Part shown: positions 1-64,000 of the stretch, piece after piece
Position numbering within the stretch: position 1 is the first letter of the stretch
Layout of the letters: the number at the start of each line of letters is the position of its first letter
Origin: Labia minor
Lineage: Eukaryota; Arthropoda; Insecta; Dermaptera; Spongiphoridae
Reading direction: 5' to 3'
DNA length: 64,000 bases
Assembly: GCA_963082975.1 (NCBI GenBank)
Contig: OY720345.1
Location: 55,968,528 to 56,032,527 of the forward strand
Position numbers and translations under genes: made by a program
Notes under the pieces: generated by a model
Told to the model about the DNA's origin: nothing
Database searches by the model: none
Seen by the model: only the letters and a program-made list of their open reading frames with translations

Positions 1-177
1 AAAAATTTCTAATTACAATACTAATTAATATTTAATTAATTTAAATCGAAATACCCACACACATGTTGGAAAAGATATGTAAATATATATGTTGCGAATT
101 CCTAATAAAATGATCAATAACCAATCTATAACCCAAGAGCACATAATTAATGACACAATTGCATATACAAGGGTTAA

Positions 178-1248
178 TCTATATATAAAGGAGAGTGTTT
201 GTATGTATGTATGTATGTAATTTGTTTACTTTTTTGCTGTCATAGAAACAAACAAAAAAGAAATTTCCTACTTTACCGACACTTTACCGGTAATTTAGAA
301 TTATGAACATCAAAAAATAAGAAACGATTTCTATGAAATTACATCACAATATTCTTATATACCTCTATGGTAACATATAGACTATAGATTTTACTAATAT
401 CTAATCAATAACCGCGGAATTTAATTTTTTAAAGTTTATATATAGTTCTCCGTGTTGTTCATTCAAGAGCCAGGCGTGGCCCACTGATTGGCGGACTCAT
501 TTTACACAACGTATATAACTCTAGCGATTCCCAATCAAAGAATTATTATAATATTTAACTTTTTATTTTATTATTTTAAATTCTAATATTCAAATATCAT
601 TTCAATTAAATAATTTATTCTAAAAAAGTTCGCATTTTAATTAATATAATAAAATATTTAAATCATATTTAACTTAAATGATTTTGTATTTATTCTTTCT
701 ATATTTGAATACTTCTTTTATTTTAAGGGAGGGAATTAACTATGATCTAAAAAAATTAATAAATGAACTTAATAATAAAAAATCAAATAAATCCATTAAT
801 TTAAATTAATACTATTAATGAATGTATATATTGTTAATTTATCTTTAGTTTTATCAATACTTTTATACCGTTAATTTTTATAAATTGTCTCAAGTCTCTA
901 ACTTTGCATTTTCTCAAATTTTATTATAATTAAAAATATTCAATAATAAAAATATTCAATAAAAATCAAGCAATGAAATTAAAATATCAAAATGAAATGA
1001 TCAAGAAATATTATACTCTATTATAACATATACAATACTTATAAACTATAGGCGGAGGAAATATAAGACGATATCATTGCGGGTTCAGGCCAAATCGATC
1101 AACATTAATTAAGATATTTTCATTATGACAGATATTTAAAAAAACCGCGAATTCAATAATTCTGTTCACTAATTATTTGTAGACTTTAGTAAAACCTACT
1201 CATGAATGACTCAATAGATCCGGATAAACTTTTTCAAATTTTGAACTT
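178..1248 (+). mobile_element. Helitron family C, copy 1 (3'-truncated)
   Basis: The element starts A|TCTATATATAAAGG, the canonical Helitron context (5' TC after an A). The next ~1 kb is the reverse complement of the 5' half of the two longer copies at 17901-19941 and 37189-39253. A GTAT microsatellite follows the 5' end. At 1075-1248 a reverse-transcriptase remnant reads CGFRPNRSTL, the start of RT block B of RTE/Jockey-type LINEs. Similarity to the other copies stops near 1248, so the 3' half with the CTAG end is missing; a family A element begins shortly after. Not autonomous: no Rep or helicase is visible. Confidence 0.75.
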
Positions 1249-1276
1249 GAAGTTCGGAGATGGAAATAAGTATAAG

Positions 1277-2063
1277 TCGAGTATCTCGCAATTTGAAATG
1301 GATTAAATATCATATATTATATTTAAATTAAATTTAATTAATTATAAATTAAAATTAATAAATAATATTTATTAAACTAGAGCATGTTTGACTATTTGTT
1401 GATGTGACCATTTGCAGTCGTGTTAAAAAATTAATTCCTGTACTTTCAGCCTTTCAATCCTGATGAAATTCTATATATTGCAGTTATATACAATTTTTAA
1501 TCATGTGAAAAACTTTCAAACATATATCTTTATTTTTACGGTCACTTTAGATCAGGGGTGTCAATCTCGCGGCCCGTGACCACATTCGACTTTTTTAAAA
1601 AAATTTCAATTTGTATCTAAAAAAATAGGTAAAATGTTTTTCACGATTAGAATTTTAAACATTTCCGACTATTATTCGAAATAAATCTAGGTTTCTATGA
1701 ATATTGATTTTTTTTTGCGGCCCGACTAAAGTTAAACCTTGTTTGTTTAGCCCAAGTGTATTTATGAGTTTGACACCCCTGCTTTAGAGGAAAAAAATCA
1801 AAACGCTGTAGGTAATGACCCTTGAGCTACATTTCTCAAAAGTTGATAGAAAACTACGAATTTTGAATAATGCCCGTGTACCAAATTTCATTATTCTAGC
1901 TCAAACCGTTTTTCCGTAATCTTATCTACATACACACACACACACACATATATATATACATTTTTCTCAACCTTCGTGAAAATGACCTTCAAAATGTATA
2001 AAAACATCAAAATCTCGACATCGAAAATTTTCGTGATCGCAATACTATCTCTGGCGAGATAGT
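1277..2063 (-). mobile_element. HINE-like family A copy, carrying a hAT MITE
   Basis: Runs from TCGAGTATCTCGCA to GCGAGATAGT followed by a run of A, the reverse orientation of family A. The inverted ends ACTATCTCGC / GCGAGATAGT, the CA microsatellite near 1930 and the phrase AAATTTCATTATTCTAGC match the full-length copy at 43973-44583. The outer hairpin is partly lost. A 229-bp hAT MITE interrupts it at 1553-1781. No protein is encoded; short open frames here are by-products. Confidence 0.8.
1553..1781. mobile_element. hAT-type MITE, 229 bp
   Basis: Ends are CAGGGGTGTCAA and TTTGACACCCCTG, inverted repeats of the widespread hAT type. Flanks CTTTAGAT (1545-1552) and CTTTAGAG (1782-1789) match at 7 of 8 positions, as expected for an aged 8-bp hAT target duplication. 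No coding capacity. It sits inside a family A copy and is therefore younger than it. Confidence 0.85.
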
Positions 2064-2377
2064 AAAAAGTAAACGCCAGGGCCCCTGGTTGAGCAATCAA
2101 TCAACTTACAGCCACAATTTTTTTAACTTCTATTTCTAAACTTGCAGCCTTTATAGTTTTCTGAATGTGGTAATTTTATAAGTATTGATTTATTAGACTT
2201 AAATTAATATCATCTCACAAAAGTGATATCAGGCTGACCCCAATTCTTAGCCAAAAACAATTTGAAAATAAATGTGCTAAATTATCGACTCTTTTTTAAA
2301 ATAGAATAAATAAAAAAAATTAATTATTCATTTAAAGTTTTCTTAAGTTTTAAGCTATGAATCAATGGATGTGGCTA

Positions 2378-2444
2378 TTTATACATACAGTATGTTGGAT
2401 ATTTATACATAGTGTATGTATACTCAATTGGCAATTTATACATA
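2378..2444. repeat. Subterminal motif array in the MULE-like element
   Basis: TTTATACATA occurs at 2378, 2402 and 2435, each followed within a few bases by TATGT or GTATG. Related TGTATAAA/TATACATA words recur inverted at 4005-4057 by the other end. Iterated subterminal motifs of this sort are typical transposase or accessory-protein binding sites. Which protein binds them is inference. Confidence 0.6.
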
Positions 2445-2598
2445 CCCTATGTATAAGAAATTAGCTATTTGTAGTTACGTTTAACGTACTAACTAACCAA
2501 TAACGTTTTATTTATTTAATGTTTATTGTTACAATATACGTAAAAAGCAAAACAATAAAATAGATAAAGAATTAGACATAAACTGTATACTTAAGTAC

Positions 2599-3561
2599 TT
2601 ATTTTTTATTCCGTGTTTTAATTTGCTTCTTGTAAAACCGAATCTGTTTAGTTTTTTTCTTCGGACGTCCTTTAGACTTAATTTTTGTTTTGAATTTTAA
2701 GTTTTCATTTGATTGATGATTTGTATCGGATTCGTTCTGACTTTCAGTACCAACTAAGCTATGCATGCAACTTCCAGATTCAACTAAGTTACTTGTCTCA
2801 GATTCTATTGAACTAATTGTAGGTCCACTATACTCATTCTCAAACAGAGAAACCCCAATTCTAGCATTTTTTTCAATTAATTTTAGTTCATTCATATATT
2901 TGTTAAAGGTTGTAGTTCCATAATTTGATAAAATATCTTTTGTTATTGTCAGTGCTGTATTGAATTTTTCTCGATCCGATAAAATTTTTTGAAAACCATT
3001 GTCTACATCATTCATGCCTTCATCATGATTTTGGTCCATTTCGGTACATGAAGCAAAAAGTTTGTTTCGAAAATTTTGTATATCCTTTCTTATAAACTGT
3101 TTCCCACTTTTTTTACTTAGAACTGCAGCAACCATTCCATCTTTGGCGCTAGACAAGATTAAATCTGTTGCTGTTTCGTAATCATTTTCATTCATAATTT
3201 TGACTTTTCCGTAATTACTATATTCTTCTTTGCCAACGGTATGATTGTGATTTAGTAATAATTTTGTTAATTTCCATTTTTCATTTTTGCTTTTATAAAA
3301 ATTTATTTGAGCTGGACAATTCTTGTAGTAATAATGTTGATTCGGACGTTTTCCCAGGCATTTTGAATTTTGCTTAATACCATGACAACATTTGTACAGT
3401 ACTTGTTTCTGAGACCGTGTTTTAATAACAAATGGATGATAATGCTCTTTACAAAATACATTAACAGTCTTTGATAACTGTTCATAATCATTAAAATGTT
3501 GACCAACATTTAAAATGTGTTCACTAGCATTGTTGTCATCAACGGACATTTGTTCTGTCAT
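2599..3561 (-). CDS. FAR1/WRKY-GCM1-type zinc-finger protein of a MULE-like transposon
   Basis: A 320-residue intronless frame from an ATG at 3561. Residues ~25-107 form a FAR1/FLYWCH-like DNA-binding domain: a FNDYEQLSKTVNVF start, Cys 58/59, Cys 82 in NCPAQINFY, then KWKLTKLLLNHNH with His 105 and 107 completing the C-C-H-H zinc site. This domain normally forms the N-terminus of MULE transposases and of proteins domesticated from them. The middle (~120-280) is Asn/Ser/Glu-rich without a recognised fold, and no DDE or SWIM motif is present. The C-terminus is strongly basic, with an AT-hook-like core GRPKKKTK (from residue 298). It likely binds the element's repeated ends; a repressor or accessory role is inference. 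AATAAA signals lie on the same strand at 2527-2522 and 2516-2507, 70-90 nt past the stop. Subterminal motifs lie at both ends of the element. Confidence 0.8.
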   Translation of the reverse strand: MTEQMSVDDNNASEHILNVGQHFNDYEQLSKTVNVFCKEHYHPFVIKTRSQKQVLYKCCHGIKQNSKCLGKRPNQHYYYKNCPAQINFYKSKNEKWKLTKLLLNHNHTVGKEEYSNYGKVKIMNENDYETATDLILSSAKDGMVAAVLSKKSGKQFIRKDIQNFRNKLFASCTEMDQNHDEGMNDVDNGFQKILSDREKFNTALTITKDILSNYGTTTFNKYMNELKLIEKNARIGVSLFENEYSGPTISSIESETSNLVESGSCMHSLVGTESQNESDTNHQSNENLKFKTKIKSKGRPKKKTKQIRFYKKQIKTRNKK

Positions 3562-4077
3562 CTAAAAGTGAGGTTAGAATATATATTAGAATAATATAAT
3601 CAATTTAAAAAAATCAGTTAATACCTTGCAACACTAATAGAATAAGTCATTCACAATTTAACACTTCAATTATCTATTCAATGTACATATATATCTATAT
3701 TAGATACTGTTAGGTCGCTTCAAACATATTCTTATTAAAATTAGAAATTTTACACACCCAAAGTTATTCTGGTCGCTTTGTAAACTGAAATTATTAACTA
3801 CGTAGTACTTACTGACTCTTTAAAGTAGTACTACCGCAGACACGGGTTCCTTATTACAGACTGTTTGGAGATTTGCTTTAGTAACTTTTAATATTTTATT
3901 TACCTTATTTATATTCTTATTAAACAAATTGTCATTGGTATCTATTTGAATTGTAAAAATAAACTGTAGTTTAAAATATGGATGCATAAATAGCTAATTT
4001 CATATACATTTTGTATGTATAAATATCCAATTGCGTATACATACTGTTTGTATAAATAGCCACATCCATGAATCAAT

Positions 4078-5745
4078 TGAAATTTATAAAATCTATTTTA
4101 ATATATCAGTTTTGAAATAAAAAAATTAAATCATCAATATAAAAAAATTAAGTGTATATTTGTTTATTCCCTGTGCTTGAAGTATTGAAAAAAAACACAA
4201 TTATTTTTACATATTCTTGGTTGCTGCTCTGAGTTTAGTAAGATAGGTTGTTTCCTTGCTATGCTCTACTCTTGGAATTAATCATTTGTAAAGCCCTAAA
4301 TAATTACATCTCCTTCTTGTATTATTTAGACAAGCTGAAAATTGTTTCTCATCTTATTTTATTTCAATAAAAGATGAGAAATATAAATAAAATTCAAATA
4401 AAATAAATATTTACTTAAAATAAAAAATTCCGAAACAATTTTTAATAAATATGTGTGTGATTCAATTTTTCAATATATTTATATCAATTTATAATCCATT
4501 TATAATCTGATATCTTTGAAGACTAATAAGATTCTTCTTGTAAAAGAATTATTAATAATAACATTTATCATAAAAACGAAATCGATGAGATATTTTTTAA
4601 ATGAGTTCTTTCGTGAAAATTCAAGAATCCATCTCATAATTGGAATTCTTTTATTCCGATTCTAATCCCATTAAAAAAGATCAGTAAACAAGAGTTAGTA
4701 ATTTAATAATTAAATAGAAATAAATATTTTATTTTATTTCATTATATTTTTTAGGTCATTCAAGTATATATGTAGGAATTTTTGACATCAACAATAAATA
4801 TGGGCGTAGGTTGAATCAAGGCAAGAAATAATAATATGGAATGGGCGGCCACATTCTTTTAAAATACCATCACATTTGAGTCCTTTAATAGAATAAAATC
4901 AATTTTGATATGATAGCACCAAGCTAGTGCATTTTCTTAAACAAAAACTCTAAAACGTTAAAGATTTATTTCAAGTTTCAGACTGTTCATCTTAGTATAG
5001 TGAATCTATTTATATCCGCCCCAAATTGAAGATAAAATAATATTAAGTAATTCAAATAATTAAATTTCTTAATTATTTATATAAAAAAAGAATTTTATTT
5101 AAATTTCTAATTATTTAGATTTATTTTAAATCATAAATTATATGGATCAGGGACGTGAGGGATTTAAGAGAGAATAGAATTTGGATGAAGACGTTTGGAA
5201 GAATGTGGTTGCTCTAGCCAAAAACTTATGAGTTCCATAGATCAACTAAAATAGATAGATAATTTTATTAAATTTATTATAACGTTAATGTTTATGATCT
5301 ATCTTTATTTAATACTGGCAGACCCGGCAAAGCTTCGCTTTTGCATGTATGTCTGTATACATATATACGTATGTGATAACTGAACACTTAATAATAATAA
5401 TAAAATGTGTAAGGAGGACCGTTTCAAGTTGGGGTCACTTTGTAGACGATCCTCTAATGTTGGGTGCCAATTTATAAGGGGATCTAAGTATGAGGCACTT
5501 GTAATGACCCACGATGACCGTGAATTGTTAATTATGTTAAGTTAATGATGGGCGCAAACTTTGGATATCCCAAAGTATAAAAGAGTGTTGAAAAATTAAG
5601 GGAAAAGGGAAAACAATAATAATGTTCACATTAATTCACTTTAATTAAATAAAATAAAAAATTAACAAATAAAGTATACAAATTTTAAATAGAAAAAAAT
5701 AAGAAAATGTAATTCACTATTATCACTGGAATTAGCAGAAATAAT
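4078..5745. other. AT-rich spacer without recognised genes
   Basis: No coding frame or known repeat was recognised between 4078 and ~5310. From 5316 the text becomes less AT-rich, with ACCCGGCAAAGCTTCG at 5327, a style seen at ends of dispersed insect repeats, and a TATA-like TATAAAAG near 5577. These features lead into the tandem array that begins at 5746. The stretch 5310-6150 could be one repeat unit, but no termini could be defined. Confidence 0.5.
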
Positions 5746-6047
5746 TATCACAGGGTGTGATGATAAGGATTATACACAAATAATTATATCACGGGACGTG
5801 ATAAGTATAGGTTATATCAGGATGATATCACTTGTTCGACTGTATCACAGGGTGTGATGATAAAAATGATTATATACGAAATAATTATATCACGGGACGT
5901 GATAAATACCAGGTCATATCGGGATGATATCACTAGTTCAACTGTATCACAGGGTGTGATGATAAAAATGATTATATACAAAATAATTATTTCACGGGAC
6001 GTGATAAATACCAGGTCATATCGGGATGATATCACTAGTTCCACTGT
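5746..6047. repeat. Tandem array of three ~100-bp units, each with several hairpins
   Basis: Units start with TATCAC at 5746, 5843 and 5945 (periods 97 and 102 bp). Each contains ATCACA-GGG-TGTGAT, ATCACG-GGA-CGTGAT and a weaker ATATC-GGG-ATGATAT, all palindromes with G-rich three-base loops. The last two units are nearly identical, so the array expanded recently. Open frames on both strands across it exist only because the unit length is a multiple of three. Confidence 0.85.
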
Positions 6048-6556
6048 CCATTCTCAACTGTCTAAAAATATTAAAACTTGGAGGGATGGTTCCTCCCCTT
6101 ATGTGAAATGTAATATCTATATATATATTACATTTTAAGAATAATGCGACCAAATAACTTTGTTAATAAAATAAGAAAATAGGAAAACAAAATAAACTAA
6201 AAAATAGACAAACAAAATAAAATGTATAATAAAAAAAAAATAAATTCGAATATAAATACTTTGTCCGTTACAAATGTATTAAATGAATATAATTGAAATT
6301 TTAGTTTTAATTGCACTTTTTTTTGTTTTTTATTTTTATTTATTTTTATTGGAATGATTACAAATAATAATAATAATAATAACAATGTGTTGTCTACACA
6401 CTAATTCCTCAATCTTGCGTTTATACCTACCGCGAAAAGAAAGAGGCAGAGGCCTTGTAAATATAAGAGACCTCTGTAGAAATCAAGAATAGAAATTAAG
6501 AGACCAAATATTAACCTCAAACGACAGGATTATACAGGCTATTAAGGAAATGGACG

Positions 6557-6729
6557 CCGCGAGGTTATAGTGACCGGTCCGCCGACTCGAGTTCGAGTGT
6601 TCAAACCTCGCTGAGTGCATCGATATATAAATCGATATATATAAATATAAATACAAGAATAAATAATAAAGAAGGCTGGCTAAAATGGTGATAATCCGAA
6701 GGCCAAAAAAATAAAAAAAAAAAAAAAAA
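6557..6729 (+). mobile_element. tRNA-derived SINE inserted in LINE copy 1
   Basis: A 173-bp insert is bounded by perfect 13-bp direct repeats AAGGAAATGGACG (6544-6556 and 6730-6742; the leading A residues merge with the poly(A) tail). The head GGTTATAGTGACCGG resembles a pol III A box, and TGTTCAAACC is a good B box about 35 nt later. An AT-rich body and a long A-rich tail follow. Removing it restores continuity of the LINE coding text on either side (IQAIKEMD to DNYTSL), which confirms the boundaries. It is younger than the LINE copy. Confidence 0.9.
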
Positions 6730-6909
6730 AAGGAAATGGACGATAATTATACCTCATTAAACCTAAAAAATCAAGATCACCAAACAACAACAAGAAAAGT
6801 GGAACCTCTAACCAACAAAATTCTGCATGGAAAATTACCAAGATTGATGATGGAGGATCATATTGACAAGGGGGCATCGTACCAATGGATAAATGAAGGC
6901 ACATCCTGA

Positions 6910-7489
6910 AAGCAAAAATGTGAAAACCGTAGGGAGACAATCCAACATATAATGGCAGGATGCTCAAGTCTTTCTGAAACAGCCTATCTGGGAAGACACA
7001 ACCAATTTGCCAAGATTGTCCACCAACACCTAGGACTAAAACACGGCCCCTATTAGATAGAAAAAAAACTCCACTCTATTATAAATATTCGCCGGCACAG
7101 GTACTAGAAGATGAAAACATCATTATTTATTGGGACAGACCGGTACTGACGGATAGAACTGTCGACTTTAACAGGCCAGATATAATACTCATAAATATAA
7201 AAATAAAAATCGGAATAATAATTGATATCGCGGTTCCTCTAACACACAACCTAAAAAAAACTGAATCCGAAAAACGAAATAAATACGAGGAACTCGCGTA
7301 TCAATTAAAAAATATCTGGAAACTAGAAAAGGTTACCATCCATCGTCTGGTAAAAACGGCAGAAGGGATTGTCTCAAAGAACATCGAAAAAACTATCAAG
7401 GATCTTGACATACCAACCAACATAATCAAAGTAGGGCAAAAGGCCATAATTTTGCAAACCTGCCACATCGTCCGCAAGTTCCTTGGGTA
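6910..7489 (+). pseudogene. LINE restriction-like endonuclease domain (copy 1)
   Basis: The text reads ETIQHIMAGCSSL, then LGRHNQFAKIVHQHL, then, after a stop near 7055, YYKYSPAQVLEDENI, DRPVLTDRT, RPDIILINI, IDIAVPLTHN and KAIILQTCHIVRKFLG ending at a stop. This order (Cys-His knuckle, RPD, IDIAVP, terminal CHIVRKFL) is that of the PD-(D/E)xK endonuclease at the C-terminus of R2-superfamily LINEs, which nicks the target for primed reverse transcription. The first Cys pair of the knuckle is missing because of an internal deletion. In-frame stops and frame changes make it non-functional. Confidence 0.85.
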
Positions 7490-7691
7490 ATTATTATTCC
7501 TACGAGTCCTGTGAGCCAGGGTGAACTCTCTCTTCACATCGTCCGAGCCTAATCCCCCCCCACCAAAAAAAAAGACCAAAAGGGGATAGGTGAAAATTTA
7601 CCAGCCTTAAATGCTGAGTAAGTGCAAAAAATCGAATAATAATAATATACCGTTTAATACGTAAAATTAATAATAATAATAATAATAATTC

Positions 7692-7985
7692 TAATAGGGG
7701 TTAGAGGAGGAGCTCATAACTAGTGAGCATATGGTTTGTCAACCATGAGGTCCTGTGCCATATCTAGTATTACTTCCACTTGTACTAGATATCTTTCTTT
7801 TATCTTTCCTATCTGGTCTCTCTCTTGGCCAACTCTTGTTTTTTCCGACCCTGACGCTATTAGGTTCTCGAGGGCTAGGGGTCTTTCATTTCCTACTGTT
7901 TACTCTCTCTTCTTTAAGTCTTTTGGGCAGGTAGACTAAAAAATGCACCATCACCATTTTTTTTTAAATGAGGAAAAAATAATTA
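7692..7985. other. Unclassified stretch between the two LINE copies
   Basis: Starts beside a (TAA)n tract and ends at the AT-rich run before LINE copy 2. On the minus strand a ~55-codon frame (7736-7920) contains RPLALENLIASGSE and VGQERDQIGKIKERYL and looks coding-like, but no family was recognised. It could be the 3' end of another element inserted in the same TAA tract in the opposite direction. Confidence 0.35.
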
Positions 7986-8004
7986 TTTAAAAGGACCGCT
8001 GCTT

Positions 8005-8094
8005 GGCGATCGCCAGGGCGTGTCTGGAGCCGGCGCTGGACACGACAGCATGCGAACCGTCGGTGACAGGAGACTGAGGAGGCGGGCACCTGTC
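8005..8094 (+). other. Stem-rich 5' leader of LINE copy 2
   Basis: Consecutive possible stems: the palindrome GGCGATCGCC (8005-8014), GTGTC/GACAC (8020-8024 with 8039-8043), CGAC/GTCG (8043-8046 with 8059-8062) and GACAGG/CCTGTC (8065-8070 with 8089-8094). R2-superfamily LINEs often start with an HDV-like self-cleaving ribozyme. I could not fit the required double pseudoknot by hand, so only a structured leader is claimed. Confidence 0.4.
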
Positions 8095-8190
8095 AATCAA
8101 CAAACTACAGCCCAACACGAACCAACGGCATCGAGGCAATAACATCGGAAGCCACTCCACTTGCAGGCTCGTCCACTCAAGCTACTAAAG

Positions 8191-8784
8191 ATGACTGCTC
8201 GTAGGGGAGTTCGCAATAAACGTATAAAGTGGACACAAGAGATGAATGCTGACGTTATACGCACATTTTACCGTGTCAATCGTTGCGAAGATAACCCATT
8301 ACCAGGATATAGACATCTCCTTCATACGGAGTTCACGAAACTACACCCAGATTTGGATCTCACCGAACAAAACATCGTTGATAGAAGGAACGTCATCATT
8401 AGAAAATCCTATCTAACAACTAATGATCGGGAAAAAATTCGTCGGGAGGTGGGCTATGAACTACACCATACATCTTTCGAAACCACGTGCGAGGCAAATG
8501 AGCCCCAATCTTTGAGGTGCGTGAGTGTATCGCCAACCCGCACTCAAGAAGAAAAAGACATTGCATCTGCATCAACAAATATGGAGCTCCACGACTCAGC
8601 GAAAGAAAAATTCTACAGCCTTCTTGGATATTATATCGATAGCGAACCATCAAAGAGACCCTCTATCCCAACTTTAAAAAACATAAAACGCGCAAAACCA
8701 TTAATCCTGGCGTTGAATAATATCATGGAGGAATACTTGAGGACCACGCGAAATCTAAACGAAGTACACCTGGCCATATACTGA
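8191..8784 (+). pseudogene. LINE copy 2, N-terminal DNA-binding region of the ORF
   Basis: An open stretch of ~198 codons from the ATG at 8191 (open 10 codons further upstream). It contains KRIKWTQEMNADVIRTFYR, resembling the Myb-like helix in the N-terminal part of R4/Dong/R2 proteins, then DLTEQNIVDRRNVIIR. These N-terminal domains position the protein on target DNA. The coding text continues past 8784 in other frames (PAWKKRLENKINEARAKAD near 8850; FYTNRKKFFRKL near 9080), so the ORF has been broken by frameshifts. RT follows from 9259. Confidence 0.7.
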
Positions 8785-9258
8785 GCTAAACGTGCAGAAT
8801 ATACTTCCACCACGTGAAAGTAATAGCCTGCCCCGAAAGCCTTCAACTCCTGCATGGAAAAAACGGCTGGAGAATAAAATCAATGAGGCCCGAGCAAAGG
8901 CGGATATCATAGATGCCTATCTAAAAAACATCAAATCCAGGAAATGGAATTGACCTCCTCAAACAAGAGTGCACTCAAGAACTAATTAACCTTAAAGATG
9001 TCTTTAGACAGAAGGCGAAGGTAAAAGCTGCGGTGATACAATGAGCTGTCCAAAAGAAAAATTTAAAACTCAGAGTTCTACACGAATAGGAAGAAATTCT
9101 TCAGAAAACTAGACCAACAAAATGAATTCCCGACAACGAGCCAATCCGACATAGACCCCGCAGAATTTCTCAAATACTAGAGCTCTATCTGGTCCCAACC
9201 TAGAAATTACCCTAGAGAAGCAGAATGGCTAGGGTCTATTGAAGAGCGATACGTTGAG

Positions 9259-10178
9259 GTGGCACCCATGCTGTCTCAAGAATTCTCCACTGAGGATATC
9301 TTCAAGGCCGTGAAAAAGACGAGTAATTGGAAGGCACCTGGCCCGGACAAAATACAAAACTTCTGGGTCAAATATCTCACATCTTGCCATGAGGCTTTGG
9401 CCCGATGCTACACAATCGCGCTAAACCAACCGGAAACATTACCTAGATACCTAACAGAAGGGAATACTTCCCTATTATATAAGAAAGGGAGTATTACAGA
9501 ACCAATGAATTATCGACCGATAACCTGTCTGTCTGTTATGTACAAGTTGTTTACACCTCTGATTAACAATAAGATCTATGAGCACTGTGATGCAAATAAT
9601 TTAAGCGAGGTCTAACAAAAAGGGTGCATGCGCGGAGCGCTAGGATGTAAGCAGTAGCTTACGATCGATGTTATAATATTAAAGCATGCCCAACTTAAAA
9701 AACGCGGCCTACACATTGGGATATCGACTACTCAAAAGCCTTCGACTCTGTGCCGCATGACTGGTTGATAAGAGTGCTAGAAATATACAAGATTCCCCCT
9801 GCTATCATACATTGTCTGCACACCATGATGAAAACGTGGAGAACAAACATTCACATCAACAACAACAACATTGGGAATATAAATATCAAAAGAGGAATTT
9901 TCCAGGGCGACTCTTTGTCTCCAGTATGGTTCTGCCTGGCCTTAAAACCTCTCTCGGTTTTGTTAAAGAAAAAGGATATGGGCTACAAGATCGGGAGAAA
10001 TGATGGAAGATTAACGCACCTTCTATACATGGACGACCTTAAGATCTACGCCGACACCTGTCCAAAGCTGAACTCCTCAATAACAACAGTAAGAAGATTC
10101 AGCGATGATATTTGCATGGCTTTCGGTCTTGACAAATGCTCTGTCATAAACATAAAGAAAGGAAATACTACTAAATAA
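9259..10178 (+). pseudogene. LINE copy 2, reverse transcriptase domain
   Basis: RT landmarks in order: NWKAPGPDKIQNFWVKYL, NYRPITCLSVMYKLF, GCMRGALGCK, DYSKAFDSVPHDWL (motif A), GIFQGDSLSPVWFCLAL (motif B) and LLYMDDLKIYA (motif C, catalytic YxDD as YMDD). The arrangement and wording match R4/Dong-type R2-superfamily LINEs. The domain is split over two frames (9259-9615 and 9750-10178) and the thumb is cut off at 10178, so it is inactive. The catalytic Asp residues themselves are preserved. Confidence 0.88.
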
Positions 10179-10179
10179 A

Positions 10180-10311
10180 TTAATTTTGGATTTAACTAAA
10201 ACCTTCATTGGTATGTCCACAACAATCCCTAAAGTTTCATCGCAATCGAATGGGTAGTTTTTGAGTTTAGGCGAGACACACACACATACATTCCCTTTTA
10301 TATATATAGAT
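10180..10311 (-). mobile_element. Helitron-like family H, 5'-terminal fragment
   Basis: On the minus strand it begins A|TCTATATATATAAAAGGG, then GTGTGTGTGTCTCGCCTAAAC and a conserved ~100-bp body shared with the fragment at 32157-32290 (AAACTCAAAAACTACCC, GGATTGTTGTGG, AAGGTTTTAGT). Similarity of the two copies ends near AAAATTAATTTA; no CTRR 3' end was identified. Confidence 0.65.
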
Positions 10312-10343
10312 TTTAACAATATTTTATATAATTATATACACTA

Positions 10344-11162
10344 GGTTTGTTCAAAAGAAAAGATGAATTTTGAATTATTTCGAAAAGTATTTATTTATTT
10401 ATCAATATCCATTTTATCCCCTTCAAAGTAATTCCCCTCAGATATAATGCACACCTGAAATGCGCTTTTCGGTATGGTGATCAGCTCGTTCTTCGATTCC
10501 GACTTTATCTCATCAATTGTTGCAAAACGATTTCCTTTTATTTGTCTTGTCAGTTTTGGGAATAGGAAATAGTCGCAGGGAGTCAAATCTGGTGAATATG
10601 GTGGTTGTGACATGATATCGGTGTTGTTTTTGGCCAAAAAATCGCGAACAAGCAATGATGTGTGAGCTGGTGAAGAATCCACGATTTGTTTATCCAGAAT
10701 AGCGATCGTTTGAGCTGTATTGCTTCAAGCAAACGTTGCATACCTTCCTTGTAGTATTCCTTATTAACAGTACGACCTGATGGCAAGAACTCATGATGCA
10801 CCACGGCAATGCAATCTAAGATAACAGTGAGCAAATCCTACACATTTGATCGAACTTGTACCACTTATAAACATTTTTTTGAGAAAATGTAGACTCGCCG
10901 AATGCCACAGTCAAAATTTTAAGTGTGTTGGAGCACTTTATTCTATTTTTAACGAAAAATTTAATATATATTCTTTAAAAAATCGAAGAACACACAAAAT
11001 CGTGACTAACTTTTTAAGTTGTTAAAAACAAAGTACTAATCCAAAATGAGTGATAATGTCAACATATGAGAAACATGTGTGTACTCACATATAAAAAAAA
11101 AATTTCGACAATCGAAAGTACACAGTCCGCAAAAATTCAAAAGACACCTTTTTTTTGAACAA
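10344..11162 (-). mobile_element. mariner transposon, internally deleted
   Basis: Imperfect terminal inverted repeats: GGTTTGTTCAAAAGAAAAGA on the left, and its near-mirror at the right ending GAACAAATT. Minus-strand coding text runs from an N-terminal helix-turn-helix piece (FGESTFSQKNVYKWYK, ~10900) to LLTVILDCIAVVHHEFLP, GRTVNKEYY, SSPAHTSLLVRDFLAKN, YSPDLTPCDYFLFPKL, GNRFATIDEIKSES and ISEGNYFEGDK. This is a mariner DD34D transposase. The central segment between the HTH and the mid-domain, including the first catalytic Asp, is deleted, and frames change in between, so it is dead. A full mariner is ~1.3 kb; this is ~0.82 kb. Confidence 0.88.
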
Positions 11163-11719
11163 ATTGTTTTCCTAATTGACATTAACCCCCTGGATGGAAT
11201 AGAAGAGTTGAATCCTATGAACCATGGAATTTATTATTTATTACTGTAATTCAATAAAAAATTGTAAAAAATTAATATCAAATTCAAATATAAGTTTATC
11301 TTAAACGAAATAAAAATAGTAGTAAATAAAAATTACTTATTTCATCATTATTTCAAATTAAATTATTGAAACAGCTGTAGTCCTCAGGCAATATTTTTTT
11401 TTAATTTCTATTCAATTTCAAAATATTTTTACATGAATATTTATGAAATATTTTTTTAATTATAAACTTATATATGTATATTCTAATATTTTAATTTAAT
11501 AAAAAAAACATATTAAAGTTTCATTTAATAAACTTTTGAGCAAGTTAGTTTTTATTCAAATCACTCGGAGAGATCCTATCAGCGATATTTCCCCTTTGAA
11601 AAGTTTGCAACAAGTTTTAGAAATTTTTACTAACTATACATCTTCTTTTTAGCACACATTTAAAGAAAAGATTTGAAAAAAATCAATCAAAGTATAAATA
11701 AAGCTATTTTATTAATAAA
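11163..11719. other. AT-rich spacer
   Basis: No coding frame or defined repeat was recognised between the mariner and the gypsy fragment. Confidence 0.5.
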
Positions 11720-11935
11720 ATAATTTATATACAGAAGCAGATAGAAAGATTAGATAGACATGGGACGAATAGGTGATTTCTGAGCGCATCAACATGCTTC
11801 ATTCTTTCACCGGATCTATGTTCAACTTCACAGTCAAATTCTTCAATGGCTAAAGCCCATCTTCCTATCTTTGAAGAAATATCTTTTTTCATCAGAGTTT
11901 TCTGGAAGGTTGAGCACAATCAGTTGAAGTTTTAA
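11720..11935 (-). mobile_element. Ty3/gypsy LTR-retrotransposon fossil (RNase H piece)
   Basis: A short minus-strand stretch resembles the RNase H region of Ty3/gypsy polyproteins, recognised from SSKIGRWALAIEEF and EVEHRSGERMKHVDAL. Neither LTR, gag, integrase nor the rest of pol was found around it. It is an old, broken scrap of roughly 0.2 kb. Confidence 0.75.
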
Positions 11936-11939
11936 ATTT

Positions 11940-13172
11940 CAAACCTAATAGGTAAACTCTGAATTTTAAATTCACAAATTTTAAAAATTCGAATTTTTGA
12001 AAAATTCAAAATATTTCTTTTTGATTACTCTGGTCAACAGTGGTTTTGGTGCCAAAGATTTTGCAGGTGATTTTATTTAAAATTTGATGCCCTGAATTCA
12101 AATATGCCATTAGTTTTTGCCTATCAGCTCGAATTTTTAAGATATCAAAATTTTACTAAATTATACATTACGCTGTTTTAAAAGTAAAAACCATGGTTTA
12201 AACAAACAAAACAGGGAAATTTTATTATATTACATAGATATTACTTATTAATACGAAAGAAAAAAGAAAAAGTCATCATTTAAACTAATTACTCACTGAA
12301 CATTTCGAAAACTTCTTTTGAGTGACATTCTTGAATGTATTTTGGAACAATCCCGTTTTAAAATCCAGCAGTTTATTTAGCGTATGGCTTTACAGAATTC
12401 AAATTAAATCACAAACATATACAAGAAATTCAAGTCAGGGTCTTTAATCAGCTGTCTTATTTGCGGGCCATCAAATATTCCTGCTTTAATTTTTTCCGCT
12501 CAGATGAGGCATTTTTTTCCCTATATATGCAAAGCATGATCTTATCTTATTATCTTATCTAGAGCCTTTACAAACTGCTTCATTAGACCCAACTTGAAAT
12601 GCAGTGGTGGAAAGATATATAAATGAATTAAAATAATAATTAGTTATTTCATAAATATTATTATTTTAAATTCAATTGATTACAAAAGAAGACTGACAAT
12701 ATGACAAACATATAAGAATCTATCCCTGTATAAATTTTACAGCACTCATACTTGAAAGTATTAAATAGAAAAAGCATTGATAGATAAGTTAATGTATCTA
12801 AAAATGTAGAGATGATACAGAAAAAAATGCTTTCATATTTAGATTCGGCAATAAAATAGTTAAAATCTGCTCTAAAATCCTAGGCAAAAAAAAAATTTTT
12901 TTGTAGGCCTGTGTTATTGCAGTGACATCGAATTTCAATATATGTTTCAAATTTGAGCCAAATCGCTCAACTATAAGTGAGTTAAAATCCAATTACAAAT
13001 TTTTAATTTTACAGACAGACAGAAAAGTGAAGTTAATAATAAGCGTATAAAAATATATGGCTTATTGTATTCTTGTCTGTTCAAAAACCACGGTCTGTGT
13101 TTCTCTGTATATATTTCTACTTCCTTTTGCTCAAATTGGTGTGAGGAAATTGAGAAACCAAAGGTGTAATTA
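11940..13172. other. AT-rich spacer with faint repeat text
   Basis: No gene recognised. At 12975-13035 the text GTTAAAATCCAATTAC plus an ACAGACAGACAGAAAAGT run recurs, in similar wording, at 42404-42440 and 42608-42630, so a low-copy dispersed repeat is probably present. The rest is simple AT-rich DNA. Confidence 0.45.
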
Positions 13173-13781
13173 GTTTTGAAAAATGTAGACCAATCGGAAG
13201 AGGGTCATTACCTACCACGTTTTTATTTTTTTCCCTCTTAAAGTGACCGTAAAAATAAAGATATATTAGTAGGATCTTCGTTTAAAGGTTTGTAATTGGG
13301 AGTATTGATTATCAGGAGCATCATATCAGTGTAATCAGCCGGCATTATTCTGACCGTGTCATCCCAAGAAATCGCTCTCAACGCAGGCAACTCAATAGTG
13401 GATGAATTAGGTTTTTGTGCATGTCTCAAAATATTAACTGTTACTGGATAAGATGCTCCTGATAATCAACACTCTCAATAAAGATATATGTTTGATAGTT
13501 TTTCATATGACTAAAAATTGTAAAACTGCTAAATATAGAATATCAGTATAGAAGTATAGAGATCAATATAGAATAAAGTACCAGAACGAATTTTTTAACA
13601 CTGCAAATCTCACGCGCCAACACGTGTCGTGGTGCCATCAACAAAGAGCCAAGCATGCGCTGGTTTAATAAATATTATTTATTCATTTTAATTTCTAATT
13701 AATTAAATTTAATTTAAATATAATATATTATGTTATTTAGGCCAATTCGAATTGCGAGATAGTCGAGTGGAGACACTTCAG
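13173..13781 (+). mobile_element. HINE-like family A copy (5'-truncated) with a 210-bp insert
   Basis: Family A forward text from TGAAAAATGTAGACC to the 3' subterminal repeat GCGAGATAGT, hairpin GAGTG-GAGA-CACTT and tail CAG. The 5' terminus with ACTATCTCGCC is missing. It is interrupted at 13267-13476 by an unrelated insert and abutted by a family B element at 13788. Confidence 0.8.
13267..13476 (-). other. 210-bp insert of unknown origin with a 13-bp target duplication
   Basis: Flanked by perfect direct repeats AATAAAGATATAT (13254-13266 and 13477-13489), which occur once in other family A copies, so this is a clean insertion. On the minus strand it is open throughout (~70 codons) with protein-like wording, for example VTVNILRHAQKPNSST, LPALRAISWDDTVRI and DYTDMMLLIINTPNYKP. 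No family was recognised. A 23-bp segment inside (13300-13322) is repeated inverted at the other end (13452-13474, one mismatch). There is no poly(A) tail. Confidence 0.7.
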
Positions 13782-13787
13782 CTTATT

Positions 13788-14411
13788 ACCGACCGACGAT
13801 AGTAATGGAGGTATTGTTTTCACACCAAATTTCACATGTGGAGATTTTTACATATCTCCACGAATCATGCATTTTCTAAACCGAAAAAAGTATTTTTAGC
13901 ATGATGTCTGTCCGTCCGTCTGTCCGTCCGTATAGATGTGTACAGCCTGAACGGCTCAACCGATTTTGATGAAATTTGGTATATTTACTTAATGCATCAG
14001 TGGGATGAATTGATCAACTTTTGGTGCAAATCCGGAAACCGGAAGTGGTAGTATTAGCGATCGACGATAGGAAGGGAAGGGTTATTTTCACACCAAATTT
14101 CACATGAGGAGATTTTTTTATATATCACCACGAATCATACACTTTGTATTGGTTTTATCCTCGGGAAAATCATATTTATTAGTTTTTTCTTGATTTAAAA
14201 TTATATGACGTCATCCAGCCATTCATGACGTCACAGCCTGGTCTTACATATATATTATAAATAAAATAAAATTAAAAATATTTATGTTATATGCCTATCT
14301 GTTTTTTATTACATTAATAGATATATTAAAATTATTTGAAATTGTTTCTGTAGCTGGAAATTAATTTACTTCAAACCGTCGGTCGGTTCGGACCTGGCCA
14401 CGGGTCAACTT
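13788..14411 (+). mobile_element. HINE-like family B copy, full length (~620 bp)
   Basis: Starts ACCGACCGACGATAG and ends CGTCGGTCGGT (14377-14387) followed by hairpin GACCTG-GCCA-CGGGTC and AACTTA. A GTCY microsatellite (13907-13931) precedes ACGGCTCAACCGATTTTGAT and GAAATTTGGTA. Two palindromic ATGACGTCAT-type words lie at 14206-14235. No protein is encoded. The layout matches Helentron-derived HINEs such as DINE-1. Confidence 0.8.
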
Positions 14412-14889
14412 ATTTTTTATATAAATTCGAAAAATATTATTCTTAAATTCACACACACACAATGGCATTAATAATTATTATTACTTAATTCATAAAAGAA
14501 AGATGTAAACATTGTAAAGATGTAACATTACTACTTGAGAAAAGTAAGTCAGTTGAATAATAACTAATTAACTAACCTACCTGGAGCGGTGGATTGCAAT
14601 TTCGATTCATAGTGGCAAACCTAATAAACTGATTGGCGTAAAAATTAAATTATTTGATGTTTAATTTGTAGCTATTATTCCTATAGCCCTTCAGGGGAAC
14701 ATAATTGTTCTCATTGTAAATTCAATCCTCGAACATCCCCATAGCATACACTGTCACCAATTCAAGTATATGTATTAAAATTCTTCTCGATTATACCATC
14801 AAGTTGGAAAAATTTATCTTTGGTTTGAACAATTATTAAGATATATACTAGATATTCTTTATTTATGAATTTGTGTTTATCATAACGTT
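14412..14889. other. AT-rich spacer
   Basis: Contains a short CA repeat (14450-14460). No coding frame or dispersed repeat was recognised. Confidence 0.5.
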
Positions 14890-16280
14890 TTTCTTAACTT
14901 CACTTTTGGAAGATTAATATATTTTTTTGTTTTATTCAATTTGTAAATTTTCGTATAACTTCATCTTTTCTATTTCTCTTGTTATATTAAATAAATTTAT
15001 CAAATTAAAATTGCACTAAAAAGAATAAAATAATATAAATATAAAAAATTTTTAAAAAATAACGTTTTTCCAATGGACTAAAAAGAATAAAATTATTTTT
15101 CTATAAGCTTGACAAAATTTATGGATAAATTGCTTCATATTCAACTAAAAACTTTGGGCGCTTTTAGTTTTCATTTTATTTCTATGCAATTAACTTCCTT
15201 TAAAGAGCTATAATTCATATATATATACTAAGATACATACCACACTAAAATACTTCATTAAGAAATAACACTATTTCTTCAAATATTATCATACATTTTG
15301 GATTTGATTGATAATATGTAAATTTAATAAAAATTCTTTTAAATCTTGATACATACTTTGATATAAGTATATTACAGTGAAAAATAATAAAAGATTAATT
15401 TCTTAACTCTTAAACTATCAATTTTATTGCATGATAAAAAAAATTGTCAGTTAATGTGTTTAATAAAATTTTTATTATTACAAAAATTTGACTTGATTGT
15501 TCATATAAATGAATTAAACTAAATGCGCCCAACGTTTTTCGTTGAATATGAAGCAATTCATCCATAAACTTTGTCAGGCTTATAGAAAAATAATTTTATT
15601 CTTTTTAGTCCATTGGAAAAACGTTATTTTTTAAAAAATTTTTATATTTATATTATTTATAGTTGATAGTTCTTTTGTAAGTCAACTTGGATCATTCCTA
15701 TTGTTAAGGAAAATGTGAAAGAAATTTCAAGTTTTGAAAAATGGATTTTTAGGGGAATTTTTTTTCAGAAAACTTTATTGAAATTTCTCGAAAATTGAAA
15801 TTTTCGTAAAAACTTGACCTAAATTTTATTTTTGGGTAAAAATATTAATATTTAAATTAAAATCAACAAATAAGGTTTTCAAAACAATTTCAATTAACAG
15901 TCAATAATTTAATTTATAAATTTTTACAATTATGTTTACAATAATTTCAATCATAAAATTTAAGTTTAATGATTAATCAAATAATAAATTAAAAAAAAGA
16001 ATAAATTACATTCTATACATCGATTTTTAGTTGAATATGAAGCAATTCATTCATAAACTTTGTCAGTCTTATAGAAAAATTATTTTATTCTTTTTAGTCA
16101 ATTGTAAAAACGTTATTTTGTAAATTTTTATTATATTTATATTTTTTTATACTTTTTAGTGCAATTTTAATTTGATAAATTTATTTAATATAATAAGAAA
16201 AATAGAAAAGATGAAGTTTTACGAAAATTTGCAAATTGAAAAAACAAAAAAATATATTAATCTTCTAAAATTGATTTTAT
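14890..16280. repeat. Foldback element with ~270-bp inverted arms
   Basis: The stretch ~14890-15160 (AACGTTTTTC, AAAATTGCACTAAAAAGAAT, TTGCTTCATATTCAACT) is found inverted at ~16010-16275. A third, shorter inverted copy of the inner half lies at 15515-15665. Arms are diverged by point changes and small gaps. No coding capacity. It looks like an old long-TIR DNA element, but no target duplication could be assigned. Confidence 0.65.
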
Positions 16281-16437
16281 GTATTTATGTTAAGTAAATG
16301 TTATTATTGAATAATAATTATTATATTATATTTATAAATATATAATTTTTATTAATATGAGATTTTATAAATGTATATAGGATGTACTCATATTGTCTTC
16401 TTAAAAAAAGGTTATTGTTTTGTTTCATTTCTCGTGG

Positions 16438-16631
16438 ACATATATACCAAATTTCATCAAAATCCGTTCAGCCGTTCAGGCTGTACACATCTATACGGAC
16501 GGACGGACAGACATCATGCTAAAAATACTTTTTTTCTGTTAAGAAAATGCATGATTCGTGGAGATATGTAAAAATCTCCACATGTGAAATTTGGTGTGAA
16601 AACAATACCTCCCTTACTATCGTCGGTCGGT
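16438..16631 (-). mobile_element. HINE-like family B, 5'-terminal fragment
   Basis: Reverse-orientation family B from CAAATTTCATCAAAATCCG through a GGAC microsatellite to CGTCGGTCGGT. Only the first ~190 bp of the element are present; the rest is replaced by unrelated AT-rich DNA. Confidence 0.8.
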
Positions 16632-17454
16632 AATAACTAGCAAGTGTAAAAAATAAATAAAAAATAAATATGGAGAAATGCACCGTCCCTTATGTTGAAT
16701 ATCAAAGAAAATATAAATAAGGAAACAACATTCATTAAATATTTTGACACTTTTAAACACCTATATTTAACTTTCATTGTCAAAAATAATGAGTTAAATG
16801 AATTAGCTACATTTTATAAATAAAAACATGAAAATAAGATTTTTTTAAAAAAATATATTTAGTCAAAATAGTAATAAATATATAAAAGTTAGAAAATCAA
16901 ATTAAAGAGTAGGGGCAAAAATAACCAATATAATATAGAACATTCAGCATTTTGGACATTGCAATAAAGAACATTCAGCATTCTACCAAATCCCACAAAT
17001 CTCATTAAAAAAATAACAAGTTTTCGATACAATATCTTTTTACAAACTAGAATCTCTGGAGTATTTGATAAATTCCCATAAAGACTCCTGGGATAGTCAG
17101 ATTTTTCTAACCCTCCATTCCATTTCAATCTACCTATAAATATAAACCCTTTAAAAGCTTCTACTATTATTATCAAAATATCTTTGCTTACAAAAAAGTC
17201 AAACCATATATATATATATATATATATATATTCAAAAATTTATATATAATCTGATGCTATTTAGGTTCACTGTTTAGATTTCTTTTACATTTATATCTCC
17301 TAAATAATAGAATTTGAATTTTTCTATTGTAACATAAATAGTTATTTAAATGCATTAAAGAAATATTTGAAATTATATTCTGCTAAAGCGTATCTCAAAT
17401 GGTAAAATCTTGTTCTATGGATCTTGAAAATGAAGATCTAAAACTCACACGAAG
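16632..17454. other. AT-rich spacer with a TA microsatellite
   Basis: A (TA)n tract lies at ~17208-17231. No gene or dispersed family was recognised. Short open frames on both strands lack any recognisable motif. Confidence 0.5.
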
Positions 17455-17830
17455 TTCACAAATCTTATCTTATCTTATTATGCTAGCTAAAATTGTATAT
17501 ATATATAGCCATGGGTTCTCAAAAACCGCTCTAACGATTTTTTTCAAATTCACACTAGATATAGTATTTATAAAGAAAAATTGATTTTTATTGATCACAT
17601 CTCAGGAAAAATACATCTTAATTATTTATTTCTTAATTTAAAATTATATATGGAGACGTCAAAAATGGCATCCATATTGAAATTTGACTCCCGCCTTTTT
17701 TTAAAGGTTATTGTATTAATATTTTTTTATATTTAAAATATTTTAAAATTTTTAATTTAATTTCGAAATAAAATTAAAAATATATATTTTAATAATATTT
17801 TATAATTATAAATTACGCGCGATATATATT
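17455..17830 (+). repeat. Dispersed repeat family G, copy 1
   Basis: From TTATCTTATCTTATTATGCT through CTCAAAAACCGCTCTAACGA to an AT-rich end. Related copies are at 40680-40912 (inverted) and 55706-56000. The wording just ahead of the host-gene intron copy is the same, so this is a genuine dispersed family; no termini or coding were defined. Confidence 0.6.
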
Positions 17831-17900
17831 TATCATTCTTCCAATAAAAAAAATATTCATTCACTTAGAAACATACCTAATAATACATATTTATGTATTA

Positions 17901-19941
17901 CTAGCTGCTCAGAGCTCCTTCGTCGCTCTTCACATCTAGACGGGGGCTCCGCCCCCTGTACCCCCGAGTGGTACATAGTATTTGGTTGAAAGTAGTAAAA
18001 GGTTTTCATCCATTTTGTTTCAAACAATGTATAACATAAAACATTCATTTCTTATTGTGTGATTATTTAAAATATATTTTAATTTATTTAGTAAATTAAT
18101 TATATATATTATTATTGAATATGTTATATCTATCTACTCGAAAGTTCTTGGCAGCTACAACCACATTTCTCCAAGTGTCCCCGGTGACCTCATCTTTCTT
18201 TGGCCAATAAATGCTGGAAAGAATAATCTGAATCTACTCTCATCTCCCAGGGTCATAGACCATGCGTGGCTCAACGGTACTCGAAAGTTCTTGGCAGCTA
18301 CAACCACATTTCTCCAAGTGTCCTTATCCTGAGCCTCTGTTCCATCTCTCGTACGTCATTCCCTGATGTACTCATCTTTCTTTGGCCCATAAATGCTGGG
18401 GAGAATCCTATTCTCTGAATCCACTCTCATCTCCAAAGATCATAGACCATGTCTAACACTCATATAATACAACAGACAAAATAATTGTTTTATATATTTT
18501 AATTTTCATTCCCTTTTATAATAATTTTGATGAGATAAGCCTCTTTACTGCATGATAACAGGCGTTTTCCGATTGCAACTTCGATTTCAATTCTTCTCAA
18601 ATATTATTATCCTTCGTGATTACATTCAATTTTTCTACATATTCAAATTCTACATTTTGTATGTTAATACTGCTCCTGTTTGTTTCTAAATATATTTATT
18701 TATCATTATTAATTTCAAACCTCATCTCTTTTCCTACCTCGATTAATTTTTCCTCGCTATCTGTAATTGCAATTGCCGAATCTCCTATTATATTTAAGTC
18801 GTCTGGGTCACCTAATATTTTACAATTGATTTCCACATCTTACTCTTTCTTTACTACCTTCAAGATAAATTTTAAGATCAAAATTTGAAAAAGTTTATCC
18901 GGATCTATTGAGTCATGCGTAGGTTTTACTAAAGTCTACAAATAATTAGTGAACAGAGATATTGAATTCGCGGTTTTTTTAATATCTGTCATAATGAAAA
19001 TATCTTAATTAATGTTGATCGATTTGGCATGAACCCGCAATGATATCGTCTAATATTTCCTCCGCCTATAGTTTATAAGTATTGTATATGTTATAATAGA
19101 GTATAATATTTCTTGATCATTTCATTTCGATATTTTAATTTCATTGTTTGATTTTTATTGAATATTTTTAATTATAATAAAATTAGAGAAAATGCAAAGT
19201 TAGAGACTTGAGACAATTTATAAAAATTAATTTATAAAAATTAACGGTATAAAAGTATTGATAAAACTAAAGATAAATTAACAATATATACATTCATTAA
19301 TAGTATTAATTTAAATTAATGGATTTATTTGATTTTTTATTATTAAGTTCATTTATTAATTTTTTTAGATCATAGTTAATTCCCTCCCTTAAAATAAAAG
19401 AAGTACCTATTCAAATATGGAAAGAATAAATACAAAATAATTTAAGTTAAATATGATTTAAATATTTTATTATATTAATTAAAATGAGAACTTTTAGAAT
19501 AAATTATTTAATTGAAATGATATTTGAATATTAGAATTTAAAATAAAAAGTTAAAATTTATAATAATTCTTTGATTGCTAGTTATATACATTGTGTAAAA
19601 TGAGTCCGCCAGTCAGTGGGCCACGCCTGGCTCTTGAATGAACAACACGGAGAACTATATATAAACTTTAAATCTCTCTCTCTCCCGCTCACACACATTC
19701 TCACCTCTCTCCTCATCCCCTCCACCTCTCATTTCTTAGTTATTTCAATTTCCACAAATTGTCTAATTTTTAAAATATTCACTAATTTACTTTCTATTTT
19801 TATTCTTTAATCCTTAAATAATATATTTTCTATTTTATGTTAAAATGTAAATAACTTACATTTTAACATATTAAACTATGACAGCAAAAAAGTAAACGAA
19901 TTACATACATACATACAAACAGTCTCCTTTATATATATAGA
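17901..19941 (-). mobile_element. Helitron family C, copy 2 (2041 bp, both ends present)
   Basis: On the minus strand the 5' end is A|TCTATATATATAAAGGAG and the 3' end is CAGCTAG|T: canonical Helitron termini, inserted between A and T without target duplication. A G+C-rich hairpin GGGGGC-TCC-GCCCCC (17942-17956) lies ~40 nt from the 3' end. Near the 5' end come a GTAT microsatellite and a CT/CA-rich tract. The centre and 3' half carry a captured LINE RT piece. No Rep/helicase, so non-autonomous. The copy at 37189-39253 is almost identical by eye. Confidence 0.85.
18150..19040 (-). pseudogene. Captured RTE/Jockey-type LINE RT fragment inside Helitron C-2
   Basis: Sense text on the minus strand, same direction as the Helitron: FMPNRSTLIKIF (block B), LFVDFSKTYA, DLNIIGDSAIAITDSEEKLI (after motif C), NVEFEYVEKLNVITKDNN, NACYHAVKRLISSKLL, then KIYKTIILSVVLYGCETW and GPKKDEYIRE. 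The C-terminal WRNVVVAAKNFR segment is present twice because of a tandem duplication (near 18160 and 18290). Stops and frame changes are frequent. The clade is RTE-like by wording; exact placement is uncertain. The same fragment is in copies C-1 and C-3, so it was present before the Helitrons spread. Confidence 0.75.
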
Positions 19942-20138
19942 TTGAGGACACCAAGTTCCATTCATTTTATTCAGATTGATGCATTGATGCAACATTTAAT
20001 AATTGTAATAAATAATTAAAGAATTGTATTTCAGCTCGGTGTCTCAAGTATTAATATTACCAGACAAACCCAATAATAATTAATTATTTTTTTTAACTTA
20101 AGTACCGAGCCGAGGCTCGGGGTCCCGGTACTTAATCT
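19942..20138 (+). repeat. Dispersed hairpin repeat family F, copy 1
   Basis: Starts TTGAGGACACCAAG and ends GGTCCCGGTACTT. It contains two related modules, an imperfect hairpin then GTGTC, and CCGAGCC-GA-GGCTCGG then GGTCCCGGTAC, roughly 70 bp apart. Other copies: 29638-29772, 31816-31897, 39313-39532, 40290-40392 and 56342-56478. It directly abuts the 5' end of Helitron C-2. Confidence 0.75.
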
Positions 20139-20714
20139 AAATACTCTATATCAGATTATACTGTTTTGGTAACGAATTGCATACTTGTAATATAATATTT
20201 GTACAACTACAAAATGTAAACAATAAATTGTTACACATTCATATCTATTGGCTGTGTGCGAAGGCATTGTGGGTAGAGCTAAATCGACACCAGCGTCCGC
20301 AGCGGTTAATATAGACAATATATGTGGGTGTTTTTAAAAGTCTGTCGAATGCGTGAAAATTTTTAATTTATTATAATTAACAATATTTAAATACATATTT
20401 CAGTTTCTTATTTATTTATTACTGATGATTTTTTTAAAATAATAAATTTTTTATTACTAAGTAACATAAGGGCACTGAGTGAAAACAGCCCCCTATAGTT
20501 CATTCTTCTGGTGGCGCTACCGTGACGCACAGAGCGAATAATAAGGAGAATTGGCTCTTTATTTACAAACTATATAATATTTACTTATAAAAAAGTGCGA
20601 TTGAAATTGTTTCTAGGGGTTTTATACAATAGCAGGACTTTTTCGTATTTCAAATAATAGTTTTATAAAACAATAAATTATATCAATTACTTATACAAAG
20701 AAAATAAAAGACAT
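20139..20714. other. Apparently single-copy spacer
   Basis: Less AT-rich than its neighbours at 20255-20315 and 20500-20560, with words such as GGCATTGTGGGTAGAGC. No open frame or known family was recognised. A regulatory role cannot be judged from the sequence. Confidence 0.35.
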
Positions 20715-20843
20715 CTGAAGTGTCTCCACTTGACTATCTCGTAAATTTGAATTGGATTAATTAACATATATTATATTTAAATTAAATTTAATTAATTATA
20801 AATTATAAATAATAAATATTAAACCAGCGCATGTTTGGTTTTT

Positions 20844-23066
20844 ACCGACCGACGATAGTAAGGGAGGTATTGTTTTCACACAAAATTTCACATGTGGAGA
20901 TTTTTACATATCTCCACGAATCATGCATTTTCTAAACAGAAAAAAGTATTTTTAGCATGATGTCTGTCCGTCCGTCTGTCCGTCCGTCCGTCTGTCCGTC
21001 TGTCCGTCCGTCCGTCCGTATAGATGTGTACAGCCTGAACGGCTCAACCGATTTTGATGAAATTTGGTATATTTACTTAATGCATCAGTGGGATGAATTG
21101 ATCAACTTTTGGTGCAATTCCGGAAACCGGAAGTGGTAGTATTAGCGATCGACGATAGGAAGGAAAGGGTTATTTTCACACCAAAGGAGATTTTTTTATA
21201 TATCACCACGAATCATGCACTTTGTATTGGTTTTATCCTCGAGAAAAATCATATTTATTAGTTTTGAAGTGAAACTTCTTTAGCGGCGTCCTGACATTTG
21301 GTTGAGAATGGAGAGTGAATTGAAAAATTGAAATTTCGTAACGCATTCGTAACGCAAGAGAGAAAAAAGATATAGATATAACGAGTGAGAATGAGATAGC
21401 CTCTATCTCCGTCTCTCTTTTGTGCGGTGTTTCGTTCTTGCTATCTGCGTCTTTCTTTTGTCCGGTCTTTCGTTCTTGAGAAAGAGGCTATCTGCGTCTT
21501 CGTTTTGTGCTGTCTTTCGTTCTAATACCCTCTCGCTAGGTCCAAAGTCCACGGCGCGCATGCGCGCTAGTACGTTGACGCGGAATAATATTTCTCAGCC
21601 TCTGCTGGGTCAAAGAATAAAAATTAGTATGTGACCTCACAGTTACAGCCTTTTAGATATATATCTATTCTTAAAATAAAATTAAAAATATTTATATTAT
21701 ATTCATATATATGTAAAATAATAATTATATTATTTTAATATTCCTATAAGTTGGTATCACAATTTATTATTATTATGAATTATTTATAAGTAATTAATAT
21801 TATTAATTGGTATTAATAAATAAATAATATTAATTATATTAACTTAATATTTCTAACTTTGTATTACAATAATGAGACGGAATTGTTGTGTGTTAAATTA
21901 GATTTAATTAAAGATTGAATTTAGAATAATTAAAAGGGTTATTGAAACCGCGTATGCTGATTAGGGAATGACAAGATTGAATAGGTTCAATTAAAAAATG
22001 CTTATATAAAATTATAACTAAAAATGATTTATTTAATAAAACTATAAGAATTTAAATTACAATTTAATTAATTTTTTGTGAATAAATAAACATATATAAA
22101 AAACTATATATAAAATTTGAATTTTCATTTATTCATTCATTTAAAATTATTTTCCGATTGTTCCTTTAAAATAACCCCTCTTGGGGGTCGGAAGGGGAGG
22201 CAACATAAGGGAATTTTCTTTCACTTTGTTATTGGGAAAAACCAGGGGGGGGGACAGTCTTACCAGGAAAAACCCAAATTGTCAGCGTCCACTCTGGGGT
22301 TTTAAACAGTTTTAAAGGAAATGTTAATTATAAGTTCATTTCTCAACGAGTTGTATCTTTAAATTATTTTTATTAATTTAATTAATTATAATTAATTTAT
22401 AGCCAATAATAGTTTATTATAGCTAATAATTTTTTAATTTTTAGTGTAATTTGCATGATCATTATTTATATAAAAAAATAAACACATTTTGCAATTTCCC
22501 AGAAAGGCTTATAATGTCAAGCTCCCACATGTGTCCATTACAATTAAGAATAAGTAAGTTATGTTTGTCACGTTCACACTTCCACATGTGAACATTACAA
22601 TTGAAATAGTAAGTTTATGATTCGACATAATTTGCAATGTATCAATCAACCTCTTAAAATTAAGGTTCTTAGCATTTAGCAGGTAAAACACTTGGCGAGA
22701 GTCATTCAATTGAAAATTGCAAGGGTGGACTTGTTAATTGTATGTGCTTGGAAATATTCTTTGTAGGAGAGGGCAGTGTGGTTTATTTTTCTCTATTTCT
22801 CTCTCACTCACACTCTCAACTAAAATTTATCTTATTCTCTAGATTGTAAGAAGTTTCACTTCCGCCACGTGTACGATGCTGCACATTTTGCTTTTTTTTC
22901 TTGATTCAAAATTATATGACGTCATCCAGCCATTCATGACGTCACAGCCTGGTCTTGCATATATATTATAAATAAAATATGAAAATTATTTGAAATTGTT
23001 TCTGTAGCTGGAAATTAATTTATTTCAAACCGTCGGTCGGTTCGGACCTGGCCACAGGTCAACTTA
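20844..23066 (+). mobile_element. HINE-like family B copy split by element D
   Basis: 5' piece 20844-21265 from ACCGACCGACGATAG with an expanded CCGT/GTCY microsatellite (20964-21020). 3' piece 22892-23066 contains TGACGTCATCCAGCC, CGTCGGTCGGT and the terminal hairpin GACCTG-GCCA-CAGGTC then AACTTA. Inserted in a T-run of family A. Confidence 0.85.
21266..22891 (-). mobile_element. Hairpin-ended element D (1.6 kb), non-coding
   Basis: Interrupts the family B copy between GTTTT and TTTCTTGATT. The left end is the hairpin GAAGT-GAA-ACTTC followed by TTTAGCGGCG; a matching GAAGT-TTC-ACTTC lies near the right end (22862). The same hairpin plus CGCCGCTAAA recurs at 40158-40181, so it is a dispersed family. 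At 21404-21524 there are three degenerate tandem units (periods 38 and 47 bp) built on TATCTGCGTCT and TTTCGTTCTT. A G-rich patch at 22180-22300 is unique. No protein recognised. Confidence 0.6.
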
Positions 23067-23465
23067 TTTGTTGATGGCACAATGTTACGTGCTGGCGCAT
23101 AATTTGCAGTGTTAAAAAATTAGTTTTGGTACTTTCAGCGATTCAATCAAGCTGAACTTCTATATATAGCAGTTTTATACAATGTTGAATCATGTGAGAA
23201 AGTATCAAACATATATAATTATTTTTACGGTCTGTTTAGAGGAAAAAAATCAAAACGTGGTAGGTAATGACCCATTTCCGGATGAGCTTCATTTGTCAAA
23301 AGTTCATAGAAAACTACGAATTTTGAATAATGCCCGTTTACCAAATTTGATTATTCTAGCTCAAACACACACATTTTTCTCAACCTTAGTGAAAATGATT
23401 CAGGAACCCTCAAAACGTATAAAAACATCAAAATATCGGCACCAAAAATTTTCGTGATAGTAATT

Positions 23466-24706
23466 AAGTTGATCTGTGCCCAGGCACAGAACCTACCGAC
23501 GGTTTGAAATAAATTAATTTCCAGATACGGAAACAATTTCAAATAATTTTAATATATCTATTAATGTAATAAAAAAACAGATATGGACATAACATAAATA
23601 TTTTTAATTTTATTTTATTTATAATATATATGCAAGACCAGACTGTGACGTCATATAATTTTAAATCAAGAAAAAACTAATAAAGATGATTTTTCTCGAG
23701 GATAAAACCAATACAAAGTGCATGATTCGTGGTGATATGTAAAAAATCTCCTCATGTGAAATTTGGTGTAAAATAACCCTTCCCTATCTATCGTCGATCG
23801 CTAATACTACCACTTCCGGTTTCCGGAATTGCACCAAAAGTTGATCAATTCATCCCACTGATGCATTAAGTAAATATACCAAATTTCAACAAAATCCGTT
23901 GAGCCGTTCAGGCTGTACACATCTATACGGACAGACGGACGGACTAATGCTTACAATCCCGGATGATTTTTGTCCGGTATTAAAAACCGGTATTTATGTA
24001 AAAATACCGGTATTTTGGTATTACGAATTTACGAATTTACAAAATGTGTATGATTTTTTAATGCCAATAGTGCCGACAAGTGTAGAATCAGAAAGAGCTT
24101 TTTCGGCCGCTGGTTATATTTGTACGAAAATTCGGTCCTCGCTTGATGATGAAACGCTTGATTCGTTATGTTTTTTAAGAGCATACTTTAATAAACAAAA
24201 CGCAAGTTATTAATATTAAATACTTTCATTTTATATTTTTAATTCTTTAATTATATAATACCATACGAGCCTATTATATGTAAAATTTTAACATAGAATT
24301 TAATATTTACTTTATTTTACTTGCACGTTTTTTGTATCTATCTACTCCTACTCTCTCTATGTAATAAAATAAATAATATCTACTCATTCCAGAACAATAT
24401 TTATTGGATTTCATATATTATTTGTTAAAAAGTCAATATAACAACTGAGGTAAGTAGAAATATAGCTAGTAAATTTATTATTAATAATACCGGTATTAAT
24501 ACTGGTAGCCCAGTATTTCAAATACCAAATACCGGTATTCAGATTTTGGTTCAGTATTGTAAGCCCTAGGACGGACGGACGGACAGACAGACATGCTAAA
24601 AATACTTTTTTCTGTTAAGAAAATGCATGATTCGTGGAGATATGTAAAAATCTCCACATGTGAAATTTGGTGTGAAAACAATACCTCCCGTCTATCGTCG
24701 GTCGGT
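23466..24706 (-). mobile_element. HINE-like family B copy with a nested hAT element
   Basis: Reverse family B from AAGTTGATCTGTGCC to CGTCGGTCGGT. Its terminal hairpin has a changed sequence (TCTGTGC-CTGG-GCACAGA on the minus strand) but is fully paired. A 626-bp hAT element sits in the GGAC microsatellite at 23944-24569. Confidence 0.85.
23944..24569 (+). mobile_element. Non-autonomous hAT element retaining the transposase C-terminus
   Basis: The termini CTAATGCTTACAAT and ATTGTAAGCCCTAG are inverted repeats of each other with a few mismatches. Next to them ATACCGGTATT motifs occur at both ends. The insertion is in a GGAC microsatellite, so the expected 8-bp duplication cannot be resolved. 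Frame 24000-24213 reads FLMPIVPTSVESERAFSAAG, TKIRSSLDDETLDSL and FLRAYFN: the hATC dimerisation domain that ends hAT transposases. Most of the transposase (BED finger, DDE core) is absent, so it needs help to move. Confidence 0.88.
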
Positions 24707-25969
24707 AAAAAAGAGCAAATTTTTAGATGTACTCCTATAAAAGTTATTTTATTTTAAAATAAAAAGTTTTAATTTGGATTATTTATTTTTAAGAAATTAT
24801 AAAATTATAATTTATTATGATTTTTGATAGAAACGGAGAAAGAGGAAAGGTTTTCAAAATAAGTTTTAAAGAAAAATTGGAAATAATTCATTAACAAAAA
24901 TTAAACAAAATTTAACTTCGGAAGAAGTGGAATATAATTAATATATTAGTAACACGCGATATACTCTTTTTAATATACACTCTTCCTTTTTCTCTCTCCT
25001 ATTTGTATTCTTCAAAAACATATATAAACCGAGAGAAAGAAAAATATTCATGTTATTTTTATGAAAAGTTTTCATTCATAAAAAGGAATCTAATTAAATT
25101 AAATATATATTATATAAAAAACATCTCTTACAAACATCTCTTTTTTAATTTGGTTTTGTTATAAAAGAGTTTTGTCATAATGATCTTTCACTTTTAATTT
25201 GATCTGCAATTTTCCTTAAATTACTGGTGGGATAGAAAAAAAATTGACAACGAGAGAGCAATTAAGAAAAATAATAATTGAATTTAATTGTAAGTCCACT
25301 CGACAGAGTTTCGAAAGATCTGGTGGAAGTTGTCAAATGAAGGGGTGGAGGGTTGTGAATGGATGGTGTACGAGGATGAGTTCGGCAAGGGATTGGCATT
25401 GTGTCCTCTGCACACCAATTGCTAACTTCCTAATACCGATGGACTACAGTGGGAGAGTGTAAAGTTCACAAAATTAACTAGCCATCTATTGCTATCCTTC
25501 CGATTAATGTAATTACTGTTATATCTTTTTTTTGTTTTAATTTCATTTATTATTTTACTTAGATTCATTTATATAAATTATTATATTTTATCAAATAACG
25601 AACCATAATAAAATCCATGAAATGCAAGATTTGATTTAATTCAATATGAACGAATTGTATAAAATAAAAAGACAAATTAATTAATTTTATTTTTCAATAT
25701 AATAAGCACTCAAATGTTTCATACACAACTGAAAGGTCTCTCAGTATTGACTTTTGAGACCACATGGCTCATTTGTGAAATCCAAACCTTTTCCAAAATA
25801 AATATGCCAATTTGTTACTGTCTTCAGTATAATAATATTACATGATTATTTATAGTTTCAATAATCCTGACAGTTCCAAATCAAAATAGTTCAATATTTC
25901 GACTTTTTTCAGGGGTAAATTTTGTTGATTTTATGCTCACATTTTACTTAACTGCACTTAAAATAAGTA
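24707..25969. other. AT-rich spacer
   Basis: No known repeat. A G-rich patch at 25290-25465 is less AT-rich, with a 72-codon open frame but no recognisable motif. Confidence 0.4.
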
Positions 25970-26878
25970 CACCTGACCCTCGTTTTTACACGATTTATAA
26001 ATTAACGGATTTCAAATAAGCTGGAGTGTCTCGACTCAACTATCTCGCAATTTGAATTGAATTAAATAACATATATTATATTTAAATTAAATTAATTAAT
26101 TATAAATTAAAATTAATAAATAATATTTATTAAACCAGCGCGTGTTTGGTTCTTTGTTGATGGCATCACGTCACGTGCTAGCGCGTGATTTGCAGTCGTT
26201 TTAAAAAATTTATTCAGGTACTTTCAGCTATTCAATCAAGCTGAAACTCTATATATAGTTTTATACAATTCTTATTCATGTGAAAAACTATCAAGCATAT
26301 ATCTTTATTTTTTTACGGTCAGGAAAAAAAAGAAAAAAAAATGAAAACGTGGTAGGTAATGGTCCTCTTTCGAATGAACTTCATTTCTCAAAAGTTGATA
26401 GAAAAATAGGAATTTTGAATAATGCCCATATACCAAATTTCATGATTCTAGCTCAAACCGTATTTGCGTAATCTTTTGCCTACATACACACACACGAACA
26501 CACACATTTTTCTCAAACTTAGTGAAAATGATTCAGGAACCTTCAAAACGTATAAAAACATCAAAAACTCGACATCGAAAATTTTCGTGATCGCAATTCT
26601 ATCTCCGGCGAGATAGTAAAAACTGATAAAAATGTATATTCGGCTGCATACACGCCTTTATATTCTTAAATTTTTTGTTTCTAATATAGAATCAATTAAA
26701 TTCTGTATTATGTACTTACAATACTACCTAATAAAAGAATAAAAGAATTGATGAAATGATTGAATTATCCACATTTTAGTTTTTTTAGTTTTACACGGTT
26801 TTAACATAGAAAATTTAAGATTTCGATTTACACGGTTTTGTTCGGAACCAATCTTCCGTGTAAAACGGGGGTCAGGTG
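25970..26878. mobile_element. pogo/Tigger-like MITE interrupted by family A
   Basis: Ends CACCTGACCCTCGTTTTTAC and ACGGGGGTCAGGTG are inverted repeats, each flanked outside by TA, as for Tc1/mariner-superfamily elements. The CACCTGACCC start resembles pogo/Tigger termini. A family A element (26021-26617) is nested within it. No transposase text. Without the insert it would be ~310 bp. Confidence 0.65.
26021..26617 (-). mobile_element. HINE-like family A copy, near full length (597 bp)
   Basis: From CTGGAGTGTCTC to GCGAGATAGT plus A-run. The hairpin GAGTG-TCTC-GACTC, the CACGTGCTAGCGCGTGAT region, a CA microsatellite and GGCGAGATAG are all present. Nested in the pogo-like MITE and therefore younger than it. 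Confidence 0.85.
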
Positions 26879-27499
26879 TATAATGAAAGTATAACTTTAA
26901 TTATAATTTTTTTTAGATATTAAATTTACTTTTTAATTTCTTTTAAGTTAGGACTTTTTTGAAAAAACTTAACGTTATAAATTTATTTTCTTTATTATCT
27001 GATGTCTTAAATACATCCTGTAAGTTATTTATGCACTAGTTTTTTTATAGACAATTATTAATATTTCTTTTATAATTAACATAATTATAACGCATTTAAA
27101 ATAATTACTTTATTTACTTTAAGATCAATAAATATTCTACTAATTAAACGAAAGTTGAAAATTATCACGCTGGATAATTCAAATTATTATTTATACTATT
27201 AATTTAGATAGCTGAAAGGTATATCTTAATTAGTTTATTAATCATACAATTGGTTTGTTTGTTTAGTTTTCAAAAGAAAATAAAAAGAAAAGAAAATTGA
27301 TGAAGGTACGTTCACTCATAAGAAAAATAATAAAAAAAACAACCTCTGACTTTGACGTCCTACGCAAGGACAACGCCTATCAAGTCGGTTATATCAATGA
27401 GGTGTCCTATGATCAGTAGAACGCTCAACCATTACCTTGATTTTCTTGATCGGAGGCGCTATCAAGTATCTTTTCCCCAATGTTGTTCCCAGAGGCTGG
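26879..27499. other. AT-rich spacer grading into decayed Tc1 3' end
   Basis: 26880-27340 has nothing recognisable. From 27345 the base composition shifts towards that of the Tc1 element, and 27345-27500 may be its decayed 3' coding end, but no Tc1 wording or right-hand terminal repeat could be confirmed. Confidence 0.4.
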
Positions 27500-28296
27500 G
27501 TTGACTCCGTCCCATAGACCCCAGCTAGGGACATTCCCTTGCCAGGTCCTGGACTTGCAAAAAATCTCGATATACGAAGCGGTCTATGATACCATTAATG
27601 GGCACTAATGGACCAACTCCCTGTGCTGAGAAAATACCCCAAACCATGACATTCCCGCCACCATGCTTGGAAATTGGTATTTCACATCATTTCTAGTACG
27701 TAATGTCTGCCGTCACTTCCAAACAAATTGAACTTTGATTCGTCTGAAAAAGCCACTCGTTTCCAATCCTCGGTTGTCCAATTTAAATTATCCTTAGCAA
27801 ACTGCAATGGTATAATATGATTCCTTTTACTAATAAATGGCTTCTTTGCAGCAATTCTTCCAAACAGTCCCACGTCATGTAAACGCCTTGTCACTGTACT
27901 GCGACTAATATTCGCAACATTTTCATCGCGTAATTCTCGCGAAATTTTAGCCTCAGTTTTTCTAGGATCAGATACTGACTTGGGTTTAATAATGTGGTCC
28001 ACTCTCTTTTTCTGGGTTTGCCACTTTGAGGACGACGCTTAGGTTAGAACAAAGCGCAAGTGTAAACAGAGTGATAAACTAGAAATACATGAAATGTGGC
28101 CGGATTTTTTTGAACATACAATATTTCGATTTTATTCATTTTTGCACCTGTAAAGTTACTTGACGTAGTAACTTTCACAGATTCATTTATTGTATTCACT
28201 AACAGACAAAAAATTATGAAATTCAGCTTTCCTCAATAAAAAATTATAAAACTATAATAGATTATATGATTGGCCGGAAACTTTTGCACGCCACTG
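27500..28296 (-). mobile_element. Tc1-like transposon, 3'-truncated
   Basis: The minus-strand 5' terminus at 28296 reads CAGTGGCGTGCAAAAGTTTC next to TA, a typical Tc1 end. Coding text downstream: SRELRDENVANISRSTVTRR (HTH), RNHIIPLQFAKDNLNWT, DWKRVAFSDESKFNLFGSDG (first catalytic Asp in SDES) and, in another frame, GMSWFGVFSQ/GGGNVMVWG-like wording near 27650. The DD34E C-terminus and right terminal repeat are not identifiable. Open frame 27682-28002 covers the HTH to first Asp; beyond it the frame is broken. Confidence 0.85.
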
Positions 28297-28298
28297 TA

Positions 28299-29637
28299 TA
28301 TGTATTTGTAATTAAAGGAATTATAAATGTGAAAAATATAATGATATATATTATCGGAAAACTTGTTAAATAAAAGAATATCAGTAAGATATGAGTTGGT
28401 TGTTACTATATAATTACAAAATGATTAATAATAGGCTTACCTATATATTAAATTTTTATTTTTAATCAAGAAAAATAGATTTTATTCATCAATCACAATT
28501 GAATTAGGATTAAAAAATTAAGGACACGGGGCCAGCTGGAAATAATAAAAAAATTTTTAGGATAAGTTAAAACTAAGATTAAACAAGACATGATTAAAAA
28601 ACAAATTAAATTTAATGAATAATTACCACAAACCGTGAGGATATTAAAACATACAAAAAAGTACAATACAAATATCAATTTTATTTAAAATAAATATATA
28701 TTTGTAGTCAATATTGTATTAATAATAAAATAGTTGATAATTTTGTATTCAAAATGAAATGAAAAGTTTGTAGATATATGTATGACATGTATGATCATTT
28801 AAAAGTTAGGTTATGATATGTTCGTATTACAATTATGCAAAAGATCAGAAATTAATTAAAACTAGTGCCAATATAATGCGTAATAACCAATGATCCACTC
28901 CTAATGGTTATTTGCATTTATCTATAGGGAGATAAATAAATGAGAATTTAAAATGAAATTGCTTGACAAATTATTGAATAAACTAAATGATGTTGATATA
29001 TATTGATAATATTTATTATTATAAATAAATTGCAAAACTTTTCATTTTATTAAAATATATATAAAAATACCTTAATATTTTTTAAATTTTTTTTCATTAT
29101 CGTTTGTTTTTTTAAATATTTTGTGATTTATATTAGAATGAATAAAATTGTTAATTGTGTTGATAAATTGTGGATTTTATTTTATTTGAATTGTCTAATT
29201 TTCAAACAGTTTCAAGTTTAAAGTATTATTTTTTAAATTGGATTTTAAATTTTACGGGTCAACTAAAAATATGAATTAAAAAATTCATTAAGATTAATTG
29301 TTGAGTTTGAAAAACTTAAACTATTAGAAGATTATGGTTGGACAATAAAGGATTTAATTAGCAATAACTAAAATGAAATAGAAGTAAAACATATATATAT
29401 ATCTATGTATATATATATAGGAATGTAATTAGTTAATTGAATAAAAGCACAACTCGTTAAATAGGAACGCAATATATTAAATAAATAATACAGAAAATGA
29501 TAAGAAAATAGCTAAAGTCTTTCGGCTTGAGATTGTTTATATCGTTGTTAACTCTGAGCTCCGTCGCTAGGGAAATAGAAATAGACGATATTACTTGGAT
29601 TAATCATATTATGCTAGATAAAATTGTTTGTTTGTAT
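28299..29637. other. AT-rich spacer
   Basis: Very AT-rich; no gene or dispersed repeat recognised. Confidence 0.5.
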
Positions 29638-29772
29638 TATTGAGGACCCCAGTTCAACTCATTTTAATCAGAGACGCAATGATACAACATTTAATAATTG
29701 TAATAAATAATTAAAGAATTGTATATCAATATTTTTTAAAGGGTCGAGCGAGAGCTCGGTGACTCAGGTATC
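29638..29772 (+). repeat. Repeat family F, copy 2 (5' module)
   Basis: From TTGAGGACCCCAG through AATAATTAAAGAATTGTATA to the hairpin-like CGAGCGAGAGCTCG and GTGACTCAGGTA. The second module is absent. Confidence 0.7.
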
Positions 29773-30480
29773 TATGCGCACGGCAGTGCGCCGGCCAAGT
29801 TCCAGCAAGCCGCGTGCATGCCGTAAGTATATTTACACGAATGGTTTGGAGTCACATTTGACCCCCCTGTATCTCAGTGCCTATTGCAAGTACAGAGATA
29901 AAATTGTATCTACGTAGTCATATACTAGAACTAAAGTAGTATGCCAAATTTCATAGTTATAGCTTCAGTAGATCCTGAAATATGACCCTGTGAAAATAGC
30001 TTATTTTGGAACTGATTCACTGATTGGTCAACAAAATTCTTAGGGTATTTCCAATTGTCCTAGCGCTATGAAATTTGGCATACAGGTCGTGTGTTATAAG
30101 TAGGTTAACAAAAAATTATGAAATTTAAGAAATCGGTCAAGCTTGAGTTGTTATAATCGAATATCAATGCGATTTTAACGAATTCAAACGAATTCATTGG
30201 TTTTGTCAGAAACTAATCAAGCTAGGACTTCGAAATTTGGTACACCGATATTATTCACAGTTTGTAGATTTCTTTTAAAATTTCGTCAAAATCGGTTAAC
30301 CGGAAGTGGTACTTTACCTACACTGGTTGCGTTTACCTTTCAAGTAAAGTACCAGTTTGCTTCGAGATATTTGCTTCATATTTTGTATATAGATTTAAAA
30401 ATATGAAAAAAATTCAGAAACCAAATTTCATCATGATCTGACTACCGGAAGTGACATTTTACCTATACAGTAGCGTTAGG
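29773..30480 (+). repeat. Probable non-coding mobile-element fragment (J)
   Basis: Much less AT-rich than its neighbours. It repeats the phrase ATGAAATTTGGCATAC / CGAAATTTGGTACACC / CAAATTTCATCATGATC and CGGAAGTG, the same style as the cores of families A and B (GAAATTTGGTA and CCGGAAGTGG). Two further GGAAGTG motifs occur at 30303 and 30448. No termini found; no second copy in the window. Confidence 0.45.
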
Positions 30481-30817
30481 TGTAAATTATAAATATATAT
30501 AATAGTGTTAAACCATTTTACTTTATAATTTAAATTAATGTTTGTTTATTTTTATTGTTATAACTTAACAATTTCTATATAATTTTCAATTAATATTAAT
30601 AGTTCTAATTATTTATTATTCAATACAAGTTGGAAATTCAGAACTATAAAATAAAAGAACAAATAAAATTATTATATTTAATATATAAACAAATATAATT
30701 TTAATTTAAAAAAATTTGTAATTTTTTTAAACACAAAATTACTTCAAAGGCTAAGAATGGACGCGGGCGCGGCACAATAAGGAAAAAATAGGAAGCTTTC
30801 TTAAAAAAAAGTATTGA

Positions 30818-31815
30818 AATCTAATCAAAAACATACCTGTTAAAAAGGGGGCCAAGTTCCTATCGGCTATTTGTTTGCCTAAAAAAGGGTTCAAATCCAT
30901 CCCAATGCCAAGTTTAGATGCACTTCAAAATCATTCATAATCATTTTTATCAACAGCCTGATCCACTGGTAAACATTTGGCATTCCAAAGAATCGCCACC
31001 ACACCCAGTCCTCCGCCTCCTGCATCCAGGCACGCCACTTTATTCACGTCAACGGTCCATCTGGCCGAAATTCACTTTACCACACACCCAACTTAAAATA
31101 TGGTATAGTTGTTAAAATACGTAGGTACATGGTTTAAAATATCTAAAATTATAATACTTAGAAATTTGAACTTGGCAGGTTTTCGTACTGTACAAAACAC
31201 TAGATTAATTGTATAATTATATTTATTATTTAAATATATAAATTAACCCGCTAATTCTAAGTATTAAAATTGTAGTTATTTTAAACCAAGTACCTACGTA
31301 TTTTAACAACTATACCATATTTTAAGTTGGGTATATGGTAAAGTGAATTTCGGCCAGATGAACCGTTGACGTGAATAAAGTGGTGTGTAGTGTGCCTGGA
31401 TGCAGGAGGCGGAGGACTTGGTGTGGGACTGAGTGTTTTGTACAGTACGAAAACCTGCCAAGTTCAAATTTCTAAGTATTATAATTTTAGATATTTTAAA
31501 CCATGTACCTACGTATTTTAACAACTATACCATATTTTAAGTTGGGTGTGTGGTAAAGTGAATTTCGGCCAGATGGACCGTTGACGTGAATAAAGTGGCG
31601 TGCCTGGATGCAGGAGGCGGAGGACTGGGTGTGGTGGCGATTCTTTGGAATGCCAAATGTTTACCAGTGGATCAGGCTGTTGATAAAAATGATTATGAAT
31701 GATTTTGAAGTGCATCTAAACTTGGCATTGGGATGGATTTGAACCCTTTTTTAGGCAAACAAATAGCCGATAGGAACTTGGCCCCCTTTTTAACAGGTAT
31801 GTTTTTGATTAGATT
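30818..31815. repeat. 998-bp palindrome with apparently identical 384-bp arms
   Basis: Arms 30818-31201 and 31432-31815 are reverse complements with no mismatch noticed, separated by a 230-bp spacer. The spacer's right part (~31254-31431) is a diverged, direct partial copy of the right arm, so three copies of the core exist. Both arms carry the same 65-codon open frame and a tRNA B-box-like GGGTTCAAATCC (30887 and its mirror). No transposase or target duplication. Could be a foldback element, a segmental inverted duplication, or an assembly fold-over. Confidence 0.85.
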
Positions 31816-31897
31816 AATATTACCAGCCAAACCCAATAATAATGAATCATTTTTTTTAACTTAATTACCGAGCCAAGGCTCGGGGTCCCGGTACTAT
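31816..31897 (+). repeat. Repeat family F, copy 3 (3' module)
   Basis: ATATTACCAGCCAAACCCAA to CCGAGCC-AA-GGCTCGG and GGTCCCGGTACT. Directly abuts the palindrome, whose insertion or formation appears to have removed the first module. Confidence 0.7.
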
Positions 31898-32156
31898 ATA
31901 AATAAAACATATGATACCGAGAACAAGTTATTTTGATTGTGGTCCTGGAAAGTTGAAATAAATGTATTGTCTAAAGACGATTTAATTTATTTACAAAGAA
32001 TCAAATAGAAAAGAACAAGAAAATTAGAATCGGTTTTAAGTTCATTGAATTCTTTTAAAACCACACAGTCACATGATTCCGTTGTACGCATGCTCTCTAG
32101 TCAACGTTTCTGACCTTAGATAAATGAATAAATGAATTATATAAAATATATCATTA

Positions 32157-32290
32157 TCTATATATGTATATAAAAGGCAATGTCTGTCTGTGTGTCTCGC
32201 CTAAACTCAAAAACTACCCGTCCGAAACTTTCAGGGATTGTTGTGGGCATCCCAGGGAAGGTTTTAGTGTAGTTAAATCCAAAATTAATT
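32157..32290 (+). mobile_element. Helitron-like family H, copy 2 (5' fragment)
   Basis: A|TCTATATATGTATATAAAAG, then GTCTGTCTGTGTGTCTCGCC, CTCAAAAACTACCCGTCC and AAGGTTTTAGT, matching 10180-10311 inverted. No 3' end identified. Confidence 0.65.
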
Positions 32291-32754
32291 TATCCAAAAT
32301 TAATTTAATTAGTAATATTTTGGTAAAAGTCTATTCATGGTTACCATGGTTACATTGGTTACTTATAAGTAGGTATATACATAAAATTACAATACAATAT
32401 TTATATATATATAATATACTTATTATGTGTTTGAATTTTCATTTTAAATTCAATAATTTTACAATTTTAATTCTAATTAATAAATGATTCAAACTAAATA
32501 GTAAAATCATTAAAATGTAAAAATGATTAAATTATATATTGAATATTTCAAAAAGAAAACAAAAAATTAAAGAAAATAATCACGATATTCAATTATTTTT
32601 TTTTAATTCATAATAAAATAAAAAAAACAATTGAATATTTAATAGGGCCTCCTCCTATCCCCATAAATTAGCCCTTCCAAGCCTCTCCTTACGGAATTTG
32701 GAAAAAGTAATGAAAAATAAAGTTCGCCTTAAAAAAAAAATATTAAAAAAATAA
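32291..32754. other. AT-rich spacer
   Basis: Nothing recognised apart from A-runs. Confidence 0.5.
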
Positions 32755-33228
32755 GGCGTTTGGTCTGTACGCCTTTTTGAATCAGCTGAGAATGCCTTTG
32801 ATTTTTTGGATTTCGAAATGAAACCGCCACATTCGGGGCAACCTGAAATAAAACCTGCCTACCTAAGAAGATGCATGGTCTCCACTATTAGGAGTGGATC
32901 GCCCATGCTAATCGAATCTATCCTACGCTCAAAAGGTATCCAACAATTTGTTCCTATTCAGGCTATTCCCATTTCGGAACTGTGCTGAATTACCTTCCCG
33001 AATGCTCGTTCATTCGATCCACCTCAAATACATTCTCAGCAATACAAAAAGGCACAATTCAGACATGGCATGCAATTAATACAACCCTTCTCTTATAATA
33101 TTGGCATGGCACTTGCTTTATCCACCCACACTTTTCTATTTAACAATTCTAAACTAATCTATGGATTAGTAGGATGAGAACCAGCATCCTTCGATGGAAG
33201 TAGGAAGCAACCTCCTGAAAATCTCTAA
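32755..33228 (+). pseudogene. Unrecognised degraded coding frame, ~158 codons
   Basis: One reading frame stays open from 32755 to 33228 apart from about two breaks, both UGA, in DNA where chance frames rarely exceed 30 codons. Base composition is clearly less AT-rich than the flanks. Wording such as ENAFDFLDFEMKPPHSGQ, KPAYLRRCMVSTIRSGSP and IESILRSKGIQQFVPIQA looks like real protein, then FPNARSFDPPQIHSQQ and MALALSTHTFLFNN. I do not recognise a family. It may be a decayed gene, a captured fragment or a piece of an unknown element. Confidence 0.45.
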
Positions 33229-34567
33229 CAACAAAATATAAGTATATTCCAATGATTAGCCCCCTTCCCCCAGTGTAACGCAATTCTAATTACCTTTCTC
33301 TCTTCTGCTTCCTTTATCAATGATACTAAGAGATGTAATCTGAAATCCCCTAATCTCACTAAGTTCTAGAATATATTTCCCTATAATTATCTAATTAATA
33401 TTATCAAAATAAAGAAAATCAATCAATCATAAATCAAATATAATTACTGTTATGTATGTTAAATTTTACTTGAAATATTTTATTTAGAAATTGAAATTAA
33501 TAAAATTTATTCCTATTTGAATTTGTGCCATGCTAACTAAATAAATAACGATGATTACTTACATTTGGTGAGCTGTATGAAGGTCATTTCATCATCATCA
33601 GAGATGGAGAAGATAATCAAGAATTTGAATCATCATCCAGTAGAAGGAACGAAGATGGAATCATGAAATGGAAGAAAAAAAATAACATATTAGATTATAA
33701 AATTTTAAAATAGATAATTATAAATTTTGAATAAAAATCAAATTAATATAAATACTGACCTCGAAGTTAATCAAATCTGATATAACTCGCAGATTAAACT
33801 CGAAGACTTGTATTGATATTCCATCTCACTCGACTGGATAAAAAAGAAATTAAATAAGATTAGTTATGTCTCATTTAAGAAAAAGAAAAATATAATAGAT
33901 ATAAAAATAAAATAAATAACATTATAATGATTGAAGAGGTGTAAGTTTTAAAAAAATATTATTTTATTTTTTCAGTAATATTACATTAAAATACTAAAAT
34001 TCTAGAATTATCCTAGATGCCACTCCATTTTATGAATGGATGAATAAATTCATAAGTGTTTGAGTGGATTTTAATAGAAATACTTACAAGTTATTATACT
34101 CAATTAATAATCATTAAAAAATTTCCAAAAAAACACCACAAAACTAAAAATCTCTTCTTTCTTAAATATGAAAAAGATTATGGGATGCCACAGTGGAAAT
34201 AAATATATAAAATTTATATTATTAATTTCATGAAGATATTCTGTGTAATTGACATATAATAGAAATACACTTAATTTACTTTCAAAAAGTGTTATATTAT
34301 AATAATAATAAATTGACAAAATAATATTCATTTTTCATTTGGATATTTCTATTCTAATTTATTAAATTGCTTTTATTTATTTATTTTAAGAAATTTTATG
34401 AGAATTGTTTTTTTTTATTGATGTTATTATTATTAAGTATGAATAGGTATATAAATGCCCTTTAAAGTAGTATTGTATATTTTTTTTTTTGATAATGTTA
34501 TTCTAATCACCTGTGTCAATCAATGACAATCAATGATAAAGGCTTATTTATACTATTTCACTTTATT
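33229..34567. other. AT-rich spacer with isolated splice-like signals
   Basis: On the minus strand, a pyrimidine tract ending TTTTTTATCCAG at ~33838 precedes a 74-nt non-repeat block (33763-33836), followed by GTCAGT; a further AAATGTAAGTAATC lies at ~33565. These could be exons of a non-coding or untranslated transcript, but in AT-rich DNA such signals arise by chance. No coding frame spans them. Confidence 0.25.
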
Positions 34568-35108
34568 ACCGACCGACGATAGTAAGGGAGGTATTGTTTT
34601 CACACCAAATTTCACATGTGGAGATTTTTACATATCTCCACGAATCATGCATTTTCTAAACAGAAAAAAGTATTTTTAGCATGATGTCTGTCCGTCCGTC
34701 TGTCCGTCTGTCCGTCTGTCCGTCCGTATAGATGTGTACAGCCTGAATGGCTCAACCGATTTTGATGAAATTTGGTATATTTACTTAATGAATCAGTGGG
34801 ATGAATTGATCAACTTTTGGTGCAATTCCGGAAACCGGAAGTGGTAGTATTAGCGATCGACGATAGGAAGGAAAGGGTTATTTTCACACCAAAGGAGATT
34901 TTTTTATATATCACCACGAATCATGCACTTTGTATTGGTTTTATCCTCGAGAAAAATCATATTTATTAGTTTTTTCTTGATTTAAAATCATATGACGTCA
35001 TCCAGCCATTCATGACGTCACAGCCTGGTCTTGCATATATATTATAAATAAAATAAAATTAAAAATGTTTATATTTATTATTTATGTATCCATATCTGTT
35101 TTTTTTTA
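34568..35108 (+). mobile_element. HINE-like family B copy, 3'-truncated
   Basis: From ACCGACCGACGATAG with GTCY microsatellite (34686-34725) through the ATGACGTCAC region to ATTTATGTATCCATATCTG. The 3' inverted repeat and hairpin are missing. Confidence 0.85.
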
Positions 35109-36565
35109 TATGATATTAATTTTATTTATAAGATTGATTACAAATTGAATATTATTTTATATTGAAACATTGAAAGCAATGTTGTTCTTTAATATATTTA
35201 TAAAATTTAAATTTTGAAAATTGCAATGATATTTCAAATGTTAAAATAAATCAATCGATTTAAATATCTATAATAGATTTAAAATGTTTTATTTTCAAAT
35301 TAAAAAAAAATATTTTAATTATTCGAAGCATTTTCATCGAACAAAGTCTGTGATAAAGCCACTGGAATAAATTGAGATTAAATAAAACTGATTTGAGAAA
35401 TTTTTCATTCAATTTATCCAAAATTTGTTTTGTTTTTTTTAATAGAAACTCCAATAAAATAATACGAGAATCGTAGAACAAAATTATTATTAAAGAGGAT
35501 GAGATGTTGGTAAGTGAAAATATTAACTTGATTAAAATTGAATGGTAATTTACCAACTGATTGATTGATTGATGTTGCAGTGTTATATTCATGGATTCAA
35601 CACGAAGAAATTGATTTCCACACTGAAGAGCGATATATTAATGAGATTAGAAATAATAAATAAAATATTTTAAATTTATTTTTTATATTAATTTTAAAAA
35701 TAAATAGCGAAAGATTTAATAATTATTACAAATTAAAGAAAATTTAAAAATAATTCTAACATTTTAAAGATGATTTTAATTTAAAAAAATATTTAATAAA
35801 TATATTTAAAGAAAATTATATCTTATAATTGATTTTAAATCTTTTCAAAGAATTTGATTAAAAATTTATGATTATATATATGTATACATATATAATTTTT
35901 CAATGAAAAATATTGAAATATTGTTTTTTTTTGAAAGTTTACTAATAAAATCTTGGTTTTAATTAATAAAATAAATAAATCTTCAATTAATTCTTGATTA
36001 ATGAATGATTCAAGGGATGATTTCGGTGAATAGGACGGTGAGCGTCTCACACTGCAAGGGGAATGAGTACTGAATGCGTTCGAGGCAGCAACGCATCGGC
36101 CGGCAGGCATGCAGGTGGGGCAGGCGGAGGAGACAGGAGAGGTGCGGGCGGGGTCGAGCGGAGGTGAACATTTTACAGAAAGCTTTTCTTGCAATTTATT
36201 ACAAATAAATATTATATTAATTAAAGAAAAACATAAATATTAATTTTTTTTATTATCAATGGTGTTTTTATATAGATTTTAAATCGAACCGATAGAAACA
36301 ATATTTAAATTTAATTTTTTTATGATTTGAATGAAAAATTTATAAAATTTATAAATATAATTAATATATCAGTAAAAAGTTATATAAAAGCATTTTATAA
36401 AATGTAATTTTTAATAAAATATTTTTTTTTTAAGTTCATTATGGAAATGAATATATTTTTAAAAAAACATGGAGATGAGATAGAAATTGTTCTATTTTAA
36501 ATTATCAATTGATTAACGAGTGTGATATAACATAAATTTAATGAAAATACCTATAATAACAAAAT
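35109..36565. other. AT-rich spacer with a G+C-rich island at 36010-36180
   Basis: Mostly simple AT-rich DNA. On the plus strand, TTTTTTTTAATAG (35452), GGTAAGTG (35509) and TGATGTTGCAG (35577) resemble paired splice sites. The block 36010-36180 is strikingly G+C-rich and single-copy in this window. A 53-codon ATG frame on the minus strand (36168-36010) spans it but has no recognised motif. It may be a promoter or first exon; nothing proves transcription. Confidence 0.3.
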
Positions 36566-37178
36566 AAGTGGGTCTGACCGACCGACGGTTTGAAGTAAAA
36601 AATTTCCAGCTACAGAAACAATTTCAAATAATTTTAATATATCTATTAATGCAATAAAAAACAGATATGGATAGAACATAAATATTTTTAATTTTATTTT
36701 ATTTATAATATATGTGTAAGACCAGGCTGTGACGTCATAAATGGCTGGATGACGTCATATAATTTTAAATTAAGAAAAAACTAATAAAGATGATTAATCT
36801 CGAGGATAAAACCAATACAAAGTGCATGATTCGTGGTGATATGTAAAAAATCTCCTCATGTGAAATTTGGTGTGAAAATAACCCTTCCCTTCCTATCGTC
36901 GATCGCTATTACTACCACTTCCGGTTTCCGGATTTGCACCAAAAGTTGATCAATTCATCATACTGATGCATTAAGTAAATATACGAAATTTTAATAAATC
37001 CGTTGAGCCGTTCAAGCTGTACACATCTATACGGACGGACAGACATCATGCTAAAAATACTTTTTACCGACCGACGATAGTAAGGGAGGTATTGTTTCTG
37101 TTAAGAAAATGCATGATTCGTGGAGATATGTAAAAATCTCCACATGTGAAATTTGGTGTGAAAACAATACCTCCCTTA
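36566..37178 (-). mobile_element. HINE-like family B copy with an internal inverted end-duplication
   Basis: Reverse family B from CTGACCGACCGACGG to ACAATACCTCCCTTA. The terminal hairpin is lost. Near the 5' end, ACCGACCGACGATAG plus ~20 bp (37067-37098) is inserted in opposite orientation, so the element's end folds back on itself. Confidence 0.8.
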
Positions 37179-37188
37179 TATAATAATA

Positions 37189-39253
37189 CTAGCTGCTCAG
37201 AGCTCCTTCGTCGCTCTTCACATCTAGACGGGGGCTCCGCCCCCTGTACCCCCGAGTGGTACATGGTATTTGGTTGAAAGTAGCAAAAGGTTTTCATCCA
37301 TTTTATTTCAAACAATGTATAACATAAAACATTCATTTCTTATTGTGTGATTATTTAAAATATATTTTAATTTATTTAGTAAATTAATTATATATATTAT
37401 TATTGAATATGTTATATCTATCTACTCGAAAGTTCTTGGCAGCTACAACCACATTTCTCCAAGTGTCCCCGGTGACCTCATCTTTCTTTGGCCAATAAAT
37501 GTAAATGCTGGAAAGAATAATCTGAATCTACTCTCATCTCCCAGGGTCATAGACCATGCGTGGCTCAACGGTACTCGAAAGTTCTTGGCAGCTACAACCA
37601 CATTTCTCCATGTGTCCGTATCCTGAGCCTCTGTTCCATCTCTTGTACGTCATTCCCTGATGTACTCATCTTTCTTTGGCCCATAAATGTTGGGGAGAAT
37701 CCTATTCTCAAATACTCTGAATCCACTCTAATCTCCTAAGATCATAGACCATGTCTCACACCCATATAATACAACAGACAAAATAATTGTTTTATATATT
37801 TTAATTTTCATTCCCTTTTACAATAATTGTGATGAGATAAGCCTCTTTACTGCATGATAACAGGCGTTTCCCGATTGCAACCTCAAATTAAATTCTTCTC
37901 AAATATTATTATCCTTCGTGATTACATTCAATTTTTCTACATATTCAAATTCTACATTTTGTATGTTAATACTGCTCCTGTTTGTTTCTAAATATATTTA
38001 TTTATCATTATTAATTTCAAACCTCATCTCTTTTCCTACCTCGATTAATTTTTCCTCGCTATCTGTAATTGCAATTGCCGAATCTCCTATTATATTTAAG
38101 TCGTCTGGGTCACCTAATATTTTACAATTGATTTCCGCATCTTACTCTTTCTTTACTACCTTCAAGATATATTTTAAGATCAAAATTTGAAAAAGTTTAT
38201 CCGGATCTATTGAGTCATGCGTAGGTTTTACTAAAGTCTACAAATAATTAGTGAACATAGATATCGAATTCGCTGTTTTTTTAATATCTGTCATAATGAA
38301 AATATCTTAATTAATGTTGATCGATTTGGCATGAACCCGCAATGATATCGTCTAATATTTCCTCCGCCTATAGTTTATAAGTATTGTATATGTTATAATA
38401 GAGTATAATATTTCTTAATCATTTCATTTCGATATTTTAATTTCATTGCTTGATTTTTATTGAATATTTTTAATTATAATAAAATTTGAGAAAATGCAAA
38501 GTTAGAGACTTGAGACAATTTATAAAAATTAATTTATAAAAATTAACGGTATAAAAATATTGATTAAAACTAAAGATAAATTAATAATATATACATTCAT
38601 TAATAGTATTAATTTAAATTAATGGATTTATTTGATTTTTTATTATTAAGTTCATTTATTAATTTTTTTAGATCATAGTTAATTCCCTCCCTTAAAATAA
38701 AAGAAGTACCTATTCAAATATGGAAAGAATAAATACAAAATAATTTAAGTTAAATATGATTTAAATATTTTATTATATTAATTAAAATGAGAACTTTTAG
38801 AATAAATTATTTAATTGAAATGATATTTGAATATTAGAATTTAAAATAAAAAGTTAAATATTATAATAATTCTTTGATTGGGAATGGCTAGAGTTATATA
38901 CATTGTGTAAAATGAGTCCGCCAGTCAGTGGGCCACGCCTGGCTCTTGAATGAACAACACGGAGAACTATATATAAACTTTAAATCTCTCTCTCTCCCGC
39001 TCACACACACTCCCACCTCTCTCCTCATCCCCTCCACCTCTCATTTCTTAGTTATTTCAATTTCCACAAATTGTCTTATTTTTAAAATATTCACTAATTT
39101 ACTTTCTATTTTTATTCTTTAATCCTTAAATAATATATTTTCTATTTTATGTTAAAATGTAAGTTATTTACATTTTAACATTTACACTATGACAGCAAAA
39201 AAGTAAACAAAATTACATACATACATACAAACAGTCTCCTTTATATATATAGA
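37189..39253 (-). mobile_element. Helitron family C, copy 3 (2065 bp, both ends present)
   Basis: Minus-strand 5' end A|TCTATATATATAAAGG and 3' end CAGCTAG|T, exactly as in copy 2. Carries the same RT fragment (~37440-38345) including LSVVLYGCETWSMILGD and the duplicated WRNVVVAAKNF segment. Differences from copy 2 are scattered single bases and a few short indels, so both copies are recent or have been homogenised. Non-autonomous. Confidence 0.85.
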
Positions 39254-39312
39254 TAAATATTTTTATTACATTGACAATTTTCTGTAATTTTGATTTTTCC
39301 TCTTTTAATATA

Positions 39313-39532
39313 TGAGTACCGGGACCCCGAGCCTCGGCTCGGTACTTAAGTTAAAAAAAATGATTCATTATTATTGGATTTGGCTGGTAATATTAATACC
39401 TGGGACACCGAGCTCTCGCTCTACCCTTTAAAAAATATTGATACACAATTCTTTAATTATTTATTACAATTATTAAATGTTACACATTTGCATCAATCTG
39501 ATTAAAATTAATGAACTTGTGCTCCTCAATAA
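39313..39532 (-). repeat. Repeat family F, copy 4 (both modules)
   Basis: Inverted relative to copy 1: AGTACCGGGACCCCGAGCC, then TATTAATACCTGGGACACCG, CGAGCTCTCGCTC and CATTTGCATCAATCTGATT. Lies just beyond the 5' end of Helitron C-3, as copy 1 does for C-2. Confidence 0.75.
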
Positions 39533-39698
39533 TACATAAATATATAATATATAGGTACATATATTTTTTTTCTATAGTGTTTTTTTGAAAAACTGTTTAG
39601 CGCCCCAAGTGGTTATAAAACAAACTAAAGACAAAAAAACGTGCTTTGCAGCTTTTCGGAATTAAAAAAGCAAAATTGGCAGTCGTGGGACTGGCCGA

Positions 39699-40181
39699 CA
39701 GAAGTGAAAACTTCTGCGTAAGAAATTTTAAAACAGACGAAATTCGCGCTATTTCACGAGAAAGATGAATTTCATATGCATGTATATATATATAACTTAT
39801 ATATTATTTTAAACATATATTTTAAACAAATTTGTAACTTATATTTATATATATATAAATACACAACTTTGTTTAAAATATTGCAATACGAACTGTTTTA
39901 TAATTCTTATCTCTAACATAAAATATATATTTATTATGTGAAGTTCATTTCGTATAATTTTGATTATATATGTATATATGAAATGAACTTTACATAATAA
40001 ATATATATTTATATGTTAGAGATAATTTATAAAACAGTTCTAATGACAATTCAAATTTCGCGCTCTGTTATAAGAAATTTGAAAGCAGATGGTTTCATGG
40101 TGTTGGTCACGATCACGCGAGTTCTATACTTTTTCCCCATCCCGCAAAAGTGCTCAACGCCGCTAAAGAAGTTTTCACTTC
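39699..40181. repeat. Hairpin-bounded repeat related to element D, with an inner palindrome
   Basis: Bounded by CAGAAGT-GAAA-ACTTCTG (39699-39716) and GAAGT-TTTC-ACTTC (40168-40181); the latter is preceded by CGCCGCTAAA as in element D. Inside, 39890-39955 and 39978-40041 are inverted copies of each other (GAACTGTTTTATAA / TTATAAAACAGTTC ends). Non-coding. Confidence 0.55.
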
Positions 40182-40289
40182 AAAAATTATTTAATATTTG
40201 GAAATATATCTGACTTATAGAAAAAATGAATATTAATTAAAGAAAGAAATAGTTTTTAAAATATCCTGAATAATATGTAACAATTTTCA

Positions 40290-40392
40290 AGATAGAAATT
40301 TATTACAATATTACAATTATTAACTGTTGCATCATTGCATCAATCTGATTAAAATGAATGGAACTTCGGGTACTCAATAATAATAAATAAAA
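40290..40392 (-). repeat. Repeat family F, copy 5 (5' part)
   Basis: TTGCATCAATCTGATTAAAA and CTTCGGGTACTCAATAATAA in inverted orientation; both hairpin modules are absent. Confidence 0.6.
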
Positions 40393-40578
40393 TAATATTA
40401 ATAAATATATTGAATAATATTTTATTGAAAAAATATTAAAACTTATAAAACTATCTAAAACTTTATTAATAAAAGAACAATGAATAAATAAATATAGAAT
40501 AGTAATTTATTAAAAAGTAAACAATAGATAAAAAGAAAAAAAAATAACAAAATCATTATTTTCATTTTTAAATAACGA

Positions 40579-40648
40579 TTCACCCGGCGAGTTTCGAACC
40601 GACGAAATCCACTCGTTAAAACATCAGTCCAACCGCTGGACTATATGT
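40579..40648 (-). tRNA. tRNA-like SINE head or tRNA pseudogene
   Basis: On the minus strand AGTCCAGCGGTTGGACT (40642-40626) forms a D-arm with an A-box-like core, and GGTTCGAAACT (40600-40590) is a B box, spaced as in a tRNA. The acceptor and T stems do not pair properly, so it is not a functional tRNA; an AT-rich tail follows. Best read as the head of a tRNA-derived SINE, different from the one at 6557. Confidence 0.6.
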
Positions 40649-40679
40649 ATTTAGATAAAAAATTGTCATTTTTTTACTG

Positions 40680-40912
40680 TCTTAGCAGGCAGTATTAAAA
40701 ATTTTGACGTTTTCCATATAATATATAATTTTCAATTAAGAAATTAATAATGAAGCTGTATGTTTCAAGAGATATCATCAATAAAACTTAATTTTTCTTT
40801 ATAAATACTATATCTAGTGTGAATTTGAAAAAAATCGTTAGAGCGGTTTTTGAGAACCATGATATATAGATAAATACATATATACAATTTTAGCTAGCAT
40901 AATAAGATAAGA
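40680..40912 (-). repeat. Repeat family G, copy 2
   Basis: Inverted match to 17460-17620: ATCTAGTGTGAATTTGAAAA, ATCGTTAGAGCGGTTTTTGA and TTTTAGCTAGCATAATAAGA. Confidence 0.65.
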
Positions 40913-41204
40913 TTTTAATTTGCAGTAAAATTGTATATTCTTGTATTAAAGGGTGTCAAATTTTGTTTAGCCCGGGACACTCAAAACCCTATAACCGATC
41001 CTGTGTGTGTGGTCTTAATATCTTAATGTAGGATATTTTTTATTATATATTTATTAGTTACTTTTTGTATTAGTGTATATATTGTCAATTGACGTAATTT
41101 TTAATAACACTTCAACGGTTTTTTTATTTTAATTTTGTTATTGCTAATTTTTATCACTGTTACCCTAATGTATACTAAGGAAGCATTCACATTTTTATCT
41201 ATTT

Positions 41205-41290
41205 ATCTCTGTGGCTCTACGGAACTCGAGAGATCATGGTCACTGCAACCACATTTCTGCAAGTGTCCCTATCCTGAGCCACAACCATCC
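41205..41290 (-). mobile_element. RTE/Jockey-type LINE 3'-end scrap
   Basis: CACTGCAACCACATTTCTGC and AAGTGTCCCTATCCTGAGCC match the C-terminal segment of the RT fragment in Helitron C (near 18290). It is a separate degraded copy outside any Helitron C boundary. Confidence 0.55.
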
Positions 41291-41413
41291 AACTCCTCCC
41301 CTCTTCCTTCTCTCTCACGTCCCTTCCTAGACTGTCCACCCAAACATCAATGTCTCAAAAAATTGTTTCATGTTTTAGCGATTATTATAATATACATTTA
41401 ACTTAACAGCAAA

Positions 41414-41512
41414 CAAGTGGTGCGCAAAATGTTTAGGATAAAATGATATTGTACTATTATGCTTGGTGGGCTATACAAATTTGTTCGGCTGGCCGCGGGT
41501 TGCTCATCCCTG
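41414..41512. mobile_element. Possible short hAT MITE
   Basis: CAAGTGGTGCGCAAAATG at the left and CGCGGGTTGCTCATCCCTG at the right are imperfect inverted repeats in hAT style. No target duplication is evident, so this is tentative. Confidence 0.35.
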
Positions 41513-41817
41513 TAATTGAGCAATGATGATAATTTGCGGCTTTTTCACTTCATTATCATTTCTCGATTGTAAATACTTTATTATGCTCTTATTCATCACA
41601 ATTTTTATGAAATAACATAAAATAACTATATACTGTGATTTTATTTATTTTCTATTTATTCTATGGAACTTTTTACATTTATTAAGTGTGAATCACCTGT
41701 GCTTCGCGAGGCTGGAAAATAAATTCTTGCTGAACATGTCGTGCAATGCACACGTAATTTACACTTAAAAAATCTAATTGTAAAACGTTCTATGAAATAA
41801 ATTGAAAATAAAATAAG

Positions 41818-42090
41818 CTGGAGTGTCTCCACTCGACTATCTCGCAAATTTGAATTGGATTAATTAACATATATTATATTTAAATTAAATTTAATTAATT
41901 ATATAAATTATAAATTAAAATTAATAAAGAATATTTATTAAACCAGCGCCTGTTTGGCTCTTTGTTGATGGCACCACGTCAGGTGTTGGAGCGTGATTTG
42001 TAGTGTTAAAAAATTAATTCTGGTACTTTCAGCGATTCAATCAAGCTGAAATTCTATATATAGCAGTTTAATACAATCTGGCGAGATAGT
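41818..42090 (-). mobile_element. HINE-like family A, internal-deletion derivative (273 bp)
   Basis: Both ends are present (CTGGAGTGTCTCCACTCGAC and TGGCGAGATAGT) but the middle, including the microsatellite and AAATTTGG phrase, is missing; ATACAATC joins directly to TGGCGAGATAG. Confidence 0.8.
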
Positions 42091-42672
42091 AAAAAAATTA
42101 TAATCTAATAATTATTTTAAATTATTTAGGGTAATTTATTGTTATTAATGTTAATATATTCTATTTCTATATAGACCCCCAAAAAAAGGTAATGAAATAA
42201 TATATATAAATGTTATCTTATTGTGTAATCATTTAATTAAATTTTTATTTATTTTATATTAATAATTTGATTATTTTACATTAATTTGTGTATATTAAAT
42301 TATAATAAAAATATTAATTTCTTAAGTATATCTTTTTGAATTTTTTTTTAATATATTTAACACCAGAAAGGCTTTTTATTCGCTTTTTATTAACTCGACT
42401 CTTCTGTCTGTCTGTAATGTTAATTGGATTTTAACCCACTTCTAGTTTAAATGATTGGTGTTCATACAAGATTATATTTATATTTACAATTTTTTTTATA
42501 TTTTATATTTTCAATACAATGTCCTTGTGTGTGTGTGTGTGATTCCGTATAATAATAATAATAACTCACAACAGTGTCGCATAATACACGCCAAATTTTG
42601 AACAATAGACAAACAGACAGAAAAGTTAAGTTAATAAAACTAAAAACTTAAAAATAAATTAATAAAAAAAAA
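42091..42672. other. AT-rich spacer with faint repeat text
   Basis: CTGTCTGTCTGTAATGTTAA and ACAGACAGAAAAGTTAAGTT echo text at 12990-13035. A GT microsatellite lies at ~42525. No gene. Confidence 0.4.
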
Positions 42673-42939
42673 CTTTTTAATATACACGCTTTTTAATCAG
42701 AATTGCACTAAAAATTAGAAAATAAAATATTAATTTAATCTTGAATATTATCCTTTACATATGACCAACAAAAAAGCGTGAAGCGCATATATTATTAAAA
42801 TCTTTACCTATTATTTATATTCATATGCGCCCATGCTTTTTTGTTGGGTATATGTAAGGAATAATATTCAAGGTTTAATTAGTATTTTATTTTATATTTT
42901 TTAGTTCATTTTTTATTAAAAACCGTGTATATTAAAAAG
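42673..42939. repeat. Foldback MITE with ~115-bp arms
   Basis: Arms run CTTTTTAATATACACG...GCGCATA and its diverged mirror ...CGTGTATATTAAAAAG. TTAA flanks TATACACG on the left and CGTGTATA on the right, which would suit a piggyBac-type TTAA target, but the palindrome continues beyond the TTAA so the boundary is ambiguous. Non-coding. Confidence 0.6.
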
Positions 42940-43972
42940 ATTTATTATTAATTTATTTATATTCAACAAGAAATAAAATTGAAATCTCATAATATATAAC
43001 ATTTTTTTAATTATATTGTATATCCTATATGATTATACGGTATATAAGTAAATGAAAGTAAAAATAAGCATAAATTAAATCCTTCGGTGGTATAAGCAAT
43101 TAAAAATAAAAGTTAGAATAACAAATAAATTTAAAATATGACTTGTTAGAAATCGAATGAAGTGTTAATTAATCATTTTCTATTAAAGGTGACAAGTCTC
43201 TTGTTTGTCAGAACACTTTCCATGAAAGAACAGAAAATAAGCTGCATTCGAACAGTCATTCAGAGATCAATTAGTGAGAAGACATAATAGAGGGGAAAGT
43301 CAATTAGTGATAATCATATATTTAAATTCTAAATCGGCGAAGAAAGTATTCGTGATGACGTCACATTCAGGAAGTAATCGTCTCGATATTATTTAAACTA
43401 TTTCAAGTTTATTTTTAAAAAGAATTTATGCTAGATTTTTTTTTTTTTTGCTTCTATCACAATTTTAATAACAACAAATAATATAGTAGCATCGCGTTCA
43501 TTAAGGAAGATTTTTTTATTTCAATTTAAATTCCATTTCTAGTTGCCTTTGTCTAATCAAAAAATATCATTTTCGAAATTTTCCATCTTCATCTGTTTAT
43601 ATCTTTAGAGAAAATGGTATACCTTTTAGTGGATGATAGAGAATTATTCTACAGGGAAGACGTGACAAATTAATGGAGTGGATTGTACACAGAAAAATAC
43701 TAAAAATAAAGTCATATGTTCTTATTCGATTTTCATTTGTTTTCTTTTTCCTGAGAATGTGTTGAAATTAAAGCAATTTCTTATGTATTATGTATTTAAA
43801 TGATATATAAAAATTGTTTACGCTTTAAAATTGAAATTTAAAATTTTGTTATTGAAATTTTTATAACTAAGAATTGTTTTAGTGTTTTTTTTTATGTTGG
43901 GAATTATAATGTTCATTGTTGTTGTTCATTGTTTAAAGTGTAAATTAGGGACATTATTATTATTATAAAAAT
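42940..43972. other. AT-rich spacer
   Basis: Low-copy text around 43190-43390 is slightly less AT-rich. No gene or dispersed repeat recognised. Confidence 0.45.
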
Positions 43973-44583
43973 CTGGAGTGTCTCCATTTGACTATCTCGC
44001 AAATTTGAATTGGATTAATTAACATATATTATATTTAAATTAAATTTAATTAATTATAAATTATAAATTAAAATTAATAAAGAATATTTATTAAACCAGC
44101 GCCTGTTTGGCTCTTTGTTGATGGCACCACGTCAGGTGTTGGAGCGTGATTTGTAGTGTTAAAAAATTAATTCTGGTACTTTCAGCTATGCAATCAAGCT
44201 GAAATTCTAGATATAGCAGTTTTATACAATTTTTAATCATGTGAAAAACTATCAAACATATATCTTTATTTTTACAGTCAGTTTAGAGGAAAAATAATTC
44301 AAACGTGGTAGGTAATGGCCCTCTTCTGAATGAGCTACATTTCTCAAAAATTGATTGAAAACTCCGAATTTTGAATAATGCCTGTGTACCAAATTTCATT
44401 ATTCTAGCTAAAACCGTTTTTGCGTAATCTTGTCTAGACACACACATACACACACAGAGAGAGAGGGAGACATTTTTCTCAACCTTAGTTAAAATGACTC
44501 AGGGACCTTCAAAACGTATAAAAACATCTAAATCTCGACATCAAAAATTTTCATGATCCCAATTCTATCTCTGGCGAGATAGT
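43973..44583 (-). mobile_element. HINE-like family A copy, full length (611 bp) reference
   Basis: Complete: hairpin end CTGGAGTGTCTCCA, subterminal ACTATCTCGC, AT-rich block, CACGTCAGGTGTTGG block, CAATCAAGCTGAAATTC, the TACCAAATTTCATTATTCTA phrase, an ACAC/GAGA microsatellite (44439-44468), AAAACGTATAAAAACATC and GGCGAGATAGT plus an A-run. Used here as the reference for family A. Confidence 0.85.
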
Positions 44584-45100
44584 AAAAAACAAAGAAAGAA
44601 TACATTTTTTTTTAAATAATAAATATCAAGTAAAGGATAAGTAAAACAACCTTACTCGGATAAACACATATTTATATAATTTTTTTGTGTATAATCCATT
44701 CCAGTAGTTAACCCGTACCTCTAGTTGTTTAAGTCCAAGAAAACTATTGCACAAATCAATCATTTCAAATTTCATATCTAACTTTATAATAGATAAATAA
44801 ATAATAAAAGTATTACATAATTTTTAAAATTTTCTAGGTGGAAGGGGGATAGCTACATGTACATTTGAGAAAAATTGTAGTACCTTCCTATTCTGAACTC
44901 ACACACACACACACACACATACACAAAAGTAATTTCATAATATCAAACTTTACATTATTAAATTTTATGAAAAAGGAAGAAACATGAATACTTATCTTTA
45001 ATTGTTATTAAAATAGTAAAAAAAAATTTCAGAGGGCGCTGACTAATATTTTTTCTGAAAATAAGTTTCAGAACCATTGGTCTAGATCTAGACTCTAGAG
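44584..45100. other. AT-rich spacer with a CA microsatellite
   Basis: (CA)n at ~44902-44920. Nothing else recognised. Confidence 0.5.
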
Positions 45101-45431
45101 CAGCGGTCGGTAACCAGCGGCTCGCGAGCCGCATGTGGCTCTTTTTATATCATGATGTGGTTTCTAGTTCTATACGTAAATATTAATAATTATATTATTT
45201 TATTTTCAAAACTCCAAATATCATATTGCAAAAAAAAATACTGCAAACATGATAACAACACTCACGGAGAACATTTAGTTATTTTAGTTATTTTAAATCC
45301 AAAATAAAATCTATACTATCTACTCAAATCCTGTTCAATTACTATAATATTGTTAATGGCTCTTTAAAAACAAGGAAATTTTGTAATTTGTAACTTTTGC
45401 CTCTTCCATCTCAAAAGGTTGCCGACCTGTG
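45101..45431. mobile_element. hAT-type MITE, 331 bp
   Basis: Starts CAGCGGTCGGTAACCAGCGG CTCGCGAGCCGC and ends GGTTGCCGACCTGTG, a classic hAT terminal pattern. Flanks CTCTAGAG and GTCTAGAA share a TCTAGA core (6 of 8), consistent with an old 8-bp duplication. No coding. Confidence 0.8.
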
Positions 45432-46035
45432 GTCTAGAAAAAGACTGCCCTACCTATGGCCTGAAATTTTTTAATAATTTAAATTTTATTTTTATAATCA
45501 ATAACAAGAAAATATTATATTTTATATTCTAATAATATTTATTATTTTACAAATATATATTTATTATTTACCTTGTTTTATTTTCAAAACAAAATTATGT
45601 TATAAATAAATAAAAACTACTCTATTAATTAACATTTAGCGTGGTGTAAGTGATATTTTTCTTCTTTTTTTTGTAGCTTCATATTCATTAACAAAAATAT
45701 AATAAATATTTTTAATACAAATTTATTATTAGATTATTACCAACGGACTTTTTTCCACTTCTATTAACTTATTTATTTACTTCATCTTGTAATAATATAT
45801 TAAATAATAAATAAATAAAAAAAAACATTTTTCTTCATAATTATACTAATTAGGAATTGATTAATTTAATTACCATGAATGTTATAAAAAGTAAATATTT
45901 ATTTTTAAACAGGTATCTTAATGACTTTTTCAATATATTGTCTATTAGTTATCACTCCATTAAATATGTATGTATAATAATATTATTTTATGCATATATA
46001 TATAATTAGTATATAATAATAATACTATCATTGAT

Positions 46036-46076
<41 letters not shown>

Positions 46077-47161
46077 TTGATATAATGTATTTGTAATATG
46101 TATTAAATAGTTTTAATGGTTGAATAATAATGGTTCATTATATCAGATAAACATCTCTAGAAATATTCAAATGTCAGCTCACACTCCAATTAAATTAATT
46201 CTGAAATTAGGCTTAACACTAAAAAATATATAAAATTTGTATTAAATTTTTTAATTTCAATTAATTTAATTATTTATTTTTTTTTAATTCCTCCAGTAAA
46301 CTTTAAAAAAAATATATTTGAAGCAATCGATGGAAGGCAATTTCCTATTTATCGTTTCTCCGATAAAATCCACTCAATTTATCTCTGGCAAAAAAAATCT
46401 ATTCAATTTTTAAGCATTGAATTCTCAATATTAATATTTTTATTAAATGAAAATGATAAAAAAAATATTGTCAAATATCTAGAATTCTCACTCAAATTGG
46501 TTTGTTAAGATTCTTATTGTGTGTTTTTATTAAAATTATTATACAATATTATCAATTGAACAATTTTAATGAATTTTCAGGCAGTTTACAAAAAATTGAT
46601 GTATTTGTCTCGGTTATTCTGAAAGAATCTAAAGAGGCGGTCTGTGATTCTCCGTTGAGATACAACGAATACCAAGTGAATTGAGATCAGGAACCTCTCT
46701 AGAAGGCGGCAAACCCGGCATTTTTGCAGGGCGACAAATTTGTAGGGCGGCATTTTGGTTATGTTTAAAGGGTGTCCAGGAATTAAGGACGAATTTCAAT
46801 TTGACTCCATTTTATCATACGACGATTGGCAATCCTGGTTTTAAATTATACTAAAAAAATTAAAATAATAACATCATAATTATGTATAATGTATTCCACT
46901 TATATGGATACCTTTCTTTCGTTTACTATTTTATAATGTAATTTATAAAAAAGCGTCTGTATTTGGGTTGTAGTTACAAATATTTTATATTTCTGCAAAA
47001 AGAATATCTATAAAAGCTAATAATTGGCCAATATTTAACAATTTGGTCATGCATCTACTGGATAAAAATTTCCTAAACACTTATAACAAAAAATATAATA
47101 CAATTCACACTTATTTTAAGGAAAAACAACCTATTTTAGTTTAAAAATAACTGTTGTTTTT
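45432..47161. other. AT-rich spacer with a long TA microsatellite
   Basis: (TA)n at ~46038-46073. A less AT-rich patch at 46600-46800 contains GGCGGCAAACCCGGCA and AAAGGGTGTCCAGGAATTAA; the latter resembles a DNA-transposon terminus but no partner end was found. Confidence 0.4.
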
Positions 47162-47731
47162 ACTATCTTGCCAGAGATAGTATTGCAATCACGAAAATTT
47201 TCGGTGTCGAGATTTTGATGTTTTTATACGTTTTGAAGGTCCCTGAGTCATTTTCACTAAGGTTGAGAACAATGTCTCTGTATGTGTGTGTATATAGACA
47301 AGATTACTCAAAAACAGTTTGAGTTAGAATCATGAAATTTAGTACACTGTCATTATTCAAAATTCGTAGTTTTCTATCAACTTTTGAGCAATATAGTCAT
47401 TCTGCCACGTTTTCATTTTTTTTTCCTCTAAACTGACCGTAAAAATAAAGATATTTGTTTGATTGCTTTTCACATGATTAGAAATTGTATAAAACTGCTA
47501 TATATAAAATTTCAGCTTGATTGAATCGCTGAAAGTACCATAATAATTTTTTTAACACGTTTGGCAATCACACGTCAACACGTGACGTAGTGGCGTCAAC
47601 AAAGAGCCAAACACTGGTTTAGTAAATATTATTTATTAATCTTTATTTATAATTTAATTTTAATTAATTAATTTAAATATAATATATATTAATTAATCCA
47701 ATTCAAAATTGCAAGATAGTCGAGTACACTC
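47162..47731 (+). mobile_element. HINE-like family A copy, near full length
   Basis: ACTATCTTGCCAGAGATAG at the 5' end through GT microsatellite, GAAATTTAGTACAC and GCAAGATAGT at the 3' end. The terminal hairpin is reduced to GAGT-AC-ACTC. Confidence 0.85.
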
Positions 47732-49242
47732 TATATTTTTTCATTTTTTATTACACACACGTTATTCATAATAAAAAGAAAAGATTTCTATATAATTAAT
47801 TAAAATCATTTTTAGTATGAACTTTAGAATTGATATTTTAGATTTAAATTATTATTGAATAAATGAAAAGAGTCATAAAGTGAAGTTTAACCTTAACGAT
47901 TTATCTATTAAACGTATAAAAAAATGTTAATAGCAACTTACTTTTTCTTTTCATAGATGCAAAATGATATCAAAAATGCATTAATCATTAATGGATCACC
48001 GATTCGATGGTTGCCTTGGTAAAGAAGTCCTAGACATGAAATTGTTACTTGAAAATATCTATTAAATAGTCAACAACCGGCACATTGGTCAATTACTTGT
48101 AGAATTACTTTATTAACTGACTGCTAATGATATTTTATCTTATTTTATTTTAAAATATAAAAATAATTTATTAAAATAAAATGATTAACATTACTGTTGG
48201 AAATTAAATAAAGGAAAAAAAATTAAATGATATATTTAATGTTCTTCCCAGAAATTTATATTATAACATTACTTTATTTTTAGAATTTATAAAAAAAATA
48301 TTATATACATAATAATTTTATTCCGATAATAATAATTAAAATAAATAAATGTTATATATACACATTTACTTAGATATAATAATAAACTTTATTATGAAAT
48401 TTCTTTTTGAATATAAATGTTTGATTTTTTTCAATTCAATATTTCTAAAATAAAAATAAATATTTAATTTCAATATTTTAGTCACAGAACAGAACAGATT
48501 TTATACATGAATAGATATAATAAATATATTTATGTCTGTTCACAAATCACCTTATTATAAGCCTATAAAAATACATATATATTTGCTGAAAAAAACTGGA
48601 TAAAGCTAAAAGGGGTCTTTTCATCAAGTAAAGGAAATAACAGAGAGGCTTGAAATTGGATTGGATTCTCGGAAATCAATGTAATTCAATTTGGAAAGAG
48701 TGAAGCATGTAGGATAGCGGAAAATTGAGAATTCATGTCTTCTAAATTCACAAAAAATAATAGGAAATTAATAAAATTTCATTAAATTAATGAAATAGAC
48801 TCATATCAATTGTTGTTGTTTATGTAGGAGTATAATTATTACGTTAATCATTTATATTATATTTTAAGATAAATAATTAACCAATTGAATAATGAATGAA
48901 AAAAATAAAATTATCCACTTGTCCTCAATAATATTATAAATACTAAACTAACAAAATGCAGAAATCGGAAAAATTTTTGTGATAAAATTGTAGGGCTTTT
49001 TTACTTTTTGATATAAAGTATTATATTTATTCAAATTGTGAAAATGTATTTAGACCAATTAATTTTTTCTAATATCTAAGAACTAGTTTTTTATTATTAA
49101 TTTTTTATTGCTATATATATATATATATTCATACTGAATTCAATAAAAATTGCGTTAATATAATAAATTACTAATATGATACATATTGTTGAAAAAGAAT
49201 ACCTTGAAACATATTTTCAAATACACATAATTAAATCTTTTG
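47732..49242. other. AT-rich spacer
   Basis: No gene or dispersed repeat recognised. Confidence 0.5.
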
Positions 49243-49515
49243 GCTATATCGTTAGAGTTAGTATTGAGATCACGAAAATTTTCGATGTTGAGATGTTGAT
49301 AGTTTTATGTTTTGAAGGTTCCTAATGTGAAGGTCACTAATGTGAAAAATGTCTGTATGTGTGTGTATGTAGACAAAATTACGCAAAAACGGTTTGGGCT
49401 AGAATGAAATTTGGTATACGGTACACGGGCATTATTCAATATTTGTAGTTTTCTATCAACTTTTGAGAAATGTAGCTTATTCAGAGGTGTCATTACCTAT
49501 CACGTTTTGATTTTA
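49243..49515 (+). mobile_element. HINE-like family A, 5' half
   Basis: From CTATATCGTTAGAG through CACGAAAATTTTCGATG, TGTATGTGTGTGTATGTAGA and AAATTTGG to CACGTTTTGATTTT, where similarity ends. Confidence 0.75.
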
Positions 49516-49699
49516 ATTAAATAAGACATTCATTAAAAATTTTAAAAATAGATATATATTTTATTTATATTTTTTACATATATTATACCTAAAATCAGTA
49601 TGTTTTAAAATAAACATAATCGAAAACATCTAAACATATAAACATAAATTTTATGATTAGTGTGAAGTTAGTAAAATCTAAAAAAAAAAACAAGTTATT

Positions 49700-49983
49700 A
49701 CTATCTCGTCAATCGATGTCCAGATTTTGATGTTTTTATACCTTTTGAAGGTCCCTGAGTCATTTTCATTAAAGTTGAGAAACCGGAATAAATTTTTAAC
49801 ACGTTTACTGGCAATCACGCTTCAGCACGTGACGTGGTGCCATCAACAAAGAGCCAAACACGCGCTGGTTTAATAAATATTATTTAATTTATAATTTAGA
49901 ATTAATTAAATTTAATTTAAATATAATATATATGCCATTTAATCCAAAACAAATTTACGAGATAGTCGAGTGGAGAGACACTT
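49700..49983 (+). mobile_element. HINE-like family A, internal-deletion derivative
   Basis: Has ACTATCTCGTC at the 5' end and ACGAGATAGT plus GAGTGGAGAGACACT at the 3' end, but TTGAGAAA joins directly to CCGGAATAAATTT, omitting the microsatellite and centre. The break point differs from the derivative at 41818. Confidence 0.8.
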
Positions 49984-51383
49984 TTTTTTAAAATGTAATG
50001 ATATTTAAATTAAAATTATTTACATATTATTAAATTATAATCAGGAAAGATAATATTTTAATAAAAAATTCAATTAAAAACAGATAGGAGTGAATTTAAA
50101 AAGTGGTAACGAGACAAAAATTATATAAAATAACAATTAAAAAAAAATGTATACTATTTTTACTAAGATTTATCAATAGAACAAAGGGATTAGTTTATGG
50201 AAATTTATATTTTAAATATATAGTATGTGAACTTTTTTTATAAATAAGTGGAGCTACAAGGGAAAAATATGAATGATTATAATATAAAGTAGATAGTTAT
50301 AAAGTTAGTAAGGCAATGAAATGATATATAACTATAAAAAAAAAACAATTCAAAGCAAGAAGAGTAAATAACAAGAAGATATTTACCAAGTTCGAACGTA
50401 GAGAAAATTGTAAATATCATAAAAAAAAAATAATTTTTAAGTTTTATTAAAGTTTAATATTGATTAAAAAAACATATACAAGAATAAATAAATCAATCAA
50501 TAAATAAAGTGGATATTTGAATGTCTCAAAGGCTAATTTTTTAAATAATAATTGCTCAAATGTAGTTCAAAGGTTCTTTTATAATCCATTCATCTCCTTT
50601 CAACTGTGAATAAAAGAATTAAATTGATCTTGAAATGGTAAAAAAAATTGTATACCTTTAATAAAAAAAATATTAGGTATATAGTTCAAAGATTTTCATA
50701 ACCAATCTAATCAAAAATAGATATTCACTTAAAATATTACAATATAAAAAAAATATTACTACGTATTAAATATTATTAAATAAATTCAAATAAAAATTAT
50801 AAAAAAGAAAAGATTTTGAAATTTGACCTCAATTGAAATAATTTGTTATGGTCATTATAGCAAAATAAAACGTAACATTGCACTTCAATGATTATATAAT
50901 AGCTTGTTCACTTTCCATGCTTCTGTATTTGTTACATATTTACTTTCAAGTTTAAAATGAAAAGGCCAAGTTGAAAAGAAAATCCTATTTCAAAAGTTAA
51001 ATAATCCAGTAGTGCGAAAAAAAAGGGGAAGTGTTAGCTTAGTTGTAAAAAGTTTTATTTGAAAGTCGAATTAAAGGGCCTGCAAATAAAAATAAAATAC
51101 AACTTTAAACAACAATATTTTGAGGTGATATTTGAGAACTCATTTAAAAGATTATATCTCCTATTTGGAATTATTTAAGTTAAATTTTTTTTTTTTCAAG
51201 TTTCAAAGAAAAAATTGAAAAGGTTTTAGATATAATTAAGATGAAGAACAACTTAAATTAGTAAAAGTTAGTTTAACATTGATAATTACTTAATTACTTA
51301 AATAAACCTAGAGAATTCCATTCTTTGATTAATTTCAATAAACAAATTTGGCTAAATTCAAAAGTTAAATATTTTTTAATTTT
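49984..51383. other. AT-rich spacer
   Basis: No gene or dispersed repeat recognised. Confidence 0.5.
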
Positions 51384-52004
51384 TACTCACTCGCCAGAGA
51401 TAGTATTGAGATCACGAAAATGTCGAGATTTTGATGTTTTTATACGTTTTGAAGGTCCCTGAATCATTTTCACTAAGGCCGAGAAAAATGTCTGTGTTTG
51501 TATGTGGACAAGATTACGCAAAAACGGTTTGAAATAGATTAATGAATTAATCAAAATTCATAGGTTTCTATCAACTATTGAGAAATGTAGCTCATCCGGA
51601 GTGGGTCATTACCTACCACGTTTTCATTTTTTTTCCTCTAAACTGACCGTAAAAATAAAGATATTTGTTTGATAGTTTTTCACATGATTAGAAATTGTAT
51701 AAAACTGCTATATATAAAATTTCATCTTGATTGAATCACTGAAAGTACCGGAATTTATTTTTTAAATTTTTTAACACGTTGACTGCCAAACACGCGCTAG
51801 CATGTGATGTGATGTCATCAACGAAGAGCCAAACATGCGTTGTGATAAATTTTGACTTAAAAATGAAGGTAAAGGTTTTAAATTTAAATTGAATATTTGT
51901 TAATTTAATTAAATAACAATACTATATACTGTAAATTTACATTTTTTTAATTAATTAATTAATCCAATTCTAATTTGCTAGATAGTCTAGTGGAGACACT
52001 CCAG
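51384..52004 (+). mobile_element. HINE-like family A copy with a replaced AT-rich block
   Basis: ACTCACTCGCCAGAGATAG to GATAGTCTAGTGGAGACACT CCAG. Between 51848 and 51960 the usual AT-rich block is replaced by a 110-bp segment (AAAATGAAGGTAAAGG) that recurs inverted at 52950-53080 and 62505-62640 in two other A copies: a distinct subfamily. Confidence 0.8.
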
Positions 52005-52187
52005 TTTTTTGGATATTATGAATTTATAAGAATAATTTATTTATCCATTTATTATAGTATAAAACGAAAATTGAAATAAGAAACAATTTTTATTTAAAAC
52101 TATTATTTCATATAAAAAAATAAAATAGTAATAAAACCTTTATAAAAAAAACTTGTAATTAATTGAAAAATAACTTTTAAACATGTT

Positions 52188-52220
52188 AAAACAATACCTC
52201 ACTTACTATCGTCGGTCGGT
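52188..52220 (-). mobile_element. HINE-like family B, solo 5' terminus (33 bp)
   Basis: ACAATACCTCACTTACTATC followed by GTCGGTCGGT: only the outermost 33 bp of family B. Confidence 0.75.
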
Positions 52221-52819
52221 AATAATAACTTAAATTCACTTGCTGCTATATCTTTTTTTATTAAAACTTGTTATGATCTAATATAAAATTTTTTTTAATG
52301 TTTAGTTCTTACACTGATTTTTATATTTGATTGATGTTTGACTTTTTAATATTTTAAAAGTTCACATCTTCTAAATCGCTTCTTTGTTAATGAAACTTTT
52401 CACGTTTCAAGATTTAATATGTTTCTAAATATTTTTCACTTTCTCTCTCTGTCTTTCTAAATGACTTACAAACTTTTATTTTCTTCAATTTCACCGGAGA
52501 GTTTTTTTCTATATTAATTTGTGTTTCTTTTCTTTATAATATTTCAAAACACCTAAACTATAATAATTAAATAATTATTATTATTAATAATAGTCATTTT
52601 TCCTTTTCAATTTATTTCTATTTTGAAGAGCATGGCTTTAATGGGATTATGATTATCCAATATCTACTTGAGTATTGCTTTATTTTTGTCCTCTCTAAGG
52701 AATCCATTTTTGACATAACAATATATGAGTGACATTCAATCATCTCCATATTTTATCCGATCTAGTTCAAATTTTCTTCTTAGGTAAGATAGTGATAAAT
52801 TTTGTTCATTTTAAAAATT
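52221..52819. other. AT-rich spacer
   Basis: No gene or repeat recognised. Confidence 0.5.
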
Positions 52820-54232
52820 TGGAGTGTCTCCACTTTAACATATATTATATATTTAAATTAAATTAAATTGATTAAATTATAAATGTTTGGCTCTTTGTTT
52901 ATGGCATCACGTCAAGTGCTGGCGCGTGATGGCAGTCAACGTGTTAGAAAATTAATTAATTAATTAAAAAATTTAAATTTACATTATAGTATTTTTATTA
53001 AATTATATAATTAACATAGGTATATTTAATTTAAATTTAAAACCTTTACCTTCATTTTCAAGTCAAAATTTAAAAAATTAATTCCAGTACTTTCAGCGAT
53101 TCAATCAGGCTGAAATTCTATATATCAGGTCGTCAAGTATGAAATTTGTAGAAAAAAACACAAAGTTTATTGATAACTTACAAACATAAGGAGTTATTCT
53201 AATCATCGAAGTATGCACCCATATTGTCTACACACTTTTGCCATTTAAGTGGGAGGTTATTCAGGCCGTTAGTATAAAACCCTGGTGAACGGGAGTCAAT
53301 GAATTCCTGAAAGGCCAGTTTAACTGCATTATCGGAATTAAACTTTTTTCCTATCAAGAAGTTGTCCAAATTTCGGAAGAAGTGGTAGTCAGTGGGGGCT
53401 TGGTCTGGTGAGTATGGTGGATGATGGAGAAGTTCCTACTCCAATTCCTGTATCTTTGCCACAGTCATTTGTGCAGTGTGTGGTCTAGCGTTATCATGCA
53501 AAAGGATAGGTGTCGATCTATTGACCAATTTGGGCTGTTTTTCTTTAAGTTTTTGCATCATTTCGTCCAGTTGGTTGCAGTATATGTCTGCTGTAATCGA
53601 TGAGCCAGGTTTCATGAACTCATAATGGATTACACCTGCGTGGAACCCACTTATCCAACTTTTTCACCTTCCCGATTTGCGCTAAATGAGTCAATATTGT
53701 TTGTTTGGTAACACCAAACTTTAGTGATAATTCATATACACTTTGGGATGGGTCAGACTCAACGGTGACCTTTAGATCGTCATTATTCACCTTTGATTTC
53801 GGGCAACCGCGAGGCTCATTTGCGAGGTCAAAGTCACTTGTTCGAAATTTAGCGAACCAATTAGATACTGTCTGTTGCGTAGTAACACTAGAGCCAAATA
53901 CAGTATTAATGTTTCGCGTGGCCTGCGACGCCGTATTTTCACGTAAGAACTCATACTTCATAATTGTTCGAATTTCGGACCTTTCCATTTTAAACAAAAT
54001 TGATTTAAAAAAAACCGTTTTACACTTTTTAGGGATTATAATAATTCTTTCAAACAAGCAAGCTGTGTAAATTGACAGAAAAAAAAATAACGGTAAAATA
54101 TTCAAAATAAAAATAATTCAAAATAAAAATAATATAGATATTATACGATTCTATCTATCTATATACATATCAATAAATATTCTTTACTTTATTTCCCCTT
54201 CCAATTCCTGTCATTCACTGTGACGAGATAGT
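52820..54232 (-). mobile_element. HINE-like family A copy carrying a mariner
   Basis: Starts TGGAGTGTCTCCACTTT and ends GACGAGATAGT plus A-run; belongs to the subfamily with the AAGGTAAAGG block. A mariner is inserted at a TA within TTCTATATA at ~53124. The text after the mariner is shortened relative to full-length A. Confidence 0.75.
53125..54070 (-). mobile_element. mariner transposon, internally deleted
   Basis: Left end TCAGGTCGTCAAGTATGAAA next to TA; the right terminal repeat was not found. The transposase N-terminus is open on the minus strand (start MERSEIRTIMKYEFLREN near 53985; HTH text VSNWFAKFRTSDFDLANEP; SVYELSLKFGVTKQTIL; IGKVKKLDKWVP). In another frame it continues as IHYEFMKPGSSITADIY, LLHDNARPHTAQMTVAKIQE, YSPDQAPTDYHFF and IDSRSPGFYTNGLNNLP. 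This is a mariner DD34D enzyme from which ~85 residues between KWVP and IHYEF, holding the first catalytic Asp, are deleted; it is inactive. Confidence 0.9.
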
Positions 54233-54622
54233 AAAAATAACATAAAGAATTATTTTATTAAAGAAAATTGATTAATCATATTAACAATTTATTATTATTT
54301 TATGGATTGTAAAATAATTTTTAATTATTATGCACAGATAGATAAATATTTACCTAAAAGCAGGACTAAAATGATTATACTAATAATTAATTATTTTAGA
54401 TTTAGAAATAAAAAAAAAATATGTCAAACATAACTAATTTTTATCTCAAATATTTACTGGTCATTTATATTTTTTGTATGTATATATTTTGAAATTGTGA
54501 GATTAATTATTATTACCATCAATTTTAACCATCTGATCTCAAATGGTTTTTAATCATATTTAGCTTTTAGTATATTATATAAACATTCAACTTTTTTCAT
54601 TTATTATAGAATTGACAATTTT
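54233..54622. other. AT-rich spacer
   Basis: No gene or repeat recognised. Confidence 0.5.
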
Positions 54623-54992
54623 CAACGAACTTTTAGTTCGTTTATAAAATCTATATGTCTGTGTGTCTGTCGCCAAAAATTTTCGATTTTTTAAATTTTG
54701 ATTTTAGATTCGAGTAGAGCTTAAAAAGTGTAAATGTAAAGTGGTCTTGGTTTTTTAAAATTCGGTTGGGAACATGGTCAAATCGGCGGTAAAAGTTGAA
54801 AATTTCCCATATTTTCAGCACATAATTATAAATAAGCGATGTTTTCAGCTCATCTTCGAGGGTATCATTATAATTATAATTATAATTATAAATTATATAA
54901 ATTATATGAATTCACACAATATATCATATCAACATCATATAAATTGGAATTATTTATGCAATTTTGTGATAAATATGAATAAAAGTTCGTTG
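54623..54992. repeat. Element E: 370-bp repeat with perfect 13-bp inverted ends
   Basis: CAACGAACTTTTA (54623-54635) and TAAAAGTTCGTTG (54980-54992). The left repeat overlaps a hairpin CGAAC-TTTTA-GTTCG, and a GTCTGTGTGTCTGTCG run follows, so the layout resembles the HINE-like families. Only one copy in the window; non-coding. Confidence 0.55.
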
Positions 54993-55145
54993 ATAGTAAT
55001 GCTTCCTAGCATTTCCAGATGTTGGATTTATGTTTTTTGTTTATTGTCATTTTTCATTGGTTTTTTAAAATTATCAATGGAAAATAGGATCCGGAAATAA
55101 AAAAAAAAAAAAATAAAACAATTCCAATTAAATAAGAATGAAAAT

Positions 55146-55151
55146 TTTATT
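55146..55151 (-). terminator. Poly(A) signal of the cuticle-like gene
   Basis: AATAAA on the minus strand (55151-55146), ~150 nt beyond the stop codon; an A-rich minus-strand stretch follows ~20-60 nt further on. Confidence 0.6.
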
Positions 55152-55298
55152 TAGCTTGATTAAATTAAGATCGATTGAAGGATGAATATTGTCAAATGAT
55201 CATGCGAGGAACGAAAATGAAGGTGTGCATGAGTTGTGATGGAAAGTGGAAAGTGGAGGGGGTGAAATGTTGCTTCCATGATTCCATGTCGAGTCGCT

Positions 55299-57213
55299 CT
55301 AGTATCCATGGTGATGGGATTCAATGTGATGCTCCTTCTTGACGATCACGGGTACGGCATGATGGGCCTCGAGGTGAACGTTCTGGTAGGAAGTGGCCTT
55401 GTGGTGGTCGCCGCCGCCAAGGGAACCGCCACCCAAGCCATCAAGAAGACCAGCAGACACAGCGGCGATCAAGAGAGCGAGCACGAACTGAAAAATGAAA
55501 AATGAATGTCCGTCAAAACTTCGCCGCTTCTTTTAATCCAGTTAAGCGAGAGGAAAAAGTAATGCAAAAAAAAAAAAAATAATAACAAAAATAATACCCT
55601 CAGGCGATCAAGTCACTAATTGATTTAGTAACTACCCAGAAAAGAAAGCAACTCGAAAAGAAATTATAAATTTGTATACATGTATATATATATATATTAT
55701 TTATCTTATCTTATCTAATTATACTATCAAAAATTGTAGATATATTTGTATATATTTTAATTAATTTATTAATTAACCGCTCGAAAGATTTTTTTGAAAT
55801 TCACACCCTAGATTACAAATTGATCTGTTTTGGTTTCAGCCTGGAGAAAAATCATCTTCATTAGTTTTTTCTTAATATAAATTTAAATACGTCATCCATA
55901 TTTACCATTCTTTTTTAATTGAAAATATATTAATTTTTTTTATATTTAAAACATTTTAAAATTTTTTATTTAATTTTGAAATAAAATTAAAAATATTTAT
56001 TTTAATCATATTTTAGAACCAAATTTCAAAATATATTTATTAATCTTTCACAAAAAAAAAATCTAAAAGTTATCTTTATTTGTCTTGCAAACATTGTAAG
56101 TTTATTTATGATATTTTAAAAATAATTTTTTAAAACTTTTTTGTCATTTAATTTTTTGTTAATTCTTATAAATTTTTATTAGTTAATGTTTTATTTTATC
56201 TCTTGTCGTAATTATTTTTTATTAAAATACATATTTATATTTATTTATTCATTGTTCTTTTATTAATTAATTTGTAGATAGTTTTATAATTTTTAATATT
56301 TTTTCACTAAAATATTATTTAATATTTATTAATATTATTTATTATTATTGAGGACCCCAAATTCTATTCATTTATTTGATGCAATGATGTAACATTTAAT
56401 AATTGTAATAAATAATTAAAGAATTGTATATCAATATTTTTTAAAGGGTCGAGCGATAGCTCGGTGTTCCAGGTACTTATTTGCTATACTACGTTCCTAT
56501 ATACACTCTCTATAGCCTATAGATTCTTAAGTTGTAATTTATTATTGATTTTTATTTATTCAATATTTTATAAAATTTAAATTCCACAAACCTGGGCATA
56601 GGTGCCACCCCTTCTCCAAAAGTATCGTGTATGTTTCAAATGAATATTTTTGTTTGATTATAATAGTCATGATAATAAAAATTAAAATTTTAAAAAAATA
56701 AAATAAAATAAAAAATGTATTTATTATTTATTTTATTTAAACTAACCAAGATACGTTTTGCATGCTTAAAACATTTGGATTTCTGATTTTGAAAATTATC
56801 ATTTGAATTAGTAATACTTAAGATAAATTGATATAATAAAACAATATAATGATAAAAAAAATTTAATTCGACATTTTTTTGGATGGTCAGTATTAGGGGG
56901 AGGGGACAAGATCCAAACACATATAAAAAAAATGTATAAATTAACTAATTAATAAAAATTAATTTAAATTTTTTTAAATTAATATAACATTATGAAAAAA
57001 AATTAAATAAATTAATAAATAATTTAAAATAAATAAATTTATTTATTTTTAAATTACATTTACGCTTTATGAAATATTATTATTATTTTGTTTTCTTATT
57101 TAATTAAATTTCCATTTTTAATAGATATATTATTACTATATATAAATTGAAATTTTTAGAATATAATAAGTAATTTTGAATAATTGAAATGGAATACTTA
57201 CAAGGAATTTCAT
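55299..57213 (-). CDS. Small secreted His/Gly-rich peptide, cuticle-protein-like (2 exons)
   Basis: Exon 1 codes only MKFL (57213-57202) and ends at a consensus donor GTAAGT. Exon 2 (55487-55299) follows a pyrimidine-rich acceptor (TTTTTCATTTTTCAG) and joins in phase 0. The product is 66 residues: signal peptide MKFLFVLALLIAAVSAG, cleavage expected after VSA, then LLDGLGGGSLGGG, then a His/Val-rich tail with VHLEAHHAVPVIVKKEHHIE ending HHHGY. A first exon of just a few signal-peptide codons followed by a long intron is typical of insect cuticle-protein genes, as are the Gly-rich and AVPV-type motifs. The mature peptide is probably secreted by epidermis into cuticle; the exact family is uncertain. 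The 1714-bp intron (55488-57201) holds family G and F repeats. Codon third positions are G/C-rich, unlike the surroundings. Confidence 0.88.
55706..56000 (+). repeat. Repeat family G, copy 3 (in the intron)
   Basis: TTATCTTATCTTATCTAATT, ATTCACACCCTAGATTAC and TTTTGAAATAAAATTAAAAA parallel 17460-17810. It also has GGAGAAAAATCATCTTCATT, similar to a phrase in family B. Confidence 0.55.
56342..56478 (+). repeat. Repeat family F, copy 6 (in the intron)
   Basis: TTGAGGACCCCAAATTC through AATTAAAGAATTGTATATC to the perfect hairpin CGAGC-GATA-GCTCG and GTGTTCCAGGTA. Confidence 0.7.
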
Positions 57214-57291
57214 GTTGAATGGGTGAAGTAGATTGGAAGTGCTTAATGGAAGCAAACAGAAGACTAGTTGCTTTTCCAACTTCCACGTTAG

Positions 57292-57299
57292 TATTTATA
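57292..57299 (-). promoter_or_regulatory. TATA box of the cuticle-like gene
   Basis: TATAAATA on the minus strand (57299-57292), ~80 nt before the ATG. A start site ~30 nt downstream (around 57265-57270) would give a ~50-nt leader. The AUG context is TCAACATGA, acceptable for insects. Confidence 0.7.
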
Positions 57300-57680
57300 C
57301 TAAACGAGACCGGGCCGCCTTTCCGATGGCTCACTGGTTAAATAACTTTCGCCTAAGTTAAATGCGTGCGTGATTTTTTATTGCTACCTTCATTATGTAT
57401 AGGAAATAAGGTGATGGTGATGGTTCTGGGCAATATGCCTCCTGTATCCCACTTTTCACCTGGAACCGCAACGCATGCATGCCGATCAAAAACGACCAAG
57501 CGGAATCAATTTTCGTGCGATCGTGCTAAAATAAAAGAAATGCGTATCAATAACGGAAAGTATTTAAAATCGCCATTGCATTGCATGCTACGAGACAATG
57601 AATATGATAAGAACTTAATTTGCAAAAAAAATTTTCATCAAGTTAAGATAAAAGAGAGGGAAACATGTAAATTGTAGATC
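57300..57680 (+). other. Upstream flank of the cuticle gene, with a possible divergent ORF
   Basis: Less AT-rich than its neighbours. An open frame runs 57366-57677 (first ATG 57414, 87 codons), reading MVLGNMPPVSHFSPGTATH then a Cys/Lys-rich tail. No family recognised. It starts ~115 bp upstream of the cuticle-gene TATA box and points away from it, so it may be a divergent gene or simply promoter DNA open by chance. ATGGCTCACTGGTTAA (57327) resembles a pol III A box but no B box follows. Confidence 0.25.
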
Positions 57681-58361
57681 ATGAATATTTAATAAAATTA
57701 AATCTTCATAATTATTAACATTATTTTTTTTATGTTTATAAATATATTTTATAATTTATTATTATTATTATTATTTAATTGGTTTCAGTTTCAAATCGGG
57801 AATTTCATAATATATTAATCGTTATTCAATATTAAAATGAAAAGTTAATTTATAAAAATTTTTAAATTTAATTTTTATTTTTTAAGTCTTTTCAATACTC
57901 ATGGAAGGCTAATACTAGCCAATATCCAATGTATAACATTGAGATATTTTATATTATTTAATATTACTATATTTTCTTTTTAAATTAAAATTAGAGTAAG
58001 GTATTTATGAAATTATAAATTATCATTTGAATATTAAATTAAACAAAATGTACATTTAATAAAAAAAACAACGTGATTTTTGTAAATCCTATAAAAGAAA
58101 AACATCTATGAAGTTAGTTGATGATAAATGGGGTAAATGTAGTGTATTATCAGTACAACAGATACTTTCAAAATTGATCTTGATTTTCTTGATACAACTT
58201 TTTATTTCAAATAGAATACGAATTTGGATCTCACCAAGTTCTTAAAGAACCAACCCAATTAGGGAGAAATTTCCTTGTCTTACCTGGTACTTAAACCTGG
58301 GGCTTCTATGTTTTTTGAAAATTTTCTCAAAGATGATTTTAATTATTTTAATTGAATTTTT
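57681..58361. other. AT-rich spacer
   Basis: No gene recognised; a slightly less AT-rich patch at 58110-58310 has no open frame of note. Confidence 0.45.
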
Positions 58362-58696
58362 ACATCTCGCCAGATTTTGGATGTCAATATTTTGATGTTT
58401 TTATACGTTTTGAAGGTCCCTGAGCCATTTTCAGAAAAAATATCTGTGTGTGTGTGTATGTGTCTACACAGACAAGATTACGCAGAAAACGGTTTGAGCT
58501 AGAATCATGAAATTTGGTACACGAGCATTATTCAAAATTCCTAGTTTTCTATAAACTCTTGAGAAATGTAGCTCATCCGGAACCTACAACGTTTTAATTT
58601 TTTATTCCTCTAAACTGACCGTAAAAATAAAGATATATGTTTAAGAGTTTTTCACATAATTAAAAAGCTTGATTGATTTGTTGAAAGTACCGGAAT

Positions 58697-58727
<31 letters not shown>

Positions 58728-58892
58728 TTAACACGACTGCAAATAACCCGCCAGCACGTGACGTAGTGCTATCAACAAAGACCCAAACACGCGCTGATTT
58801 AATAATGATTATTTATTAATTTAAATATGTATAATATATTATGTTATTTAATTCAATTCAAATTGGGAGATAGTCGAGTGGAGACACTCCAG
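58362..58892 (+). mobile_element. HINE-like family A copy
   Basis: ACATCTCGCCAGA to GAGATAGTCGAGTGGAGACA CTCCAG with an intact hairpin. An extra (TA)n tract at 58699-58722 has expanded inside it. Confidence 0.85.
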
Positions 58893-59010
58893 AGTTTTTA
58901 AATATTACATTTAAGCATCCTTATAAGTGATTTTAAGATCATATAGAATGTAAAAACATCATCAGGTAATAATTAATTTCATTTTGCAGATAATTGTTTA
59001 AATTATTATT
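58893..59010 (+). repeat. Low-copy repeat shared with 61445-61560
   Basis: TTTTAAATATTACATTTAAG, ATCATCAGGTAATAATTAAT and AGATAATTGTTTAAATTATT also occur, with changes, at 61445-61560. Confidence 0.5.
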
Positions 59011-59316
59011 TTCAATGAAGAGGTTAGGTTGCCTCCCAGTCTGGGAAGGGCCTTTACATTTAAATTAATTAATTAAATGAAAGAAAGATTTTTATTCATT
59101 ATATTGAAAAAACGTAATTGAAAATACGTAATTAAACTAAATTTTATAATTATAGGGATTTGATAAAATTGAAGATTGTATTTATTCAATAAAGGTCCTT
59201 GTTAAATATATATTTGTAATATCAATATTCTTAATTTGCCAAAAAATTACACAATAAAACTATTATATTTTTTATACAAAATTAATTTTAAAAATAATAC
59301 ATTTTCTTATATTTTT

Positions 59317-59844
59317 ACTATCTCGCCAGAGATAGTATTGCGATCATGAAAATTTTCGATGTTGAGATTTTGATGTTTTTATACGTTTTGAAGGTTCCTG
59401 AATCATTTTCACTAAGGTTGAGAAAAATGTCTGTCTGTGTGTGTGTGTGTGTGTATGTAGACAAGATTACGCAAAAACGGTTTGAGCTAGAATGATGAAA
59501 TTTGGTACATGGACATTATTCAAAATTCATAGTTTTCTATCAACTTTTGAGAAATGTAGCTCAACCGGAAGAGGGTCATTACCTACAACGTTTTGATTTT
59601 TTTTCCTCTAAAGTGACCGTAAAAATAAAAATATATGTTTGATAATTTTTCACATGATTAATAATTGTATAAAACTGCTATATATAGATTTCAGCTTGAT
59701 TGAATTGCTGAAAGTACCAGAATTAATTTTTTAACACTGCAAATCTCACGCGCCAACACGTGCCATGGTGCCATCAATAAAAAGCCAAACATGCTCTGGT
59801 TTAATATTTATTATTTATAATTTATAATTAATTAAATTTAATTT
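59317..59844 (+). mobile_element. HINE-like family A copy, 3'-truncated at a B junction
   Basis: ACTATCTCGCCAGAGATAG through GT microsatellite, GAAATTTGGTACATG and GCCAACACGTGCC to the AT-rich block, which is cut where family B starts. Confidence 0.85.
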
Positions 59845-59845
59845 A

Positions 59846-60331
59846 AAAACAGATATGGATACATAAATAATAAATATAAACATTTTTAATTTTATTTTAT
59901 TTATAATATATATGCAAGACCAGGCTGTGACGTCATGAATGGCTGGATGACGTCATATAATTTTAAATCAAGAAAAAACTAATAAATATGATTTTTCTCG
60001 AGGATAAAACCAATACAAAGTGCATGATTCGTGGTGATATATAAAAAAATCTCCTTTGGTGTGAAAATAACCCTTTCCTTCCTATCGTCGATCGCTAATA
60101 CTACCACTTCCGGTTTCCGGAATTGCACCAAAAGTTGATCAATTCATCCCACTGATGCATTAAGTAAATATACCAAATTTCATCAAAATCGGTTGAGCCG
60201 TTCAGGCTGTACACATCTATACGGACGGACGGACAGACATCATGCTAAAAATACTTTTTTCTGTTTAGAAAATGCATGATTCGTGGAGATATGTAAAAAT
60301 CTCCACATGTGAAATTTGGTGTGAAAAAAAT
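59846..60331 (-). mobile_element. HINE-like family B copy lacking both extreme ends
   Basis: From AACAGATATGGATACATAAA through ATGACGTCAT words and a GGAC tract to CACATGTGAAATTTGGTGTG; the outer CGACCGACG repeats are missing on both sides. Confidence 0.8.
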
Positions 60332-60830
60332 CTGGATGATCTCCACTCGACTATCTCGCAAATTTGAATTGATTTAAATAATATATATTATATTTAAATT
60401 AAATTTAATTAATTATAAATTATAAATTAAAATTAATAAATAATATTTATTAAACCAGCTCGTCTTTGGCTATTTGTTGATGTCATTATGTCACGAGCTG
60501 GCGCGTGATTTGCAGTAAAAAATTAATTCCGGTACTTTCAGCGATTCAATCAAGCTGAAATTATATATATAGCAGTTTTATACAATTTTTAATCATGTGA
60601 AAAACTATAAAAAATATATCTTTATTTTTACGGTCCCTTAAGAGAAAAAAAACATGAAAAGGTGATAGGTAATGACCGTCTTTCGGAGGAGTTATTTTTC
60701 TCAAAAGTTGATAGAAAACCACGAATTTTGAATAATGCCCGTGTATCAAATTTCATTATTCTAGCTTTTTTCGTTATCATGTCTACAAATACACACATAC
60801 ATACACACAAACACTCTCTGGCGAGATATT
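60332..60830 (-). mobile_element. HINE-like family A copy with an internal gap
   Basis: CTGGATGATCTCCACTCGAC to GGCGAGATATT; the segment between the CA microsatellite and the final GGCGAGATA is deleted. A second GGCGAGATAGTAAAAA end fragment lies at 60901-60916. Confidence 0.8.
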
Positions 60831-62401
60831 AAAAATTCAATTAAAATAATTAAAATCATCTTTGTGAAAATTTTCAAAAAACATAGAAGTCCCAGGTTTT
60901 TGGCGAGATAGTAAAAATTTGAAAAATAATTTCTTCTCTTTGGAGTAATTGATTCAAAGGGTCTCATTTGGTGTTTAAACTTTTTCGTTTTTCAATCGAT
61001 AACATTTAATTTATGTTATTTTATTCATCTAATCTTTGTATTACTACTTTGTATGTATTTATATAACTTCACTGCCATTCATTGGAGGTTCTTTGTTTTA
61101 TTTTCTGAGACAAGCATCTCATCACTTTCTTCCTCCAATGTTATCTTTATGAATAAATTGCATTTGAGTTAATATGGCTTTTCTACAACCTTTTTTTTGC
61201 ATAAAAAATAAATTCTTTTTGCACTTTCTTTAAATTTTTCGCAAAATTTCATTCTTGATTCTCATTATTCATTGAAATAATGATTTAATTTAATAATTGC
61301 TATGTTAGCCATCGCTTATTTTACTACTATAACATATTATGTTGAGAAAATATTCGATAAATACTAAACCTACCGATTTTCAAATAAATAAAAAGTAGTA
61401 ATGGACGATATGAATTGGAAGAATTCTTTTAATTAAATTTATTGAAATATTTTTAAATATTACATTTGAACATCCTTATAAATTTTTGGATGTTCACATT
61501 GAAACTAAAAATCATCATGAGATAATAATTAATTTTATTTTATAGATAATTGTTTAAATTATTATTTTATACTTCAGAACTTTCAATTCGATTACATTTA
61601 ATAAAAGATATTCTCAATTATCAAAAATTTTAGAATACGATTGAACGAACCATCAATAGACTATGACATTTGATAAATTATGTATACCGTAAATGAAAAA
61701 AATATTTTCATATATTTGATTACGGTTTTTATCATTTTTTCCTAAATTTCAATCATTTTTAATTTGTTTTTAACTTTTAACTGGATATGAAAGGAGAATC
61801 AATAAACTCGGTTTAGGTAATGTAGCTTGTAATGTTCCTCGCCAAATAACATATATTTATCTAAACTTTCCTGTTAACGAACTTTTTAGCCATAATCTAT
61901 TTTAATTAAAATATCATTCAATGATTTATTAAGAATATTTTATGTTCATTCTTCATATATTTTTAATTGAGAGAGAGAGATTTATTAATATTAATTAATA
62001 TTATTATATTATTATTATTATTAATATTATATTATTATTATTATTATTAATATTATTATATTTAATAATTACTAAAGATATTTATATATGTTCTTATAAG
62101 TAATTTTGCAATGATTTAACAGTACTAAGTCCTCCGGGGAAAATTTCTAATATTAAGAAAATTACTAATTTATGTAAATGCAATCAAAGCAAAACAGCTA
62201 CATAGCTAAATCAGAATTATCTGCGGTAAGAGTTACAAATAGAAATTAAATTTGATAAGACAGGGTCAATCTCTTGGGAATACTAAGGATTTTCAATGAT
62301 AAACGACATTCTAATCCTAAAACATGAACACAATAATAAATTAAATTTATTAATTATTATTATAAATTTTAATATTTAAAACAAACTGCCTATATAATTG
62401 A
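60831..62401. other. AT-rich spacer with an ATT microsatellite
   Basis: (ATT)n/(TTA)n at ~61985-62060 and (GA)n at 61970-61980. A short repeat at 61445-61560 is shared with 58893-59010. No gene. Confidence 0.45.
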
Positions 62402-62735
62402 CTCGTCTCCACTCTACTATCTCGCAAATTTAAATTGGAGTAATTAACATATATTATATTTAAATTAAATTTAACTAATTATAAATCAAGGATATTTGAA
62501 TTAGATTAATTAATTAATTTAAAAAATTTCAATTTACATTATAATATTTTTATTCACTTAAATTAATTAATTAACATAGGTATATTAAATTTAAATTTCA
62601 AACCTTTACCTTCATTTTTAAGTAAAAGTTTAAAAAATTAATTCTGGTACTTTCAACGATTCAATCAAGCTTAAATTCTATATATAACAGGTTTATACAA
62701 TTTTTAATCTTGTGAAAAACTATCAAACATACACG
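62402..62735 (-). mobile_element. HINE-like family A copy, 3' half (subfamily with the AAGGTAAAGG block)
   Basis: GTCTCCACTCTACTATCTCG to AACTATCAAACATA, where a mariner begins; the element does not resume after it. Confidence 0.75.
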
Positions 62736-63160
62736 GTGTGGACAATAACCAAGGTGATTGAGACCATAAAAACAAAACGGGTTACAAATTTATAAATTTT
62801 ATTTCAGATCATTTAAAATACATCCCTTCCTCATTGATACAACTTGAAAATTTTTTGACAAATGAATTGAAGCATAAATAGAAGTCATTCTTTTGGAGCC
62901 CCTTTAGGGCCGCGGCTACGTAATTCTGGATTTCGCTCTCCCTTCATGCCTATTTTTAGTTTAATGAATAGCCAAAAGTCAGCTGGGGCTAGATCAGGGG
63001 AATAGGGAGGATGAGCGATAAGAACAACGCCTTTTTTCGACAAAAACTCGGTCAAAATTAGGCACTTGTGCGCATGAGCGTTGTCGTGCATTAGCCTCCA
63101 CGATACTCAGGGCGAATTCGAGCGATTCTCTTCAGCAAACGATCCACAAGACCTTCAATA
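62736..63160 (-). mobile_element. mariner transposon, 3' part
   Basis: The terminus CACGGTGTGGACAATAACC lies just after TA. Minus-strand text: EGLVDRLLKRIARIRPEYRG, LMHDNAHAHKCLILTEFL, YSPDLAPADFWLFIKLKI, MKGERNPELRS and, in another frame, CINEEGMYF-like wording. These are the second and third catalytic regions of a DD34D mariner. The N-terminal half and other end are missing. Confidence 0.85.
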
Positions 63161-63796
63161 TATATATATTTCTATATTTCTATAAATATCATTTATTCAA
63201 TTAACAAATTAACCAAAAAAAAAAATAAAAATTATTGATTATTGCCATAAATGTTATTCTAAACAATAGGGTGCTCTTTTTTCTTTTTTTTAAAAAAAAA
63301 CATAACCTCATCCAATTACGATAAATTAATTTATTATTATTTTTTAATTATTTTTAAATTTTTTAAATCAGAAACAGCCGCGGTTGGTCTTACTAATACT
63401 TTAAAGCCAATTCTTTCTAAATATATTTATTATGAGAAGGGTTTATTGACTTAAGATAAAATTTTATAAATAGAATTAATTAAATCTGTTTATGAAATGG
63501 GGCTGATTTTTCTCGCCATGTCAGTAAGGAGATTCTAAAGGATTTAAGGCGATTTAATGCAACTTGACATTATTCAAGTGAATTAATATGAAAACCCCAT
63601 TTTCAAACTAAGCTAAAAAGCTTAATTTAAAAAAAAACGATGTTTAATTTATTTTAGTTATCCGACCCTCTTTTAAATGCTTTTATATTGACCTCACTAC
63701 TTTCCCTTCCATTTTATTATGGAATATCCTTAATTATAATAAAGTTAAATCTCAGATTCGGCCTTTTCATTTATAATACGAAAGTACCTGGTTATA
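63161..63796. other. AT-rich spacer; possible exon fragment at 63370-63452
   Basis: On the plus strand TTTTTTAAATCAG precedes a less AT-rich 83-nt block open in one frame (ETAAVGLTNTLKPILSK) to a stop. It could be a terminal exon or chance. A further non-AT patch is at 63495-63560. Nothing recognised. Confidence 0.25.
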
Positions 63797-64000
63797 ATAA
63801 TTATATAATTTCAGCATGAGTGAATCGCTGAAAGTACCGAAATTAATTTTTTAACTGCTGATCACGCGCCAGCACGTTACGTGGTGCCATCAACAAAGAG
63901 GCAAACACGCGCTGGTTTAATAAATATTATTTATTAAGTTTAATTTATAATTAATTAAATTTAATTTAAATATAATATATGTTAATTAATCCAATTCAAA
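63797..64000 (+). mobile_element. HINE-like family A copy running off the window
   Basis: Starts ATATAATTTCAGCATGAGTG and continues CACGCGCCAGCACGTTACG, then the AT-rich block to the end of the window. The 5' half is absent. Confidence 0.75.

Follow-up and report, generated by a model that had tools for sequence, protein, structure and literature searches.

A multi-copy, Foldback-type MULE-like transposon family that carries a FAR1-type finger gene

The window, by which we mean the whole 64,000-nucleotide stretch of Labia minor DNA that was analysed, contains one copy of a young, multi-copy transposon family. Its members share common ends, mostly 9-bp target duplications and palindromic 33-bp units, and the family carries a gene that joins a FAR1-type half to a tail, is also present in a relic and bears signs of constraint. 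We give roughly an even chance to the reading that this is a non-autonomous Foldback-type MULE-like family whose stand-alone FAR1-finger protein recognises the family's own ends, with the DDE activity supplied elsewhere or lost. A first-pass annotation of the window had described a MULE-like element encoding a stand-alone FAR1-type protein without a catalytic core; copy number, 9-bp duplications and Foldback ends all speak for that description, whereas its FAR1 match proved to be sub-threshold.

The element in the window and its ends

The transposon proper, as read from the sequence, occupies positions 2367-4067 of the window (1701 bp) and is bounded by terminal inverted repeats that are identical at 19 of 19 positions, one at the left end, where the gene's 3' end lies (2367-2385, + strand, GGATGTGGCTATTTATACA), and the other at the right end on the gene's 5' side (4049-4067, - strand, placed by alignment of the ends). 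Inverted similarity extends inward at lower identity, over 75 bp at 85% in one alignment and over a longer but gapped stretch in another. A perfect target duplication, ATGAATCAAT (10/10), flanks the element on the left at 2357-2366 and on the right at 4068-4077, with no strand assigned to either copy. In the open reading frame (ORF) listing of the window, an intact 320-codon ORF occupies the minus strand at 2599-3561 and comprises a FAR1-type finger, a helical middle, a variable linker, a helical tail and a basic C-terminus, the helices being of low confidence; among ATG-started ORFs of at least 60 amino acids, the listing gives one other within the element, which overlaps and has 68 aa. The inverted ends of 19 bp, the perfect 10-bp duplication and the intact gene claimed by the first-pass annotation are thus confirmed in the sequence. 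Upstream of the element, at about 1965-2070, there is a microsatellite-linked repeat to which stretches in two fetched loci, L044 and L054, are similar by eye.

Both ends carry arrays of 33-bp units. In the window copy these comprise about three imperfect units on the left (2371-2469, + strand) and about three on the right (3965-4063, - strand), the innermost of which is degenerate, and the limits of both arrays are approximate. Over 71 ends, from which L058 and L059 were also excluded, as they were from the palindrome counts below, each end has 1-6 units when degenerate inner units are counted, and the family therefore has the composite inverted repeats with variable tandem-unit number of Foldback-type elements. 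The terminal unit carries the palindrome TATACATAC-N-GTATGTATA, which is a perfect 9-N-9 palindrome in 52 of the 69 terminal units of fetched copies; each of its nine pairs holds in 62-68 of the 69 ends, and its central base varies more than any other of 45 columns (A40, C24, T3, G2). By motif count, the window has five imperfect sites with at most three mismatches (2380-2398, 2404-2422, 2437-2455, 4003-4021 and 4036-4054, strand unassigned), none perfect and all inside the element, compared with 0.13 on average and at most 1 in 30 first-order simulated windows; as the motif was derived from these same ends, the simulation shows only that the sites are non-background. A palindrome with a free centre would fit a dimeric binder, which we infer from this arrangement, and its conservation may come partly from youth and from concerted change of the repeats.

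A multi-copy family with mostly 9-bp target duplications

Searching the 604-Mb genome with the terminal 19-mer at up to two mismatches returned 336 occurrences against 5 for the reversed control, so the terminal-repeat matches are not due to chance; exact occurrences number 234 (153 A-flanked and 81 others), against 0 for the control. The first-pass annotation had called for a genome search for the same termini and had allowed for a single-copy element, and these 336 near-exact termini show a multi-copy one. Matching pieces number at least 172 by DNA search and at least 129 by protein search of the genome.

Both ends are present in 29 non-redundant fetched loci; 26 of these have a 9-bp duplication, perfect in 23 and with one mismatch in 3. 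The perfect duplications flank the outermost pair of ends in 22 cases and an inner pair in the 23rd (L029). Exceptions are L004 with 8 bp, the window copy, whose 10-bp duplication is atypical for the family, and L053 with none. By comparison, a perfect 9-bp agreement arose once in 55,474 trials with random pairs of flanks from the same loci. Loci that overlapped the window or each other were dropped as duplicates, 13 from the copy-structure count and 14 from the substitution, distance and indel counts described below. All but one of the loci with both ends (28/29) fall within the 8-11 bp range given for MULE target duplications in PMC6446971. This length fits MULEs and also the Rehavkus group, so the two are not separable by it. 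A partner transposase from a Rehavkus-like DDE group, in which duplications are 9 bp and the ends minisatellite, or from a non-MULE superfamily would make MULE-like the wrong label, and we consider such a partner very improbable. Rehavkus is described in PMC6446971 as having a 9-bp target duplication, a minisatellite and a PHD-finger transposase, and Foldback-type ends can house different transposases (PMC3169594). The duplications and repeats of our family fit these features; Pfam found no PHD or transposase match in the 320-aa protein, and its FAR1-type finger argues against such a partner.

The copies vary in structure. Pairing of the 160 exact ends on C1, C2, C4 and C5 (to 54.3 Mb) yielded 48 facing pairs closer than 15 kb and left 64 ends unpaired; the pairs are spaced by less than 700 bp in 24 cases, by 0.7-2.7 kb in 23 and by 11.8 kb in one. 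Some short copies, for example L032, L034 and L055, resemble Foldback elements in that the gene's 3' end occurs at either end, inverted. L048 joins two element-like parts into a 3.6-kb composite, and L022, a larger copy, contains a nested element with a mariner-like ORF.

Two further sequences were seen beside family copies. A dispersed repeat of about 0.5-0.65 kb adjoins several of them (positions 662-1306 of L010, with matching stretches in L002, L014, L029, L032, L042 and L048) and is perhaps a favoured target or a host repeat. In L057, an ORF that is THAP-like by eye (2698-3063, - strand) lies 82 bp from a broken family copy, and may be either a chance neighbour or a P-like remnant.

The FAR1-type protein

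The Pfam FAR1 profile (PF03101) matches residues 52-109 of the whole protein (3235-3408, - strand) with 22 bits and an E value of 2.8e-4, and reaches 25.7 bits (E 1.9e-5) against residues 1-129; the best score among the copies is 27.8 bits, at the L010 place. The curated cut-off is 28.1 bits, so the FAR1 finger named in the first-pass annotation is a sub-threshold match by profile score, and it stands in its C-C-H-H residues, which are conserved: in an alignment of 10 copies C58/C59, C82 and H105 are nearly invariant and H107 is invariant. We take these residues to be the metal ligands of the finger. Residues 1-129 also match DUF2521, ZSWIM3_N, AFT and YmzC at E 0.026-0.096, of which ZSWIM3_N and AFT are presumably related zinc-finger families and DUF2521 and YmzC are probably chance matches. 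A model of the N-terminal region has one helix and four strands over residues 26-103, with block mean pLDDT values of 72-86 over residues 21-60 and 81-100 and 61.2 overall; a fold search with the FAR1-region model gave no match at E 0.001 or better, and the best match of a PDB sequence search (E 0.029) was taken as chance.

The full-length fold has a mean pLDDT of 39.5, so that its secondary structure alone was used, and it predicts the remainder of the protein to be helical with low confidence. By eye, we take residues 126-175 (3037-3186, - strand) to resemble the segment between FAR1 and DDE of MULE transposases; residues 101-175, which include this segment, had no Pfam match. Of the three shared indel sites found most often, two lie in the variable linker that follows (residues 176-190; 2992-3036, - strand). 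Near the C-terminus, KGRPKKK (residues 297-303; 2653-2673, - strand) is what we take by eye to be an AT-hook-like motif, and L010 differs from the window copy at this site.

Search for a transposase

No DDE domain was matched by Pfam in the 320-aa protein, in agreement with the earlier claim that it has no DDE core. At E 1 or better, MULE DDE domains match in the genome at 17 places by PF10551 and at 18 by PF21056, 15 of which are also PF10551 places. FAR1-profile matches at E 0.1 or better comprise 12 listed places, all of which belong to this family, and none of the 12 adjoins a listed PF10551 or PF21056 place. For 9 of the 17 PF10551 places, the nearest exact terminus is at least 115 kb away; the other 8, at C5:72855997, C5:68183930, C9:59763895, C10:19063770, C10:19072497, C36:6497, C62:7420 and C69:9723, were partly compared with the exact termini, of which the A-flanked list runs up to C5:54.27M. 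The longer relative with FAR1 fused to DDE that the first-pass annotation had proposed to look for was thus not found among the 12 FAR1-profile matches and the DDE places, which were read in part. As no DDE gene was found with these ends, we call the family MULE-like and not proven MULE.

Used as a query, residues 1-175 returned 60 matches at E values up to 10; besides clear family copies these include an older relic, a few weak stop-bearing matches and one pair of long frames. The pair, at C5:10466712 and C5:10487379, had been candidates for long FAR1-headed genes (886 and 889 aa in open frame; 29% identity at E 0.82); the former was rejected as a chance match, since the 351 bases examined there (L058) read by eye as a ubiquitin-hydrolase domain. 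Among the weak stop-bearing matches to the FAR1 half, those at C4:51232249-51232452 (+), C1:48927184 (-) and C4:37609020 (+), with 36-39% identity, are perhaps still older relatives. The 11.8-kb interval between termini at C1:41810053 was not taken for an autonomous copy, as the part of it in L031 contains an ORF that is LTR/envelope-like by eye. A possible 4.8-kb interval at C2:1731273-1736112 was seen in part (L002), and a transposase could lie in its left 1.7 kb. FLYWCH has a single match in the genome, located away from the family; PF20700 had none in a search run without a positive control; and in viral contigs six stretches fitted a pattern, none of which was confirmed as a relative.

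Separately, seven of the PF10551 places score equally, at 48.6 bits, and their open frames span 489-674 aa (C2:10057457, C2:10087846, C5:53843449, C5:72855997, C10:19063770, C10:19072497 and C62:7420), which suggests that they belong to a MULE family active in the recent past. None of our family's exact termini lies near C2:10057457, C2:10087846 or C5:53843449.

An older relic with the same gene layout

The older relic, L059, has a FAR1-side part at C1:45618429-45618726 and a tail at C1:45618112-45618363, with 66 bp between them. Its 626 bases align with codons 86-247 of the window ORF, leaving no room for a DDE domain between the halves. It carries many stops, part of the finger is missing and its other end lies outside the stretch seen. 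Some 500 bp 5' of the relic's extrapolated start there is an exact terminus; in the window copy this distance is 506 bp. Since the relic has the same layout of FAR1 half and tail, this layout predates the recent burst.

The relic bears on the main rival explanation, in which the gene is an ancient internal-deletion derivative, KP-like or FRF-like, of a FAR1-DDE-tail transposase that lost its DDE domain at the linker and whose remaining head and tail compete or repress. FAR1 is present in MULE transposases of plants, some fungi and oomycetes and a parabasalid (PMC6446971), plant FRF1-4 contain FAR1 only and are proposed competitors of full-length proteins (PMC6000157), and 17 arthropod MULE types with intact ends have truncated transposases of 236-295 aa (PMC13359780); the linker between the FAR1 half and the helical tail is also rich in indels. 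By contrast, the relic already has the FAR1-tail layout, apart from FAR1 no known MULE part was matched by either half, and the genome yielded no gene with both FAR1 and DDE, the DDE places having been read in part. We judge this derivation unlikely, while treating it as the strongest competitor to a protein that recognises its own ends. The relic also carries the same gene near the same terminus, which argues against capture of a host FAR1-domain gene as Pack-MULE-like cargo, as does the finding of no FAR1-profile match outside the family at E 0.1 or better in the genome. MULEs tend to pick up fragments of host genes (PMC6446971) and FHY3-type genes have been reported in some animals including arthropods (PMC10027918); we nonetheless hold capture to be highly improbable here.

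Selection on the open reading frame

We compared substitutions in the ORF across copies, using for each locus the pieces on the strand of its longest match in the substitution, distance and indel counts, and skipping sites covered by fewer than 6 copies for private changes and distances and by fewer than 8 for fixed differences and indels. Private changes in the other copies comprise 222 nonsynonymous and 64 synonymous, which matches the opportunity of 2970:870 and indicates that these copies decay neutrally. By contrast, the 15 differences fixed between the window copy and the majority (at least 70% of the others) comprise 7 nonsynonymous and 8 synonymous (binomial p 0.009), and differ from the 227:65 ratio of private changes with the window's own included (Fisher p 0.011). 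Comparing the window with L010 alone gave 9 synonymous to 23 nonsynonymous changes, no significant synonymous excess (p 0.29), and variants common to at least 3 copies (4 synonymous, 25 nonsynonymous), many of them in the badly aligned linker, are like the private ones.

Indels were counted with the last 30 bases of the ORF excluded, including the site at codon 319 where a 4-5-bp insertion alters the last residues in 22 of 32 copies. The three commonest shared sites have lengths of 9, 12 and 9 bp, which keep the frame and count among the signs of constraint, and occur in about 11, 9 and 23 copies, respectively. Four rarer shared indels of 5, 1, 1 and 1 bp, in 3-5 copies each, break the frame, and 21 of the 64 private indels are multiples of 3.

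The relic provides a second comparison. Its mismatches with the window copy are synonymous in 40 of 110 cases, a share of 0.364 against 0.228 expected. Read in the remaining five frames, the sequences give synonymous shares of 0.118-0.309, where 0.208-0.261 would be expected. The 40 of 110 differs from the private changes of the copies (Fisher p 0.007), and using L010 in place of the window gave 37:75 (p 0.008). By codon position the mismatches number 38, 23 and 49, and here the comparison with private changes gave p 0.15.

Overall, the evidence for past selection on the ORF in the source lineage is moderate, and the tests rest on small numbers, 15 fixed differences and one relic. The substitution counts of the copies give no sign of a current need for the ORF in most of them. 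The dN/dS comparison suggested by the first-pass annotation thus has a divided outcome, with neutral decay among the copies (222:64) and signs of constraint in the lineage (7:8 in the window, 40 of 110 in the relic); the annotation had offered selection or youth to account for the intact ORF, and it seems to be both, past selection, on evidence from small numbers, together with relative youth. These signs of past constraint stand against a neutral relic, in which the ORF is intact through the youth of the copy alone and the protein has no present role. Consistent with such a relic, only two near-full-length stop-free copies are among the matches listed, the window copy and L010, and the latter, with a frame of 332 aa, has no second terminus within the stretch fetched, which leaves the window copy alone among the fetched loci in having an intact ORF and both ends. 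The window copy is also 1.8% from the family majority, typical of a range of 0.4-4.9% across copies, and both the neutral ratio of the other copies and the comparison with L010 point the same way. We regard this explanation as improbable.

Comparison with known systems and a candidate mechanism

The reading that we favour, a protein recognising the family's own ends, would work as follows. The FAR1 protein would bind the terminal palindromes, probably as a dimer, and this binding may help the family's ends to be used through recognition, transcription or anti-silencing. Cutting and joining would fall to a DDE transposase that is unlinked or lost, its action in trans being an assumption, as no transposase was found with the family's ends. 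In the rival view of a competing deletion derivative, the comparison is with the KP repressor of P elements, which retains the DNA-binding head, moves by means of a full copy and has the same ends as full P elements. Here, by contrast, no full copy was found.

Structurally, the closest systems are Tm1 (PMC3169594) and Phantom (PMC6446971), both of which have a MULE transposase. Tm1, a Mutator/Foldback element of root-knot nematodes, is like our family in its composite ends of variable tandem repeats, in its duplications of 8-10 and mostly 9 bp and in having MITE-like copies beside coding ones; its repeat unit, however, is 13-15 bp as opposed to 33 bp, and its coding element joins FLYWCH and a MULE DDE in one 496-aa protein, whereas ours has a FAR1-type finger and no DDE (PMC3169594). 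Phantom MULEs share duplications of 8-10 bp and arthropod or other animal hosts, and have a minisatellite in aphid members and a FLYWCH finger in some; they encode a MULE transposase, while our protein has neither a transposase nor a FLYWCH match. Some Phantoms do not have FLYWCH, and the transposase is their firm feature (PMC6446971). In the available portion of its main text, PMC13359780 on arthropod MULEs contains no mention of FAR1, FLYWCH or foldback.

Functionally, VANC of the Arabidopsis VANDAL MULEs is the nearest documented working analogue (PMC5735166): it is a MULE-encoded DNA-binding protein apart from the transposase, and its target motifs are often tandem repeats in the element's non-coding DNA, to which our palindromic repeats are comparable. 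VANC, however, is encoded beside the VANA transposase and has DUF1985/DUF287, whereas our protein is FAR1-type and its element is without a transposase. Anti-silencing of the VANC type, in which sequence-specific binding of the repeats goes with a loss of silencing marks, would be one candidate role here. According to PMC6446971, mudrB/mutB of MuDR/Mutyl are likewise second, non-transposase MULE genes, with a DNA-binding role given to mutB, and unlike our gene they adjoin the transposase gene. Plant FRF1-FRF4, as described in PMC6000157, resemble our protein in having a FAR1 domain without a transposase core or SWIM, and are host genes, while our FAR1-type gene sits in a mobile element. No FAR1-only animal transposon was described in the titles or abstract openings that we searched in the open-access literature.

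We tentatively put forward the further possibility, more doubtful than the general reading, that this is a split animal transposon, in which the element conserves its own dimeric FAR1 subunit for end recognition and the catalytic subunit is encoded elsewhere. If so, two genetic elements that are not linked would share the work, one supplying recognition and the other catalysis. Loss of coding capacity is the usual expectation for non-autonomous elements, and here is one that keeps a non-catalytic DNA-binding gene with signs of constraint. The family could accordingly serve as a test case for how transposon parasites secure a transposase, be it by recognition, repression or anti-silencing, and the 9-N-9 palindrome in its 33-bp terminal unit is a ready candidate binding site. 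It is also a plausible mobile-element stage on the way toward FAR1-only host regulators.

Other features of the window

Elsewhere in the window, open stretches on the plus strand at 6978-7490, 8143-8784 and 9699-10178 resemble, by eye, broken pieces of non-LTR retroelements, and the last of these contains the reverse-transcriptase-like SKAFDSVPHDWL. On the minus strand, an ORF at 53620-54117 has, by eye, a Mariner/SETMAR-like helix-turn-helix.
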